A stretch of 64,000 nt of DNA, taken from NCBI RefSeq assembly GCF_944324505.1, contig NZ_CALUWO010000009.1, positions 1 through 64,000 on the forward strand, given 5' to 3'. A model generated the notes under the pieces. That model saw only the letters and a program-made list of their open reading frames with translations, had not been told where the DNA came from and searched no databases. The position numbers were made by a program, and so were the translations under genes. Shown here piece after piece: positions 1-64,000 of the stretch. How positions within the stretch are numbered: position 1 is the first letter of the stretch; every line of letters starts with the position of its first letter. The stretch comes from an uncultured Desulfovibrio sp. (GTDB taxonomy: Bacteria > Desulfobacterota > Desulfovibrionia > Desulfovibrionales > Desulfovibrionaceae).

Positions 1-6
1 CACTCT

Positions 7-81
<75 letters not shown>

Positions 82-113
82 CAAAAAATTGCATAGCCGG
101 ATGTCTTCACTCT

Positions 114-188
<75 letters not shown>

Positions 189-204
189 CAGTCTCCTTTC
201 TCCG

Positions 205-279
205 GCGGGAATAACTCAACGGTAGAGTGTCAGCTTCCCAAGCTGAAGGTTGCGGGTTCAAATCCCGTTTCCCGCTCCA
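205..279 (+). tRNA. tRNA-Gly (anticodon CCC)
   Basis: Cloverleaf with acceptor stem GCGGGAA/TTCCCGC. The anticodon loop TTCCCAA between stems TCAGC/GCTGA gives CCC at 237-239, and CCA is encoded at 277-279. It reads GGG codons. It follows the two GCC isoacceptors by 16 nt, so the cluster supplies glycine only. Confidence 0.96.
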
Positions 280-287
280 GAATTCAT

Positions 288-313
288 GACCCTGCTCAGC
301 AGGGTCTTTTTTT
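288..313 (+). terminator. Intrinsic terminator of the tRNA-Gly cluster
   Basis: GACCCTG (288-294) pairs with CAGGGTC (300-306) across a 5-nt loop and is followed by seven T (307-313). It begins 9 nt after the last tRNA. Confidence 0.92.
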
Positions 314-580
314 ATGCGCAGGGCTTCGCCATCCCACCGCTTCCCATACCGTGCGAGCGCGGCGGGGCGTGCACTCCTGTCCTGGAGCACGGCGGGCACC
401 GTCCCGCCCCTCTGCGCCCGCCTGCCGCAGCTGCGGCATCCTGTGGAGAAAGAAAACAGCACCTTGCTGCCCGCTGCCTGCCGGCGCACCCTGCCTGCAC
501 CCGGCTGTTTGCCCTGTGGCACCGCGCGGCAGTCCTGAGCCAGGCCCCGCCGGTGCCGCTGGCCGAAGCCCGGCGACTCT
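314..580. other. Gene-free GC-rich spacer between tRNA cluster and mgtE
   Basis: About 270 bp lie between the tRNA terminator and the 3' end of the convergent mgtE. Open frames here have no start with a Shine-Dalgarno and no recognisable protein. No clear terminator for mgtE was seen. Confidence 0.5.
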
Positions 581-2146
581 TCAGGAAAACAGCAGCAGCG
601 TTGCCAGGCCCAGAAAGATGAAAAAGCCTGCGCCGTCAGTAATAGTGGTGAGAAAAATGCTGGAGGCCTGGGCCGGATCTCGCCCCATGGCCCGGAAAAT
701 AAGCGGAATGGACCCCCCGGCCACGGCGCCGAGCATCATGTCGCACAGCAGTGCACCGCCCATGACAATGCCTACCAGGGGAATGCCCGTGAAGACCCAG
801 GCACCGCCCAGTGCCAGCAACGACATGAATATGCCGGTGACCAGGCCGATCTTGGCTTCGCGCAGCACGGCCAGCCAGGCCTTTTTCTGCTCGAAACGGT
901 CCGTGGCCAGCTGACGGATCATGACGGCCAGCGCCTGCTGCCCCGTATTGCCGGCCTGATTGGCCACCATGGGCATGAGCACGGCCAGGGCGGCCATCTG
1001 GGCTATGCTGCCCTCGAACATATAGACCACCGACGCCGACAGGGCGGAATTGACCATGTTGACCACCAGCCAGGGCAGTCGCTTGGCCACGCTCTCCAGC
1101 CACGGGGTATCCACGCTTTCGCCGGGGTCGGCGCCCACCATGCCCTGCATGTCGGCGCTGGCCTCTTCGTGCATGATGTCCATGATGTCGTCATAGGTCA
1201 CAAGGCCCATGATATGCCCCTCGTGATCCACCACGGGCATGGCCAGAAAATTGTAGTGCGACAGCAGGTTGGCCACTTCGCCCTTGTCCATGTCATAGGG
1301 CACGGTAACCACGCTCTGATCCCGGACAGCGTCTCCCACCACGGTGCCGGGACGGGCCAGCATGATGTCGCGCAGGGAAAGCACCCCCAGCAGCACGTCA
1401 TGGGAATCCACCACATAGCCGTAGTAGGGGCTTTCCTTGTCGGCCATTTCGCTGCGGATGTGCGCAATGGCCTCGTCCACGGTCATGCTTTCTTCCAGCA
1501 GAATCAGCTCGGTATTCATGACGCCGGCGGCGGAATCCGGGTCAAAGTTGAGCAGATTGCGCAGCTCTTCGGAATCTTCCTTGTTCAGCTTGCCCAGCAG
1601 AACGTCGCGATGTTCCTCGTCCAGCTCATCCAGCACGTCCGCTGCGTCGTCCGGCTCCATTTCCGCGATGATCTGGGCGGCCACATCGGCATCGAGATTT
1701 TCCAGCACGTCCACGGCCACGCTGCCATCCAGCTCGGCCAGGGCCTCGGCGGCGTCCTCGGTGTTCATGTGGCGCAGGGCGCAGACCTGCTTTTCGAGGC
1801 TCAGATTCTCGAGGTGATCCGCCATGTCCGCCGGATGAATGAATTCGGCATCCATGTCCTCTTCATCCTGGCAGATATCCGGCACGCTGTAGCTGTGGCG
1901 CTCCTCCGCGGAGGCGGCGCCATCTCCCGTACCGGGCAACGCGCCGGAAACCATGCCCCGCCCCGCCTCCGGGTCCAGCGGCGGCGGCACGGCGGCGGGC
2001 AGCTCCCCGGGAACAAGCGAACAGGCCGGCCCCGCCACGGAAGGCGCGGCATCCGTCTTCCCCTGCTGCGGGGAAGGGGCCGGAACAACGGCAGGGACAT
2101 CCGCCGCGGAATTGTGCTGCTGTGGGCTGTTCTGCTGCTCGCTCAT
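581..2146 (-). CDS. mgtE: Magnesium transporter MgtE
   Basis: Mg2+ channel/transporter of the inner membrane, 521 aa. Residues about 100-200 form the acidic helical MgtE N domain (repeated DAADVLDEL-type motifs). Two CBS domains follow at about 205-335, and the last about 165 residues are hydrophobic, with the pore-family signature PMVANQAGNTGQQ. The first about 95 residues are an unusual Pro/Ala/Ser-rich tail not needed for the fold. MgtE proteins are usually about 450 aa, so the extra length is this N-terminus. In the family the cytosolic N and CBS domains close the pore when Mg2+ is high. The gene is convergent with the tRNA cluster and divergent from nadC. Confidence 0.93.
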   Translation of the reverse strand: MSEQQNSPQQHNSAADVPAVVPAPSPQQGKTDAAPSVAGPACSLVPGELPAAVPPPLDPEAGRGMVSGALPGTGDGAASAEERHSYSVPDICQDEEDMDAEFIHPADMADHLENLSLEKQVCALRHMNTEDAAEALAELDGSVAVDVLENLDADVAAQIIAEMEPDDAADVLDELDEEHRDVLLGKLNKEDSEELRNLLNFDPDSAAGVMNTELILLEESMTVDEAIAHIRSEMADKESPYYGYVVDSHDVLLGVLSLRDIMLARPGTVVGDAVRDQSVVTVPYDMDKGEVANLLSHYNFLAMPVVDHEGHIMGLVTYDDIMDIMHEEASADMQGMVGADPGESVDTPWLESVAKRLPWLVVNMVNSALSASVVYMFEGSIAQMAALAVLMPMVANQAGNTGQQALAVMIRQLATDRFEQKKAWLAVLREAKIGLVTGIFMSLLALGGAWVFTGIPLVGIVMGGALLCDMMLGAVAGGSIPLIFRAMGRDPAQASSIFLTTITDGAGFFIFLGLATLLLFS

Positions 2147-2205
2147 GGGACCTGCCTGAACATCTGGCGACCTGTTGTGAAAAACCTCTCAATTCAGACC
2201 CCGCC

Positions 2206-2234
2206 TTGACGCAACGGGGCACTGAATTTATCAA
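2206..2234 (+). promoter_or_regulatory. Possible sigma-70 promoter upstream of nadC
   Basis: TTGACG (2206-2211), a 17-nt spacer and TATCAA (2229-2234). If active, transcription would start near 2241, almost on the first nadC ATG at 2244, which would favour the internal ATG at 2295. The element and the start choice are therefore in tension. Confidence 0.33.
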
Positions 2235-2243
2235 GGATACTGC

Positions 2244-3173
2244 ATGCCGTCTTCCGGCATGGACTTAGCACGCACCTCCTACCGGGACAAGCAAATGTTG
2301 ACGCCTTGGGCAACTTTTTTCTCCGGCCGCGGACGGACTTTCCTGGACCGCGCCATCGAACTGGCTCTGGATGAAGACGGCCCGGACCTGACGGCCGAGG
2401 GACTCTTTACGGCCGATGCGCCCATGCGGGCAGTCATCCGCGCCAAGGAAGATACCCTGGTGGCCGGTCTGCCCGTCATGGAAGAGGTTTTCCGCTGCAT
2501 GGGCGCGGCAGACCGGGTCAGCGCTGTCTGCCTGGTCGACGAGGGCAGCCGCGTGGCTGCCATGACCGAGGTGGCCAGCATGCAGGGGCCGGCCGTGGTG
2601 CTGCTCAAGGCTGAACGGGTCATCCTCAATTTCATCACCCACCTTTCGGGCATCGCCAACCTCACGGCCCGCTACGTGCACGAACTGGAAGGCTCCGGCG
2701 TGCGCCTGCTGGATACGCGCAAGACCACGCCCGGCCTGCGCTGGCCGGAAAAATATGCCGTACTGGTCGGCGGCGGCTGCAATCACCGCCGGGACCTGAC
2801 GGAAATGCTCATGCTCAAGGACAATCACATCGATGCCGCCGGCTCCATTGTGGCTGCCGTGGCCCGGCTGCGCCAGCGCTATCAGCCCTGTCCCCCCATC
2901 GAGGTGGAGTGTCGCACCCTTGACCATGTGCGCGAAGCCGTGGCTGCCCGCGCCGACCGCATCATGATGGACAATATGCGCCCGCCGCTGCTCTGCGAGG
3001 CCCTGTCCCTCGTTCCGCCGGACCTGGAAACGGAAGTGAGCGGCGGCGTTACCCTGGAAACCATTGGCACCCTGGCCCGCTGCTGCCCGCGCCGTCCCGA
3101 CTTCATTTCCGTGGGACGACTGACACATTCCGCCGTGGCGGCAGATTTCAGCATGACCCTGCAGCAGGGTTAG
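2244..3173 (+). CDS. nadC: Nicotinate-nucleotide pyrophosphorylase (carboxylating)
   Basis: Converts quinolinate and PRPP to nicotinate mononucleotide, CO2 and PPi, the third step of de novo NAD synthesis in the cytosol. It shows the family signature around LLDTRKTTPGLRWPEKYAV, then GGGCNHR and LMLKDNHID, the PRPP/quinolinate-binding barrel motifs. The start at 2244 has AAGGAT 5 nt upstream. A second ATG at 2295 (MLTPWATFF) is where I would expect homologues to begin but has no clear Shine-Dalgarno. It heads nadC-nadA-nadB, the complete aspartate-to-NaMN pathway. Confidence 0.95.
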   Translation: MPSSGMDLARTSYRDKQMLTPWATFFSGRGRTFLDRAIELALDEDGPDLTAEGLFTADAPMRAVIRAKEDTLVAGLPVMEEVFRCMGAADRVSAVCLVDEGSRVAAMTEVASMQGPAVVLLKAERVILNFITHLSGIANLTARYVHELEGSGVRLLDTRKTTPGLRWPEKYAVLVGGGCNHRRDLTEMLMLKDNHIDAAGSIVAAVARLRQRYQPCPPIEVECRTLDHVREAVAARADRIMMDNMRPPLLCEALSLVPPDLETEVSGGVTLETIGTLARCCPRRPDFISVGRLTHSAVAADFSMTLQQG

Positions 3174-3206
3174 CTTTTGCACCCTATCACCGCAAGGAAA
3201 GGCACC

Positions 3207-4265
3207 ATGCAGACCACCACCGACGCCATCGCCGCACTGAAGCGCAAACTGGGTTCCCGCCTCTGTATCCTGGGACATCATTACGAAAACGACGCCGTGA
3301 TACAGCATTGCGACATCACGGGGGACTCGCTGGAGCTGGCCCGCCGCATACCGGACATCACGGCCGAGCACATCGTGTTCTGCGGGGTCTACTTCATGGG
3401 CGAGTCGGCGGCCCTGCTGGCCGCACCCGGGCAGCATGTCTATCTGCCGGCCCCGGATGCGGACTGCGCCATGTCCCTCATGGCACCGGGAGAACGCGCC
3501 CGCGCCGTTCTTGCCTGCCTGCATGCCGGCGGGCGTCCGGTCATTCCCGTGGCCTATGTCAATACCACCCTGGCCCTCAAGGCCGTGGTGGGCGAATACG
3601 GCGGCACGGTCTGCACCTCGGCCAATGCCCGCACCGTGCTGCGGTGGGCACTGGACCAGGGCCGTGGCGTGCTCTTTCTGCCGGACAGGCACCTGGCCCG
3701 CAACACGGGCAGGCAGCTTGGCCTGAACGAAAGCAACTGGTGCCAGCTGGAGCTGGACGAACAAGGGCTGACGCCTGCCGAACAGGACAAAAGCCATCCC
3801 CTCTGGCAGGCGGACATGCTGCTCTGGCCGGGCTGCTGCCCCATTCATGAAGAACTGACCGAGGCCCAGGTTCTGGCCATGCGCGCGGCCCATCCCGGAT
3901 GCACCGTGGTGGCGCATCCCGAATGCCGCCCCGAGGTCATCGCCCTGTGCGACGGTGCCGGCTCCACCTCCTACATCATCAGGGAAGCGGCCCGCCTGGC
4001 TGACGAAAAACCGGGCAGCACCCTTGTGGTGGGCACGGAAACCAATCTTGTGCAACGCCTTGGCCGGCGCCACGCCGCCACCTGCACGGTCCTGCCCCTG
4101 GCACAGGCCATCTGTCCGGATATGGCCAAGATTACGGAAGCCCGGCTGCTGACCCTGCTGGAAGGCATTGCTGCCGGCACGGCCGAAGCCCTCACGGTGG
4201 ACCCGGCCCAGTGCCCGCCGGCCCGTCTGACGCTGACCCGCATGCTGGATATCTGCGCCCGCTAG
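3207..4265 (+). CDS. nadA: Quinolinate synthase A
   Basis: Oxygen-sensitive [4Fe-4S] enzyme condensing iminoaspartate with dihydroxyacetone phosphate to quinolinate. It is 352 aa from ATG 3207, which has AAGGA 8 nt upstream. A longer frame from TTG 3177 is less likely. The three expected cluster cysteines are Cys87 (PDADCAM), Cys211 (WPGCCPIHE) and Cys303 (AICPDMAKIT). Substrate motifs GHHYEND, VAYVNTT, CTSANA, HPEC and GTETNLVQR are intact. It sits 33 nt after nadC and 39 nt before nadB. Confidence 0.96.
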   Translation: MQTTTDAIAALKRKLGSRLCILGHHYENDAVIQHCDITGDSLELARRIPDITAEHIVFCGVYFMGESAALLAAPGQHVYLPAPDADCAMSLMAPGERARAVLACLHAGGRPVIPVAYVNTTLALKAVVGEYGGTVCTSANARTVLRWALDQGRGVLFLPDRHLARNTGRQLGLNESNWCQLELDEQGLTPAEQDKSHPLWQADMLLWPGCCPIHEELTEAQVLAMRAAHPGCTVVAHPECRPEVIALCDGAGSTSYIIREAARLADEKPGSTLVVGTETNLVQRLGRRHAATCTVLPLAQAICPDMAKITEARLLTLLEGIAAGTAEALTVDPAQCPPARLTLTRMLDICAR

Positions 4266-4304
4266 TTCCGACCTGTAACCGCCGAAAGGCAAAAAGGTAG
4301 TATT

Positions 4305-5903
4305 ATGAGTCATACCCGCTGTCATGTGCCTGTTCTGATCATCGGTTCGGGGATTGCCGGCTGCACGGCCGCCCTCACACTGGCTGACGCCGGCCACGAA
4401 GTGCTGCTTATCAGCGCGGGGGAAGGTCTGGGCAAGGGCAATTCGGAACTGGCCCAGGGCGGCATCATCTACCGTGCGGCCACGGACGACCGGGAGGCCG
4501 AGGCCCGCGCCCTGGAACGCGACATTCTTGTAGCCGGCCATCGTTACAATTCGCGGGCAGCCGTGCGACAGCTCTGCCGCCAGGGGCCTGACTGCGTGGA
4601 TGCCATGCTCATCCGGCGCGCCGGCATCAAATTCGACAGCAATGCCGACGGCAGCTTCAACCTGACCCGTGAAGGCGGGCACGGGGCCAACCGCATCCTG
4701 CACTGCGCCGACTATTCCGGGCGGGCCATCATGGAAGGCCTCATTGCCCAGGTGCTGGCCCATCCGCGCATTACCCGCCTGTTCCGCCGGGCGGCCATTG
4801 ACCTGCTGACCAGCCGTCACCATGACCATTCCACGCAGTACCGTTACAACATCACCAATCGCTGCCTTGGCGCCTATGTTCTCAATGAGGAAAGCGGCGA
4901 ACCGGAAACCATTCTGGCGGACTGGACCGTTCTGGCCACCGGCGGCGTGGGCCAGGTTTTTCTGCATTCCACCAACGCGCCGGACTGCGTGGGCGCGGGT
5001 ATTTCCATGGCGGCCCGGGCAGGCGTGACCCTGGCCAACCTGGAGTTCATGCAGTTTCATCCCACCGCCCTGTATGAGGAGCGCAGCAACCGCCGCCCCC
5101 TCATCACCGAAGCCATGCGTGGCGAAGGCGCCCATCTGCTGGATGAAAAGGGCCAGCCCTTCATGCTGCGCCACGACAAACGCGGTGACCTTGCCCCACG
5201 CGATATCGTGGCGCAGGCCATGATGGAGGAAATGCTGCACAGCGGCTCCCCCTGCCTTTTCCTTGATGTGAGCGACGTCAAGCAGGACCTGCCCACGCGC
5301 TTCCCCACGGTGTTCAATCAGTGCCTGGAAGTGGGCATCGACATCCGCAAGGAACCCATCCCCGTGGTGCCGGCGGCGCACTACTTCTGCGGCGGCGTCC
5401 TGTCCGACGGGCACGGGCGCACATCCATGCCCGGTCTGTATGCCATTGGCGAATGCGCCTGCACGGGCCTGCACGGGGCCAACCGCCTGGCCAGTACCTC
5501 CCTGCTGGAGGGGCTTGTGTGGGGCATGGCCTGCGGGCATGATCTGGCCCGTCAGCTGGACCGCAAGGTCGGCGTCATCCCCAAGGTTCAGGCCGATGCC
5601 ATCCCCGACTGGCAGCATGAAGGCGACGAACAGCGCGACGACCCGGCCCTGGTGGCGCAGGACTGGGCCAACATCCGCAGCACCATGTGGAATTATGTGG
5701 GCATTTCCCGCACGGCGCCCCGCCTGCGCCGGGCATTCGAAGACATGCGCGATCTGGTGCGGCACATCCACGACTTCTACAAGACCACCCGCATATCCCG
5801 GCGGCTCGTGGATCTGTTCCACGGTTCGCAGACGGCCTACGTCATCACCCAGGCCGCCATGCGCAACCCCGTCAGCCTGGGCTGCCATCACCGCGTCAAC
5901 TGA
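4305..5903 (+). CDS. nadB: L-aspartate oxidase
   Basis: FAD enzyme oxidising L-aspartate to iminoaspartate, the substrate of NadA. It is 532 aa, the usual length. An N-terminal dinucleotide-binding fold (IIGSGIAGCTAALTLADAG) is followed by NSELAQGG, GGHGANRILHC, EFMQFHPTALY, ITEAMRGEGA and the C-terminal FAD motif GLHGANRLASTSLLEG. In an anaerobe the electron acceptor is probably fumarate rather than O2 (inference). ATG 4305 follows AAGGT. It is the last gene of the nad cluster; a large hairpin follows at 5911. Confidence 0.96.
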   Translation: MSHTRCHVPVLIIGSGIAGCTAALTLADAGHEVLLISAGEGLGKGNSELAQGGIIYRAATDDREAEARALERDILVAGHRYNSRAAVRQLCRQGPDCVDAMLIRRAGIKFDSNADGSFNLTREGGHGANRILHCADYSGRAIMEGLIAQVLAHPRITRLFRRAAIDLLTSRHHDHSTQYRYNITNRCLGAYVLNEESGEPETILADWTVLATGGVGQVFLHSTNAPDCVGAGISMAARAGVTLANLEFMQFHPTALYEERSNRRPLITEAMRGEGAHLLDEKGQPFMLRHDKRGDLAPRDIVAQAMMEEMLHSGSPCLFLDVSDVKQDLPTRFPTVFNQCLEVGIDIRKEPIPVVPAAHYFCGGVLSDGHGRTSMPGLYAIGECACTGLHGANRLASTSLLEGLVWGMACGHDLARQLDRKVGVIPKVQADAIPDWQHEGDEQRDDPALVAQDWANIRSTMWNYVGISRTAPRLRRAFEDMRDLVRHIHDFYKTTRISRRLVDLFHGSQTAYVITQAAMRNPVSLGCHHRVN

Positions 5904-5910
5904 CCCTTTT

Positions 5911-5966
5911 GACGGCAGGAGCGGCCGGACCGACCTGGCGGTGCGGGCCGCTCCGCTTCTGCCGTC
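5911..5966 (+). terminator. Two-part hairpin after nadB
   Basis: GACGGCAG (5911-5918) pairs with CTGCCGTC (5959-5966), and inside it AGCGGCC (5920-5926) pairs with GGCCGCT (5946-5952). No T-run follows, so it may be a Rho-type or partial terminator, or an mRNA-stabilising structure, between nadB and the next gene. Confidence 0.45.
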
Positions 5967-6004
5967 TACTCTCTCCGGCCTTTGTGAAAACCGCCGCCAT
6001 CTCC

Positions 6005-7465
6005 TTGAAAAAAATTCTTCTTGCCCTTTTGCTCGCCCTGCTTGTGACGCTGGGGGCGCTGGCCGGCGGCATGGCCTGGCTGGACAGTCGCCTGGGCAAC
6101 GCGCTGCACGACCGGCTTCCCGCCCTGCTGGCAGTGCCTGCCCCCGGTCTGCATGCGGGCGGGGTCAGCCTTTCCCTGCGCAAGCGGCAGGTGACCCTGC
6201 ATGACCTTACGCTGACGCAGACTGACGGCTCACGCCTGCATCTGGCCCGTCTCACAGCCACGCTGGACAGCGCCGCCCTGTGCGCCCTGCGGCCGCTGGT
6301 GCCCCTGCCCCGCTGGCTGCTGGGGCTTCTGCTGCCGCCAATGCCGCCGGCCCTGCTGCCGGACGCCCCCGCTGCACCGCGCCCGCCCCTGCCCCTGCTG
6401 GCCGATGTGGAGGCCACGGGACTTTCCTGGCAGACCGCCGCCTTTCGTTGCCGCATACAGCGGGCGCACATCGCCCGTCTGAGCCTGGATGCCGATGCGG
6501 CAGAGGCCCTTCTGGCCGGGCAGATGTCCTTCCGTCACCTGCCGGAACATCTGCATCTGCATGAACTGCGCTGCCGCTTTCTTGCCCTGGAACAGCCCTC
6601 GCTCCTGCGGCCCGTGCATGTCTCCCTGCAGGAACTGCATGCGGAGGCCCTGCATCAGGGCATCATGCAAACGCTGCGGGGCACGGCCCTGAACGTGCGT
6701 GACAGCCAGGCGGACCTTGCCTGCCGGGAAGTGCGGCATTCAGCCCTGTCCCTGCCGGCCCTGCTGGCCGCCCGGGAACCGAAAGAGGCGCTGCTTGCGG
6801 CGCTGGACACACCTGCCGCAACGGACAGGCCGCTGCACTGGTCCGTGAGCGGTCTGACCTGTCTGGTGGGCGGACAGACCCTGCTGGATGCGCAAGCCCT
6901 TTCCCGTGACGTGCGGACCACGGACGGCGACCGCCGGGAACAGCTGCGCCTTGACGGGGCACGCCTGCATGTGCCGGCGCTGGCGGCCCTTCTCGGACTG
7001 TCTCTGCCGGGACAGGACCTCTGGTCCCTTGACGGCAGCAGCGAACGCTGCACACAAACAGGCGGAGACAGCCGGCTGCGGGTAATGGTGAACAGCACCC
7101 CGGCCAGCCTGCGCTATACGGTGCGCCTGCACGCATCCCCCGCTAGCCGGCGCTGGAGCAATCTGGATCTGACCCTTGACGACCGGGGCCTGCTGGCCCT
7201 GTGGGCGCTGAACTGTCCGGGGCATGATCCGCTGGCTGCCCTGCAGGCCCGGCTGCCCGATCCCCTGCCCCCGGACATTCTGCGTCCCCTGCGTTGCTTT
7301 GCGGCCCGGCCGGGCAGCCTGCATCTGACCAGCACCACTCCCGGCGGACATGCTCCCCTGTGGGAATCGCCGTCCGGCTGGGCACAGGATGTGCGCCTTT
7401 CCGTACAGCCGGGACCCGACTTTCTGCGTGAACAGATTGACAGACTGCTGCAAATGCAGAAATAA
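6005..7465 (+). CDS. Exported protein of unknown function, tandem paralogue 1
   Basis: I do not recognise the function. From TTG 6005 the product is 486 aa and begins MKKILLALLLALL, a signal peptide or membrane anchor, followed by a Leu/Ala/Arg-rich domain of alternating hydrophobic residues. The next gene encodes a 487-aa relative with the same start (MKKCLLALF), the same VSL-x-RQV motif after the signal and the same late ARPGSLHLTS motif (here near residue 435). That length match is why I chose TTG 6005 over GTG 5984; neither has a good Shine-Dalgarno. The layout (one N-terminal membrane segment, long beta-rich-looking body) is reminiscent of AsmA-type envelope proteins, but this is only inference. 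Confidence 0.72.
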   Translation: MKKILLALLLALLVTLGALAGGMAWLDSRLGNALHDRLPALLAVPAPGLHAGGVSLSLRKRQVTLHDLTLTQTDGSRLHLARLTATLDSAALCALRPLVPLPRWLLGLLLPPMPPALLPDAPAAPRPPLPLLADVEATGLSWQTAAFRCRIQRAHIARLSLDADAAEALLAGQMSFRHLPEHLHLHELRCRFLALEQPSLLRPVHVSLQELHAEALHQGIMQTLRGTALNVRDSQADLACREVRHSALSLPALLAAREPKEALLAALDTPAATDRPLHWSVSGLTCLVGGQTLLDAQALSRDVRTTDGDRREQLRLDGARLHVPALAALLGLSLPGQDLWSLDGSSERCTQTGGDSRLRVMVNSTPASLRYTVRLHASPASRRWSNLDLTLDDRGLLALWALNCPGHDPLAALQARLPDPLPPDILRPLRCFAARPGSLHLTSTTPGGHAPLWESPSGWAQDVRLSVQPGPDFLREQIDRLLQMQK

Positions 7466-7514
7466 CTGAACGACAGTCCTTTTCCACTGATATCCAGTCC
7501 GGGGAGAACCTCTC

Positions 7515-8978
7515 ATGAAAAAATGCCTTCTTGCTCTGTTCCTCTGCTGCCTGCTTGTGGCAGGCCTGTTTGGCGGTGCGGGCTATCTGTTCCAGAAACA
7601 GGTGGATGCCCAGCTGGCCGCCCTGCCACAGGGCTGGACAGTGGCATCCCGCGACGTTTCGCTGCTTTCCCGTCAGGTTCGCCTACAGGGCGTGCATCTG
7701 GTGCTGTCGGAAGGCATGGGCGCCCCCCTTGTCTGCGACATGGGGACCCTGCAGGCCACCCTGTCCTGGAAGGGCCTGCTGAGCTGCCTGCCCCTGGGGG
7801 ACACCCTTCTGCCCCACGAAGACACCCTGACGCTGCTGGACAGCCTGCACCTGACGGACATGACGGGCCAGCAGCCCCAGCCTGACGGCAGCATCCTCCT
7901 GCTGCGTGCCCGGCGCGGCGACTTCCGGCAGGTAAGCCTGCCCGCCCAGGTCTGCCGCGACTGGTCACATGGTTCGGCGGAGGCCACGCATGCCCTCCTG
8001 CAGGCGCTTGTCATCGGCAGCGCCAGCTTCACGGACACCCAGCAGGAAATCAAACGAAATGACGTCACCTTGAGCCGGCTGTCCTGCAAAACGCTCCAGG
8101 CCGAAAATCTTTCCGCCACGCGCACGCAACGTGCCGTGGCGCAGGAGCTTGCCCTGGACGTGGAGGAAATGCACACCACCATTGCAAGCCTGGAAATCCG
8201 TGATCTGCTGCTGCCCACCGCCGATCAGTGGCAACTGCTGGCCGAAGCCGATGAATCGGAGGCCCTGCAAAGCCTGTTGCAGGAATTTTATGCCGAGCAG
8301 CCGGCCTTTTCCCTGCTGACCCTTTCCGGGCTGACGGTGCGCAACCGTCCCGTTACCCTGCTGTCTTTGCAGGAACTGCGCATGGACTGGCTCCAGGACG
8401 GCGACAGCCAGACCCTGGGAAGCTCGCTGCGTGACCTGAGCATTCCCGTCAGCGTCCTGCGCCTGCTGCTGCCCGTGAACCTGCCCGGCATGGATGCCCT
8501 GCACATCAACGGCAATGGCACGGTGCGCTGTGCCGAGGGGCTGGGGCATGTCACCGGATCGGTCAATGTGGAATCCGTGGCCGGGCTTTCCTATGCCTAC
8601 GACATGCCCACGGCCAGCGTGCTGGGGACGGTTGCGGACGAAATATCCAATCTGGACATGACCCTGACAGACAAGGGACTCATGGCCCTGATTGCCGTGA
8701 ACATCTCGCCTGATGCCGCCACCTCGCGCATGATTCTTTCGGCCGGGACCGCTGCCCTCAATGACGGCAGCGACAATGGCGCAGCCATGATGCAGGCCCT
8801 GCAGGACTTCATTGCCCGGCCGGGCAGCCTGCACCTGACCTCGCAGCCGGGCGTCCCCCTGTTTCTGTTCTCCGCCAGCGATCCGGCCAGCCAGCTTTCC
8901 CTGCTGCGCCTGACGGCCACCCCCGGTCCTCGCACGCTGGAAGCCCTGGTGGAAGCCCTGCCCCGCACCGCACAATAA
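7515..8978 (+). CDS. Exported protein of unknown function, tandem paralogue 2
   Basis: 487 aa with an N-terminal signal or anchor (MKKCLLALFLCCLLVAG, Cys at 4, 12 and 13 but no convincing lipobox). It is paralogous to the gene ending 49 nt upstream: same length, VSLLSRQVRL near residue 55, and FIARPGSLHLTS near residue 433. The middle region is rich in Leu and acidic residues and has no motif I can name. ATG 7515 is preceded by GGGGAGAA. rlmI follows after only 9 nt, so the two exported proteins and rlmI are probably co-transcribed. A pair of periplasm-facing, inner-membrane-anchored proteins is the best description. Confidence 0.8.
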   Translation: MKKCLLALFLCCLLVAGLFGGAGYLFQKQVDAQLAALPQGWTVASRDVSLLSRQVRLQGVHLVLSEGMGAPLVCDMGTLQATLSWKGLLSCLPLGDTLLPHEDTLTLLDSLHLTDMTGQQPQPDGSILLLRARRGDFRQVSLPAQVCRDWSHGSAEATHALLQALVIGSASFTDTQQEIKRNDVTLSRLSCKTLQAENLSATRTQRAVAQELALDVEEMHTTIASLEIRDLLLPTADQWQLLAEADESEALQSLLQEFYAEQPAFSLLTLSGLTVRNRPVTLLSLQELRMDWLQDGDSQTLGSSLRDLSIPVSVLRLLLPVNLPGMDALHINGNGTVRCAEGLGHVTGSVNVESVAGLSYAYDMPTASVLGTVADEISNLDMTLTDKGLMALIAVNISPDAATSRMILSAGTAALNDGSDNGAAMMQALQDFIARPGSLHLTSQPGVPLFLFSASDPASQLSLLRLTATPGPRTLEALVEALPRTAQ

Positions 8979-8987
8979 GGAGACGGC

Positions 8988-10181
8988 ATGCGTACCCTCT
9001 GGCTTGGAAAAGGCGAAGACCGCCGCCTGCGTGCCGGCCATCTCTGGATATTCGGCAACGAGGTGGACGGGCAGCGCAGCCCCCTCACCGATTTTGCGCC
9101 CGGTGAAGGCGTGACCGTGCGGGATGCGCGGGGCGGTGTCATCGGCAGTGCCTTTGTGAACCCGCATTCGCTCATCTGTGCCCGTCTCTACAGCCGCCAC
9201 CCTGACCGCGAGCTGGACGAGGCCCTGCTGCGGGAGCGGCTGACGGCGGCACTGGCCCTGCGGCAGCGCCTTTTTGACGTGCCCTATTACCGCCTCTGCC
9301 ATGGCGAAGGCGACCTGCTGCCCGGCCTGGTGGTGGACCGCTTTGGCGACCACCTGACCGTGCAGCTGGGCACGGCCGGCATGGAGGCCCGCCGCGAACA
9401 GCTGGCCGCCTGCCTGCACGAGCTGCTGCATCCTTCCTCCATCCTCTGGGACAATGATCTGGCGGCCCGCGGTCTGGAACAGCTTTCCCGCCAGTCGGTG
9501 CTGGAAGGGCCGGTGCCCCGGCGCCTGGATATTCCCGAAAACGGCTGCCGCTTCACCGCTCCCCTGCTGGACGGGCAGAAAACCGGCTGGTTCTATGACC
9601 AGCGGGCCAATCGCCGCGAGGCCGCCCGGTATGCCCGCGGGGCCGATGTGCTGGACATCTTCTGCTATGCCGGCGGCTTTGGCGGCACGGCAGCGGCAGC
9701 CGGCGCCCGCTCCGTCACCTTTGTGGATGCCTCGCCCCAGGCTGTGGAGCTGGCTGTCGACAATGCGGGCCGCAATGCGCCCGAGCTGGCCCGTGCCCAG
9801 GCCGTTACGGGCCTGTGCGGCGATGCCTTTGTCCTGCTCCAGGAACTACATGAAGCAGGCCGTCGCTTTTCCCTCATCTGTCTTGACCCGCCGGCCTTCA
9901 TCAAGCGCCGCAAGGATATGGCGCAGGGCCTGGCCGCCTACCACCGGGTCAATGCCCTGGCGCTGCACCTGCTTGCCCCCGGCGGCATCCTGGTGAGCTG
10001 CTCCTGCTCCCATCACCTGCCCGCCGACGAGCTGCGCCGCTGCCTGAGCCACGCGGCCGCCAAGCAGAAGCAGGCCCTGCGCATGCTGTACGCCGGCAGC
10101 CAGGGACCGGACCACCCCGTGCATGTGGCCATGCCCGAAACCGCCTACCTCAAGTGTTTCATTGTTCAGAAAAACGCTTGA
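8988..10181 (+). CDS. rlmI: 23S rRNA m5C methyltransferase (RlmI family)
   Basis: SAM-dependent RNA cytosine methyltransferase, 397 aa. The N-terminal PUA domain (about 1-75) starts RTLWLGKGEDRRLRAGHLWIF. The central EEHEE-like domain precedes FTAPLLDGQKTGWFYDQRANR, the RlmI hallmark. The Rossmann methyltransferase part has DIFCYAGGFG (SAM loop), FVDASP, CLDPPAF and VSCSCSHHL. E. coli RlmI methylates C1962 of 23S rRNA; the same target is inferred here. ATG 8988 follows AAGGAGA. Confidence 0.93.
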   Translation: MRTLWLGKGEDRRLRAGHLWIFGNEVDGQRSPLTDFAPGEGVTVRDARGGVIGSAFVNPHSLICARLYSRHPDRELDEALLRERLTAALALRQRLFDVPYYRLCHGEGDLLPGLVVDRFGDHLTVQLGTAGMEARREQLAACLHELLHPSSILWDNDLAARGLEQLSRQSVLEGPVPRRLDIPENGCRFTAPLLDGQKTGWFYDQRANRREAARYARGADVLDIFCYAGGFGGTAAAAGARSVTFVDASPQAVELAVDNAGRNAPELARAQAVTGLCGDAFVLLQELHEAGRRFSLICLDPPAFIKRRKDMAQGLAAYHRVNALALHLLAPGGILVSCSCSHHLPADELRRCLSHAAAKQKQALRMLYAGSQGPDHPVHVAMPETAYLKCFIVQKNA

Positions 10182-10231
10182 TTTTTCATAACCGGTCCGG
10201 CCTTGCCCGGACCTGCCCAAGGAAGTGTACC

Positions 10232-11416
10232 ATGCTTAACAAGACCAGACTGCTGACCCCCGGACCCACGCCCCTGCCGGAACAGGTGCGCCTTGCGCTT
10301 GCGCAGGACATGATTCATCACCGCAAAAGCGACTTCATGAACATCATGCAGCGCGTGCAGGGGAACCTGCGCACGCTTTTCGGCACGGAACAGGCTGTGC
10401 TGCCGCTGAGCTGCTCCGGCACCGGCGCCATGACCGCAGCCGTCTACAGTCTCTTTTCTCCCGGCGAACGGGTGCTGGTGATCAATGGCGGCAAGTTCGG
10501 CGAACGCTGGCGCGACATTGCCCGCATGCGTGGTCTGGATGTCAAGACCATTGACGTGGAATGGGGCAAGGCCGTCGAAGCAGCCGATGTCATTGCCGCT
10601 CTGGACGCGGATCCTGCCATCCGCGGCGTTTTCATCCAGCTTTCCGAAACGTCCACGGGCGTGCTGCATCCCGTGCAGGAAGTGGCCGCCGTGACCCGGC
10701 AGCGGGATCTGCTGCTGGTGGTGGACGGTGTTTCGGCCGTGAGCATCTCGCCCTGTCCCATGGATGCGTGGGGCATCGACTGTCTGGTCACCGGCTCGCA
10801 GAAGGGCCTCATGCTGCCTCCCGGTCTGGCCCTGCTGGCCCTTTCTCCCAGAGCCTGGAAACGCGCCGAGGAACTGACGCCCGGCTGCTTCTACTTCAAC
10901 CTGCCCAAGGAACGCGACAAGCTGCTCAAGGGGCAGACGCTCTTCACCTCGCCCATCAACCTCATTGTGGGGCTGGACGTGAGCCTGGGCATGCTGCTCA
11001 AGGATGGTCTGGAGGCGGTCTATCGCAAGCAGTGGGCGCTGACCATGCTGACCCGCACCGCCCTTGAGGTCATGGGCCTGGAGCTGCTGGCCCGTGATCA
11101 CTTCACCTGGGGCATCACCAGCGTCAAGCTGCCCGAAGGAGTGGATGGCGTGCAGGTGGTGAAGCTGGCTGCCGAAAAGTACGGCGTCATGATGGCTGGC
11201 GGGCAGGACAAGCTCAAGGGCCGTATTGTGCGCGTGGGGCACATGGGCTGGGTGGACTGGTCCGACGTCACGGCCGGCCTGTATGCCCTGAACCGCTGCC
11301 TGGCTGCCGTAGGCGGCTACAGCGGTGCCCGCGACTATCTGGAACAGGGCCTTGATGCCTACGAACGTGCGCTGGAAGTGGCCCCCGGCACACCCATTCT
11401 GCGTCATCACGGCTAG
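10232..11416 (+). CDS. Class V PLP aminotransferase (alanine-glyoxylate/serine-pyruvate type)
   Basis: 394 aa, fold type I PLP enzyme. LLTPGPTPLPEQV opens the protein as in alanine-glyoxylate and serine-pyruvate transaminases. VDGVSAVSISPCPMDAWGID holds the PLP aspartate, and TGSQKGLMLPPGLA has the Schiff-base lysine. C-terminal RIVRVGHMGWVDWSD is also typical. Substrate cannot be settled from sequence: glyoxylate/alanine, serine/pyruvate, or the phosphonopyruvate-type relatives. I chose ATG 10232 because AAGGAAG lies 6 nt upstream; an earlier in-frame start at 10154 overlaps rlmI. A DUF1844 gene follows after 20 nt. Confidence 0.9.
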   Translation: MLNKTRLLTPGPTPLPEQVRLALAQDMIHHRKSDFMNIMQRVQGNLRTLFGTEQAVLPLSCSGTGAMTAAVYSLFSPGERVLVINGGKFGERWRDIARMRGLDVKTIDVEWGKAVEAADVIAALDADPAIRGVFIQLSETSTGVLHPVQEVAAVTRQRDLLLVVDGVSAVSISPCPMDAWGIDCLVTGSQKGLMLPPGLALLALSPRAWKRAEELTPGCFYFNLPKERDKLLKGQTLFTSPINLIVGLDVSLGMLLKDGLEAVYRKQWALTMLTRTALEVMGLELLARDHFTWGITSVKLPEGVDGVQVVKLAAEKYGVMMAGGQDKLKGRIVRVGHMGWVDWSDVTAGLYALNRCLAAVGGYSGARDYLEQGLDAYERALEVAPGTPILRHHG

Positions 11417-11436
11417 TGCGCTGCGGGGAGGCTGCC

Positions 11437-11727
11437 ATGAACAAGCAGAATGCGTCGTCCGCCTCGTCATTGCCGGAGGTGACCTTTTCCACCTTTGTCA
11501 TGTCCCTGGCCTCTGCGGCGCTGGTGCAGCTGGGCGAGGTACCCAATCCCGATACCGGCGCCCAGACCGCCAATCCGGAACTTGCCCGGCACAGCATCGA
11601 CATGCTGGAAATGCTGCACCGCAAGACCACGCAGGGCCTGGACGAACAGGAGCGGAAGCTGCTGGAAAGCCTGCTCTACGAACTGCGCATGAAATATGTC
11701 ATGAAATGCGGCAATGCCGCCCGTTAA
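11437..11727 (+). CDS. DUF1844 domain protein
   Basis: 96 aa, acidic and soluble, matching the short DUF1844 family, which has no assigned function. Recognisable core: FSTFVMSLASAALVQLGEVPNP near residues 17-38, then an amphipathic helical half with LHRKTTQGLDEQERKLLESLLYEL. ATG 11437 has GGGAGG 6 nt upstream; a GTG at 11416 overlapping the previous stop is less likely. It is embedded between the aminotransferase and argC (24-nt gap) in the same direction. Confidence 0.88.
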   Translation: MNKQNASSASSLPEVTFSTFVMSLASAALVQLGEVPNPDTGAQTANPELARHSIDMLEMLHRKTTQGLDEQERKLLESLLYELRMKYVMKCGNAAR

Positions 11728-11751
11728 CCCTCTGCAAAGGATACGTCTATC

Positions 11752-12807
11752 ATGGCTGACATGATTCGCGCCGGTCTTGTGGGCATTACCGGCTATACCG
11801 GTATGGAACTGGCCCGCCTGCTGGCCATGCACCCCCGCATGCGCCTGGTGGAAGCCTGTTCCCGTGCCGAGGCCGGCCGCCGCCTGGGTGACTTCTACCC
11901 CTTCCTGGAAAAACTGCCCGGCGCCGATGTGTGCATCAGCGAGTTCCATGCCCAGCGCATGGCCGCGGCCTGTGACGTGGTCTTTCTGGCCGTGCCCCAT
12001 GGCACGGCCATGGAAATGGCCGCCGATCTGATCGCTGCCGGCACCCGTGTGGTGGACCTTTCGGCAGACTTCCGCCTGCGGGATGCCCAGGTCTACGAAC
12101 AATGGTATGTGCCGCACACCCGCCAGAGCCTGCTGCCGCAGGCGGTCTACGGCCTACCGGAACTCTATGCGGACCAGGCGGCCCGCAGCCGTCTGGTGGC
12201 CAATCCGGGCTGCTATCCCTCATCGGCCATTCTCGGCCTGTATGCCGCCCTGAAGCATGACCTCATCCAGACCGACGGCATTGTGGTGGATTCCAAGTCC
12301 GGCACCACGGGCGCGGGGCGCAAGGCGACCGTCTCCTCGCTGTACTGCGAAGTGGCCGATACCTTCCGGGCCTACGGCCTGGCCAAGCATCGCCATACAC
12401 CGGAAATCGAGCAGGAAGTCTCCCTGCTGGCAGGCCGGGAGGTGCATGTCTCCTTCAATCCCCATCTGGTTCCCATGAACCGCGGCATCCTGTCCACCAT
12501 CTACACCATGCTCAAGAATCCGGCCACCACGCTGGATGACGTGCATGCCGCCTACAGCCGCACCTGGGCCGGCAGCCGCTGGATCCGCGTGCTGCCCAAG
12601 GGCAAGCTGCCGGAAACCCGCTTTGTCCGCGGCACCATGTTCTGCGATCTGGGCCTGGCTGTGGACCCGCGCACCGGGCGCCTCATCATTGTGGCGGCCA
12701 TTGACAATCTGTGCCGGGGCGCTTCCGGACAGGCCATTGCCAATGCCAACCTCATGTGCGGCCTTCCCGTGGAAACGGGCCTTGAACTGGCGCCGCTCAT
12801 GCCGTAA
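11752..12807 (+). CDS. argC: N-acetyl-gamma-glutamyl-phosphate reductase
   Basis: NADPH-dependent reductase giving N-acetylglutamate semialdehyde, third step of arginine synthesis. 351 aa, family-typical length. The N-terminal Rossmann motif is GLVGITGYTGMELARLL; the active-site cysteine is in VANPGCYPSSAILGLYA; SKSGTTGAGRK and HRHTPEIEQE are also diagnostic. ATG 11752 follows AAAGGA. Other arginine genes are in this window (argF, carA/B, argG, argH), all in separate units. A strong hairpin closes the unit right after argC. Confidence 0.97.
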   Translation: MADMIRAGLVGITGYTGMELARLLAMHPRMRLVEACSRAEAGRRLGDFYPFLEKLPGADVCISEFHAQRMAAACDVVFLAVPHGTAMEMAADLIAAGTRVVDLSADFRLRDAQVYEQWYVPHTRQSLLPQAVYGLPELYADQAARSRLVANPGCYPSSAILGLYAALKHDLIQTDGIVVDSKSGTTGAGRKATVSSLYCEVADTFRAYGLAKHRHTPEIEQEVSLLAGREVHVSFNPHLVPMNRGILSTIYTMLKNPATTLDDVHAAYSRTWAGSRWIRVLPKGKLPETRFVRGTMFCDLGLAVDPRTGRLIIVAAIDNLCRGASGQAIANANLMCGLPVETGLELAPLMP

Positions 12808-12812
12808 TTCCC

Positions 12813-12845
12813 CTGTCCGGGAAGGGCACCGCCCTTCCCGGACAG
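12813..12845 (+). terminator. Perfect 15-bp hairpin after argC
   Basis: CTGTCCGGGAAGGGC (12813-12827) pairs perfectly with 12831-12845 across loop ACC. It is followed by ACAACCCTTTTCC, a weak T-tract. It lies 6 nt after the argC stop and separates argC from hypD. Confidence 0.7.
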
Positions 12846-12877
12846 ACAACCCTTTTCCTTCCGGGGCTTGTGACCTC

Positions 12878-14029
12878 ATGACGCCTTTTTCCTCCACAGA
12901 CGGTGCCGCAGCGGACAGCAATCTGGCCGCACGGCTCACCCGTTCCCTGCGTGATCCGCAGCTTTGCCACGCCCTGCTGGCCCGACTTGAGCAGGCTCTG
13001 GACGGCCGGTCCCTGCGCTTCATGGAAGTCTGCGGCACGCATACCGTGTCCATTTTTCAAAGCGGCCTGCGCTCCCTGCTGCCGGCTGCGGTACGGCATC
13101 TTTCTGGTCCGGGCTGTCCGGTCTGCGTCACCCATGATGCGGAAGTGGCGGCCTTTCTGGACCTGGCCGGCCGGGACAACGTCATTGTGGCCACCTTCGG
13201 GGACCTGCTGCGCGTTCCCGGCCCCGGCGGCAAAAGCCTCAAGCATGCCAAGGCCCAGGGCGCGCGGGTGGAAATCGTCTACTCGCCCATGGATGCCCTG
13301 ACGCTGGCCGCGGCCAATCCCCGGCAGACCGTGGTCTTCCTGGGGATCGGCTTTGAAACCACTGCCCCCACGGTGGCCGCCACCCTGAGCATGGCCGAAA
13401 GCCGCGGACTGGACAATTTCACAGTCTTTTCGCTGCACAAGCTGGTCCCCCCGGCGCTGCGCGCCCTGCTGGATGACCCCCTGCAACAGGAACAGCCCAT
13501 CGAAGCCTTTCTGCTGCCGGGGCATGTGTCCACCATTCTCGGCCTTGCCCCCTATGCCTTTCTGGCTGACGAATATCACGTGCCGGCCGTGGTGGGCGGC
13601 TTTGAACCGGCGGACATTCTGCTGGCCCTCTGCCTCATGGCCGAACAGCGCCGTGACGGCAGGGCCGCCGTGGTCAATGCCTATCCCCGTGCCGTGGACA
13701 ATACGGGCAATCCCCGCGCCCGCGCCCTGCTGGAACAGTATTTCCAGCCGGCCGACGCCCTGTGGCGCGGCATAGGCCGCATCGCCCGGAGCGGCCTGGC
13801 CCTGCGCCCGGCCTATGCCCGCTTTGATGCTGTGGCCCGGCTGGACATTCCCCTGCCCGACGTGCCGCCCCTGCCGGGCTGCCGCTGCGGCCAGGTGCTC
13901 AAGGGGCACATCACGCCCCCGCAGTGCCCCCTGTTCGGCAAGGCCTGTACCCCGGCCACCCCCGTCGGTCCCTGCATGGTGTCCACCGAAGGCAGCTGTG
14001 CGGCCTATTACAAATATTCGCAGCTCTGA
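12878..14029 (+). CDS. hypD: Hydrogenase maturation factor HypD
   Basis: [4Fe-4S] scaffold protein that, with HypC, assembles the Fe(CN)2CO group of [NiFe]-hydrogenases. 383 aa. Conserved cysteines are seen in EVCGTHT (Cys52) and GPGCPVCVT (Cys80, Cys83), and a Cys-rich C-terminus holds GCRCGQVL, CPLFGKAC and GPCMVSTEGSCAAYY. Further motifs are GIGFETTAPT and LPGHVSTILG. ATG 12878 was chosen by the length of homologues; its Shine-Dalgarno is poor. hypE follows after 16 nt. The other hyp genes (A, B, C, F) are not in the window. Confidence 0.94.
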   Translation: MTPFSSTDGAAADSNLAARLTRSLRDPQLCHALLARLEQALDGRSLRFMEVCGTHTVSIFQSGLRSLLPAAVRHLSGPGCPVCVTHDAEVAAFLDLAGRDNVIVATFGDLLRVPGPGGKSLKHAKAQGARVEIVYSPMDALTLAAANPRQTVVFLGIGFETTAPTVAATLSMAESRGLDNFTVFSLHKLVPPALRALLDDPLQQEQPIEAFLLPGHVSTILGLAPYAFLADEYHVPAVVGGFEPADILLALCLMAEQRRDGRAAVVNAYPRAVDNTGNPRARALLEQYFQPADALWRGIGRIARSGLALRPAYARFDAVARLDIPLPDVPPLPGCRCGQVLKGHITPPQCPLFGKACTPATPVGPCMVSTEGSCAAYYKYSQL

Positions 14030-14045
14030 TGCAACAGGAGATATG

Positions 14046-15059
14046 ATGGACGACTGTATCCTGCTTGATGCCGGCAGCGGAGGGCGCGCCTCCCAGCGGC
14101 TCATCGGCCAGTGCTTTCTGCGTCATTTTGCCAATCCGCTGCTGGAACGCATGGACGATGCGGCCCTGCTGGACCTGCACGGCCCGCTGGCCATGAGCAC
14201 CGATTCCTATACCGTGACGCCGCTCTTCTTTCCCGGCGGCAGCATCGGGACCCTGGCCGTGCACGGAACGGTCAATGATGTGAGCATGCTGGGGGCTGTC
14301 CCCCGCTATCTGAGCTGCGGCTTCATCATCGAGGAGGGCCTGCCCCTGTCCACCCTGGAACGGGTGGCAGAGGACATGGGCAAGGCGGCAGCTGCCGCCG
14401 GGGTACAGATCGTGACCGGGGATACCAAGGTGGTGCAGCGCGGCGCCTGCGACAAGCTGTTCATCAATACCACGGGCATCGGCACCGTCCGCGCTTGCCC
14501 GGCGCCTTCCGGCCATGCCGCCCGCCCCGGCGATGCCGTACTGGTCAGCGGGGCCATGGGCGATCATGGCCTGACCATCATGGGCAGCCGCGAGGGTCTC
14601 TCCTTTCTGACAGACGTGCAGTCCGACTCCGCACCACTCAACGGGCTTGTGGCGGCGGTGCTGGATGCCGTGGGCGACAGCGGCGACGTGCACGTGCTGC
14701 GCGATCCCACCCGTGGCGGTCTGGCCACCACGCTCAATGAAATTGCCCAGCAGTCCGGCGTCCAGATTCGGCTGGAGGAATCGGCCATTCCCGTGCACGA
14801 AGCGGTGCGCAGCGGCTGCTCCTTTCTGGGGCTGGATCCCCTCTATCTGGCTAATGAAGGCAAGTGCATCTGCATTGTGCCGGAACACAGGGCCGAGGCC
14901 GCTCTGGCAGCCATGCGCAGTACGCCCTACGGCAGGGAAGCTGCCCGCATCGGCAGTGTCACGGACGGCAGGGCCGGTCAGGTGGTGCTGCAAACACCCA
15001 TCGGCGGCGAACGCCTGCTGGGCATGCTGGAAGGCGCCCAGCTGCCGCGCATCTGCTGA
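14046..15059 (+). CDS. hypE: Hydrogenase maturation factor HypE (carbamoyl dehydratase)
   Basis: ATP-dependent dehydratase that turns the carbamoyl group placed on its C-terminal cysteine by HypF into the cyanide ligand of [NiFe]-hydrogenase. 337 aa of the PurM/AIR-synthase fold: LDAGSGGRASQRLI, MSTDSYTVTPLFFPGG, HGTVNDVSMLGA, GDTKVV and DPTRGGLATTLNE. It ends in PRIC, the swinging thiol tail. Two adjacent ATGs (14043, 14046) exist. AGGAG at 14036-14040 gives a 5-nt spacing to 14046 but only 2 nt to 14043, so 14046 is preferred. Confidence 0.95.
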   Translation: MDDCILLDAGSGGRASQRLIGQCFLRHFANPLLERMDDAALLDLHGPLAMSTDSYTVTPLFFPGGSIGTLAVHGTVNDVSMLGAVPRYLSCGFIIEEGLPLSTLERVAEDMGKAAAAAGVQIVTGDTKVVQRGACDKLFINTTGIGTVRACPAPSGHAARPGDAVLVSGAMGDHGLTIMGSREGLSFLTDVQSDSAPLNGLVAAVLDAVGDSGDVHVLRDPTRGGLATTLNEIAQQSGVQIRLEESAIPVHEAVRSGCSFLGLDPLYLANEGKCICIVPEHRAEAALAAMRSTPYGREAARIGSVTDGRAGQVVLQTPIGGERLLGMLEGAQLPRIC

Positions 15060-15091
15060 CGCCCTGTCCGGCGGCAGGACGGCACCGCCTT

Positions 15092-15125
15092 CACCGGCGC
15101 AGCAGGGAGCTGCCGGCCGCCGGTG
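15092..15125 (+). other. Hairpin between hypE and the cupin gene
   Basis: CACCGGCG (starting 15092-15093) pairs with CGCCGGTG (15118-15125), with an inner CAGC/GCTG stem around AGGGA. There is no T-run. It lies in the leader of the next gene and could be an attenuating or stabilising structure. Confidence 0.3.
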
Positions 15126-15163
15126 CAGGGGAGTTCCTGCCGCCGCATTGTCTGGAAATATCC

Positions 15164-15724
15164 ATGTGCACACGGCAGAAGCTTTCCGCCTCGCAGCTTG
15201 TCACCCTGTACAAGCTGGAACCGCATCCCGAAGGCGGCCACTACAGGCGCATCTGGCAGAGTGCCGGCGGCATTGACGCGGCATCCCTGCCGCCGCAGTA
15301 CGGCGGATGGCGCCATTACAGCACCTCCATCCTCTTTCTGCTGCAAGCGGGCGAATATTCCCGGCTGCATCGTCTCCATTCTGACGAGATATGGCACTTT
15401 CTGCTGGGCGGCCCCCTGCGGCTGGTGCTCATCTTTCCTGACGGGCACGGCGAAGAACGGCTGCTGGGCAACCAGCCCCTTTCCGGACAGCTGCCGGTGA
15501 GCGTGGTGCCGGGCGGCTGCTGGTTTGCCGCCCGCCCCGCCCCGGGCTGTCCGTATGCCCTGGTGGGCTGCACCGTGGCGCCGGGCTTTGACTTTGCCGA
15601 TTTTCAGCTGGCGGCGCATGCACGGGACATTCTGCATGGTCTGCCGCAGGCTGATGCCGCGACCCGGCGCATCCTGACGGAATTCCTCCCCGCAGCCGGC
15701 CACACCTCACCCCACGACGCCTGA
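15164..15724 (+). CDS. Cupin_5 (DUF985) family protein
   Basis: 186 aa, single-domain cupin of the DUF985 type. The opening TLYKLEPHPEGGHYRRIWQS is the family signature. HRLHSDEIWHFLLGGPL is the barrel metal/substrate motif, and SVVPGGCWFAARP and VGCTVAPGFDFADFQL close the barrel. The biochemical role of the family is poorly defined. The start ATG 15164 is weakly supported (GGAAAT upstream). It lies about 100 nt after hypE and may be read with it. Confidence 0.85.
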   Translation: MCTRQKLSASQLVTLYKLEPHPEGGHYRRIWQSAGGIDAASLPPQYGGWRHYSTSILFLLQAGEYSRLHRLHSDEIWHFLLGGPLRLVLIFPDGHGEERLLGNQPLSGQLPVSVVPGGCWFAARPAPGCPYALVGCTVAPGFDFADFQLAAHARDILHGLPQADAATRRILTEFLPAAGHTSPHDA

Positions 15725-16231
15725 TCCGGGCTGCGGCGCCTGCCCGGCCACAGGCAAACGGGTATGCGGCACAACGGCCACGGTACGCACCGGGGTATTT
15801 CCCCGCATCCTTCTCCGGCCGCGCATGCCATGTCGCCGCAACGGCTGCCATGCTTGCACCCAGCAGCATGGGACGCCCCGCCGCATGATCACCCTCTGCT
15901 GCATGATATGCCCCGTACCGGCAGTGCGCGTCCCTTCCGTCAAAGGTCTGCCTGTTTACCAGCGGATGACGCGGGGCAGCGCCGGAAACAGACCGACAAT
16001 GTACTGCCGGCCCGGCCATACCTGGGCAGGCTGTTCCGCCCTCTCCGCGCCGCACACATCTCGTCACCGCACACAGGCGATGACCGCCATTTGGCTGCCA
16101 CCGGAGCGAGGTCACGGCATGTCACCGACAAGAAGCGGCCGTCGTCCCCCGTCCCTGTCGGACAGGCTGCGGCACAGGCCCGCACAGACGGCAGACCGTT
16201 TTTACGTCAACAACGGCAGCGCAATGCCGAC
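15725..16231. other. Gene-free GC-rich interval
   Basis: About 500 bp between the convergent cupin gene and argF. No frame has both a ribosome site and a recognisable product on either strand; translated stretches are Arg/Pro/His-rich, as expected from non-coding GC-rich DNA. It could be decayed coding DNA, but I could not identify a parent gene. Confidence 0.5.
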
Positions 16232-16255
16232 AAAAAAGGGGACCCGAAGGTCCCC
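16232..16255 (-). terminator. Intrinsic terminator of argF
   Basis: On the minus strand GGGGACC/GGTCCCC (16249-16255 with 16238-16244) with a CGAA-type tetraloop is followed by six T (A6 at 16232-16237 on the plus strand). It lies about 40 nt past the argF stop. Confidence 0.9.
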
Positions 16256-16297
16256 CCATGCTATCGTCACGACGCAGGCTTTCCCGCCGTGCGGCGG

Positions 16298-17323
16298 CTA
16301 TTTGCCGTAGATGAAGTCGTCCGGCACATCCGCCAGCGTGGCCACCATGACGGCCTTGATGGTGTGCATGCGGTTTTCCGCTTCCTGGAATACATAGCTG
16401 TTGGGGCCTTCGAAAACGTCGTCGCTCACTTCCATGTATTCCAGACCAAAGCGCTGGTAAATCTTTTCCCCAATGGTGGTCTGCCGGTTATGGAAGCTGG
16501 GCAGGCAGTGCAGCAGGCCGCAGCGGGGATTGTTGGTCTTGCGCATGACCTCGGCGTCAATGCTGTAGGGGGTCAGCAGATTGATGCGCTCCTGCCATAC
16601 CTCGTCCGGCTCTCCCATGGAGACCCAGACATCGGTATACAGAAAGTCGCAGCCGTCCACACCCTCATCCACGCTTTCCGTGCGGGTGATGCGGGCACCG
16701 GTCTTTTCGGCAATGGCGCAGGCCGTGGCAAAGATTTCGTCCGATGTCCAGAGCGGCCGGGGCGCCACAGACCGGAAGTCAAGCCCCAGCATGGCGCAGC
16801 AGATCATGAGGGAATTGCCCATGTTATAGCGGGCATCGCCCAGATAGGCCAGACGCTGTTCCTTCAGCGGCTTCTGGCTGCATTCGCGCATGGTCAGCAT
16901 ATCGGCCAGCATCTGCGTGGGATGCCATTCATTGGTCAGACCATTCCACACGGGCACGGAGGCATAGGCAGCCAGGGTTTCCACAATGTCCTGCCCGAAT
17001 CCGCGGTATTCTATGCCGTCATAAAAACCGGAGAGCACCCGGGCTGTATCGGCCATGGATTCCTTCTTGCCCATCTGGGAACCGCTGGGGCCAAGATAGG
17101 TTGTGGACGCGCCCTGATCATGTGCGCCCACCTCAAAGGAACAGCGGGTACGCGTGGAGTCCTTTTCAAACAGCAGCACAATATTCTTGCCTTCCAGAAA
17201 GCGGGGTTCCCGCTTTTCCTTCTTGGCCTTCTTCAGGGCCGCCGCCAGATCCAGCAGATACAGCAGGTCTTCGGCGGTAAAATCCGTTTCCTTCAAGAAA
17301 TGACGATTGGTCAGTCTGCTCAT
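16298..17323 (-). CDS. argF: Ornithine carbamoyltransferase
   Basis: Makes citrulline from ornithine and carbamoyl phosphate (arginine synthesis). 341 aa from ATG 17323. All catalytic motifs are intact: STRTR at residues 56-60 (carbamoyl phosphate), [14 protein letters not shown] and the Cys motif [29 protein letters not shown] is the usual N-terminus. It stands alone on the minus strand with its own terminator. Carbamoyl phosphate would come from carAB at 30044-34420. A motif-less relative is encoded at 52347-53231. Confidence 0.97.
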
Positions 17324-17534
17324 GCCCTCTTCACCCTTCAGCAAAGGCGGCCGCCGCCACACGTGCGCCCCATGCGCCCGGTACGGCAGCATAATCGGAA
17401 AGAGTTACAATAGCAGGGTCCGGGTACCTTGTCCATGAAATACGTTTGCCCCTCCCGGCACGCACGCGGGGAATCTCTTTTCTTGACATTGCTCCATCCC
17501 CTCTTTACCCCTAAAGAAAGCAAGGAGGAAGGCC

Positions 17535-18959
17535 ATGCTCAGGAATCTGCTACGGCACACGGCAAGGATACTGCTGTGCCTTTGTCTGCTGCCGCTGCTG
17601 CACCATGTTTCCCCTTGCTTTGGCGCCCCGGCCGATCCGCAGGCGCCCCGCCTGCTCAAGGTTGTGGCCCTGGCCGATCACGGCGTGCATGCCCCCGCCC
17701 TGTCCGCCGCCCTGCTCGGCACCTGGACCGAACGCCACTGGCCTGTCTGGCCGGTGGAACGTGGCGAACTGACCCCCCGTGGCGCCGCCCTCATCCGCGA
17801 CCTCTGGACCGTGCTGCGCAGTCACTACCAGCAGCTGGGACTGCTGCCGCAGCATACGTCGCCGGCAGCCATCTACGTCCGTACCGACAATACGCAACGC
17901 TGCCGGGGGACGGCCACCTCCCTGCTGGAAGCGCTGCTGCCCCAAAGCTCGGCCCTGAGCTATGCCATTGTGGACGCCATGCCGGATCCTCTCTTTCATC
18001 CCGTGCGCACCGGCCAGTGCGTTTTCAACATTGCCGAAACCGCCTCCGACGTGCTCCAGAACATGGATGACGGCCTTGCGGGCCTCAGCGATTCCCTGAG
18101 CGATCAAATGTCCCTGGTGGACTCACTGCTGGGGCCGGTGTCGCCTGAACTGTGCGCGCGCTTTGCCATGCCGGAAAACTGTCAGCTCTCCTCCATTCCC
18201 GCCATCATCAGCATTGCGGCACAGGGGACATCCGTGCGCATTCAGGGCGGACTGGGCATGGCATCCTCCATTGTGGAAAGTTTTCTCAATGAATACAGCC
18301 AGTGGCCCGGTGCGCTTGCTGCCTGGGGACAGGCCGATGCCCCTTCCCTGCGCAAGATGATGGTGCTGCATACGGAAGTCTTCAACGCCGTGCAGCGTAC
18401 CCCCTCGGTGGCTGCCGCCCAGGGCAGCGCCCTGCTGGGGGCCATGGTGGCTGCCCTTGACGGGCGGGAAACGGACAGCCGCGCCAACCGTGCCTCGCTG
18501 GTGGTCTTTGTGGGCACTCCGGCCAATATGGCCAATGTGGCCGCCCTGCTTAATATCCACTGGCAGGCATCGGGCTATGTGGCCAATGCCATTCCGCCCG
18601 GTACGGTGCTGGCCCTTGAACTGTGGGAACGTCAGGGCAGGCAGGAAATCCGTGCTGCGGTTTTTGCCCAGTCGCTGGAAAGCCTGCACAGCAGCCAGCT
18701 TACGGCCAATGCCCAGTCGCTGGTGCCCTTCACGGTGCGTGTGGGCGATGATGACGATGCCACCGTCAGCTCTGCCGTTTTCCATCAGCGGGTGAAGGAT
18801 GTGCTGCGGCACGACTGCATGCCCCGGGCCGGCAGGCTGCCCAGGATTGTGTCGGCGGGATCCGAAAAGACAGCCTTTACTGTTCCTCTCAGTGACAGCG
18901 AGGCCGAAGCGGAAGCCGGCGGCCCCACCCCGGACGACAGCATCCGTCCCACCCCGTAG
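17535..18959 (+). CDS. Exported AppA/Agp-like histidine acid phosphatase homologue, catalytically degenerate
   Basis: 474 aa, signal peptide about 1-31 (hydrophobic core LLCLCLLPLL), so periplasmic. The body follows the E. coli phytase AppA / glucose-1-phosphatase pattern: ELTPRGAALI, DPLFHPVRTGQC, an RTPSVA segment and IPPGTVLALELWER. The catalytic RHGxRxP is DHGVHAP (residues 48-54): the His nucleophile stays but both arginines are replaced. The proton-donor HD motif (GHDTN) is GTPAN (327-331), so H and D are T328 and P329. The later substrate arginine (QRCRGT) seems retained. Phosphatase activity is therefore doubtful; a binding role is more likely (inference). AAGGAGG precedes ATG 17535, and a TTGACA at 17483 may be its -35 box. 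Confidence 0.85.
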   Translation: MLRNLLRHTARILLCLCLLPLLHHVSPCFGAPADPQAPRLLKVVALADHGVHAPALSAALLGTWTERHWPVWPVERGELTPRGAALIRDLWTVLRSHYQQLGLLPQHTSPAAIYVRTDNTQRCRGTATSLLEALLPQSSALSYAIVDAMPDPLFHPVRTGQCVFNIAETASDVLQNMDDGLAGLSDSLSDQMSLVDSLLGPVSPELCARFAMPENCQLSSIPAIISIAAQGTSVRIQGGLGMASSIVESFLNEYSQWPGALAAWGQADAPSLRKMMVLHTEVFNAVQRTPSVAAAQGSALLGAMVAALDGRETDSRANRASLVVFVGTPANMANVAALLNIHWQASGYVANAIPPGTVLALELWERQGRQEIRAAVFAQSLESLHSSQLTANAQSLVPFTVRVGDDDDATVSSAVFHQRVKDVLRHDCMPRAGRLPRIVSAGSEKTAFTVPLSDSEAEAEAGGPTPDDSIRPTP

Positions 18960-19210
18960 ACCGGCATGCCCCTGCCGGCAGCGGCATGTCATGGCGGCAG
19001 CCCTTCTGCGCAGCCATGCGGGGCAGCCCGGTCTGCTGCCGCTGCCTCTGCTCCCGCCGCGTTTCGCCGGCGTATCCCGTCTGTGTGCTCCGGTGCCGAC
19101 CGGATGCCCCTCTTCCCCGCCTTCCGCGGCCGTCCTGACGGCCATCGGAGCAGCCTTTCACCGCGTCACGTGCCTGCCCGTGCCCCCCTGCACCGGCGTT
19201 TTTTCTGCGC
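18960..19210. other. Gene-free GC-rich interval
   Basis: About 250 bp between two convergent genes. No supportable gene, promoter or terminator for the plus-strand phosphatase homologue was seen. The only clear element is the uraA terminator that follows. Confidence 0.5.
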
Positions 19211-19252
19211 AAAACGCAACGGGGTCCATGGGCAGAACCCGCGGACCCCGTT
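19211..19252 (-). terminator. Intrinsic terminator of upp-uraA
   Basis: On the minus strand AACGGGGTCC (19252-19243) pairs with GGACCCCGTT (19227-19218), 10 bp around a 15-nt loop, then GCGTTTTG. It lies about 40 nt after the uraA stop. Confidence 0.75.
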
Positions 19253-19290
19253 GGTGGCAAAAGGCGCCTGGATGCTACAGCGCGTGTGGT

Positions 19291-20541
19291 CTAATCATCC
19301 AGTCTGTCCCGCGGCAGCAGCAGATTGAGCAGCACGCCGGTCACCGCCGCCAGGCCGATCCCGCCCAGCTTGAAGGAGCCAAAGTCAAACTGCATGCCGC
19401 CCACGCCAAAAATGATGATCAGGGCCACAATGACCATATTGCGCGGCCGCAGCAGATCATGCCCGGCCCGCACCAGCGTATTGAGGCCCACCACCATGAT
19501 GGCGCCGAACAACAGGATCATGATGCCGCCCATGACGGGGCCGGGGATGCAGCTCAGAAAGGCGCCCACCTTGGCCACAAAGGACAGCAAAATGGAGCAG
19601 ATGGCTGCCCAGGTCATGACGGCCGGATTGAAGGCCCGCGTCAGGGTGACGGCCCCCGTCACTTCGGAATAGGTGGTATTGGGCGGACCGCCCAGGGCGC
19701 AGGCGCACATGGTGGCCAGACCGTCCCCCAGCATGGTATTCTTGATGCCGGGATCCTTAAGAAAATCCTTGCCCGTCACGGAACTGATGGCGATGATGTC
19801 GCCAAAGTGCTCGATGGCCGGGGCCACGGTGATGGGAATGATGAAGAGCATGGGTTCCCAGGCAAACTGGGGCAGGGTGAATTCCGGCATGGCGATCCAG
19901 GGCACAGTATGCAGGGGGGTCCAGTCACATACGCCCAGCCCCATGCTCACCGCCAGCCCCACCACGATGCCGCAGAGAATGGGAATGAGCCGCAGCAGCC
20001 CCCTGCCCAGCAGGGATACCAGAATGGTGGCCAGCAGCGCGGACATGGAGATGATCAGCGCCGTGGAACGCGGCATGCTCTGCTCCTCCCCGTTGAGGCC
20101 CAGCGCCATCTTTACGGCCACCGGGGCCAGCACAAGGCCAATGACCATGATGACCGGCCCGGTGACAATGGGCGGCAGAATGCGCAGGATGATCTGTGTG
20201 CCCCGAAAGCGTATCAGTGTGCTCAGAGCCACATAGAGCAGGCCGGAGAAGATGAGCGCCCCCATGGTCGGCGCCAGGCCCCAGGTCTGGGTGCCGTACA
20301 TGATGGGAGCAATGAAGGCAAAGGACGAGGCCAGAAAGATGGGCACCTTGCCCCGGGTGCATATCTGAAAGACCAGCGTGCCCACACCGGCGGTGAAAAA
20401 GGCCACGTTGGTGCTCAGCCCCGTGAGCAGCGGCACGAGCACCAGCGCGCCGAAGGCCACAAAGAGCATCTGCGCCCCGAGCAGGGCATCCCGTGGATGA
20501 AAATGGTAGCGGCAGGGATCGGAAGAGTCGGTCTTGGCCAT
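19291..20541 (-). CDS. uraA: Uracil permease (UraA, NCS2 family)
   Basis: Inner-membrane uracil:H+ symporter, 416 aa, about 14 membrane segments. NCS2 signatures: LLGAQMLFVAFGALVLVPLL near the start; ITVAPAIEHFGDIIAIS with the substrate glutamate; LLGDGLATMCACALGGPPNTTYSE with the NTTY-type loop; then IPGPVMGGIMILLFG. It lies 11 nt downstream of upp in the same direction, so imported uracil is trapped as UMP by Upp. Confidence 0.95.
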   Translation of the reverse strand: MAKTDSSDPCRYHFHPRDALLGAQMLFVAFGALVLVPLLTGLSTNVAFFTAGVGTLVFQICTRGKVPIFLASSFAFIAPIMYGTQTWGLAPTMGALIFSGLLYVALSTLIRFRGTQIILRILPPIVTGPVIMVIGLVLAPVAVKMALGLNGEEQSMPRSTALIISMSALLATILVSLLGRGLLRLIPILCGIVVGLAVSMGLGVCDWTPLHTVPWIAMPEFTLPQFAWEPMLFIIPITVAPAIEHFGDIIAISSVTGKDFLKDPGIKNTMLGDGLATMCACALGGPPNTTYSEVTGAVTLTRAFNPAVMTWAAICSILLSFVAKVGAFLSCIPGPVMGGIMILLFGAIMVVGLNTLVRAGHDLLRPRNMVIVALIIIFGVGGMQFDFGSFKLGGIGLAAVTGVLLNLLLPRDRLDD

Positions 20542-20552
20542 GACAACCTCTG

Positions 20553-21179
20553 CTATTTGGTGCCGAAGATGCGGTCGCCCGCATCCCCAAGACCGGGAAT
20601 GATATAGCCGTTTTCATTCAGGTGGCTGTCAATGGCCGCCGTGAAGATGTCCACATCGGGATGCGCCTGCTGCACCCGGGCAATGCCTTCCGGCGCGCAG
20701 ACCAGGTTGAGGCTGCACATCTGGCGGCAGCCCCGCTTCTTGAGCAGGTCGATGGTGGCAATGAGCGAGCCGCCCGTTGCCAGCATGGGGTCAAGAATGA
20801 TGGCAAAGCGATGCTCCAGATTGCGGGCCGTCTTGACGTAGTATTCCACCGGCTCCAGGGTCTCCTCGTTGCGATACAGCCCCACCACGCTGATCTTGGC
20901 GCCCGGAATCATGTCCAGCACCCCGTCCATGAGGCCGAGACCGGCCCGCAGAATGGGCACCACCGTCACCTTCTTGCCGGAAATGACATCCACCTCCACC
21001 GGGCCGGCCCAGCCCTGCACCGTGCGCTTTTCCGTTTTGAAATGCTTGGTGGCCTCGTAGCTCAGCAGCCTGGCCAGTTCGTTGGCAATGGTGCGAAATT
21101 CGCGCGTACCTGTGGAGTCCATACGCAGAATCCCCAGCTTATGCCGCACCAGCGGATGATCAACCACATGGACAGCCAT
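20553..21179 (-). CDS. upp: Uracil phosphoribosyltransferase
   Basis: Pyrimidine salvage enzyme converting uracil and PRPP to UMP; 208 aa, the standard length. Motifs: [12 protein letters not shown] at the start, [35 protein letters not shown] (PRPP loop) and the uracil-binding end [18 protein letters not shown]. Minus-strand AAGGAGG precedes the ATG at 21179. It is first gene of upp-uraA, driven by the promoter at 21230-21258. Confidence 0.97.
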
Positions 21180-21229
21180 GACAACCTCCTTGATAACCCC
21201 TTGAAATATAAATATAATATACTCCTTTT

Positions 21230-21258
21230 ACAATATACGGCCCCGCTGTGTCTGTCAA
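21230..21258 (-). promoter_or_regulatory. Sigma-70 promoter of upp-uraA
   Basis: Read on the minus strand: TTGACA (21258-21253), 17-nt spacer, TATTGT (21235-21230); an overlapping TATATT lies 15 nt from the -35. The leader down to the upp ATG is short and AT-rich, and no attenuator is seen. Confidence 0.7.
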
Positions 21259-21397
21259 GGCAAGGCCGTATTTACATGCGGAAACTTTTGTCGTAGAGCA
21301 AAGCCACGCCGTTTTGCCCCCTCGTTTGCCGGTTTCTACGATGTTGCGTATACACGGGGCCGGCAGGTCCCGTATTTTCGTCTATCCCGAACGTCCT

Positions 21398-22486
21398 ATG
21401 CCCACCTTCCTTGCCATTGACCAGTTTCTGCGTCTGCGTGATGCCGGCGTCCCGGTTCTGGATGTGCGTTCACCAGGGGAATTTGCCTGTGCCCATATGG
21501 CCGGCGCGCAGAACCTGCCCCTGTTCTCCGATGCGGAACGTGCCCAGGTGGGCACCTGCTATGCCCGGCAGGGTCGCACGGAAGCCGTCCTGCTGGCGCT
21601 GCGCCTGGTGGGTGATCAGCTGGCCGGCAAGGCCGGGCAGGCGCTGGACCTGTGCCGCTCCTCCGCGCATGCTGCGGCTTCGCCCGCACGGCCGCATGTG
21701 CTCCTCTACTGCTGGCGCGGCGGCATGCGCAGCCGCAGCATGGCCTGGCTGCTGGAAAGCTGCGGTCTCACCGTGGCCCTGCTGCACGGCGGCTACAAGA
21801 GCTATCGGCGCCACGCGCGCTACGTACTGGGCCTTCCCCGGCCTGTGCTGGTGCTGAGCGGCCTCACCGGCTGCGGCAAGACGGACATGCTGCATGCGCT
21901 GGCAGCCCTGGGGGAACAGGTGGTGGACCTGGAGGGACTGGCCTGCCACCGGGGGTCGGCCTTCGGGGCCGTGGGCCTGTCCATCCCCCAGCCCGGCAAC
22001 GAGGATTTTGAAAACCGCCTTTTTGAGCAGTGGCGCCGGCTGGACCCGCAGCGCCCCGTCTGGCTGGAGGATGAAAGCCGCCGCATCGGCCAGGTGACCC
22101 TGTGCGAGGAATTTTTCCATCACATTGACGCCTCCCCCCTGATCATGGTGCATCTGCCCCTGGATGACCGCATACGCCGCCTTGTGCGCATCTACAGCGG
22201 CGACGGACACAACCCCGCCGTCCAGGAGGCCCTGTGCGCGGCCCTGCAAAAGCTGCAACGCCGTCTGGGCAGCGAAACCACTGCCCGCTGCTGCGCCGCG
22301 GTGCGGGCCGGCCAGCTGGAAGACGCCGTACGGGCCGTGCTGACCTATTATGACAAATGCTATGCCCACCAGCAGCAGCATCGCAGCGGCCCGCTCCTGG
22401 CCAGCCTGGACTGCACCACGGACTGCCCGGAGGAAGCCGCCCGCCAGCTGCGCCGGCTGGCCCTGTCCGCTCCCGCTGCCCTGTGA
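21398..22486 (+). CDS. mnmH: tRNA 2-selenouridine synthase
   Basis: Replaces sulfur by selenium in 2-thiouridine at the wobble position of tRNAs for Lys, Glu and Gln, using selenophosphate. 362 aa, near E. coli SelU/MnmH length. The N-terminal rhodanese domain (about 1-135) has its active Cys105 in LLYCWRGGMRSRSMA. The second domain is a P-loop: GLTGCGKTDML (155-165), and LEGLACHRGSAFG follows. ATG 21398 was chosen by homologue length; no clear Shine-Dalgarno was found. It implies the cell makes selenophosphate (selD must be elsewhere). The next gene starts 7 nt after its stop. Confidence 0.93.
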   Translation: MPTFLAIDQFLRLRDAGVPVLDVRSPGEFACAHMAGAQNLPLFSDAERAQVGTCYARQGRTEAVLLALRLVGDQLAGKAGQALDLCRSSAHAAASPARPHVLLYCWRGGMRSRSMAWLLESCGLTVALLHGGYKSYRRHARYVLGLPRPVLVLSGLTGCGKTDMLHALAALGEQVVDLEGLACHRGSAFGAVGLSIPQPGNEDFENRLFEQWRRLDPQRPVWLEDESRRIGQVTLCEEFFHHIDASPLIMVHLPLDDRIRRLVRIYSGDGHNPAVQEALCAALQKLQRRLGSETTARCCAAVRAGQLEDAVRAVLTYYDKCYAHQQQHRSGPLLASLDCTTDCPEEAARQLRRLALSAPAAL

Positions 22487-22493
22487 GGTTCCC

Positions 22494-23681
22494 ATGCCCA
22501 CCGTCATTGCCTCTTCCCTGCGGGACAAGCGCTTGCCCACCCCCTGTCTGCTGCTGGACGAAACCCGCCTGCTGGCCAACTGCGCCAGAGTTTCCGCCCA
22601 TGTGCGCCGGCAGGGACTGTGCCTGCGGCCGCATCTCAAGACCGTCAAGAATGCGGAGCTGGCCCGCCACTGCATGGCGTCGCCCCATGGACCGGCCACG
22701 GTATCCACCCTGGCCGAGGCCGACTATTTTTTCCGTCACGGCATAACGGACCTCTGCTATGCGGTGGGCATGGTTCCGCAAAAGCTGGACAGGGTGCTGG
22801 CCCTGCGCCGTCAGGGCGCGGACCTGTCCGTGGTGCTTGATGCCGCAGAAAGCGTGCACCTGCTGGATGCGGCGCTGGCATCCCTGCGAACCAACGACGA
22901 CAGCCCCCTGCCCGTGCTGCTGGAAATCGACTGCGATGGTCACCGCAGCGGTCTTGCCCCGGAGGGGAGCGAGCTGCCTGCCGCGGCGGAACAGCTGCGG
23001 CGCAGCACGGGCCTGTGCCTGCGCGGGGTGCTGACCCATGCCGGGGGCGCCTATGACGCGCCCCATACGGACCGCTGTGCCACGCTGGCCCAGCAGGAGG
23101 GGCACGCCGTTGTGCTGGCTGCCCGCCGCCTGCGCGAGGCCGGCCATGCCTGCCCGGTGGTCAGCGCCGGCTCCACGCCCACGGTCCTGCTGGGGCGCTA
23201 TCCCGCCGGTGTCACCGAAGTCCGGGCCGGCGTCTATCCCTTTATGGATCTGACCATGGCCGGTCTGGGCGTCTGCACCCTGGACGACATTGCCCTGAGC
23301 GTCCTGACCACGGTGCTGGGCAGACGCCGCAGTGACGGCAGTCTGGTGGTGGATGCCGGATGGACGGCCCTTTCCGCGGACAGGGGACTGACGCGACAGT
23401 GGCCCTTTCAGGGCTACGGTCTGGTCTGCCGTGAGGACGGCACGCTGCTGCCCGGCCTGCGCGTCAGTGAAACCAATCAGGAGCACGGCATCATCAGCTG
23501 CGGGCCTGTGGCACCCGCACAGGCCATGCCCGGCCCCGCCGCCTGCCCGGACCTGCCGGTGGGCACGCGCCTGCGCATCCTGCCCAATCATGCCTGCGCC
23601 ACGGCCGCCTGCCATGCAGGCTATGTGCTGCTGCGGGATGGACGACCGGCGGATTTTCTGACACGCTGCCGCGGCTGGTAA
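22494..23681 (+). CDS. D-serine/D-threonine-type PLP lyase (alanine racemase fold, DSD1-like)
   Basis: 395 aa, fold type III PLP enzyme. TPCLLLDETRLLANC opens the barrel. LRPHLKTVKN holds the presumed PLP lysine. VLLEIDCDGHRSGL, LTHAGGAYD, VSAGSTPTVL and EVRAGVYPFMD follow. The C-terminal LPNHACATAACHAGYV resembles the His/Cys zinc site of eukaryote-type D-serine dehydratases (DSD1) and low-specificity D-threonine aldolases. The exact substrate (D-serine, D-threonine or another D-hydroxy amino acid) is not decided by sequence. GAGG precedes ATG 22494; it is probably co-transcribed with mnmH. Confidence 0.85.
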   Translation: MPTVIASSLRDKRLPTPCLLLDETRLLANCARVSAHVRRQGLCLRPHLKTVKNAELARHCMASPHGPATVSTLAEADYFFRHGITDLCYAVGMVPQKLDRVLALRRQGADLSVVLDAAESVHLLDAALASLRTNDDSPLPVLLEIDCDGHRSGLAPEGSELPAAAEQLRRSTGLCLRGVLTHAGGAYDAPHTDRCATLAQQEGHAVVLAARRLREAGHACPVVSAGSTPTVLLGRYPAGVTEVRAGVYPFMDLTMAGLGVCTLDDIALSVLTTVLGRRRSDGSLVVDAGWTALSADRGLTRQWPFQGYGLVCREDGTLLPGLRVSETNQEHGIISCGPVAPAQAMPGPAACPDLPVGTRLRILPNHACATAACHAGYVLLRDGRPADFLTRCRGW

Positions 23682-23712
23682 GCCCGCCGGGCCGCAGGAA
23701 ACGCCTTTTTTC

Positions 23713-23741
23713 GTGACAGCTGGGCCACGGATGCCTATAGT
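23713..23741 (+). promoter_or_regulatory. Candidate sigma-70 promoter of the DUF362 gene
   Basis: GTGACA (23713-23718), 17-nt spacer, TATAGT (23736-23741), each one mismatch from consensus. The predicted start near 23748 leaves a leader of about 50 nt to the strong AAGGAGG before ATG 23799. Confidence 0.55.
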
Positions 23742-23798
23742 GAATAAAAGCGTCCGCAGCCCATCTGTCCCGCACTTTCATGCAAGGAGGAACGAACT

Positions 23799-24893
23799 AT
23801 GGCTGCCACTGTTTACTTTGCCGACATGCACAGCCGCTCCCACGAGGACAGCAAGCTGGCCAAGCTGGCCCGCCTGTGCGATGCCGTGGGTCTCAAGCGC
23901 ACGGTCCGCAAGAATGACCTCACGGCCATCAAGCTGCATTTCGGCGAATATGGCAATGATACCCACCTCAACCCCACGCTTGTGCGCCAGGTGGTGGACA
24001 AGGTGCTTGCCGCCGGCGGTAAGCCCTTTCTGACCGACACCACCACCCTGTATTCCGGCACGCGCCACAATGCCGTGGACCATCTGCAAACGGCCTACAG
24101 CCACGGCTTCACGCCGGCGGTTGTGCATGCTCCCGTGATCATTGCCGACGGTCTCTATGGGGAGAACGATGTGCCGGTGCGCATCAACTGCAAGCACTTC
24201 AAGGAAGTGCATATTGCCAGGGAAATCCGCCGGGCGCCCAGCATGGTGGTGCTTTCCCACTTCAAGGGGCACGAAATGGCCGGCTTTGGCGGCGCCATCA
24301 AGAATCTGGCCATGGGCGGCGCCTCGGTACGCGGCAAGCGCGATCAGCACGGCACGCACGTTTCCGTGGATCACAATATCTGCGTGGGCTGCGGCAAGTG
24401 CGTCCGGAACTGCCCCCAGCATGCCCTGAGCCTGCAGGACAAGAAAAGCCATGTGGATACCTCGCGCTGCATCGGCTGCTTTGAATGTATCACGGTCTGT
24501 CCCACCAAGGCCATCAGCATTGACTGGGCCACGGAAATGGAACCCTTTGTGGAGCGCCTGACCGAATACGCCTATGGCACCGTCAAGGGCAGAAAGCACA
24601 TCTGCTACATCAACTTTGTGATGAATGTCACACCTGACTGTGACTGTGTGGCCTGGAGCGATATGCCCATGGTGCCCGACATCGGCCTGCTGGCCTCCAC
24701 GGACCCCGTGGCACTGGATCAGGCCTGTTTTGACCTGGTAAACAAGGCGCCCTGCCTTGATCCTGCCCTGAAGGTACAGCCCGGTGACGACAAGTTCACG
24801 GCCCGCTGGCCCTATACCCGCGGACATGTGCAGCTGAGCTACGGCGAGCAGATCGGTCTGGGCAGCCGCCAGTACACCCTGGAAAAAATCTAG
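23799..24893 (+). CDS. DUF362 protein with two [4Fe-4S] ferredoxin motifs
   Basis: 364 aa, cytoplasmic. The N-terminal two thirds is the DUF362 fold (KLHFGEYGNDTHLNP, FLTDTTTLYSGTR, SHFKGHEMAGFGGAIKNLAMG). The inserted ferredoxin part has two CxxCxxCxxxC clusters: CVGCGKCVRNCP near residue 195 and CIGCFECITVCP near residue 224. A third part returns to DUF362 (DIGLLASTDPVALDQAC). Such proteins are common in anaerobes and thought to carry electrons, but no specific reaction is established. It has its own promoter and is followed by a 13-bp hairpin. Confidence 0.9.
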   Translation: MAATVYFADMHSRSHEDSKLAKLARLCDAVGLKRTVRKNDLTAIKLHFGEYGNDTHLNPTLVRQVVDKVLAAGGKPFLTDTTTLYSGTRHNAVDHLQTAYSHGFTPAVVHAPVIIADGLYGENDVPVRINCKHFKEVHIAREIRRAPSMVVLSHFKGHEMAGFGGAIKNLAMGGASVRGKRDQHGTHVSVDHNICVGCGKCVRNCPQHALSLQDKKSHVDTSRCIGCFECITVCPTKAISIDWATEMEPFVERLTEYAYGTVKGRKHICYINFVMNVTPDCDCVAWSDMPMVPDIGLLASTDPVALDQACFDLVNKAPCLDPALKVQPGDDKFTARWPYTRGHVQLSYGEQIGLGSRQYTLEKI

Positions 24894-24926
24894 GCTCCAT
24901 ACTGACAAAAAAATACGCTAACATAT

Positions 24927-24959
24927 TGTCCCGGCAGACTTTTTCCGTCTGCCGGGACA
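24927..24959 (+). terminator. 13-bp hairpin after the DUF362 gene
   Basis: TGTCCCGGCAGAC (24927-24939) pairs perfectly with 24947-24959 around TTTTTCC. The T-rich part is in the loop, not after the stem, so termination is likely but not certain. Confidence 0.55.
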
Positions 24960-25068
24960 TGTGTTATGAACATTCGTCATTTTTGTTTCGCATTGCGTTG
25001 ACCAGCCGTTTGTGACAATATGCTTGAAGTAGAGACTCCTCCCTTCCCTGCACGCCACTGGAGGGCTT

Positions 25069-25905
25069 ATGTCAAGCCATGTCATGCTGCTGGTTCTCGG
25101 AGCCGCCCTTCTGCACGCCACCTGGAACATCATTGTCAAGGGTGGCGACAACAAGCTCTTTGAATCCGCCATGAATGCTCTGGGCGGCGGACTGGGAGCA
25201 CTGCTCATCCTGCCCTTTCTGCCGCCGCTGCCTGCTGCCTGCTGGCCCTACCTGCTGCTTTCCTGCTGCTGCCACCTGACCTACTACATCTGCATTTCCG
25301 CCGCGTATGACGAGGTGGACCTCACCCTCGGCTACACCATCATGCGCGGCTGTGCGCCTCTGCTCACCTCCCTTGTCATGCTCTGCCTGGGGCAGTCGCT
25401 GCCGCCGCTTGCCTGGTGTGGCGTGGCCATACTCTGCGGCGGCATTCTGGTGCTCACGCTGGACAATTTCCGCCGCAGCGCCAGCCTGCACGGTATCCTC
25501 GTTTCCCTGCGCACCTCCTTTGTCATCATGGGCTACACCCTGGCCGACGGCTTTGGCGCCACCACGGCCCATGACGGGGTGACCTATGCCTGCTGGATAT
25601 TCTTTCTCAATATCTTTCCCCTGCACATTTACGTTTTCTGGCGTCACGGGCGGGCCTACCTGCCCTATCTGCGGCGCCGTGCCCTGGTGGGCATTGCCGG
25701 CGGCCTGGCCGGACTGGGATCCTACGGCATAGCCATCTGGGCCATGACCATGGCCCCCATCGCCATGGTGGCGGCCCTGCGCGAAACCTCGGTGATTTTC
25801 GGCATGCTCATGGCCGTCATCTTTCTTGGTGAACGCCTGACGCTCGTCCGGGGACTTGCCGTACTGCTTGTGTGTTGTGGCACAATGCTTCTCAAGATTG
25901 GCTGA
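25069..25905 (+). CDS. DMT/EamA family membrane transporter
   Basis: 278 aa with about ten hydrophobic segments in two EamA halves, the drug/metabolite transporter architecture. ALLHATWNIIVKGGD is the typical first helix and end; LRETSVIFGMLMAVIFLGERL is the conserved penultimate segment. Relatives export amino acids or small metabolites; the substrate is unknown. GGAGG lies 5-6 nt before ATG 25069. An amino-acid permease gene follows about 110 bp later, but a separate promoter is visible there. Confidence 0.88.
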   Translation: MSSHVMLLVLGAALLHATWNIIVKGGDNKLFESAMNALGGGLGALLILPFLPPLPAACWPYLLLSCCCHLTYYICISAAYDEVDLTLGYTIMRGCAPLLTSLVMLCLGQSLPPLAWCGVAILCGGILVLTLDNFRRSASLHGILVSLRTSFVIMGYTLADGFGATTAHDGVTYACWIFFLNIFPLHIYVFWRHGRAYLPYLRRRALVGIAGGLAGLGSYGIAIWAMTMAPIAMVAALRETSVIFGMLMAVIFLGERLTLVRGLAVLLVCCGTMLLKIG

Positions 25906-25940
25906 TCTGCTGAGCACATACATGCTCAACTGGCAGCATT

Positions 25941-25971
25941 CCTTGACTTTCAAGGATTTTGACTGTACATG
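25941..25971 (+). promoter_or_regulatory. Candidate promoter with overlapping inverted repeat, amino-acid permease gene
   Basis: TTGACT (25943-25948), 17-nt spacer, TACATG (25966-25971). CCTTGA-CTT-TCAAGG (25941-25955) is a perfect 6-bp inverted repeat over the -35 box, which is where a repressor would bind. A second inverted repeat, TGAGCA-N6-TGCTCA, lies at 25911-25928 and may end the upstream transcript. Confidence 0.4.
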
Positions 25972-26015
25972 GTTATTCGTTCTTTTTTGAACAAGTCATA
26001 CCAGTGGAGGTACAA

Positions 26016-27515
26016 ATGGGGGAATTCGCCAACAAGAACGAACTGATGAATGAAGTTCGTGAAGAACTTGCCAAGACCCTTGGCCCCACCGAAGTTCTGG
26101 CTCTCGCCCTTGGTGCCATTGTGGGCTGGGGCTGCTTCATGCTGCCCGGCATCACCTTTCTGCCCAATGCGGGACCCATCGGCACCGTCATCGCCTTTTT
26201 CGTCGGCGCACTGTTCCAGTGCGTCGTGGCGCTGACCTACAGCTTTCTTATCAAACCCTATCCTGTGGCCGGTGGCGCCTTTGCCTACGCCTATGCCGGC
26301 TTCGGCTCCAAGGGCGCCTTCATCTGCGGCTGGGCACTGGTGCTGAGCTATATCTGCGTCATTGCCGCCAATGCCACGGCCATCATCCTGCTGGTCCGCT
26401 TTCTCTTCGGATCAAGCATACAGTTCGGCTACCTGTATACCGTGCTTGACTGGGACATCTACCTCAGCGAGGTAGGCTACATCACCGTCATTCTCATCGG
26501 CTTCGGCTACATGAACTTCCGTGGCGTGGACGCCGCCAGCACCATCCAGGTATTTCTGGCCTTTGCCCTGACCATCGGCGTGCTGGTGTTGGCAGGCGGC
26601 ACGGCTGCCGCCGATACGGCCAGCATCGAAAACCTCAAGCCGTTCTTTGCGGAAAACCGTTCGCCCATTGCCTGTGTCATGATGGTCCTGGCCCTGACGC
26701 CATGGCTGTTCGTGGGCTTTGACACCATCCCGCAGACAGCGGAAGAATTTGCTTTTTCGCCCAGTAAGGCCCGCGACCTCATGCTGCTGTCCATCATCTG
26801 CGGCGCCATCATCTATGCCCTGGTCACCCTGTCCGTGGCCGGTCTCATTCCCTACAAGGAACTGCTGGCCGCCAACCACTCCTGGGCTACCGGCTGGGTG
26901 GCCGACCAGGTCTTCGGACGCTGGGGCGGCGTGGCCCTGGCCGTGCCGGTGCTGGCCGGCATCCTTACCGGCATGAACGGCTTTTTCATGGCCACCACCC
27001 GCCTGCTCTTCAGCATGGGGCGCAGCAAGTTTTTGCCGAACTTCTTCTCCGAAGTGCACCCCAAGTACAATACGGCCTGGAAGAGCGTGGTCTTCATCAC
27101 GGTGCTGACGCTCATCGTGCCCTGGTTCGGCCGCCCCGCCCTGGACTGGATCGTGTCCATGTCCTCCATTGGCACGGCCCTGGCCTACCTTTTCACCTGC
27201 CTCACCGCGCGCAAGTATCTTGAGGCCCATCCCGAACTGCGCGAATCCACCTGGGGCAAGCCGGTCTGCATCATGGGCGCCATGACCTCCGTCATCTGCA
27301 TCGGCCTGCTCATGGTGCCCAGCTCCCCCGTTGCCATCAATGTCCCCAACTGGTGCATGCTCTTTGCCTGGGTGACCCTGGGCGCCATTTTCTTCATCGG
27401 CAAGCAGCAGGAACTGCTGGCCATCCCGCATTCGACCATGCGCTATCTGCTCTTTGGCAAGGCTGAGCAGGAAGTGCTCTTTGATACCATGGAGGATGAT
27501 GAGGACATCATGTAG
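26016..27515 (+). CDS. APC family amino-acid permease
   Basis: 499 aa, about 12 membrane segments, inner membrane. EVLALALGAIVGWGCFMLPG is the first-helix substrate motif of the APC superfamily; YPVAGGAFAYAYAGFGSKGAF, WLFVGFDTIPQTAEEFAF and the helix 8 region GMNGFFMATTRLLFSMGR also match. The substrate is unknown. ATG 26016 has GGAGG 5 nt upstream; an earlier start at 25959 lacks one and would fall inside the candidate promoter. The downstream gene is a membrane-anchored binding-protein domain that could sense or bind the same solute. Confidence 0.9.
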   Translation: MGEFANKNELMNEVREELAKTLGPTEVLALALGAIVGWGCFMLPGITFLPNAGPIGTVIAFFVGALFQCVVALTYSFLIKPYPVAGGAFAYAYAGFGSKGAFICGWALVLSYICVIAANATAIILLVRFLFGSSIQFGYLYTVLDWDIYLSEVGYITVILIGFGYMNFRGVDAASTIQVFLAFALTIGVLVLAGGTAAADTASIENLKPFFAENRSPIACVMMVLALTPWLFVGFDTIPQTAEEFAFSPSKARDLMLLSIICGAIIYALVTLSVAGLIPYKELLAANHSWATGWVADQVFGRWGGVALAVPVLAGILTGMNGFFMATTRLLFSMGRSKFLPNFFSEVHPKYNTAWKSVVFITVLTLIVPWFGRPALDWIVSMSSIGTALAYLFTCLTARKYLEAHPELRESTWGKPVCIMGAMTSVICIGLLMVPSSPVAINVPNWCMLFAWVTLGAIFFIGKQQELLAIPHSTMRYLLFGKAEQEVLFDTMEDDEDIM

Positions 27516-27673
27516 GGTCCGGCCGGCCGTGACCGCCTGCCCCGTCTGCCGCGGGCTTGCCCTGCCGGCAGCTGACCCGCAGCCCTACCCGTTCATGCAC
27601 AAAACCCACGGCACCCGCCGGCATGCCCCTGCGCTGACTGGACGCGGCTGGTGCCCGTTATCGGAGATATGGA

Positions 27674-28717
27674 ATGCGCCTGCTTCTCTCGATTATTCTG
27701 GCCTTTCTCCTGACCATTGTTCAGGTATATATCGGTCTTGAAACCTTTTTTCCGTCTGTCTTTCAGGAAAAGACCCGTGTTGTGGATGAGCTGATTGCGG
27801 ACAAGAAACCCATCATCAACAAGCTGACCCCCGAAGAACAGGCCTGGATCACCAGCCACGGTCCGGTTTCCGTTGGGGTTGACCCCTATTTCTACCCCAT
27901 CGAAACCTTTGATGGCCGCGGGCAGTATTCCGGCCTTGGCGGGGACTACATGCGGCTGCTGCATCACCTGACCGGTATCACCTTCGTGCCCCTGCGCCTC
28001 AGCGACTGGGCACAGACCGAGCTGCATGCCCAGGCCCGCGTGGTGGATGTGTACATGGCCGCCGCCCAGACGGCCCGGCGCAGCGAATACATGCTCTTTA
28101 CCGAGCCGTATATCAACGAACCCGGCGTCATCATGGCCCGGCGCGATTCCGGCTTCATGGACATCAGCATGGCCGACCTGCACGACAAGCGGGTAGCCGT
28201 GGTGGCCGCCTATGCCTGGCATGACTTCTTGCTGGAACATCACCCCGAAGTGGTGGTCTGCCCCTACCCCACCACCGTGGATGCCCTCAAGGCCGTGGTC
28301 AATGGCGAGGCTGACGCCATCGTGGACTATGAATTCAACCTGAAGGAAAAGATTCATACGGCCGGCATCCTGCAAATCGAGGCCGTGGGCAGCGTGGAAT
28401 CCAGCTACGGGCATGCCATTGCCGTGCGCAAGGACTGGCCCGTTCTCTTCAATATTCTGAAGAAGGCCATGGATACCATCGAACCGGAAGAACGCCAGGC
28501 CCTTGCCAACTACTGGATGAATACGGAAAGCGACATCAGCGCGCCTGACACACATCTGCAGTGGCTGTTCTTCTTCTTTACGGAAATCATCCTGCTGGGC
28601 TTTGCCTTCCATACCTGGTGGCGTATCTCCGTCATGAAGGCCACCCGTGCCGCCATTCAGGACATCCGGGAAACCAATCGCGCCCGGGCCGCCAGAGAAC
28701 AGCAGCAGGCCTCCTGA
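27674..28717 (+). CDS. Membrane-anchored family 3 solute-binding (BvgS-type) domain protein without kinase
   Basis: 347 aa. The N-terminal signal anchor is about 5-23 and a second membrane segment is at 296-315, followed by a short charged tail (316-347). Between them is a periplasmic SBP_bac_3 domain: LTPEEQAWITSHGPVSVGVD (51-70) and the pattern after it closely resemble the Venus-flytrap sensor domains of BvgS/EvgS kinases. No HAMP, kinase or diguanylate domain follows, and there are no ABC transporter genes nearby. A sensor or accessory role for the upstream permease is inference. GGAG precedes ATG 27674. Confidence 0.82.
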   Translation: MRLLLSIILAFLLTIVQVYIGLETFFPSVFQEKTRVVDELIADKKPIINKLTPEEQAWITSHGPVSVGVDPYFYPIETFDGRGQYSGLGGDYMRLLHHLTGITFVPLRLSDWAQTELHAQARVVDVYMAAAQTARRSEYMLFTEPYINEPGVIMARRDSGFMDISMADLHDKRVAVVAAYAWHDFLLEHHPEVVVCPYPTTVDALKAVVNGEADAIVDYEFNLKEKIHTAGILQIEAVGSVESSYGHAIAVRKDWPVLFNILKKAMDTIEPEERQALANYWMNTESDISAPDTHLQWLFFFFTEIILLGFAFHTWWRISVMKATRAAIQDIRETNRARAAREQQQAS

Positions 28718-28743
28718 TCTCCTCTCACACGCCATACTGGCAG

Positions 28744-28776
28744 GAAGCGGCACGGTATCCCCTACCGTGCCGCTTC
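28744..28776 (+). terminator. Perfect 14-bp hairpin after the binding-protein gene
   Basis: GAAGCGGCACGGTA (28744-28757) pairs with 28763-28776 around TCCCC. There is no T-run after it; it is probably a terminator because it is the first strong structure after the stop. Confidence 0.6.
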
Positions 28777-28932
28777 TGTCGTCAGGGGCAGTCCCTGCGG
28801 CCATGCCGCGCGGCACGCTTGCAAAGCCCATAGCCTGCCTTGCCTCGTCTGCCGGACTTGCCGGGCAGATGGCGCGGTCTGGCCCATGCGCCATGCGGCA
28901 ACGACGGCAAAGCCGCCGCCGGCCCCACCCGT

Positions 28933-28965
28933 AAAAAAAGGGGGAACCGGATGTCCGGTCCCCCC
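28933..28965 (-). terminator. Intrinsic terminator of the small exported-protein genes
   Basis: On the minus strand a GC-rich stem of about 11-12 bp with one mismatch (28965-28954 with 28951-28940) is followed by seven T (A7 at 28933-28939 on the plus strand). Confidence 0.87.
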
Positions 28966-29005
28966 TGCATCACCAGCCAGAGGTCACCCTCTGCTGTACG
29001 CTTTT

Positions 29006-29251
29006 TTACCAGTGATGAGAACGGCGTTCCTGGCTGTTACCAACAATGCCGCCGGCCAGCGCACCCACACCGGCGCCGGCCAGTGCGCCCCAGCCGGCGG
29101 AGCCGCCGGAAATGGCCGCCACACCGGCGCCGCCAAGCGCACCAAGGGCCGCACCGCTGGCCACACCCTGCTGGGTACGGCTCATATTGGTGCAGCCAAA
29201 GCCACCAACACACATGACGACGAGCAGGGCGCCCGCAAACAGCTTTTTCAT
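29006..29251 (-). CDS. Small glycine-zipper lipoprotein-like protein
   Basis: 81 aa. The signal peptide MKKLFAGALLVVMCVGGFGC ends at a cysteine in lipoprotein position, although GFGC is not an ideal lipobox. The mature part is a Gly/Ala zipper (GAALGALGGAGVAAISGG and GALAGAGVGALAGGIVGN), as in outer-membrane glycine-zipper proteins such as the YmgG/OsmB/SlyB type; it ends SQERRSHHW. Start ATG 29251 has AGGAG upstream. It is the second gene after the exported protein at 29277-29693 (25-nt gap), so it is probably in one operon ended by the terminator at 28933. Confidence 0.83.
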   Translation of the reverse strand: MKKLFAGALLVVMCVGGFGCTNMSRTQQGVASGAALGALGGAGVAAISGGSAGWGALAGAGVGALAGGIVGNSQERRSHHW

Positions 29252-29276
29252 AAAAAAGACTCCTCGTATGGCCTGG

Positions 29277-29693
29277 CTACTTTGCAGCAGCGGAGGCCAG
29301 TGTCGGCTTGATAAACACAATCCAGATGGCCGTCATGACCGGCGTATCCAGCTTGTCGGGATTGGCAGCATACCAGGCATCAATCTTTTCGATGATCTGG
29401 CGGCGGCTCACATCCTTCATGGCGGTCATCCAACCCTTTTCAAAGGGCGAGAGGTTGGAAGCCGGGGCCTTTCCTTCCTTGGCAGCCTTTTCGGCGGCCT
29501 TGCTGTTCACAAAGTATTCCACCGTAATGGCCGATTCCACGCCAAAAAGAAATGCGGCCTTGTTGTCCGGGCTGGTCGCCTGCCACACCGTACCCGTGAA
29601 CTGGTCCACGGGATTGCTCCGTGGTGCGGCCTGCGTGGAAGCCCCCATTGCCAACGTAAGCATCAATGCCAGCGCAGCGATGGTTTTCTTCAC
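29277..29693 (-). CDS. Exported protein of unknown function
   Basis: 138 aa from GTG 29693, which has AGGAG 7 nt upstream. It begins VKKTIAALALMLTLAMGASTQA, a clear signal peptide with an AxA-type site, so the mature protein of about 116 aa is periplasmic. The rest is helical and free of cysteine (TVWQATSPDNKAAFLFGVES; RRQIIEKIDAWYAANPDKL). The last part has a faint likeness to Rap1a/Tai-type small periplasmic domains, too weak to name. It is followed directly by the glycine-zipper lipoprotein gene. Confidence 0.75.
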   Translation of the reverse strand: MKKTIAALALMLTLAMGASTQAAPRSNPVDQFTGTVWQATSPDNKAAFLFGVESAITVEYFVNSKAAEKAAKEGKAPASNLSPFEKGWMTAMKDVSRRQIIEKIDAWYAANPDKLDTPVMTAIWIVFIKPTLASAAAK

Positions 29694-29753
29694 GTCAAGA
29701 CTCCTCTTGGTCTGGAGGCTGCGCGGGAACATCCCGCCCTCCGCCTTCTGCAC

Positions 29754-29980
29754 ATGCCAAAGCGGGAGGTACCTCTTACGCCGCTATAGCCTACATCCCG
29801 TCATCTTGGCAAGTATGCCGCTGGGCGTGGGCCGGGCACGCCACCAGACAGCAGGCTGGCCTCATGCGCCCTGCGCCGGGTTCCTTCGCAGCCGCGGGCA
29901 TATGCCGGCCCGTCCAAAGGCATTGCGGATGCCCTGCGCCCCCGTGGCATATGCCTTTCCCGCACAGTGGCCTGCGCCGC
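29754..29980. other. Gene-free interval
   Basis: About 230 bp upstream of the exported-protein operon and downstream of carA (both minus). It should contain the operon's promoter, but I see no convincing -35/-10 pair. Confidence 0.4.
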
Positions 29981-30020
29981 AAAAAAAAACGGGAGAGCCG
30001 CCATGCAGCAGCTCCCCCGT
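29981..30020 (-). terminator. Intrinsic terminator of carB-carA
   Basis: On the minus strand ACGGGGGAGC pairs with GCTCTCCCGT (one mismatch), followed by nine T (A9 at 29981-29989 on the plus strand). It lies 23 nt after the carA stop. Confidence 0.85.
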
Positions 30021-30043
30021 GTGACATCGGCATGCAGCGCGAT

Positions 30044-31174
30044 CTAGTCTTTAGTAGCCGCGCTGGCCATCTGGAAAAAGCGGTCAAAGAGGTAACGCCC
30101 ATCATGGGGGCCGGCGGCGGCCTCGGGATGGTACTGCACGCTCATGACCGGCAGCGTCTTGTGGCGCATGCCTTCCAGGGTCTGGTCGTTGAGGTTGATA
30201 TGGGTCACTTCCACATCCTCCACGCCATCAAGCACCACATGGAAGCCATGGTTCTGCGAGGAGATTTCGATGCGTCCGGTGGTCAGGTCCTTGACGGGAT
30301 GGTTGCAGCCATGATGCCCGAACTTGAGTTTGGCCGTGGTTCCCCCCAGGGCATGACCGAGCAGCTGGTGCCCGAGGCAGATGCCGGTAACGGGAAATTC
30401 CTGCACAAGCCCGCGAATGATCTCGATTTCGCCTTGCAGAGTTGCCGGGTCGCCGGGGCCGTTGGACAGAAAGATGGCCCGGGCGCCGCTGGCTTTGGCC
30501 TGCTCCACCGTAAAGGTGGGCGGCACGGCCACCACCTCAAAACCGGCCTGCGCCAGCAGGCGCAGAATGTTCCATTTCACGCCAAAGTCATAGACCAGCA
30601 GCGGAATGCCCGTCCCTTTCCAGGCATAGGCCCCGCGACTGTTGAAGGAAACCTCTTCCGTATGGTCACCATTCAGGACATAGGGCTTTCTGGCGCAGAC
30701 ATAGGGCACAAGGTTCTGCCCTTCCATGCTGGGCAGCGCCCGGGCCTTGGCCTGCAACGAGACCGGATCAAGGTCCCGGGTGGAAATGATGCCCCGCATG
30801 GCCCCGTTGATGCGCAGGTGCCGGGTCAGCGCGCGGGTATCGATGCCTTCCAGACCGGGCACGCCCCATTGCTTGAGAAAGGCCGGCAGCGACTTGGTGG
30901 CACGCCAGTTGGAAGGCTGCTTGCAGCATTCCTTGACCAGCAGCGCGCGCAAATGGATGCGCGGGGACTCCATGTCCTGCGGATTGATGCCATAATTGCC
31001 GATGAGCGGATAGGTCATGCAGACCATCTGCCCGTAGTAGGACGGGTCGGTGAGAACTTCCTGATAGCCGGTCATGCCGGTATTGAAAATCACTTCACCG
31101 CCGGTTTCAAACTCGCCGGTAAAGGACTTGCCTTCCAGGCAGAAGCCGTCTTCGAGCACAAGTAACGCTTTCAT
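30044..31174 (-). CDS. carA: Carbamoyl-phosphate synthase, small (glutaminase) subunit
   Basis: Hydrolyses glutamine and channels ammonia to CarB for carbamoyl phosphate, used for arginine and pyrimidines. 376 aa. The N-terminal CarA domain has [21 protein letters not shown]; the class I amidotransferase domain has GPGDPATL, the nucleophile motif [15 protein letters not shown], and the catalytic His/Glu in [13 protein letters not shown]. Its Shine-Dalgarno GGAGG lies inside the last codons of carB, 3 nt gap. The order carB then carA is the reverse of the common carAB. Confidence 0.97.
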
Positions 31175-31177
31175 CTC

Positions 31178-34420
<3,243 letters not shown>

Positions 34421-34655
34421 GGGATATTCCTGTGGTTTGGAAGTATCGCAGGGTGCGGCCCTGCCCCTTGGAAAGCCTTGCGCCGCCCCACTGGCCCCTT
34501 GCGCAAGTGTCATCCGGTCAAAACGATTTCTTCTATCCGCTGCCTGCCCGTCCGTCAAGCGGAGATGTGCCGCACGGCAGTTCTCCTGCCGGAACGGGCC
34601 GGCCTTCTCCCAGTCTACCCGCTTTTGCCGTTCATGGCGATGCCTCTGCCGGGAC

Positions 34656-34684
34656 TTGCCAAAAAAATGCTTTGGGGCGATACT
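34656..34684 (+). promoter_or_regulatory. Candidate sigma-70 promoter of argG
   Basis: TTGCCA (34656-34661), 17-nt spacer beginning with an A-tract, GATACT (34679-34684). The predicted start near 34691 leaves a leader of about 24 nt with GAGG before ATG 34715. Confidence 0.5.
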
Positions 34685-34714
34685 GAATGCCCAAATTTTC
34701 TAGCGAGGCTGCCC

Positions 34715-35923
34715 ATGAGCAACAAAATCAAAAAAGTGGTGCTCGCCTATTCCGGCGGGCTGGATACTTCCGTTATCCTCAAATGGCTTATTGAAACCTA
34801 CCACTGCGAGGTTATCACCTGCACGGCCAATCTCGGCCAGCCCGAAGACCTGAGCGGCGTGGAAGCCAAGGCCTACAAGACCGGCGCCAGCAAGGCCTAT
34901 GTGGTGGACCTGCGCGAGGAAATGGCGGCCAACTACGTCTTTCCCATGATGCGCGGCGCGGCCCGCTACGAAAACCGCTACATGCTGGGCACCTCCATTG
35001 CCCGCCCCTGCATCACCAAGGCCCTCATCGACATTGCCCGCAAGGAAGGTGCCGACGCCATTTCCCACGGCGCCACCGGCAAGGGCAATGACCAGGTGCG
35101 CTTTGAATTCTCGGCCAAGGCCCTGGCCCCGGACATCAAGGTCATTGCGCCCTGGCGCGAATGGGACCTCATGTCCCGCACGGCGCTCAACGCCTTTGCC
35201 GAAAAGCACGGCATTCCCATTTCCTCCGCTGCCAAGCGCTACAGCATGGATGCCAACATGCTGCACACCAGCTTCGAAGGCAGCGAACTGGAAAATCCGG
35301 CCAATGCCCCGCACGAATCCTGCCATGAACGCTGCGTTCCCGTGGAGCTGGCCCCCAATGAGCCGGAAATCATCGAAGTGGGCTTCGAGGCCGGCAATCC
35401 CGTGTCCGTCAACGGCGAAAAGCTCTCGCCGTACAATGTCATCCGCGTGCTGGCCGAAAAGGCGGGCAAGCACGGCATCGGCCGGGACGACATGGTGGAA
35501 AACCGCTACGTGGGCATGAAGTGCCGCGGCGTGTACGAAAATCCCGCCGGCACCCTGCTGTTTGCCCTGCACCGCGACCTGGAAGGCATCTGCATGGACC
35601 GCGAGCTGCTGGCCATCCGTGACCAGCTGTCCGTGCCCTTCTCCCACGCCATCTACAACGGCTACTGGTTCTCCCCCGAACGCGAAGCCATGCAGGCCTT
35701 CTTCGACAAGTCGCAGGAAACCGTCACCGGTACGGTGAAGGCCAAGCTCTACAAGGGCGGCGTGTGGCCCCTGTGCCGCACCTCTCCCTACTCGCTCTTC
35801 TCCGAAGACCTGGCCACCTTCGAGGGCGGCAACTACGATCACAAGGATGCCGCCGGCTTCATCCGCCTCAACAGCCTGCGCCTCGGCATGTATGCCGCCA
35901 TCAAGGCCAAGATGGGCAAGTAG
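34715..35923 (+). CDS. argG: Argininosuccinate synthase
   Basis: ATP-dependent condensation of citrulline and aspartate, seventh step of arginine synthesis. 402 aa. The N-terminal PP-loop is [18 protein letters not shown]; other family motifs are [27 protein letters not shown] and [18 protein letters not shown] 34715 follows GAGG. argH lies 72 bp downstream, separated by a hairpin. Confidence 0.97.
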
Positions 35924-35942
35924 CCCCGTTCTGTCTCCCTGT

Positions 35943-35964
35943 GCGGGCGGCTTCGGCCGCCCGC
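35943..35964 (+). terminator. Hairpin between argG and argH
   Basis: GCGGGCGGC (35943-35951) pairs with GCCGCCCGC (35956-35964) around a TTCG tetraloop. T-rich CTTCCTTCACCCTTTTT follows, with the T5 too distant for a classic terminator. It could reduce argH relative to argG. Confidence 0.55.
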
Positions 35965-35995
35965 CTTCCTTCACCCTTTTTCCCGTGAGCCGAAC

Positions 35996-37384
<1,389 letters not shown>

Positions 37385-37411
37385 CCTTTGCCCTTTCGTG
37401 CTGGAGGACCC

Positions 37412-37870
37412 ATGCGCAACATCCTTTTTCTTCTGGCAGCCCTGCTGCTCACTGCCGGCCTTTCCGCCTGTGACGGTACCGAAACCCTGCCCCCGGAACT
37501 GGAAAAGGAGATGGCCCGGCGGGAACAGCTTGTCCAGGCCTTTGTGCAGGATACACGGGGCGATCCCCTGTCGCAGGAACTGGCGGCCATTGTGCTGACC
37601 AGAGACGCCCCCGCCCACAAGGACGAGCGCCGCAAGCTGCTGGTGCGCGACGCCCTGAAGAAGGACCGCTTTGACGCAGCCTGCGCCGCGGCGCTGGCCG
37701 TGGAAAATCCCGCCCTGCGCGATGCCAGCCTGGTAACCATCTGCCACGAGGCCAGCCAGGACAAGGAAACCCTGCCCTGGGCGGCTCTGGCCGCCAGCAG
37801 GATCAGCGATGCGGAACTAGCCGCCAAAATGCGGGAGCATACCGCCCTGCGTTACGAGGAAGCGCGCTAG
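37412..37870 (+). CDS. Small lipoprotein of unknown function
   Basis: 152 aa. MRNILFLLAALLLTAGLSAC is a type II signal peptide with lipobox LSAC (Cys20). The residue after it is Asp (CDG), the inner-membrane retention signal in E. coli; whether the rule holds here is unknown. The mature part is charged and mostly helical, with no named domain. GGAGG precedes ATG 37412. It is probably translated from the argGH message, but no functional link is apparent. Confidence 0.8.
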   Translation: MRNILFLLAALLLTAGLSACDGTETLPPELEKEMARREQLVQAFVQDTRGDPLSQELAAIVLTRDAPAHKDERRKLLVRDALKKDRFDAACAAALAVENPALRDASLVTICHEASQDKETLPWAALAASRISDAELAAKMREHTALRYEEAR

Positions 37871-38375
37871 CGCCTGACGCAGGAGGCCCTTTCGAAAAGG
37901 GGAACCGGCGTTTCCTGCCGGCGGGCCACACGGACTCGTGCCTTCTCCTGCCCGGAACGCCCGTTTTCACGGGATATGCGGGACGGCACGCGCCGGAGAC
38001 GTACTGTCGCGAACCGATACCGCCAGCGCCGGACATGCCCGGTACCGTGCGGAAGCATCCTGCGCATGCCCGGTGCGGCACCATCGCGTGAACAGGCCCT
38101 GGCCTGCATGCCGGCATGTTTCCCTCGTGCTTTTCCGGCCATTCCCGCCGGCAGGGCCTTTCCTGCGGGAAAGGCCCGTTTCGTCGTTCATGCGCGTGGC
38201 GGTGCCGGCGTTCCGTCTGGCGGTGGTCCCCCCTCCTCCCGGACTAGCGCGAACGGTCCGCAGCTGTTATGCTTCCTGGGCGGGCCGTGTCGCCCGCCCC
38301 TGCCGCAGCATGCGTTGGTGCCGCCGCACCGGCATGGAGGCTGTTTTTTGTATGCAAAGCTCTCTGCGAGGTCCC
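37871..38375. other. Gene-free GC-rich interval
   Basis: About 500 bp between the lipoprotein gene and the HisD-like gene, both plus strand. Frames are open by composition but lack ribosome sites and give Arg/Pro/Cys-rich nonsense. I see no clear terminator or promoter. It is similar in feel to 15725-16231 but I found no shared repeat by eye. Confidence 0.45.
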
Positions 38376-39239
38376 ATGACAACACAGCTTCACGAGACGT
38401 TGGACATGTCCGCCCCGTCCGCCTGGCCCCAGTGGCTGGATGCGGCCCGCGTACCGGATCAGGCCGTTGCCGCTGCCTATGAGGCCATTCCCGCCAGCGG
38501 ACGCGCCATGATCAAGACCGGACTGGCCCTGGCCCGGCAGTATTACGGCCTCCCCGTGCAGCAGGAGGAACGGCACTGGCGGGACTCGCTGAGCGGTTTC
38601 TGGCTGGAAATGTCCCGCCAGCCCGCCCCCTGGGCCATTGTGGCCTTTACGCCGGCCTATGCGGCAGCGGCCCGTCTTGCGGCGGCCTGCATGCCTGCCC
38701 TGCTGGCGCAGGTTCCCCTGCTGGCCGCGGTCTGTGTCGGCTCGGCCGCGCCATCGCCCCAGGCCCTGCTGGCCCTGGAACTCTGCGGCGTGGAAGATAT
38801 CTTTCAGCTGGAGGAAGCTGCCCTCTGCCGCCTGATGGAAGAAATCCCCACCGGACCGGGGCGTCTGGTGCTGCTGCACAAGGGCGAGCTGGACATGATC
38901 GGCCAGAGCGCGCGCAGCCAGCAGATTCCCCTGTTTGAGGAAACCGTGGCCCCGGCCCTGGCCCTGCCCCATCCGGAATGTTTCGACATGGATGCTCTGG
39001 TTCTCGCCCATGGCGAGGGCTGCATCAAGCGCGCCCGCACGGCGGCCCTAGCCGAGGTCCCCGCCGCCATCTATACCACGCCCGAGGCCGCCCGCGCCCA
39101 CTGCCGCCTGACCGAAAAGCGCCCCTTCAGTCATGTGGCCCCCCTGGCCCTGACGCCGGGCTGCGAGGGCTTCTGGCTGCACTTCGGGCTGACGCCGGCC
39201 TTCTTCAGCCTGCGCTGCGGCGCCTTCGGCCTGCTCTAG
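38376..39239 (+). CDS. Diverged HisD-like (histidinol dehydrogenase fold) protein, probably non-catalytic
   Basis: 287 aa, soluble, no signal. I do not know its function. Residues 83-150 follow the pattern of histidinol dehydrogenase: a WAIVAFTPAYAAAARLAAAC segment (where HisD has its LYIPGG region), then CVGSAAPSPQALLALELCGVEDIF against HisD's LCSPPP...ILYAAQLCGVQDVF. The GPGN motif and zinc-ligand segments (SQAEHG, the late His) are not found, and the protein is about 150 aa shorter than HisD (about 430). GAGG precedes ATG 38376. fusA starts 18 nt after the stop. Confidence 0.7.
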   Translation: MTTQLHETLDMSAPSAWPQWLDAARVPDQAVAAAYEAIPASGRAMIKTGLALARQYYGLPVQQEERHWRDSLSGFWLEMSRQPAPWAIVAFTPAYAAAARLAAACMPALLAQVPLLAAVCVGSAAPSPQALLALELCGVEDIFQLEEAALCRLMEEIPTGPGRLVLLHKGELDMIGQSARSQQIPLFEETVAPALALPHPECFDMDALVLAHGEGCIKRARTAALAEVPAAIYTTPEAARAHCRLTEKRPFSHVAPLALTPGCEGFWLHFGLTPAFFSLRCGAFGLL

Positions 39240-39257
39240 CCCGTGGAGACCCCGCGC

Positions 39258-41300
39258 ATGAAAGATATCCGCAATATCGGCATCATTGCCCACATTGATG
39301 CGGGCAAGACCACCCTTTCGGAACGCATGCTCTTCTACAGCCACAAGATTCACCGGCTGGGCGAGGTCCACGAGGGCACGGCCACCATGGATTATCTGCC
39401 CGAGGAGCAGGAGCGCGGCATTACCATCACCTCGGCCTGTACCTCCTGCCAGTGGAACGGCCACACCATCAATCTCATCGATACGCCCGGCCATGTGGAT
39501 TTCACCATCGAGGTGGAACGCTGCCTGCGCGTGCTGGACGGCGCCGTGGGGGTGTTCTGCGCTGTGGCCGGTGTGGAGCCGCAGTCCGAAACGGTCTGGC
39601 GCCAGTCGGAACATTTCGGGGTCCCCAAGCTGGCCTTCATCAACAAGATAGACCGGCTGGGCGCGGACTTCGAGGCCGTTCTGGACGCCATGCGCCAGCG
39701 CCTGGGCGCCAACCCCCTGCCGCTGACCGTGCCCCTGGGACAGGGCGAAGCCTTCCGGGGGCTGGTGGACCTGCTGCACGAAGAAGCGCTCACCTTTGCG
39801 CAGGAAGACCAGGGGCGCACCATCACCCGCCTTCCCGTGGCGGACGCCGGCGAGGAGGCCCTGGCCCTGTGCGGGCGCTGGCGGGAATTCCTGCTGGAAA
39901 AGCTGGCCGAGGCTGACGATGCCTTTCTGGAGTGTTACCTGGGGGGACAGCCCACGGTGGACGAGGCCATGCAGGCCCTGCGCCGTGCCACCCTGGCACG
40001 TGCCGTTACGCCGGTTTTCTGCGGGTCGGCCCTGCGCAACAGCGGTGTGCAGCCCCTGCTGGACGGGGTATGCGCCCTGCTGCCGTCGCCGCAGGATGTT
40101 CCCGCTCCCCTGGGTCGGAATGCCGACGGCAAGGACGTTCCCATCCCGGCCGATGCGGCGGCGCCGCTGGCTGCCCTGGTGTTCAAGGTCCTCATGGAAA
40201 ACGGCCGCAAGCTCTGCTTCCTGCGCCTCTATGCCGGAACCCTGCACGAGGGCGACAGCCTGTGCAATGTCAATGCAGGGTGCGAAGACCGGGTGGGACG
40301 CATCTACCGCATGCACGCCGATCGCCGCGAACAGCTGGAAAGCGCCTGTGCCGGCGATATCGTCAGCGTTATCGGCCTGCGTTCGGCCCATACGGGCGAA
40401 ACCTTCACGTCCCGCCAGCGCCGGATCAGGCTGGAAACCATACACAATTCCGCACCGGTCATTACCCTGGCCCTGGAGCCGCGCAATGCCGACGAGGGCA
40501 AGCTGCTGGACGAGGCCCTGGAACGCTATGCCGCCGAAGACCCCACCCTCCTGGTGAAGCAGGACGAGGAATCCGGCTGCCGCATGGTGTCCGGCATGGG
40601 AGAGCTGCATCTGGATGTGCTGCTGGAGCGCATGCGCCGCGAATACGGCATCAGTCCCCGGGCGGGACATCCGCAGGTCATCCTGCGCGAGACCATACGC
40701 CGGCAGGGACAGGCCGATGTGTGCTTTGAACGGGACCTGGGCAAGGAACATCATCAGGGACATGTGCGCCTCAGCGTCTCGCCGCGCCAGCGTGGAGCGG
40801 GCAACCTGGTTCGCGTGGGCGACTTTCTGCCGCAGGATCATCAGGAAGCGGCCCGCCTGCTGCCCCGCGTTCTGCTGGAAGCGGCCCTTTCCGGAGTGAA
40901 CGATGCCCTGCAAAGTGGCGAGCGCACCGGCTATCCGCTGGAAGATGTGGAGGTCTGCCTTGATCTGGTGGAGCGGACCGAAGGGCTGACCACCGTACCC
41001 GGTACCCACATGGCCGCCGGCCAGGCCCTGCGCGAGGCCGTGGCCGCTGCCTCACCCGTGACGCTTGAACCCATCATGAAGGTGGAAATCAGCGTGCCCG
41101 ACGACTTCCTGGGGGCAGCCATCAGCCTGCTGGGCACCTGTGGCGGCAAGGTGGACGATCTGCGCGACCAGGCCGGACGCAAGGTGATTCAGGCCACGGC
41201 CCCCCTGCGCAAGCTCTTCGGCTTTTCCACCCAGCTGCGCTCGGCAACCCAGGGACGTGCCGGCCTCATGCTGTCCTTTGACCGCTTTGACCTGCCCTAA
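39258..41300 (+). CDS. fusA: Elongation factor G-like GTPase
   Basis: Ribosomal translocase family, 680 aa. G1 AHIDAGKTT (11-19), switch region ERGITITSA, G3 DTPGHVDF, G4 NKID. Domains II-V follow, with SGMGELHLDVLLERM and the C-terminal GTCGGKV region. ATG 39258 is favoured over GTG 39243 by GGAG 9 nt upstream. It is not in a str operon (no rpsL/rpsG/tuf nearby), so it is probably a second EF-G paralogue (EF-G2 type), whose role may be in recycling or specialised translocation. That is inference. Confidence 0.9.
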   Translation: MKDIRNIGIIAHIDAGKTTLSERMLFYSHKIHRLGEVHEGTATMDYLPEEQERGITITSACTSCQWNGHTINLIDTPGHVDFTIEVERCLRVLDGAVGVFCAVAGVEPQSETVWRQSEHFGVPKLAFINKIDRLGADFEAVLDAMRQRLGANPLPLTVPLGQGEAFRGLVDLLHEEALTFAQEDQGRTITRLPVADAGEEALALCGRWREFLLEKLAEADDAFLECYLGGQPTVDEAMQALRRATLARAVTPVFCGSALRNSGVQPLLDGVCALLPSPQDVPAPLGRNADGKDVPIPADAAAPLAALVFKVLMENGRKLCFLRLYAGTLHEGDSLCNVNAGCEDRVGRIYRMHADRREQLESACAGDIVSVIGLRSAHTGETFTSRQRRIRLETIHNSAPVITLALEPRNADEGKLLDEALERYAAEDPTLLVKQDEESGCRMVSGMGELHLDVLLERMRREYGISPRAGHPQVILRETIRRQGQADVCFERDLGKEHHQGHVRLSVSPRQRGAGNLVRVGDFLPQDHQEAARLLPRVLLEAALSGVNDALQSGERTGYPLEDVEVCLDLVERTEGLTTVPGTHMAAGQALREAVAAASPVTLEPIMKVEISVPDDFLGAAISLLGTCGGKVDDLRDQAGRKVIQATAPLRKLFGFSTQLRSATQGRAGLMLSFDRFDLP

Positions 41301-41324
41301 GCATCCGCCGGTGGCCTCACTGTC

Positions 41325-42137
41325 ATGAACGCGCATACCCCCCGCCCGGCTGCCAAGAAAAGTCTGGGACAGCACTTTCTGAAGCACGAGCACATCTGCC
41401 GGCGCATTGCCGAGCTGGTGCTGCCGCAGCCCCAGGACCGGCTGCTGGAAATCGGCCCCGGCCCCGGCGCCCTGACCCGGGCGCTGGAAGAGCAGCCGCA
41501 CAGCCGCCTGCTGCTGCTGGAAAAGGACCGCTACTGGGCCGTGGAGCGGCAGCGCCTGGCCGGTCCGCATACGCAAGCCGTGCTGATGGATGCCCTCCGC
41601 TTTCCGTGGTTTCGCATTTCACCAGCCAATCCGTGGAAGATTGCCGGCAATCTGCCCTATAATGTTGCCTCTCCCATGCTCTGGGACATGGTGGCGCAGG
41701 CCCGGGGCATGGTGCGCGGTGTCTTCATGGTGCAGAAGGAGGTAGGCCAGCGCCTGGCTGCACAGCCTGGTTCGGGACAGTACGGGGCGCTTTCCGTGTG
41801 GGTGCAGAGTTTTGTGCAGCCGCGTCTGGAATTTGTGGTGGGGCCGGGGGCCTTCAGCCCGCCTCCCAAGGTGGATTCGGCCGTGCTTTCCTTTATGCCC
41901 CAGGACGACGCAGCGCGGCCCGTTCACACGGCACATCTGTCCCGCCTGCTCAAGCTGTGCTTTCAGCAGCGCCGCAAGCAGCTGGGCGGCATTGTTCGCC
42001 GCTGCGGCCAGCCGGCGCTGGAAGCAGCCCTGGAAGACAGCGGCATCGGCCCGTCCCTGCGGCCGGAACAGCTTGCCGTGACTGATTTTCACCGCCTGGC
42101 CAGTCTGTGGGCCTGCCAGGAACAGCCCCGAATGTGA
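41325..42137 (+). CDS. rsmA: 16S rRNA adenine dimethyltransferase RsmA (KsgA)
   Basis: SAM-dependent dimethylation of two adjacent adenines (A1518/A1519 in E. coli) in the 3' end of 16S rRNA. 270 aa. Motifs: KKSLGQHFLKHEHICRRI; the SAM loop LEIGPGPGALTRALEE; the catalytic NLPY in AGNLPYNVASPM; FSPPPKVDSAVLSF. It sits 24 nt after the EF-G-like gene, and the two probably form one transcript. Confidence 0.95.
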   Translation: MNAHTPRPAAKKSLGQHFLKHEHICRRIAELVLPQPQDRLLEIGPGPGALTRALEEQPHSRLLLLEKDRYWAVERQRLAGPHTQAVLMDALRFPWFRISPANPWKIAGNLPYNVASPMLWDMVAQARGMVRGVFMVQKEVGQRLAAQPGSGQYGALSVWVQSFVQPRLEFVVGPGAFSPPPKVDSAVLSFMPQDDAARPVHTAHLSRLLKLCFQQRRKQLGGIVRRCGQPALEAALEDSGIGPSLRPEQLAVTDFHRLASLWACQEQPRM

Positions 42138-42225
42138 CAAGCGCGCCACACCTGTTTCCCCACCCTGTACCCGGAAAAGGCACGGGATTCCAGGGGGAAG
42201 GCGTGCGCGCCGGGAGGAAGAAGAG

Positions 42226-42513
42226 ATGACAAAAGCCGAATTTGTGGAAACCATTGCCGTTCGCGCCAATCTTACCAAGGCTGCCGCGGAACGCGTGCTC
42301 AATGCCTTTTTGCACACTGTGCAGGAAAGCCTTGTGGAAGAATCGCACCTTACGCTCACCGGCTTCGGTACCTTCAGCATTGAAAACCGCAAGGCCCGTC
42401 AGGGGCGCAATCCGCAGACCGGCCAGCCGCTGGTCATTCCGGCCGGCAAGCAGATACGCCTGACGGCCGGCAAGCTGCTCCGGGAAAGCCTGCGCAGCAG
42501 GAACGACGCCTAG
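42226..42513 (+). CDS. hup: HU-family DNA-binding protein
   Basis: 95 aa nucleoid protein that bends DNA non-specifically as a dimer. The family core is plain: MTKAEFVETIAVRANLTKAAA, LTGFGTFSIENRKARQGRNPQTGQ (the beta-arm signature with its proline-containing tip), then KLLRESL. It could also be called IHF-like; the arm sequence fits HU better. A GGGAGGAAG box lies before ATG 42226. Confidence 0.93.
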   Translation: MTKAEFVETIAVRANLTKAAAERVLNAFLHTVQESLVEESHLTLTGFGTFSIENRKARQGRNPQTGQPLVIPAGKQIRLTAGKLLRESLRSRNDA

Positions 42514-42544
42514 ACACGGCGAAAAAAAATTTTTGGCGGTCAGC

Positions 42545-42562
42545 AAAAAGCGCTTGCTTTTT
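42545..42562 (+). terminator. Weak AT-rich hairpin after hup
   Basis: AAAAAGC (42545-42551) pairs with GCTTTTT (42556-42562) around GCTT; the stem's own T-run acts as the U-tract. A possible -35/-10 pair for rpsU (TTGCTT, 17 nt, TAAAAG, 42554-42582) overlaps it, so read-through is possible. Confidence 0.4.
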
Positions 42563-42604
42563 CCCTTGACCTGCCATAAAAGAACTCTTCCGTGTAAACA
42601 CGGC

Positions 42605-42618
42605 GGCAGATATCTGCC
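42605..42618 (+). other. Perfect 14-bp palindrome in the rpsU leader
   Basis: GGCAGATATCTGCC is its own complement and lies about 50 nt before the rpsU start. It could be an operator or an mRNA dimer/hairpin element; no function is known to me. Confidence 0.35.
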
Positions 42619-42651
42619 ACACGCCCGGCCACGGCCGGAGCCCTGAAAAAA

Positions 42652-42669
42652 AAGGGGGTGATGACTGTG
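42652..42669 (+). promoter_or_regulatory. Extended Shine-Dalgarno that decides the rpsU start
   Basis: AAGGGGGTGAT at 42652-42662 is nearly the full anti-16S complement (AAGGAGGTGAT) and covers the ATG at 42661. A start at 42661 or 42658 would lie inside the ribosome site. GTG 42667 is 8 nt after the G-run, and the product then begins PGVFLNEDD after the initiator. Confidence 0.75.
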
Positions 42670-42870
42670 CCCGGAGTGTTCCTCAACGAAGACGATTACA
42701 ATTTCGATATCGCGCTGCGCCGCTTCAAGAAGCAGGTGGAAAAGGCCGGTGTGCTGTCCGAAATGAAGAAGCGTCAGCACTACGAAAAGCCCAGCGTGAT
42801 GCGCAAGAAGAAGAAGGCCGCTGCCCGTAAGCGCCTGATGAAGAAAATGCGCAAGATGAACGCGGCGTAA
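42667..42870 (+). CDS. rpsU: 30S ribosomal protein S21
   Basis: 67 aa from GTG 42667, very basic. [18 protein letters not shown] is the S21 core; [18 protein letters not shown] is the basic tail. S21 sits near the anti-Shine-Dalgarno end of 16S rRNA and helps initiation. It heads the group rpsU, yqeY, mutS2, dnaG, rpoD, the macromolecular-synthesis arrangement. The strong ribosome site suggests high translation. Confidence 0.95.
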
Positions 42871-42877
42871 TGTCGTC

Positions 42878-42900
42878 TTCACGTCCCCACGGGGCGTGAA
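42878..42900 (+). other. Imperfect hairpin between rpsU and yqeY
   Basis: TTCACG-T-CCCC (42878-42888) pairs with GGGG-CGTGAA (42891-42900) with one bulged T and an AC turn. There is no T-run. A partial terminator here would explain more S21 than YqeY, as in E. coli rpsU-dnaG, but that is inference. Confidence 0.4.
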
Positions 42901-42994
42901 CAACGCTGTCCGTATGCGGGGGGCCTGGAAAGGGCTTCCCGCTTTTCCGTTTTTACGGGAGTGCCGCGCGCCTCCCCTTCACGAGGTTACGTGC

Positions 42995-43453
42995 ATGAGT
43001 CTGTTTGAACAGATCGACAAGGATTACGTGCAGGCCTACAAGGCCAAGGATGCCGTGCGCGTGGGCGTGCTGCGCCTGCTCAAGACGGCGGTCAAGAACC
43101 GTCTGGTGGACCTGCGCCGGCCCGGGGGAACCCTGTCCGACGAGGAAATGCTGGATGTCATCATCAAGGAAGGCAAGCAGCGTCAGGACTCCATCGAGCA
43201 GTACACGGCTGCCGGCCGGACCGACCTGGCTGACAAGGAAGCCGCGGAACTGGCCATCATCCAGGACTATCTGCCCAAGGCCCTCAGCCCCGAGGAACTG
43301 AGCCAGCTCATCGACACCACCATCAGCGCGGTGGGCGCCACCACCCCCCGCGACATGGGCAAGGTCATTTCCGCCATCATGGCCACCCACAAGGGCCGTG
43401 TGGACGGCAAGGCCCTGTCCGAAGCCGTCAAGGCCCGGCTCGCCGCCCGCTGA
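42995..43453 (+). CDS. yqeY: GatB/YqeY domain protein
   Basis: 152 aa. The family resembles the C-terminal tRNA-binding domain of GatB: DYVQAYKAKDAVRVGVLRLLKTAVKNR, then KQRQDSIEQYTAAGRTDLADKE and QDYLPKALSPEEL and the end DMGKVISAIMATHKGRVDGK. Its molecular role is not firmly established. It is commonly next to rpsU and dnaG, as here. GAGG precedes ATG 42995. A strong terminator follows. Confidence 0.93.
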   Translation: MSLFEQIDKDYVQAYKAKDAVRVGVLRLLKTAVKNRLVDLRRPGGTLSDEEMLDVIIKEGKQRQDSIEQYTAAGRTDLADKEAAELAIIQDYLPKALSPEELSQLIDTTISAVGATTPRDMGKVISAIMATHKGRVDGKALSEAVKARLAAR

Positions 43454-43459
43454 TCACAG

Positions 43460-43483
43460 GGCCGCGCTTCGGCGCGGCCTTTT
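43460..43483 (+). terminator. Intrinsic terminator of rpsU-yqeY
   Basis: GGCCGCGC (43460-43467) pairs with GCGCGGCC (43472-43479) around TTCG, followed by TTTT. It is 7 nt after the yqeY stop and separates it from mutS2. Confidence 0.82.
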
Positions 43484-43579
43484 CCCGCTATCGGCTGCGG
43501 GCCGCCCCTGTCCGTCCCGCTGTGCCGGCACGTCCGGCCGCTCCCGCTTCACCCTGACCCGGCGTCACGCCACTCTGCC

Positions 43580-45973
43580 ATGATTCACGCGCGAACCCTT
43601 GCCGCTCTGGAATTTGATGCCATCACCGCCCATCTGGCAGCGCACTGCTGTTCCGGCGTAGGCCGCCAACGTGCCCTGAGCATCCGCCCCCTGCCCCATG
43701 CGCAGGCTGTTACCGACGCAGCCCGCCTGTTTGAGGAGTCCCGCATCTGGGCCGCCCGCCCCCTGGGCGACGGCGGCTTCAGCCTGACCTCCTTTCCCGA
43801 CGTGAGCGGACTGCTCCGGGCCGTGGAACGCCCCCACGCCCAGCCGGATACCGATGCCTTCTGGGCCTTGCGCGAGGTGCTGCGGCTGGCCCAGGCAGCC
43901 GTGCAGTCCATTGCCGTTGACGAGGCGGAGCGCCAGTGGCCGCATCTGCTGGCCTTTGCCCAGGCAAGCCCCCTGCCCGTGCAGCTGACGGCAGCCCTCA
44001 ACCGCTGCCTGTCCGATGACGGTTTCATCCGTGATGAAAGCTCGCCCGAGCTGCATCAGGTGCGCTCCGAACTGCGCCGCCTGCATCAGAGCTGCATGCG
44101 CAAGGTCAAGGACTATGCCGTGCAGTACAATATGCTGGCCTATCTGCAGGACGAGTTCATGACCCTTTCGTCCGACCGCTATGTGCTGCCGCTCAAGGCC
44201 AATTTCAAGGGACGCATGCAGGGCATCATTCACGACTGGTCGCAGACCGGCGAAACCTGCTATTTCGAACCCATGTTCCTGGTGGAAATCAATAACCGCC
44301 TGCAGGAACTCAAGCGTGAGGAACGCGAGGAAGAGCAGAAGATTCTGGCCTATCTGCGCTCGCTGCTGCTGGCCGAGCTGCCCAATGCCCGTGCCGCCCT
44401 GGATCTGCTGGCCGGGCTGGACCTGCTCCAGGCCAAGCGCCGCCTGGCCGAATCCTTTGACGGCCGCTGCGTGCCCCTGACCCCGGCGGAAGAAGGCATC
44501 TGCCTGCGGGAAGCGCGCCATCCCCTGCTTCTGCTGGGGCGCCCGGACGATGCGCCCGCCAGCGAGCGCAGCCGGCAGGCCGACAAGGATGCGGCACGGC
44601 AGCGTGTGCGGCCGCTGGACATCATTCTGCGGCCCGGCGAGCACGCCCTGATCATCACCGGCGGCAATGCCGGCGGCAAGACCGTCTGCCTCAAGACCCT
44701 GGGACTCATGGTGGCCATGACCCTCAGCGGCCTGCCCGTGCCGGCCGGCCCCGGCTCGCACCTGCCGTGGTTCTCGCGCGTGGACGCCTTCATCGGTGAC
44801 GAACAGAGCCTGGCGGACAATGTTTCCACCTTCACGGCCCAGATTCAGCATCTCGGCAAGGCGTGGAAGCACCTTGACGCCCAGGGTCTAGTACTGCTGG
44901 ATGAATTCGGCGCCGGCACCGATCCTGCCCAGGGGGCGGCGCTGGCGCAGGCGGTTCTGGACGAGCTGCTGGCCAAGCAGACCTATGTGCTGGCCGCCAC
45001 CCACTTCCCGGCACTCAAAAGCTATGCCCTGACCCGAGAGGGCGCACGGGCCGCCTCTGTACTTTTTGATCCCCAGAGCAAGAAGCCCCTCTTCCGCCTG
45101 GCCTACGATCAGGTGGGGGCCAGTCAGGCCCTGGACGTGGCCCGCGAACACGGCCTGCCGGAAGCCATTCTGCGCCGGGCGGAACAGTACCTGCTTCAGG
45201 ACGGGCAGGAGACCGGCCAGGTGCTCAACCGTCTCAACGCCCTGGCGGCCCAGCGCGAGGAAGAACTGCGCGATCTCAAAAAAGCCCAGGACAAGGCCCG
45301 CCGCGACGCGGAACAGGCTAAGGAGAAGTGGGAAAAGGAACGCCGGCGTCTGCATGACGAAGTGCGCGCCCAGGCTCAGGAACTCATGCGCGCCTGGAAG
45401 GAGGGACGTGCCACGCAGAAGCAGGCTCTGCGGGAAATGTCGCGCCTGCGTGCCTCGCTGGCCACGCCCCCCCAGTCCGAGGAAGATGCCGCTGCCCAGC
45501 CTGCGGCAACGGATTTTCGCGTGGGGCAGGAGGTCCTGCACACGGCCTTCAACAAGCGCGGGCGCATTACGGATATTGATCAGCGCCGCAACCGCCTGCG
45601 TCTTGACCTCAACGGTGTGAGCCTCTGGGCCGCCATGAAGGATGTGCGCCTGCCGGTCAGTGCCGCCCGCCCGGCGGCTCCCTCGGCCGTGGGCATGGCC
45701 GTGCGTGCTCAGAGCGCTGCCGACGATGCCCCTGCCCTCAAGCTGGACCTGCGCGGCATGCGCGCCGATCAGGCTCTTGCCGAAGTGGAACGCTTTCTGG
45801 ACAAGGCCCTGCTGGCCGGTTTTCACGAGCTGGAAATCGTGCACGGCAGGGGCACTGGCGCCCTGCGTCGGCAGATACATGACTTTCTGCGCAGCTTCCC
45901 GGCTGTGGCCAGCTTTGCCACAGCGCCGGAAGACCGTGGCGGCGACGGCATGACCATTGTGGAGCTGCGCTAG
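43580..45973 (+). CDS. mutS2: Endonuclease MutS2
   Basis: 797 aa ATPase with a Smr nuclease domain; acts in suppression of recombination or rescue of collided ribosomes depending on species, not in classical mismatch repair. The N-terminal MutS core includes YFEPMFLVEINNRLQELKREE. Walker A is TGGNAGGKTVCLKT (the usual GPN is GGN here), Walker B is LVLLDEFGAGTDP, and ATHFPALK follows. A long charged coiled coil (about 540-640) precedes the C-terminal Smr domain with KLDLRGMRADQAL and EIVHGRGTGALR. ATG 43580 was chosen by family length. Confidence 0.95.
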   Translation: MIHARTLAALEFDAITAHLAAHCCSGVGRQRALSIRPLPHAQAVTDAARLFEESRIWAARPLGDGGFSLTSFPDVSGLLRAVERPHAQPDTDAFWALREVLRLAQAAVQSIAVDEAERQWPHLLAFAQASPLPVQLTAALNRCLSDDGFIRDESSPELHQVRSELRRLHQSCMRKVKDYAVQYNMLAYLQDEFMTLSSDRYVLPLKANFKGRMQGIIHDWSQTGETCYFEPMFLVEINNRLQELKREEREEEQKILAYLRSLLLAELPNARAALDLLAGLDLLQAKRRLAESFDGRCVPLTPAEEGICLREARHPLLLLGRPDDAPASERSRQADKDAARQRVRPLDIILRPGEHALIITGGNAGGKTVCLKTLGLMVAMTLSGLPVPAGPGSHLPWFSRVDAFIGDEQSLADNVSTFTAQIQHLGKAWKHLDAQGLVLLDEFGAGTDPAQGAALAQAVLDELLAKQTYVLAATHFPALKSYALTREGARAASVLFDPQSKKPLFRLAYDQVGASQALDVAREHGLPEAILRRAEQYLLQDGQETGQVLNRLNALAAQREEELRDLKKAQDKARRDAEQAKEKWEKERRRLHDEVRAQAQELMRAWKEGRATQKQALREMSRLRASLATPPQSEEDAAAQPAATDFRVGQEVLHTAFNKRGRITDIDQRRNRLRLDLNGVSLWAAMKDVRLPVSAARPAAPSAVGMAVRAQSAADDAPALKLDLRGMRADQALAEVERFLDKALLAGFHELEIVHGRGTGALRRQIHDFLRSFPAVASFATAPEDRGGDGMTIVELR

Positions 45974-46189
45974 GAGGGATGCCGCCCGCGTGCCCGCCGC
46001 CACATCCGGCCCCTGTGCGCGGCAATGTCGTGCAGGGGGAAATGCCGGCGCGGCGGCAGGCCCGGGCAAGCGGCCGCCCTTCCCCTGTTGCAGACAGCAA
46101 AAACCATGCAACGGCATGTTCCCTGCCCTTGTACCGGGGCTGTGCGGCATACGGCACGGAAGAAAAACGGGATTTTTTCGCAAAGAGAC

Positions 46190-46217
46190 TTCACAAGCAC
46201 GCCACGCGCCCTATTAT
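46190..46217 (+). promoter_or_regulatory. Candidate sigma-70 promoter of dnaG
   Basis: TTCACA (46190-46195), 16-nt spacer, TATTAT (46212-46217), each one mismatch from consensus. It lies in the 292-bp mutS2-dnaG gap; the start would be near 46224, 42 nt before the dnaG ATG. Confidence 0.55.
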
Positions 46218-46265
46218 GAAAAACAGAGGCACGCTGTACGTGCCCAATGCCGGGGAGGCGGAAGC

Positions 46266-48005
46266 ATGCAGTCGCGGGAGGCCATTCGCGCCATAAAAGA
46301 GCGCCTCAATATCGTGGACATTGTGCGCCGCTATGTGGAGCTGAAGCGCAATGGGCCGCGCTGGATTGCGCCCTGCCCCTTTCATCAGGAAACCAAGCCG
46401 TCCTTTTCGGTCAATGAGGAACAGGGCCTGTTTTACTGCTTCGGCTGTCAGGCTTCCGGTGATCTGCTTGACTTTTACGGCCGCATCAACGGCCTGGACT
46501 TTCGGGAAACCCTGGAACAGCTGGCCGCTGAAGCCGGGATTACCCTGGAGCATGGCCCGTCCGACGGCCGGCGGCAGCAGCAGGCACGGCAGGAGCGTTC
46601 GGCCCGGCAGCAGATGCTGCGCATGAACGAAATGGCTGCCAGTCACTTTGCCGCCACTCTGCGCGGACCGCAGGGGGAAGAGTGCCGGGCCTATGTGGCC
46701 CGGCGCGGCCTGTCGCCGGACATCGTGGAGCGCTTCGGCCTGGGCTGGGCGCCGCGGGAATGGCAGTCCCTGGCCGGTGTGCTGCACCGGGCCGGCTTCG
46801 CCGATGCCCTGGCCGTGGAAGCCGGCCTTCTGGGCCAGTCGGACAGGGGGCGGGCCTATGACCGCTTCCGGGGGCGGCTCATGTTTCCCATACGCAATCT
46901 CTCCAATCAGATCATTGCCTTTGGCGGGCGCATCATCGGCGATGAGGATGAGGCCAAATACATCAACAGCGCCGAAACGCCCCTGTATCACAAGGGGGAC
47001 AATCTCTACGGGCTGGCACAGGCCCGCAAGGGCATAACCACCTGCGGCCGGGCACTGCTCACCGAAGGCTATATGGATGTGCTGACCCTGCATCAGTTCG
47101 GCTACGACAATGCCGTGGGCGTGCTGGGAACAGCCCTGACGCCGGAACAGATCAAGCGGCTTTCCGGCTTTACCTCGCAGGTGGTGCTGCTGTTTGACGG
47201 AGACCGGGCCGGGCGCAAGGCGGCCTTGCGCTCCTGCGAAATGCTGCTGGCCCGCGGGCTGGCCTGCCAGGTGGTGCTCATGCCGGATGGCGAGGACATC
47301 GACAGCCTGCTGCGCACCCGGGGAACAGAGGCCTTCGAGGACCTGCTGCGCCGGGCACCTGACGGTCTGCGCTTCTGCGTGGATGTGCTGCGCGCCCTGG
47401 CCCCCCGGGAAACCGTGGAATGGGCACGAACCTTCCTGTCCCGCGTGGAAGTGCCGGAATTGCTCAGCCAGTATGCCTCGCGCCTGGCCACCCACCTCCA
47501 GCTTGCCGAAGACCTGCTGCGCCAGGGCATGACGGAACGACGCGGCCGGCCCGGCCCCGCTGCGGGACGCCCCGCGGATGCCGGTCTGGCACGCCAGAAC
47601 ATGCGCGATGTGCAGATCATGCTTTTTGCCGTGCGCTATCCCCACCGGCTGGAGGATCTGCGTGACATCGGGGCGGACCTTGCCCTGCAATCGCCGGAGG
47701 CCCGGGCCTTCTGGGATGTCATCGAGCAATGGGGCGCCGAGGAAGCCCCCTATCATATGACGGAACGGCAGCGACAATTCTGGTTTGCCCAGCGCGAAGG
47801 CCCTGCCGCCGCTCCGCTGGATTCGGGGGACCATGAATTCCAGTACCTCAAAAAAAATCTTGACGCCTACTATGCTTCAGCGCAAAAGTCCTCTGTTTCC
47901 GCGGCCTTACAGCACAATACGGGAACAGGTGACTTTTCTGCAGATTTGGAGTATCTTCGCGCGTTGCAGGATTCTCTGGAGAAATCACGCCATGATCAGA
48001 CATAG
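46266..48005 (+). CDS. dnaG: DNA primase
   Basis: Makes RNA primers at the replication fork with DnaB helicase. 579 aa from ATG 46266 (GGAGG upstream). The CHC2 zinc site is Cys37, His40, Cys58, Cys61. The primase core holds RFRGRLMFPIRN and IIAFGGRI, and TOPRIM has LLTEGYMDVL and LLFDGDRAGRKAA. The C-terminal helicase-binding part (about 430-579) is less conserved. It is followed by rpoD, 174 nt downstream. Confidence 0.96.
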   Translation: MQSREAIRAIKERLNIVDIVRRYVELKRNGPRWIAPCPFHQETKPSFSVNEEQGLFYCFGCQASGDLLDFYGRINGLDFRETLEQLAAEAGITLEHGPSDGRRQQQARQERSARQQMLRMNEMAASHFAATLRGPQGEECRAYVARRGLSPDIVERFGLGWAPREWQSLAGVLHRAGFADALAVEAGLLGQSDRGRAYDRFRGRLMFPIRNLSNQIIAFGGRIIGDEDEAKYINSAETPLYHKGDNLYGLAQARKGITTCGRALLTEGYMDVLTLHQFGYDNAVGVLGTALTPEQIKRLSGFTSQVVLLFDGDRAGRKAALRSCEMLLARGLACQVVLMPDGEDIDSLLRTRGTEAFEDLLRRAPDGLRFCVDVLRALAPRETVEWARTFLSRVEVPELLSQYASRLATHLQLAEDLLRQGMTERRGRPGPAAGRPADAGLARQNMRDVQIMLFAVRYPHRLEDLRDIGADLALQSPEARAFWDVIEQWGAEEAPYHMTERQRQFWFAQREGPAAAPLDSGDHEFQYLKKNLDAYYASAQKSSVSAALQHNTGTGDFSADLEYLRALQDSLEKSRHDQT

Positions 48006-48179
48006 CGCAGACCTGGCGGCAGAGGGCAGACGGGCAGGCTTGCCCCTGCTCGCGAGCGGCACGGGCAGCGACCGCTCCACCGGAAGTTCTCCGGCTAGGT
48101 ATGCCGCTCCTCTGCGACTTCCCGTGAGGGGCAGACAGGGCGCGCCCATGAGTGCTGCAGGAAAACAGGGAGAATCGGA

Positions 48180-49943
48180 ATGAACAACCTGAAGGAAATC
48201 CAGCAAATTCAATCCCTCATCGCCAAGGGCAAGAGTTCGGGCTTTCTCACCTTCGACGAGGTGAGCAAGGCCCTGCCCGTGGAGATGAATACCTCGGAGC
48301 AGTTCGAGGAAATCATCGGTATTTTTGAGGAGCTGGAAATCGCCATTGTCGATTCCGAAAAGGAAGGCAAAAAAATTTCTGCCGCTCCCGCCGAAGCCGA
48401 TGATGACGTGACATCACTGGACCTGGCCGAAGACGAGGAATCTGCGGATTATTCCTCGCGCAGCACTGACCCCGTGCGCATGTATCTGCGCGAAATGGGC
48501 GCCGTGCCCCTGCTGGACAGGGACGGCGAAGTGGTCATTGCCAAAAAGATCGAAATGGGCGAGCAGGATGTGCTCTATGCGCTGGTGGAAGTTCCCGTGG
48601 CTGTGGAGGAACTCATCAACGTGGGCGAAGACCTGCGCCAGAACCGCATCAAGCTCAAGGATGTGGTCAAGACCATAGAAGAAGATGACCCCAGCGAAGA
48701 CGAAATGAACCAGCGCTCGCGCGTCATCATGCTCATGGACGAAATCAAGGCCGTCTACAAGAAGAAGCGCAAAATCTACAAGAAACTTGATGACTGCAAC
48801 ACCCTGGAACGCAAGGTAACGGCCATCCAGAAGGAAATCATCGCCTACAAGGAAGAAATCGTTTCCCGCCTGCGTGACATCAAGCTGGAAAAGACGCTCA
48901 TCGACCGCATCATCGAAACGGTGGAAGACTACGTGCGCCAGATGCACAACTGCCAGCGCGATCTCTCTGCCTACATTCTTTCCACGGGCCGGACGCAGGC
49001 CGAGATTCAGGCCCTGTTCGACGGCCTGGAAAAGCGCGAGATCAACCCCAATGACGCCGCGCGCGAGCTGGGCCTTTCCGTGGACGAGCTGTTCTCCTTC
49101 AAGGAAATGATCCTGGGCAAGATTGAAATCCTCAAGCGCCTCCAGGAAAAATGCTGCCACAATGTGACGGACCTGGAAGAAGTGCTCTGGCGCATCAAGC
49201 GCGGCAACAATGCCGCCATGCGCGCCAAACAGGAACTCATCCGCTCCAACCTGCGTCTTGTGGTTTCCATTGCCAAGAAATACACCAATCGTGGCCTGCA
49301 GTTCCTTGACCTTATCCAGGAAGGCAATATCGGCCTCATGAAGGCCGTGGACAAGTTCGAGTATCAGCGCGGCTACAAGTTCTCCACCTATGCCACGTGG
49401 TGGATACGCCAGGCCATTACCCGGGCCATTGCGGATCAGGCCCGCACCATCCGCATACCCGTGCACATGATCGAAACCATCAACAAGCTCATCCGCACCT
49501 CGCGCTACCTTGTGCAGGAACTGGGACGCGATCCCACGCCCGAGGAAATCGCCGAGCGCATGGAATATCCGGTGGAAAAGGTCAAGAAGGTGCTCAAGAT
49601 CGCCAAGGAACCCATTTCCCTGGAAACGCCCATCGGCGATGAGGAAGATTCCAGCCTGGGCGATTTCATCGAGGACAAGAAGGCCGTGGCCCCGGCGGAA
49701 GAAGTGATCAATACCAAGCTCAGCGAGCAGCTTGCCGCGGTGCTGGCCGATCTCACCCCTCGTGAGGAACAGGTGCTGCGCAAGCGTTTCGGCATTGCCG
49801 AAAAGAGCGACCATACCCTCGAGGAAGTGGGGCGCCTCTTCAACGTGACCCGTGAGCGCATCCGCCAGATCGAGGCAAAGGCCCTGCGCAAGCTGCGCCA
49901 TCCCGTGCGCAGTCAGACCCTGCGCACCTATTACGACAACTGA
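48180..49943 (+). CDS. rpoD: RNA polymerase primary sigma factor (sigma-70)
   Basis: 587 aa housekeeping sigma factor. Region 1.1 is at the N-terminus ([23 protein letters not shown]). Region 1.2 [11 protein letters not shown] is followed by a long non-conserved region. Regions 2.1-2.4 include [20 protein letters not shown] and [20 protein letters not shown]; region 3 has [13 protein letters not shown]; region 4.2 has [23 protein letters not shown] 48180 follows GGGAGAA. The -35/-10 elements proposed in this window assume this factor. A strong terminator follows. Confidence 0.98.
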
Positions 49944-49964
49944 TTTGCCCAGGCCCCCTTGTTC

Positions 49965-50009
49965 CCCCAGGCCGCTGAAAAGCCCTTTTTCAGCGGCCTG
50001 GGGATTTTC
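49965..50009 (+). terminator. Strong 17-bp hairpin after rpoD
   Basis: CCCCAGGCCGCTGAAAA (49965-49981) pairs perfectly with 49987-50003 around GCCCT, then ATTTTCG. It lies 22 nt after the rpoD stop and closes the macromolecular-synthesis group. Confidence 0.88.
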
Positions 50010-50035
50010 GCAGCCGCATGAAAAAAGGATGTCGC

Positions 50036-50827
50036 ATGGACCTTCCCTTTTTCGGACACCGCCCCGGCCGAGCACACCGGCTCATTCTGGCCTGTCTCCT
50101 GGCCGCCCTTCTGGGGGGAGCGCTATGTCTGCCCCCGCTGTCCGCTCGTGCCGAAGCGGCGGAAACGGACAGTGCCACGGTCACGCCTCCGCCTGCCGCC
50201 TCCCTGTCACGCCCGGACCTGGAACCGCTGCGCACCGTGGGCACCGCCACCGTGGCCAGCTGTCTGGACGGCGATACCCTCACCCTCACCTCGCGCCGTA
50301 CCGTGCGTCTGGCGGGCATCGACACCCCGGAAATGAAGGGCCGCACGGGCAAACCCCAGTATTACGCCCGCGAATCCAGAAATCTCCTGCGCGAGGCTGC
50401 GCGCGGCCAGACTGTCCGCTTGTTTCAGGCCGGGGAAAAAACGCAGGATCGCTACGGCCGCATCGTGGCCGATGTGCAGCTGCATGACGGCCGCTCGCTC
50501 AGTGCCTTCATGCTGGAACAGGGAGCCGCCTACTTCTACCCGCACACGGACCTGACGCCTGCCTATCAGGACTGGCTGCGCTCCCTGCAGGCCCGCGCCA
50601 TCCATGAACGCCGGGGCATGTGGGCCTGGCTGCTGGCCCAGCCCTTTGCCCTGCAAAGCTATACGGGCAACAAGCGCAGCCTGCGCTTCTTTCCGGCGGA
50701 TTCCCGCGAGGCGCAGTCCATCAAGCCGCGCAACCGCATTCACTTCGGCACCCTCATGGATGCCTTTCTGGCCGGCTACGCGCCGGCCCGCAACGCCAGT
50801 CCCTGGCCGGAGGCCGACGCACAATGA
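50036..50827 (+). CDS. Exported thermonuclease (SNase-like)
   Basis: 263 aa. An N-terminal signal or anchor ([18 protein letters not shown], about 17-34) and AxA-like site precede an SNase/OB-fold domain (about 75-185): [10 protein letters not shown] (Asp-rich Ca site), [24 protein letters not shown] and HERRGMWAW. The family cuts DNA and RNA outside the cytoplasm. A C-terminal extension after about 200 has no known motif. ATG 50036 follows AAAGGAT at ideal spacing, better than ATG 50018. Its stop overlaps the queC ATG (ATGA). Confidence 0.88.
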
Positions 50828-51579
50828 GCCTACCAGCAGCCCCTGCCCCGTCGCTGTCCACTCAGGAGGCGGTGGTCATCTTTTCCGGCGGGCAGGATTC
50901 GGCCACCTGTCTGGCCTGGAGCCTGAACCGCTTTGCCCGGGTGCATACCCTGGGCTTTGACTATGGTCAGCGCCATCATGTGGAATTGCAGTGCCGTCAG
51001 CGGGTCCGTGCGGGCATTGCCGCCCTTTCGCCGCTCTGGTCCTCCCGCCTGACTGACGACCACCTGCTGACGCTGGACATCTACCGGCACGAAGCCGCCA
51101 ATGCCCTGACCACGGACCGCACAGCGCCCCCCGGCACACGGGAAAAAAACGGCCTTCCCGACACCTTTGTGCCGGGCCGTAACCTGCTCTTTATCCTGCA
51201 AGCTGCCATCTGGGCCTATGCGCGCGGCATACGGCACCTGGTTACAGGGGTCTGCCAGACGGATTCTTCCGGCTACCCCGACTGCCGCGACGACAGCATC
51301 AAGGCCCTGCAGGTGGCCATCAATCTGGGCATGGACAGCCGCTACGTCCTGCATACGCCGCTCATGTGGCTGGACAAATGCGCCACCTGGCAGCTTGCCG
51401 CCGCGCTGGGGGGAGACGCCCTGGTGAACTGCATTGTGGAAGAAAGCCACACCTGCTATGCCGGCACGCGCGGCCAGCGCCATCCCTGGGGCTACGGCTG
51501 CGGCCAGTGTCCGGCCTGCCAGCTGCGCGCCAGAGGCTATGCCGCCTATCTGGCCAGCAAGGAAGGCTCCCGTGCCTGA
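50824..51579 (+). CDS. queC: 7-cyano-7-deazaguanine synthase
   Basis: ATP-dependent conversion of 7-carboxy-7-deazaguanine to preQ0, the queuosine precursor. 251 aa. PP-loop [16 protein letters not shown], then [34 protein letters not shown] and a C-terminal zinc site with cysteines in CIVEESHTC and [10 protein letters not shown]. The start ATG overlaps the stop of the exported nuclease gene, suggesting translational coupling although the two functions are unrelated. The next gene starts inside its last codons. Confidence 0.95.
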
Positions 51580-52093
51580 ACACAAAAAAATCCTCTCCGC
51601 CGCGCAGGGCGTGGAGGCCGGACGCATTCTTTTTGCCCTGAACACGCAGGAAGATGCCGCCCTGCGCATGCTGGCCGCCTGCGGCATTCCCGCAGCCTGC
51701 TGCACCGGCGACGCCGGCTGGCGTCTGCATGCCGAATGGTGTGCCTTTGTGCATGCCGCCGTTACCAGCAGCCTCATGCAGCATGCGCCCAACACGGTGC
51801 TGCTGGCCTATCTGCGGCAGACCGGTTCCCTGCTGGCAGCCGCAGGAACCACCACGCCCCAGGACCTGCACAAGGATATTCAGACCTTTGTGGACGGCCC
51901 CTTTGCCGCCTACATGCCTCTGCTGGCCCAGGAACAGCCCCAGCGCTGTCCGGCCCTGTTCTGCCAACGGGTGCTGCCGGACCTGCCCCCCGGGCAGGCG
52001 CTGCCTGTACAGGCCCGCCTGGCTGCCGCCATGGCCCTGCTGCTGGGCGCCCTGAACGACAAGCTGGACCAGTACGACATCAGGCCAGACTAG
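51572..52093 (+). CDS. Conserved-looking protein of unknown function overlapping queC
   Basis: 173 aa from GTG 51572, which overlaps the queC stop by 8 nt and has AAGGAAGG upstream. Soluble, six cysteines, no signal peptide. Sequence such as [24 protein letters not shown] and the Leu-rich end [14 protein letters not shown] suggest an alpha-helical protein, and codon use is like that of its neighbours. I cannot assign a family. Coupling to queC is the only clue to its role. Confidence 0.75.
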
Positions 52094-52275
52094 ACGCTGC
52101 TGCCGCAGGAAGGGCAACAGAACCTTCCGGGCGCTGCACGCCAGGGCGATGCCGTTTTCCGTGCAGGCCCCTCGCGAGCCGCTATCGTGGCGCGCTGCCG
52201 TGCGTCCTGTGGCAGATGCGCCTTGGGCGGCGCTGCCGCCGATTCCACGCATCGCCCTGTCCACAGGACAGCAAA

Positions 52276-52304
52276 GAGGGGAAGCCGCAGCGTACAGCTT
52301 CCCC
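52276..52304. terminator. Hairpin between convergent genes (51572 and 52347 units)
   Basis: GGGGAAGC (52278-52285) pairs with GCTTCCCC (52297-52304) around 11 nt. Short T-rich stretches lie on both sides (CTTCGTTTG on plus, CTCTTTGC on minus), so it could serve either strand. Confidence 0.5.
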
Positions 52305-52346
52305 TTCGTTTGTCACCTGGCCGGACAGCGCGCAGCGTTGTGCCGA

Positions 52347-53231
52347 TCAGTTTTCCAGAAATACCCAGTGCAGCAGACGCTTATGCACGCGCAGGCGATT
52401 TTCGGCCTGCAACAGCAGCAGGGAGCGGGAACTTTCGGCCAGCCCTCTGTCTACCGTGATTGCCCGGATGGGCTGGGACCCCAGCAGCACATGGGCGCCC
52501 GGCGCCGCCTTGTCCAGCAGCGCCGGCGTGATGGACCAGCGCTCTTCATCCTCGGCAGCCAGTTCACTGCGGCAGCCGGCAAAGACGTACTGGCTCCCGG
52601 CAACCGCCTGTTCCGGCGTATCCACAAGGGTCAGCTCCACGCCAAAGCGGCGGGCGGCGTCACGCACCGCGGCGGGATCATTGCGCGGCGGCAGGGAAAC
52701 CTGAAGCGAGTAGGGGAAATACTGCATGGCCTCGATGAGGGAATACAGCGTTCCGTTGGCACAGCCCACCCAGCCGACGCGAACGCCCTGCAGATTGTCG
52801 CGGGAATACTTGAGCATGCAGGCAATGTCAGCCAGCGCATGGGCCGGATGGCCATCAGGACTGCCGGCATTGATGACCGGATACTTCACGTCGGCCTCGC
52901 GCTTTGCCCAGACAGAGGCCGGAAAGCCATAGAGGTACATGCAGTCCACATAGTAATTGATGACGCCCAAGAGCTGCACCTGATGGCGGTGCAGCTCCTC
53001 GCGCCAGTCCCCCACGGTTCCCTGATACAGGGTCGCTCCGTTCATCTGGCGCACGGCAGCCGTGATGCACAGGCGCTCCGGCAGGGACTCCTGCGCAAAA
53101 AGCAGCAGGGCCACCCGCTCGGTCATGAAGTCGGTCTGCGTGCGCGCATCGGGAATTCCCCGGGCCTGCTGCACGATCAGCCAGCTGCCCGCCTCGCCAA
53201 GGTCCTGCAAACTCAATACGTGTCGCGGCAT
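52347..53231 (-). CDS. Aspartate/ornithine carbamoyltransferase-fold protein lacking catalytic motifs
   Basis: 294 aa from ATG 53231 (minus-strand GGAGGTG upstream). The fold is clear by pattern: HVLSLQDLGEAG at the start, VKYPVINAGSPDGHPAHALADI (116-136; OTCase has the HPTQALAD motif here) and QAENRLRVHKRLL (275-287). But the carbamoyl-phosphate STRTR loop is SLPERL (49-54), HPTQ is HPAH (128-131), and HCLP is replaced around LLGSQPI (249-255). It is therefore unlikely to be an active carbamoyltransferase. A normal argF is in the window, so this is probably a paralogue with a regulatory or binding role (inference). Confidence 0.82.
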   Translation of the reverse strand: MPRHVLSLQDLGEAGSWLIVQQARGIPDARTQTDFMTERVALLLFAQESLPERLCITAAVRQMNGATLYQGTVGDWREELHRHQVQLLGVINYYVDCMYLYGFPASVWAKREADVKYPVINAGSPDGHPAHALADIACMLKYSRDNLQGVRVGWVGCANGTLYSLIEAMQYFPYSLQVSLPPRNDPAAVRDAARRFGVELTLVDTPEQAVAGSQYVFAGCRSELAAEDEERWSITPALLDKAAPGAHVLLGSQPIRAITVDRGLAESSRSLLLLQAENRLRVHKRLLHWVFLEN

Positions 53232-53407
53232 AAAAGCACCTCCGTTGGCTTTTTGCCTTTTAAAAATAGCAGCAGGCGATAACGCTGTCCAGCAGGCCCC
53301 GGAAATATTGCCCTTGTTCCTGTGAGGAAATGCGCGTAGACTATTGCCCGTTTTACACAGCGGCAACGGCCTTCACGCCATGCCCCAAACTTTTGCAAGG
53401 ACCTGCC

Positions 53408-54079
53408 ATGCACGCGTTTATCTTTGATCTGGACGGCACCCTGCTGGATACCCTGGCGGATATCGCTGCTGCCTGCAACACCATGCTGGCCGCCCACGGC
53501 TATCCCGTCCATAGCGTGGAATCCTATCGGCAGCGGGTGGGCAACGGTTTCGGCAAGCTGGTGCGCCGCGCCCTGCCGGCAGAGACGCTGGAAGAGCTGC
53601 GGCAGCAGGCCCCGGACGAACAGGCCATCGAGGCCCTCGTGCAGGAAACACGCCTTGCCTACAGCCGGCACATCAACGACCACACCCGCCCCTATGACGG
53701 CATCCCGGAGGCTCTGGCAGAACTGCGCCGGCGCGGCATGCGCCTGGGCGTGCTTTCCAACAAGACCGACGAATACACCCGTGCCCTCATTGCGGCCCAC
53801 TTTCCCGGCGTGTTCTGCGCGGTGCGCGGCGCCAGGAAGGACACCCCGCTCAAGCCCGCCCCCGACGGCGCCCGTGCTGTGATCGCTGCCACAGGCACGG
53901 AAGCCGCTCTGTGCTTTTATGTGGGAGACAGTGATGTGGACATGCTCACAGCCCGCCATGCCGGCATGGTCGGCGTGGGCGTTGCCTGGGGATTCCGCGG
54001 TCTGGCGGAAGTGCAGGCCGCCGGCGCTGCGCGCATTGTCCACCATCCCGACGAACTCCCCGCCCTGCTCGACCACTGA
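53408..54079 (+). CDS. gph: HAD-family hydrolase, phosphoglycolate phosphatase-like
   Basis: 223 aa. Motif I FIFDLDGTLLDT (nucleophile and acid Asp), a helical cap (about 15-85), motif II LGVLSNKTDEYT, motif III lysine in TPLKPAPDGARAV, motif IV YVGDSDVDMLTA. This is the Gph/PgpP subgroup (HAD subfamily IA). 2-phosphoglycolate is the family's classical substrate, but related sugar phosphates are possible. AAGGA precedes ATG 53408. A ferredoxin gene follows after 58 nt. Confidence 0.88.
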   Translation: MHAFIFDLDGTLLDTLADIAAACNTMLAAHGYPVHSVESYRQRVGNGFGKLVRRALPAETLEELRQQAPDEQAIEALVQETRLAYSRHINDHTRPYDGIPEALAELRRRGMRLGVLSNKTDEYTRALIAAHFPGVFCAVRGARKDTPLKPAPDGARAVIAATGTEAALCFYVGDSDVDMLTARHAGMVGVGVAWGFRGLAEVQAAGAARIVHHPDELPALLDH

Positions 54080-54137
54080 TCCCCATGGCCGGACAGGCCG
54101 CGGACACACCCTATACGCCTGTTCTGGAGAATGCCCT

Positions 54138-54818
54138 ATGCAACGTCCCATCATTGAAATCGACGAAGAAAAGTGCACGGGCTGCGGCCAGTGCATTCTG
54201 GATTGTGCCGAAGGTGCCCTGGCCATCATCGACGGCAAGGCCCGTCTGGTGAGCGAGGTCTTCTGCGACGGTCTGGGCGCCTGCCTCAACTGCCCGCACG
54301 GCGCGCTGCGCCTGGTCACACGTGAGGCGCCGGCCTTTGACGAGGCTGCTGCCCTGGCTGCCAAGGCCAGGCGCAGCGGCCAGCCCGCGTCCTGTGCCGG
54401 CAGCGCGCCCCGCCAGCTTGCGCCCCTGCGCTCTCTGACACCAACGGAACAGGGCGCGGATCCCGTGGCCAGCACGGCTACATGGCCGTTGCAGCTGCGC
54501 CTTGTGCCGCCCACGGCCCCTTTTCTGCGCGGGGCGCATCTGCTGCTGGCCGCCCATTGTGCGGGTTTCTGCCTGCCCCGTCTGCACGAGGACTGGCTTG
54601 CCGGGCGGGTGCCGGTCATTGCCTGCCCCAAGCTGGATGATCCCGCGGCAAGCCGCCAGGCCCTGACGGCGCTGCTGACCCATGGCGGCATTGCCGCCGT
54701 CACGGTGCTGCGCATGAGTGTTCCCTGCTGCGGCGGCCTGGAGCGCCTGCTGCATCAGGCCATGGACGCCTCCGGCTGGCAGGGTGCGGTAAGCAGCCGC
54801 ACCGTACGCCTGCCATAA
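54138..54818 (+). CDS. [4Fe-4S] ferredoxin-domain protein
   Basis: 226 aa. The N-terminal ferredoxin domain has CTGCGQCILDC (residues 13-23) and, further on, CDGLGACLNCPHG (43-55), enough ligands for one or two clusters. The remaining about 150 residues are not ferredoxin: FLRGAHLLLAAHCAGFCLP, VIACPKLDD and SVPCCGGLERLL look like a small Cys-containing domain found after such ferredoxins in strict anaerobes. An electron-transfer or sensing role is inferred. The 3' end of the gene forms part of its terminator. Confidence 0.85.
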   Translation: MQRPIIEIDEEKCTGCGQCILDCAEGALAIIDGKARLVSEVFCDGLGACLNCPHGALRLVTREAPAFDEAAALAAKARRSGQPASCAGSAPRQLAPLRSLTPTEQGADPVASTATWPLQLRLVPPTAPFLRGAHLLLAAHCAGFCLPRLHEDWLAGRVPVIACPKLDDPAASRQALTALLTHGGIAAVTVLRMSVPCCGGLERLLHQAMDASGWQGAVSSRTVRLP

Positions 54819-54825
54819 TTTTTTT
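54778..54825 (+). terminator. Terminator built into the 3' end of the ferredoxin gene
   Basis: GGCAGG (54778-54783) pairs with CCTGCC (54809-54814) and GTGCGG (54784-54789) with CCGCAC (54797-54802), with a one-sided CGTACG bulge. The stop lies directly after, then seven T (54819-54825). Confidence 0.65.
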
Positions 54826-54830
54826 CTGCC

Positions 54831-54858
54831 TTGACAAAACATACTTCATCGCTAAGTT
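54831..54858 (+). promoter_or_regulatory. Candidate promoter of metA-rrf2-nifU-nifS
   Basis: Perfect TTGACA (54831-54836), 16-nt spacer, TAAGTT (54853-54858), with TTTATAG just after. The leader to ATG 54892 is about 30 nt, too short for a SAM riboswitch. Confidence 0.5.
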
Positions 54859-54891
54859 TATAGCACACCCCCCAACGTCACGAGGTTACCG

Positions 54892-55824
54892 ATGCCTATC
54901 AAGATTCCCGCCGATCTCCCCGCCCGCCTGGAACTGGAAAACGAAAACATCTTCGTCATGACCGAAGAGCGCGCCCGGAGTCAGGACATCCGTCCGCTGG
55001 AGCTGGCCATCGTCAACCTCATGCCCACCAAGATCGCCACGGAAACGCAGCTGCTGCGCCTGCTGGGCAATTCTCCGCTTCAGGTCAACATCACCCTGCT
55101 GCGGACCATGCAGCATGAGTCCAAGAATACGCCCCTCCAGCATCTGGAGCGTTTCTACCGGACATTCGAGCAGATACGCAACCGCCGTTTTGACGGCATG
55201 GTGGTGACGGGGGCACCGGTGGAGCACCTGCCCTTTGAAGCCGTAGACTACTGGCAGGAACTGCGTGACATCATGGAATATGCCAACAGCCACGTGTATT
55301 CCACGCTGTACATCTGCTGGGCGGCACAGGCAGCGCTCTACCATTTTTACGGCATTCCCAAGTATGACCTGCCGACCAAGCGATCGGGCATCTTCCGGCA
55401 CCATGTGCTGCATGCCTCCTGCCGCCTCTTCCGCGGCTTTGACGACGAGTTTCCCGCGCCCCATTCCCGGCATACGGAAATTCGCGCCGAGGATGTGGCC
55501 AAGGTACCCAATCTGCGCATTCTGGCCGAGTCGGACGAGGCAGGCCTGACACTGGTGGAAAGTGTGGACCACAAGCAGGTCTTCATGACCGGACACCTGG
55601 AATATGACCGCGGCACCCTGGATGCCGAGTACCGGCGGGATCTCCTGCGCGGCATGAATCCGCAGCCTCCGCTGCACTACTATCCCCAGGAGGACCCCCA
55701 GCGGATGCCCCTCATGACCTGGCGTGCCCATGCCCACCTTTTCTACAGCAACTGGCTCAACTACTACGTCTACCAGGATACGCCGTTCGACTTCACCCGA
55801 GAAGCAGGCGACGACAATGTGTGA
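54892..55824 (+). CDS. metA: Homoserine O-acetyltransferase (MetA family)
   Basis: Acylates homoserine at the entry to methionine synthesis. 310 aa, class I amidotransferase-like fold. Nucleophile Cys142 in [17 protein letters not shown]-type start ([18 protein letters not shown]); [10 protein letters not shown] carries the later His/Glu. Residue 111 is Glu (TGAPVEHL); in the MetA family Glu111 goes with acetyl-CoA and Gly111 with succinyl-CoA, so O-acetylhomoserine is predicted, which sulfide can convert directly to homocysteine. It is upstream of the Rrf2 gene by only 7 nt. Confidence 0.95.
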
Positions 55825-55831
55825 GGACGTT

Positions 55832-56242
55832 ATGAAGTTTTCTACGCGAACCCGATACGGCCTGCGCTTTCTGCTGCGCCTGGCGCAGCAGCCGGACGCA
55901 AGCCTTGTGCAACTGGGACAGGTTGCCCATGACGAAAAGATATCCTCCGGCTATCTGGAACAGATTGTGCGTGCCCTCAAGCCCCTGGGGATTCTTCATG
56001 CCGTGCGCGGGTCAGGAGGCGGCTACCGCCTGGCGAAGCCCGCCAGCGAAATTTCCATGGAAGATGTCTTTTCACGACTGGAAGGGGAAATCTCTCCTGT
56101 TTCCTGTCTGGCCAAGGGCAAACACTGCGCCCGACAGAACGAATGCAGCTCGCACACCTTCTGGTGTGAACTGGATGCTCATATCCGAACCTTCCTGCGC
56201 AATCGAACGCTGCAGGATATCATTGATTCCGAAAAGGGCTAG
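55832..56242 (+). CDS. Rrf2-family regulator, IscR-like
   Basis: 136 aa winged-helix repressor. KFSTRTRYGLRFLLRLA is the DNA-binding start and RGSGGGYRLAKP the wing. Cys92, Cys99, Cys105 and His108 match the three Cys plus His [2Fe-2S] ligand set of IscR (spacing C-x6-C-x5-C-x2-H); Cys112 is extra. It likely senses Fe-S status (or cysteine, as CymR relatives) and controls this operon. GAGGA precedes ATG 55832. It lies between metA and nifU. Confidence 0.9.
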   Translation: MKFSTRTRYGLRFLLRLAQQPDASLVQLGQVAHDEKISSGYLEQIVRALKPLGILHAVRGSGGGYRLAKPASEISMEDVFSRLEGEISPVSCLAKGKHCARQNECSSHTFWCELDAHIRTFLRNRTLQDIIDSEKG

Positions 56243-56259
56243 TCCTCAGGAGAAATAGT

Positions 56260-57114
56260 ATGTGGAACTATACCGAAGCCGTTCATGACCATTTCCTGCA
56301 TCCCCGCAATGCCGGCGCCCTGGCCGATGCCAATGCCGTCGGCGAAGTGGGCAGCATTGCCTGTGGTGACGCGCTCAAGCTCTACCTGCGCATCAATGAC
56401 GACGGCATCATCGAGGATGCCAGCTTTGAAACCTTCGGCTGTGCCAGTGCCATCGCCTCCAGCTCTGTCCTGACCGAAATGGTCAAGGGCATACACGTGG
56501 ACGAGGCCCTGCGCCTCACCAACAAGGATATTGCCACGGCCCTGGGCGGTCTGCCCCGGGAAAAGATGCACTGCTCCGTCATGGGCGCCGAAGCCCTGGA
56601 AGCCGCCATCCGCCAGTGGAAGGGAGAACCCGCCGTTTCCCATGCCCATGAGGAAGGCAAGCTCATCTGCAAGTGCTTCAACGTGACCGATGCCCAGATT
56701 ATCCGGGCCATCCGGGAAAACGGCCTCAGAACCGTGGAAGACGTAACCGACTACACCAAGGCCGGCGGCGCCTGTGGGCAGTGCCTGGATCAGATCGCCG
56801 AGATTCTGGCCCAGGAGCTGCACCAGCCCGGCGCCATGCCCCGCCCTGCCGAGGCGGCTTCCCAGGCCGCCCCCCGGCTGACCAACGTGCAGCGCATGCA
56901 GCGCATCCTCACGGTCATTGACAAGGACATCCGCCCCCTGCTGGCCGCCGACGGTGGCGACATCGAGCTGGTGGATGTGGACGGACCGCGCGTGCAGGTG
57001 AGCTTCCGCGGGCATTGCGCCCAGTGTCCGGCCAGTGCCGCCACCCTGCATGATCTGGTGGAAGGCCAGCTGCGCGACAAGGTGGAAGCCGACATTACCG
57101 TGGAGGCCGTATAG
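56260..57114 (+). CDS. nifU: Fe-S cluster scaffold NifU
   Basis: 284 aa, three domains. The IscU-like scaffold has Cys35, Cys61 and Cys105 (ACGDAL, FGCASAIASSS, HCSVMG). The central BFD-like [2Fe-2S] domain has Cys137, Cys139, Cys172 and Cys175. The C-terminal NifU domain ends with CAQC (253-256). This full-length form is typical of anaerobes and diazotrophs; no nif structural genes are nearby, so housekeeping Fe-S assembly is more likely than nitrogenase. It lies 17 nt after the Rrf2 gene and 2 nt before nifS. Confidence 0.96.
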   Translation: MWNYTEAVHDHFLHPRNAGALADANAVGEVGSIACGDALKLYLRINDDGIIEDASFETFGCASAIASSSVLTEMVKGIHVDEALRLTNKDIATALGGLPREKMHCSVMGAEALEAAIRQWKGEPAVSHAHEEGKLICKCFNVTDAQIIRAIRENGLRTVEDVTDYTKAGGACGQCLDQIAEILAQELHQPGAMPRPAEAASQAAPRLTNVQRMQRILTVIDKDIRPLLAADGGDIELVDVDGPRVQVSFRGHCAQCPASAATLHDLVEGQLRDKVEADITVEAV

Positions 57115-57116
57115 CC

Positions 57117-58274
57117 ATGAAGACCATCTATCTTGACAACAATGCCACCAGCGCCGTGGCACCCGAAGTGCGCGAGGCCATGCTGCCCTATCTGGGCGAA
57201 GCCTATGGCAATCCCTCTTCCATGTATGCCTTCGGCGGCCAGGTGGCCGGCGCCGTGGACGAGGCCCGGCAGCAGATAGCGCAGCTCATCGGCGCCCGGC
57301 CGGAAGAAATCATTTTCACCTCCTGTGGCTCGGAAAGCGACAATACGGCCATCTGGAGCGCCCTGCAAACCCAGCCCCGGAAGCGCCACATCATCACCAC
57401 CCGCGTGGAGCATGCGGCCATTCTCAGCACGGTGGAATTCTGGGAAAAGCAGGGCGGGTATGAGGTGACGCTGCTTTCCGTGGACGAAAAGGGCCGCCTG
57501 GACATGGATGAATACGCCGCCGCCCTGCGCGAGGATACGGCGCTGGTCAGCATCATGTGTGCCAACAACGAGGTGGGCAATATCTATCCCGTGGAACAGA
57601 TGGCAGCCATGGCCGCGGAAAAGGGCGTGCTCTTTCACACCGACGCCGTGCAGGCCGTGGGCAAGGTGCCGCTGAACATGGCCCAGAACAGCATCGGCAT
57701 GCTGTCCCTTTCCGGGCACAAGCTGCACGCCCCCAAGGGCATCGGCGTACTCTACGTGCGCAAGGGCGTGCGCTTCAGTCCCTTCCTGCGCGGCGGCCAT
57801 CAGGAGCGCGGCCGTCGGGCAGGCACGGAAAACGTCCCCCACATTGTGGCCCTGGGCATGGCGGCCAGGCTTGCCGCCAGCCACATGGACGAGGAGCGTA
57901 CCCGCGTGGCTGCCCTGCGCGACCGCCTGGAACAGGGCATCCTGGCTGCCGTGCCGGATTGCCGCGTCAACGGCGATACGGAAAATCGCCTGCCCAATAC
58001 GTCCAACATCTCTTTCAAGAATGTGGAAGGGGAGGCCATCCTCCTGCTGCTTGACCGCCTGGGCATCTGTGCCAGCTCCGGCTCGGCCTGTACCTCCGGC
58101 AGCCTGGAACCGTCCCACGTGCTCCGGGCCATGAACGTGCCCTTCAACTATGCCCACGGTTCGCTGCGGCTCTCCCTGTCGCGCTATACCACCGAAGAGG
58201 ACGTGGACTACGTGGTGGATAACCTGCCGCAGGTCATCTCCACCCTGCGTGCCATCTCCCCCTTCAAGAACTGA
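57117..58274 (+). CDS. nifS: Cysteine desulfurase (NifS/IscS)
   Basis: PLP enzyme that releases sulfur from cysteine as a persulfide for NifU. 385 aa. NNATSAVAPEV start, PLP lysine Lys202 in LSGHKLHAPKG, mobile catalytic Cys325 in SSGSACTSGSLEPSHVL. The distance from the NifU stop (2 nt) shows co-translation. It is the last gene of the metA-rrf2-nifU-nifS unit. Confidence 0.96.
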   Translation: MKTIYLDNNATSAVAPEVREAMLPYLGEAYGNPSSMYAFGGQVAGAVDEARQQIAQLIGARPEEIIFTSCGSESDNTAIWSALQTQPRKRHIITTRVEHAAILSTVEFWEKQGGYEVTLLSVDEKGRLDMDEYAAALREDTALVSIMCANNEVGNIYPVEQMAAMAAEKGVLFHTDAVQAVGKVPLNMAQNSIGMLSLSGHKLHAPKGIGVLYVRKGVRFSPFLRGGHQERGRRAGTENVPHIVALGMAARLAASHMDEERTRVAALRDRLEQGILAAVPDCRVNGDTENRLPNTSNISFKNVEGEAILLLLDRLGICASSGSACTSGSLEPSHVLRAMNVPFNYAHGSLRLSLSRYTTEEDVDYVVDNLPQVISTLRAISPFKN

Positions 58275-58301
58275 TCAACACCTGCCCACAGGCGCAGACA
58301 A

Positions 58302-58337
58302 CACAGGGGAGGAAGAGCGTGCTCTTCCTCCCCTGTG
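58302..58337 (+). terminator. Long hairpin after nifS
   Basis: CACAGGGGAGGAAGAGC (58302-58318) is complementary to 58321-58337; the apical pairs must open to leave a usable loop. No T-run follows. It lies 27 nt after the nifS stop. Confidence 0.65.
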
Positions 58338-58463
58338 CCTTCCATGGGACCATGCCGCGAAGAATGGGGGGCCGTGCATCTCTCCTGCTGGACGATTTCC
58401 CCTTTCCGCAGCTTCTTTCATATGACATCCTGCCAGGGAAGTCTCCCTGCATGGCTTGTCTTC

Positions 58464-59255
58464 TCACTCCATGATCTTCCTGCTGAATTCCTGGGCGTAA
58501 ATCTGATTATCAAGTTTGAAAAGCGCAATCTGCCCGCGATATATCCTGATAGTGTCACCAGCAACATCAGACAGGGCTGTAATATAATACTCTTTAAAAG
58601 TACTGACGATTATAAATTCATCAATGCCACTTTTTATATATGTAAAGCGCTTGTTTGCTGATTCAACAGTATATTGAATCACAATAACAGCTGCCATAAG
58701 TATAAATATTATGAAGCACACATTTGTTCTCAAAAATGTATATTCACCTATTATGAATGACAGATTAACAACTTTAAAAAGCACTCCAAAAACACAAAGA
58801 ATTCCAACAATGCTCATTCCATGCCATAGCGTCATATAATAAGTCTGAGTATACCATAAGAATGCTGTGTATAGTGATAGCATTAGCATATGAACAAAAA
58901 TAAATTTCATATTTGATTTTTTATATTTATTATGATAAATACGAACATCATTCCACAGGAAGAGGCAGTAAATAAATACGAACAAATAGCTTAACCCTTG
59001 TAGCACCTCTTCTGTTCGCAACTCCATAAGATACAGATGGTCAACTTTATAATAAGCAAATCTAACAGTCTTTTGTATCAGCGAAAGAACAAACCCAAGA
59101 CATAACAATAACGGTGCAAGTCTGATTATATAGGTATAAATATCTTCACTGAGACGGTTGAGACGTTGAAGATTATCGTCCTCTCCCGAGCTATCCTGTT
59201 GCATTGTATTAAGTATTTCTGCCTTTTTGGGTTTGCGACTTCTCCACTTGGCCAT
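58464..59255 (-). CDS. AT-rich orphan membrane protein of unknown function
   Basis: 263 aa. A basic/polar cytoplasmic start (1-40), then five predicted membrane segments (about 43-60, 85-101, 117-134, 145-165, 178-196), then a soluble end of about 65 aa (YIKSGIDEFIIVSTF; IRIYRGQIALFKLDNQ). The gene is strikingly AT-rich (roughly one third G+C by eye) with codons such as ATA, AAA and TTT that its neighbours avoid, so it was probably acquired by transfer. GGAGGG precedes the ATG at 59255 on the minus strand, and its upstream region is also AT-rich. I recognise no family. Confidence 0.85.
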   Translation of the reverse strand: MAKWRSRKPKKAEILNTMQQDSSGEDDNLQRLNRLSEDIYTYIIRLAPLLLCLGFVLSLIQKTVRFAYYKVDHLYLMELRTEEVLQGLSYLFVFIYCLFLWNDVRIYHNKYKKSNMKFIFVHMLMLSLYTAFLWYTQTYYMTLWHGMSIVGILCVFGVLFKVVNLSFIIGEYTFLRTNVCFIIFILMAAVIVIQYTVESANKRFTYIKSGIDEFIIVSTFKEYYITALSDVAGDTIRIYRGQIALFKLDNQIYAQEFSRKIME

Positions 59256-59383
59256 GCTTCCCTCCAGGGAATCAGTATCTTATAAAAATAAATATAAGTA
59301 AATATATAGCATCTGTGCCTCCCGGAAAAATACCAGAACCATGCGAGCATAAAGCAAATCAGCCACAACGGGAAAAATACGAC

Positions 59384-59430
59384 AAAAAACGGGGGATATG
59401 GTGTTGTTCTCCACCATATCCCCCGTTTTT
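59384..59430 (-). terminator. Strong bidirectional terminator of the CDF gene
   Basis: A 19-bp perfect stem (59385-59403 with 59412-59430) around TTGTTCTC has A5/T5 at its base on both strands. On the minus strand it lies 29 nt after the CDF stop and shields the AT-rich gene from read-through. Confidence 0.92.
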
Positions 59431-59458
59431 ATACGGTATGGAACTGTCCTTTACGGTC

Positions 59459-60901
59459 TCAGCATTCCACTCCGCTGGCAGCGGCCGGCTCCAGATGAAT
59501 GCTGACACGGCCCAGCGAGGGCAGCAGCTCCCGCAGCTGACTTTCCAGACGGGAAGAGATGACGTGTGCCTGCGCCACCGTGCAGTCTGCCGCCACTTCG
59601 CAATGGAAGCTCACGCACAAGCCCTGCTCTGCCGTGGCATAGGCGGAAAACTTGTGCGCCTTGCTCAGCAGGGGCTCGCGGTCCACGGCCTGGCGAATCT
59701 GGTCCCATGCGGCCTGGACTTCCGGCGAAGCCGCCGTCAGCCCGCGGTAGGAAGCTGCGGCATCCCGCGGTTCCAGATGGGTCAGGATTTCTTCCAGCGA
59801 CAGGCTGCGGCTCACGTCTTCCTCAAAGGCACGAACCTGTTTGTGCGCCCGGGCAAAGGGCATGTCGGCAGGCAGTTCCACATGCAGTTCAATGCGTGTG
59901 GCCGTGCCGCTGCGCAGCACGTGAATATCGTGCACATCCAGTCCCTGACGCTCGGCCGCACGCTGAATGACCATGAAGGGGTCCAGCGGTGCCGCCGGCG
60001 AGACCATGGGTTCCACGTGCACGGTCACATCCGCCCCGGGCAGGATGCTGTCCACCGCCAGCTCGGCCTCATGCGCCAGGCGGTGCCCTTCGCTGACGCG
60101 CACACAGGGATCCACCCCCACCGTCAGGTCCACAAAGGACTGGGGACCACTGGTGCGCAGGCGCACCCGGCGTACGGCCGTAATGCCGGACAGCGCTCCC
60201 ACGGCCGCCTCGATCTGCTGGCATTCTTCGGACGAGCTGGAATCCATGAGGGTATTCACGGCATCGCGGGCCATGTGCAGGCTGGCCCGGAAGATGATGA
60301 CGGCCACAATGAGTGCCGCGACCGTATCTGCCTGCACCAGCACCTTTTGCAGGGGGCCGGTAATGTGCAGCGCCGAGGCCAGCCAGACAGCCAGCACGCC
60401 CACCAGCACCACGGCCGATGACAGGATATCCGTGGCAAAGTGCAGGGCATCGGCCTCCAGTGCCTGGCTCTTGGTTTCGCGCGCCACGCGCCGCAGCATG
60501 CGAACGCGGTTGATGTCCACAATCATGGAAATGGCCATGATGACGGCCCCCCACAGCGAGGGCACCACCGGCTCGCCGCCGCCCAGCAGCCGCTGGATGC
60601 CTTCATAGATCACCCAGAAGCTGATGAGGAAGAGCAGCAGGGTCTCGGCCAGGGCAGAAAGATTTTCCACCTTGCCGTGCCCGTAGGGGTGGCCGCTGTC
60701 CGCCGGACGGCTGGACACGCGCACGGCATAGAGCGTCATGAGCGCAGCCAGCAGGTCCAGCCCGCTGTGCAGCGCCTCGGAAAGAATCCCCAGGCTGTTG
60801 GTGTACAGCCCCACCACAAGTTTGAGAAGGGTCAGCCCCAGGGCCGCCAGCACGGAAAAAATGGCGGCTCTGTGCTTGGCCTGTGTGTGTTCATGCTCCA
60901 T
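59459..60901 (-). CDS. Cation diffusion facilitator transporter with triplicated C-terminal domain
   Basis: 480 aa; CDF proteins are usually about 300. The membrane part (about 12-215) has six segments with metal site pairs H45/D49 (SEALHSGLDL) and H154/D158 (ADALHFATDI), the HxxxD pairs linked with zinc-type transport. HPYGHGKVENLSAL and the N-terminal MEHEHTQAKH are typical. After it come three ZT_dimer-like cytoplasmic repeats, each ending in a similar strand: VHVEP (294-298), THLEP (374-378), IHLEP (468-472). ATG 60901 follows AGGAG at good spacing; a TTG at 60907 is too close. Exact metal is unknown. Confidence 0.9.
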   Translation of the reverse strand: MEHEHTQAKHRAAIFSVLAALGLTLLKLVVGLYTNSLGILSEALHSGLDLLAALMTLYAVRVSSRPADSGHPYGHGKVENLSALAETLLLFLISFWVIYEGIQRLLGGGEPVVPSLWGAVIMAISMIVDINRVRMLRRVARETKSQALEADALHFATDILSSAVVLVGVLAVWLASALHITGPLQKVLVQADTVAALIVAVIIFRASLHMARDAVNTLMDSSSSEECQQIEAAVGALSGITAVRRVRLRTSGPQSFVDLTVGVDPCVRVSEGHRLAHEAELAVDSILPGADVTVHVEPMVSPAAPLDPFMVIQRAAERQGLDVHDIHVLRSGTATRIELHVELPADMPFARAHKQVRAFEEDVSRSLSLEEILTHLEPRDAAASYRGLTAASPEVQAAWDQIRQAVDREPLLSKAHKFSAYATAEQGLCVSFHCEVAADCTVAQAHVISSRLESQLRELLPSLGRVSIHLEPAAASGVEC

Positions 60902-60918
60902 GTCCAAAACTCCTTGAC

Positions 60919-60945
60919 AAAAAAGCCCCCGAAGGGGCTTTTTTT
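60919..60945 (-). terminator. Intrinsic terminator of trxA-trxB-bamD
   Basis: AAAAAAGCCCC (60919-60929) pairs with GGGGCTTTTTT (60934-60944) around CGAA. T-runs lie on both strands. It lies 25 nt past the bamD stop and just upstream of the CDF ribosome site. Confidence 0.88.
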
Positions 60946-60969
60946 CAGCAGTATCACATCCAGGGATGT

Positions 60970-61701
60970 CTACAGCCAGCGGAACCAGTCTCGCCAGGAA
61001 CCTTCCCGCCGTTCGCGCCGGTCGTTGGCCTCTTCCTCCCGATAGTGGAGATAGGCGGCCTGGGCTTTTTCCTGGGCATGGTCAGCCACTTCCGGCACAT
61101 CGCCAAAATTGGCCATGATGAAGCGGTAGCGCCGCCAGGCCGGGCCGTATTGCTTCATGTGCCAGAACACATCGGCAATATAGAGTTCGTGCTCGGCCAT
61201 GATCTTGCGGCAGCGGGCCATCTTTTCGTCCGCATCCTTGGCATAGGGGGAATCGGGATAGGTTTCCTTCAGCCGGCTGAAGACATTGTAGGCTTCCTGC
61301 ACTTCCGTGGTGGCGCGGTCGATGGAACGGAACTGTCCCAGCAGCGACATGCCGGTCTGATACAGCACGTAGGGAATGGCCTCATTGCGGGGATGCATGG
61401 ACTCGAAGTCCTTGTAGGCTTCGGCGGCCAGCACGTATTCCTCGTCAAGATAGTAGGCATCGGCCAGTGCCAGCTCGGCTTCCAGCGTATAGGGGCTGAA
61501 GGGATAGGCATCCCGCAGCTTGGTATACATCTCCACAGCGCGCACGTAGTTCTTTTCGCTCATGGCTTCATTGCCGGACTCGAAAAGCTCCTGAGCGGTA
61601 TCTTCCGGCGGCGGCAGATAAATCATGTCGATGATGCCGCAGCCGGAAAGGGTAACGAGCATGAAGGCCAGAGCCAGAGAGCGAAGAGAGGATTTAAGCA
61701 T
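60970..61701 (-). CDS. bamD: Outer-membrane assembly lipoprotein BamD
   Basis: 243 aa. Type II signal peptide with lipobox LSGC (Cys21). The mature protein has about five TPR units: [72 protein letters not shown]. With BamA it inserts beta-barrel proteins into the outer membrane. ATG 61701 overlaps the last codons of trxB (8 nt), so translation is coupled. Confidence 0.93.
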
Positions 61702-62623
61702 GGAGCTGTTCCAGGAAGACGAATGCCGCCTGCGCGGCAGTTGCGCCGTCACCAGCGGCGGTTATGACCTGACGGCAGAGCTTGGAGCGAACGTCCCCGG
61801 CGGCAAAGATGCCGGGAATGGACGTGCGCATTTCCGCATCCGTCACAATGAATCCTTGTGCGTCACGCTCCAGCGCGGCCGGCAGAAAAGCGGTTCCCGG
61901 TTCAAAGCCCACATAGATGAAGAGACCCTGAACGGCAATGCGGCGTTCTTCTCCGGTGGTCACATGACGCACGGTAATGCCTTCCAGCGCCTTTTCCCCG
62001 TGCAGCTGACTCACCACGCTGCTGCGTACCAGCTCCACCTTGTCGGGCATGGCCTCCAGCTTGTCCTGGTAAATCTTGGCCCCCCGGAAGGCATCGCGAC
62101 GATGGATGACATAGACCTTGGCAGCCAGCTTGGCCAGATAGAGGGATTCTTCCAGGGCGGAATTTCCCCCGCCCACTACGGCCACGTCCTGCCCGCGGAA
62201 GAAGTTGCCATCGCACAGGGCACAGTAGGAAACCCCCCTGCCCTGCAGCAGGCTTTCACCCGGCAGGCCCAGCCGCCGATGATGGGCGCCGCTGCACACC
62301 ACCACCACACGGCACTGGTGTACCTCGTCCTTGCCGGCTTTGACGGTAAAGGCTCCGGCCTCGCCGCTCACCTCCGTCACGGCGCTGGCGCTGCGCTCCA
62401 CCGGCAGCCCCTCAAGGTGCGCCGTGAAGAGATCGGCCAGCTCGTAGCCCTTGATCCCCTTGGGAAAGCCGGGGTAGTTCTCCAGCTCGGCCGTCTGGAG
62501 AATCTGCCCACCGGAGGTCATCTGCTCGAACAGACGCACGGAACAGCCGGAACGGGCCAGATAGAGGGCGGCGGTGATGCCCGCCGGCCCGCTACCGATG
62601 ACTGCGGCATCGAAGGTGCTCAT
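61694..62623 (-). CDS. trxB: Thioredoxin-disulfide reductase
   Basis: FAD/NADPH enzyme that reduces TrxA. 309 aa. FAD site [19 protein letters not shown], redox pair Cys134-Cys137 in YCALCDG (CATC or CAVC in most homologues), NADPH site [15 protein letters not shown], and the C-terminal [11 protein letters not shown]. Its ATG overlaps the trxA stop by 4 nt (ATGA). Confidence 0.96.
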
Positions 62624-62943
62624 GCCAGGGCCTTGGTGTCAAGAATATCCTTGATGGCATCCTTGCCCACGGCGCCGGTCACCTGTTCCACGGCTTCGCC
62701 GTTCTTGAACAGGATGAGCGTGGGAATGGCGCGAATGCCGAATTTGGTGGGCGTGGCCGGATTTTCGTCCACGTTCATCTTGACGATGCGCACACGGCCC
62801 GCATATTCCGCTGACAGTTCGTCAATGACAGGGGCAAGAGAGCGGCAGGGGCCGCACCAGGGCGCCCAGAAATCAAGCAAAACCGGCTGATCGGACTTCA
62901 AAACAAGGGTATCAAAGGTCGCGTCAGTAATCTGTTCAGCCAT
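62620..62943 (-). CDS. trxA: Thioredoxin
   Basis: 107 aa; cytoplasmic protein disulfide reductant. Active site WCGPC with Cys30 and Cys33 after LLDFWAPW, then the cis-proline loop [13 protein letters not shown]. It is first of the tightly overlapped trxA-trxB-bamD unit, so the thioredoxin system and outer-membrane assembly share one message. Confidence 0.97.
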
Positions 62944-63023
62944 GTCTGACTCCTTCGTTCGTTGAGGTATGGGAAGAAAAATCGCGTACCCCGTCTGCAG
63001 CAGGGCACGCCAACAGCGCTATC

Positions 63024-63052
63024 AAGGTAGATTGCCCATCGGCAAGTGTCAA
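63024..63052 (-). promoter_or_regulatory. Candidate promoter of trxA-trxB-bamD
   Basis: On the minus strand: perfect TTGACA (63052-63047), 17-nt spacer, TACCTT (63029-63024). It sits just after the tsaD stop (63057), so the trx unit could also receive read-through from tsaD. Confidence 0.5.
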
Positions 63053-63056
63053 GACA

Positions 63057-64000
63057 TCATGCCGCTACATGCGGCACCCCATCCCGGCGCATGTCGTCGG
63101 GAATGGGCCGCCCCCGGGGAATGGCCTCCAGCGAAAGGTCATGCCGCCAGCCCTCGCGCGCCAGCAGCCAGCCGGCATACGCCACCATGACGGCATTGTC
63201 CGTGCAGTAGGCCGGCGCAGGCATGATGGCCCGCCCTCCGTGACGGCGCATGACCTCCCTGGCGCGGGCACGCAAATGGCTGTTGGCCGCCACGCCCCCT
63301 GCCAGGATCAGGGTCTTGAGGTCCGGCTGCCGTTCCAGGGTGCGCTCCACCTTGATCATGAGCGTATCCACAATGGCCCGCGTGTAGGAGGCGCAGCAGT
63401 CGCACAGCACGCGCGAGGCTCCCTGCGCCGTCGTCACCGGGCGCGGCCAGCGGGCAGAGGGCGGCAGACTGTCCAGATAGGCGGATGCCGCTGTCTTGAG
63501 ACCGCTGAAGCTGAAATCCAGCGTGGCATTGCGCACATAGGGGCGCGGAAACGGCACGGCCCGGTCATCTCCCGCGCAGGCCAGCGCATCCATGAGCCTG
63601 CCCGCGGGATAGGCCAGGCCCATGAGCTTGCCGGCCTTGTCAAAGGCTTCTCCCGCAGCATCATCCAGGGTCCGGCCCAGCGTCACAAAACGTGCAGGGC
63701 CTTCCATGCGGTACAGATGCGTATGCCCCCCCGACACCAGCAGGCCCAGCGCGGGAAAGGGCAGCGCCTCTTCCAGCCCTGCCGCCAGCAGATGGGCATG
63801 CAGATGGTTAATCCCCAGCAGACGCGCCCCCGTGCCCAGCACCAGCCCCTTGGCAAAGGCCACGCCTACCAGCAGGCTGCCCAGAAGTCCCGGCCCGCGC
63901 GACACGGCAACCACATCCAGGTCTGCCGGGCGGCAGCCGGTGCGCTGCATGAGCGTATCAAAGAGCACCCCCATGAAGCGGTAATGCTCCCGCGACGCCA
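63057..64000 (-). CDS. tsaD: tRNA N6-threonylcarbamoyladenosine synthase TsaD, 5' end outside window
   Basis: Transfers threonylcarbamoyl to A37 of ANN-decoding tRNAs. The frame is open to the right edge, where it reads ASREHYRFMGVLFDTL, the usual segment after the first about 40 residues of TsaD. The metal site NHLHAHLLA and substrate loops VSGGHTHLY, DDAAGEAFDK, GGVAANSHLR and CTDNAVMVAY are present. Only the N-terminus (about 40 aa) is missing. The Met at 63974 is internal, not a start. Confidence 0.93.
   Translation of the reverse strand, partial: ASREHYRFMGVLFDTLMQRTGCRPADLDVVAVSRGPGLLGSLLVGVAFAKGLVLGTGARLLGINHLHAHLLAAGLEEALPFPALGLLVSGGHTHLYRMEGPARFVTLGRTLDDAAGEAFDKAGKLMGLAYPAGRLMDALACAGDDRAVPFPRPYVRNATLDFSFSGLKTAASAYLDSLPPSARWPRPVTTAQGASRVLCDCCASYTRAIVDTLMIKVERTLERQPDLKTLILAGGVAANSHLRARAREVMRRHGGRAIMPAPAYCTDNAVMVAYAGWLLAREGWRHDLSLEAIPRGRPIPDDMRRDGVPHVAA

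Follow-up and report, generated by a model that had tools for sequence, protein, structure and literature searches.

A putatively exported AppA-type histidine acid phosphatase homologue of Desulfovibrio, probably maintained as a pseudophosphatase

The roles of the catalytic residues of the Escherichia coli phytase AppA have been summarised previously (PMC11836120); they comprise R16, the nucleophile H17 and R20 of the RHGxRxP motif, the third phosphate-site arginine R92, and H303 together with the proton donor D304 of the HD motif. MINPP and PPIP5K are among the enzymes in which the proton-donor aspartate is absent (PMC11836120). An amoebic member of the family is reported to have neither acid phosphatase nor phytase activity and to be a Mg-dependent pyrophosphatase; CF60 of Dictyostelium is a secreted branch-2 pseudophosphatase that acts in a protein complex and is described as having no acid phosphatase activity (PMC7926622). 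In the open literature, we found no paper that mentions Desulfovibrio along with both phytase and histidine acid phosphatase, nothing on D. piger and phytate that bears on an AppA-like protein, and no description of such pseudophosphatases in Desulfovibrio.

We analysed an AppA-like gene within a 64,000-nucleotide stretch of Desulfovibrio DNA (the window; Table 1). The reading frame is open and starts with an ATG preceded by AAGGAGGA, in agreement with the excellent ribosome site noted in an initial reading of the DNA by itself (the sequence-only reading). The N-terminus shows a basic start followed by a hydrophobic helix at residues 4–22, seen both on inspection and in an AlphaFold2 model, and we infer that the protein is exported from the cytoplasm. 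A Pfam search returned His_Phos_2 (PF00328) only (63 bits, E 4.4e-17, above the curated cut-off of 23.6), placing the protein in branch 2 of the histidine phosphatase superfamily as a homology family. The NCBIfam AppA model (NF007552) matched with E 4e-56 and 190 bits, below its equivalog cut-off of 585, and the Agp model (NF007553) with E 9e-22, likewise far under its own cut-off. Sequence matches in the PDB were AppA-type phytases, led by 4ARO (E 7.7e-47), and the confident AlphaFold2 model (pLDDT 83.5, pTM 0.82) has the AppA-like alpha/beta and helical-cap fold, its top PDB structures again being AppA-type phytases (TM to target 0.83–0.86); residues 432–474 are modelled with low confidence and are probably disordered. 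The AppA/Agp pattern that the sequence-only reading had traced over most of the protein is therefore borne out, with homology to AppA over nearly the full length. Profile searching of the window's own genome with His_Phos_2 found this gene alone. We considered and discarded the idea that the gene is an inactive paralogue accompanying an active copy, given the single PF00328 gene in this genome and one match per genome in the genus.

Table 1. Features of the AppA-like locus in the window (positions in the 64,000-nucleotide stretch).
Feature	Position	Strand	Remark
argF-like carbamoyltransferase	16298..17392	-	divergent neighbour, marker of the orthologous locus
Putative promoter, TTGCTC-17-TAAAGA then AAGGAGGA	17489..17529	+	upstream block, by eye
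Putatively exported AppA-type histidine acid phosphatase homologue without canonical active site (probable pseudophosphatase)	17535..18959	+	474 aa
DHGVHAP in place of RHGxRxP, residues 48-54	17676..17696	+	R16->D48, R20->H52; nucleophile His kept (H17=H49); alignments
R122 (AppA R92)	17898..17900	+	kept in the window, Pro in 5/6 sister proteins; alignments
Cys162	18018..18020	+	co-occurs with Cys428 across homologues (probable disulfide)
TP in place of catalytic HD, residues 328-329	18516..18521	+	H303->T328, D304->P329; alignments
Cys428	18816..18818	+	probable partner of Cys162
Uracil/xanthine permease	19291..20541	-	convergent neighbour, same in six sister species
upp, uracil phosphoribosyltransferase	20553..21179	-	conserved neighbour

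Most of the canonical active site is missing from the window protein. Three routes, namely direct alignment with E. coli K-12 AppA and Agp (both from NC_000913), alignment with 37 intact homologues, and phmmer alignments to Hafnia phytase, agreed in matching DHGVHAP to R16-H17-G-V-R20-A-P22 and TP to H303-D304, exactly as first proposed, and by none of them was an intact RHGxRxP or HD motif found elsewhere in the protein, the alternative placement that the sequence-only reading had named as evidence against itself. The nucleophile is kept, while two arginines, the proton donor and its neighbour are gone, also as stated there; R122 is an additional retained position. R288, the equivalent of AppA R267, is kept as well, and with these two arginines retained the phosphate site is not entirely stripped. 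All four of the lost residues are invariant in 37/37 intact homologues, so the loss of the motifs is more than chance.

The window protein is no lone oddity, and its dead relatives, which occur in a number of Desulfovibrio species, among them D. piger, common in the human gut, extend the picture beyond the initial reading. Homologues occur in 36/199 genomes of a family sample and in 62/348 genomes of the order, all of them in the same family among the matches listed. Within the genus, 38/79 genomes carry a homologue, of which 23 keep RHGxRxP...GHD and 15 do not (here termed dead); from other genera, 18/18 homologues read are intact. Apart from the window protein itself (DHGVHAP, GTPAN), the dead proteins fall into four groups. 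Six sister species, at 50–52% identity, read TR[SA]GVSAP or SSGLHAP with GSD or GDD, so that the nucleophile itself is replaced by Ser or Ala. Four D. piger-type genomes read RHGVAAP and GNDNN, and Desulfovibrio sp. OH1186_COT-070 reads HLGPHVP and GNDNH, with R92 lost. The last group, which is more divergent (L068, L069 and L070, from genomes G212, G244 and G219), reads IKEGVRAP or ASSGVRAP with GHD or GSE. Catalytic losses are thus common to the close relatives, as the sequence-only reading had suggested checking, but the substitutions differ from member to member. Relatives with named records include Candidatus Desulfovibrio intestinavium, Candidatus Desulfovibrio gallistercoris, uncultured Desulfovibrio MAGs, D. 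piger ATCC 29098 and Desulfovibrio sp. OH1186_COT-070; an alignment query found 13 such relatives and the window protein as sole query found 0. The protein of D. piger ATCC 29098 (L082, 5932–7293) represents an intermediate state, lacking R20 and H303 and keeping R16, H17, R92 and D304; its AlphaFold2 model is confident (pLDDT 85.8, pTM 0.86), and judged by these residues the D. piger-type proteins could be partly active. In a family member outside the genus (G047, contig C1, 531814–534675), a second homologue adjoins the first; it seems to be broken into two open frames and is possibly a decaying tandem copy.

The dead genes occupy the locus of the intact ones. In all six sisters the gene lies within the block seen in the window: argF, the AppA-like gene, the permease, upp, mnmH, a D-serine dehydratase/alanine racemase-like gene and a DUF362 ferredoxin gene. 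argF also lies 0.3–3.6 kb from the AppA-like gene in five intact members of the genus (L059–L063) and in two dead ones, D. piger ATCC 29098 and OH1186; none was found near it in L064–L070, which include the divergent group. By eye, a TTGCCC-17-TATRCT block with TTT in the spacer, followed by a Shine-Dalgarno sequence and constituting a putative promoter, is common to the dead and most of the argF-linked intact orthologues, the −10 element of the window being weaker than its counterparts. Adjacency to argF and the similar upstream block mark the dead genes as orthologues of the intact ones. Ahead of argF itself, a sigma-70-like site (TGGACA, 17, TATTGT with TG) lies at 17407–17435 on the minus strand, and the facing stretch is similar in the sisters.

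In a tree built with the catalytic columns omitted, the window protein and its six sisters form a clade (support 99/95), to which the four D. piger types can be added (98/89), giving 11 dead proteins. The OH1186_COT-070 homologue, on a long branch of its own, sits inside the intact clade, nested in branches with support from 95/96 to 100/97, and the placement of the divergent group is weakly supported. The minimum number of changes of state on the tree is two, and forcing all dead sequences into one clade was rejected (p-AU 0.022; p 0.054 with the divergent group omitted). Taken together, moderate evidence favours at least two losses of catalytic residues in the genus as the better reading.

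These losses bear directly on whether the window protein could be an altered enzyme, one in which the retained H49 and R122 act with the newly acquired D48 and H52 in some remaining phosphoryl transfer, or in a different and perhaps metal-dependent hydrolysis. The retention of H49 and R122 in the window and of 4/6 catalytic residues in the D. piger types fits such a reading, as do the reported pyrophosphatase activity of the amoebic protein (PMC7926622) and the operation of MINPP and PPIP5K without a proton-donor Asp (PMC11836120). Yet the window protein is without R16, R20, H303 and D304, and the sisters are without the nucleophile. A metal site formed by D48, H49 and H52 was also considered and set aside, as these residues are not conserved among the sisters; together with the missing nucleophile, this means that the clade shares no catalytic or metal site. 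The six sisters cannot use the AppA mechanism, and a function common to the clade is therefore something other than AppA catalysis. We accordingly regard an altered enzyme as unlikely, although the window protein, having kept H49 and R122, may possess residual activity.

The sequence-only reading had also held that the gene is maintained rather than decaying, and had proposed dN/dS as a check. By the Nei-Gojobori method with the signal region omitted, dN/dS is 0.085–0.20 among five dead sisters and 0.096–0.17 among the D. piger types, compared to 0.095–0.28 in intact groups; purifying selection within these two dead groups matches that on the intact genes in strength. Codon likelihoods with omega free or fixed at 1 gave lnL values of -3941.7 versus -4225.8 for the five dead sisters, -6021.9 versus -6374.9 for seven dead sequences including the window and L033, and -2250.8 versus -2326.2 for the D. 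piger types, so that neutrality was rejected in all three dead sets. Pairs of the window with its sisters gave 0.36–0.42 at dS of about 1, values taken from one genome of the window's species over a longer, partly saturated path; constraint on the window's own branch looks looser and is less directly shown than for the clade. Maintenance is thus upheld for the clade and less directly for the window, and the combination of missing essential residues with purifying selection that characterises a pseudoenzyme is found in the clade and, indirectly, on the window's own branch.

What has been retained is the scaffold. We defined 64 conserved columns (at least 90% in 37 intact homologues), of which 47 are unchanged in all seven of the window and sister proteins. 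Among these seven, 6/6 catalytic columns differ in one or more of the proteins versus 11/58 of the others, a comparison (Fisher p 1.7e-4) that is partly circular because the group was chosen by its motifs; in the window alone, 4/6 catalytic and 9/58 other columns are changed (p 0.013). Two further cysteines, C207 and C216, do not vary across the genus alignment. C162 and C428 are both present in 21 sequences, both absent in 32 and discordant in two, one of which is at a contig end, with related sequences counted repeatedly; the pattern points to a probable C162–C428 disulfide. An acidic C-terminal tail was rejected as a defining feature, since it carries a net charge of -4 to -9 in the sisters but is weak, at -2, in the window protein, and the D. 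piger types lack it.

Given these results, it is highly unlikely that the gene is on its way out, its activity lost under relaxed selection and the frame persisting merely for lack of time. The absence of a homologue from 41/79 genus genomes, which makes the gene dispensable at genus level, the higher window-to-sister dN/dS and the weaker −10 element in the window all lean towards decay; against it, two dead groups are constrained as strongly as intact genes, every dead member has an open frame with no stops, and the loss is selective at catalytic columns with the scaffold retained. A lone decaying gene is ruled out for the clade by dN/dS and the codon likelihoods. Errors of assembly or annotation, or a misalignment masking intact motifs, might be suspected from the single genome of the window's species but are scarcely credible, as codons have been replaced through changes at more than one base while the frame stays open, comparable losses are seen in 14 other genomes, that of D. 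piger ATCC 29098 among them, and three alignment routes are concordant.

We therefore consider it likely that the window gene encodes an exported AppA-type pseudophosphatase, probably retained for a function outside the cytoplasm that requires no catalysis. An ancestor of this Desulfovibrio subclade would have lost R20 and H303, as all clade members are without both, and its descendants would then have altered other catalytic positions differently, with D48 and P329 arising in the window, while in the sisters position 49 became Ser or Ala and position 122 mostly Pro; this order of events is suggested by the shared and unshared losses. Through these changes the locus was preserved, as were the fold with its conserved cysteines and a large part of the upstream block, and the scaffold would bind a protein partner or ligand outside the cytoplasm. 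The losses across the clade make canonical phosphohistidine chemistry very unlikely, and judging from its residues the window protein would have no canonical phosphatase activity. Of the secreted pseudophosphatase binding phytate, sugar phosphate or protein that was originally envisaged, the exported and maintained pseudophosphatase holds up, through clade-wide losses that differ in substitution, purifying selection and a conserved locus; phytate and sugar phosphate as ligands gain no support, since phosphate-binding arginines are among the lost residues, though the window keeps R122.

At least two losses of catalytic residues probably took place in the genus while the scaffold was preserved, so a second role may already have existed in the active orthologues. 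We tentatively suggest, with somewhat more doubt than conviction, that Desulfovibrio AppA-type proteins perform, outside the cytoplasm, a further function independent of catalysis, and that this function survived the loss of phosphatase activity in at least two lineages, D. piger of the human gut among them; were this true, the dead clade would isolate that function for study. An exported bacterial pseudophosphatase clade with intact orthologues at the same locus offers a natural comparison of what one protein does as an enzyme with what it does without catalysis. Furthermore, metagenome surveys should not rely on homology alone to score AppA-like genes from D. piger and related gut species as those of phytases or acid phosphatases.

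Among known systems, the window protein resembles the E. coli periplasmic phytase/acid phosphatase AppA, with which it shares homology across almost the full length (28% identity), the same predicted fold, putative export and a conserved cysteine pair, but it replaces R16, R20, H303 and D304 and lies in a different gene neighbourhood. The E. coli glucose-1-phosphatase Agp, of the same superfamily branch and fold, is farther away (21% identity) and retains its RH, R and HD catalytic residues. Intact Desulfovibrio AppA-type orthologues (for example L003, L004 and L010) share 40–43% identity over the alignment, the argF-linked locus and a similar upstream block with the window, whereas they retain RHGVR[SA]P and GHDTN. 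CF60 of Dictyostelium, likened here by its description and as an analogy only, is likewise a secreted branch-2 homologue, but it is eukaryotic and has been studied functionally (PMC7926622).
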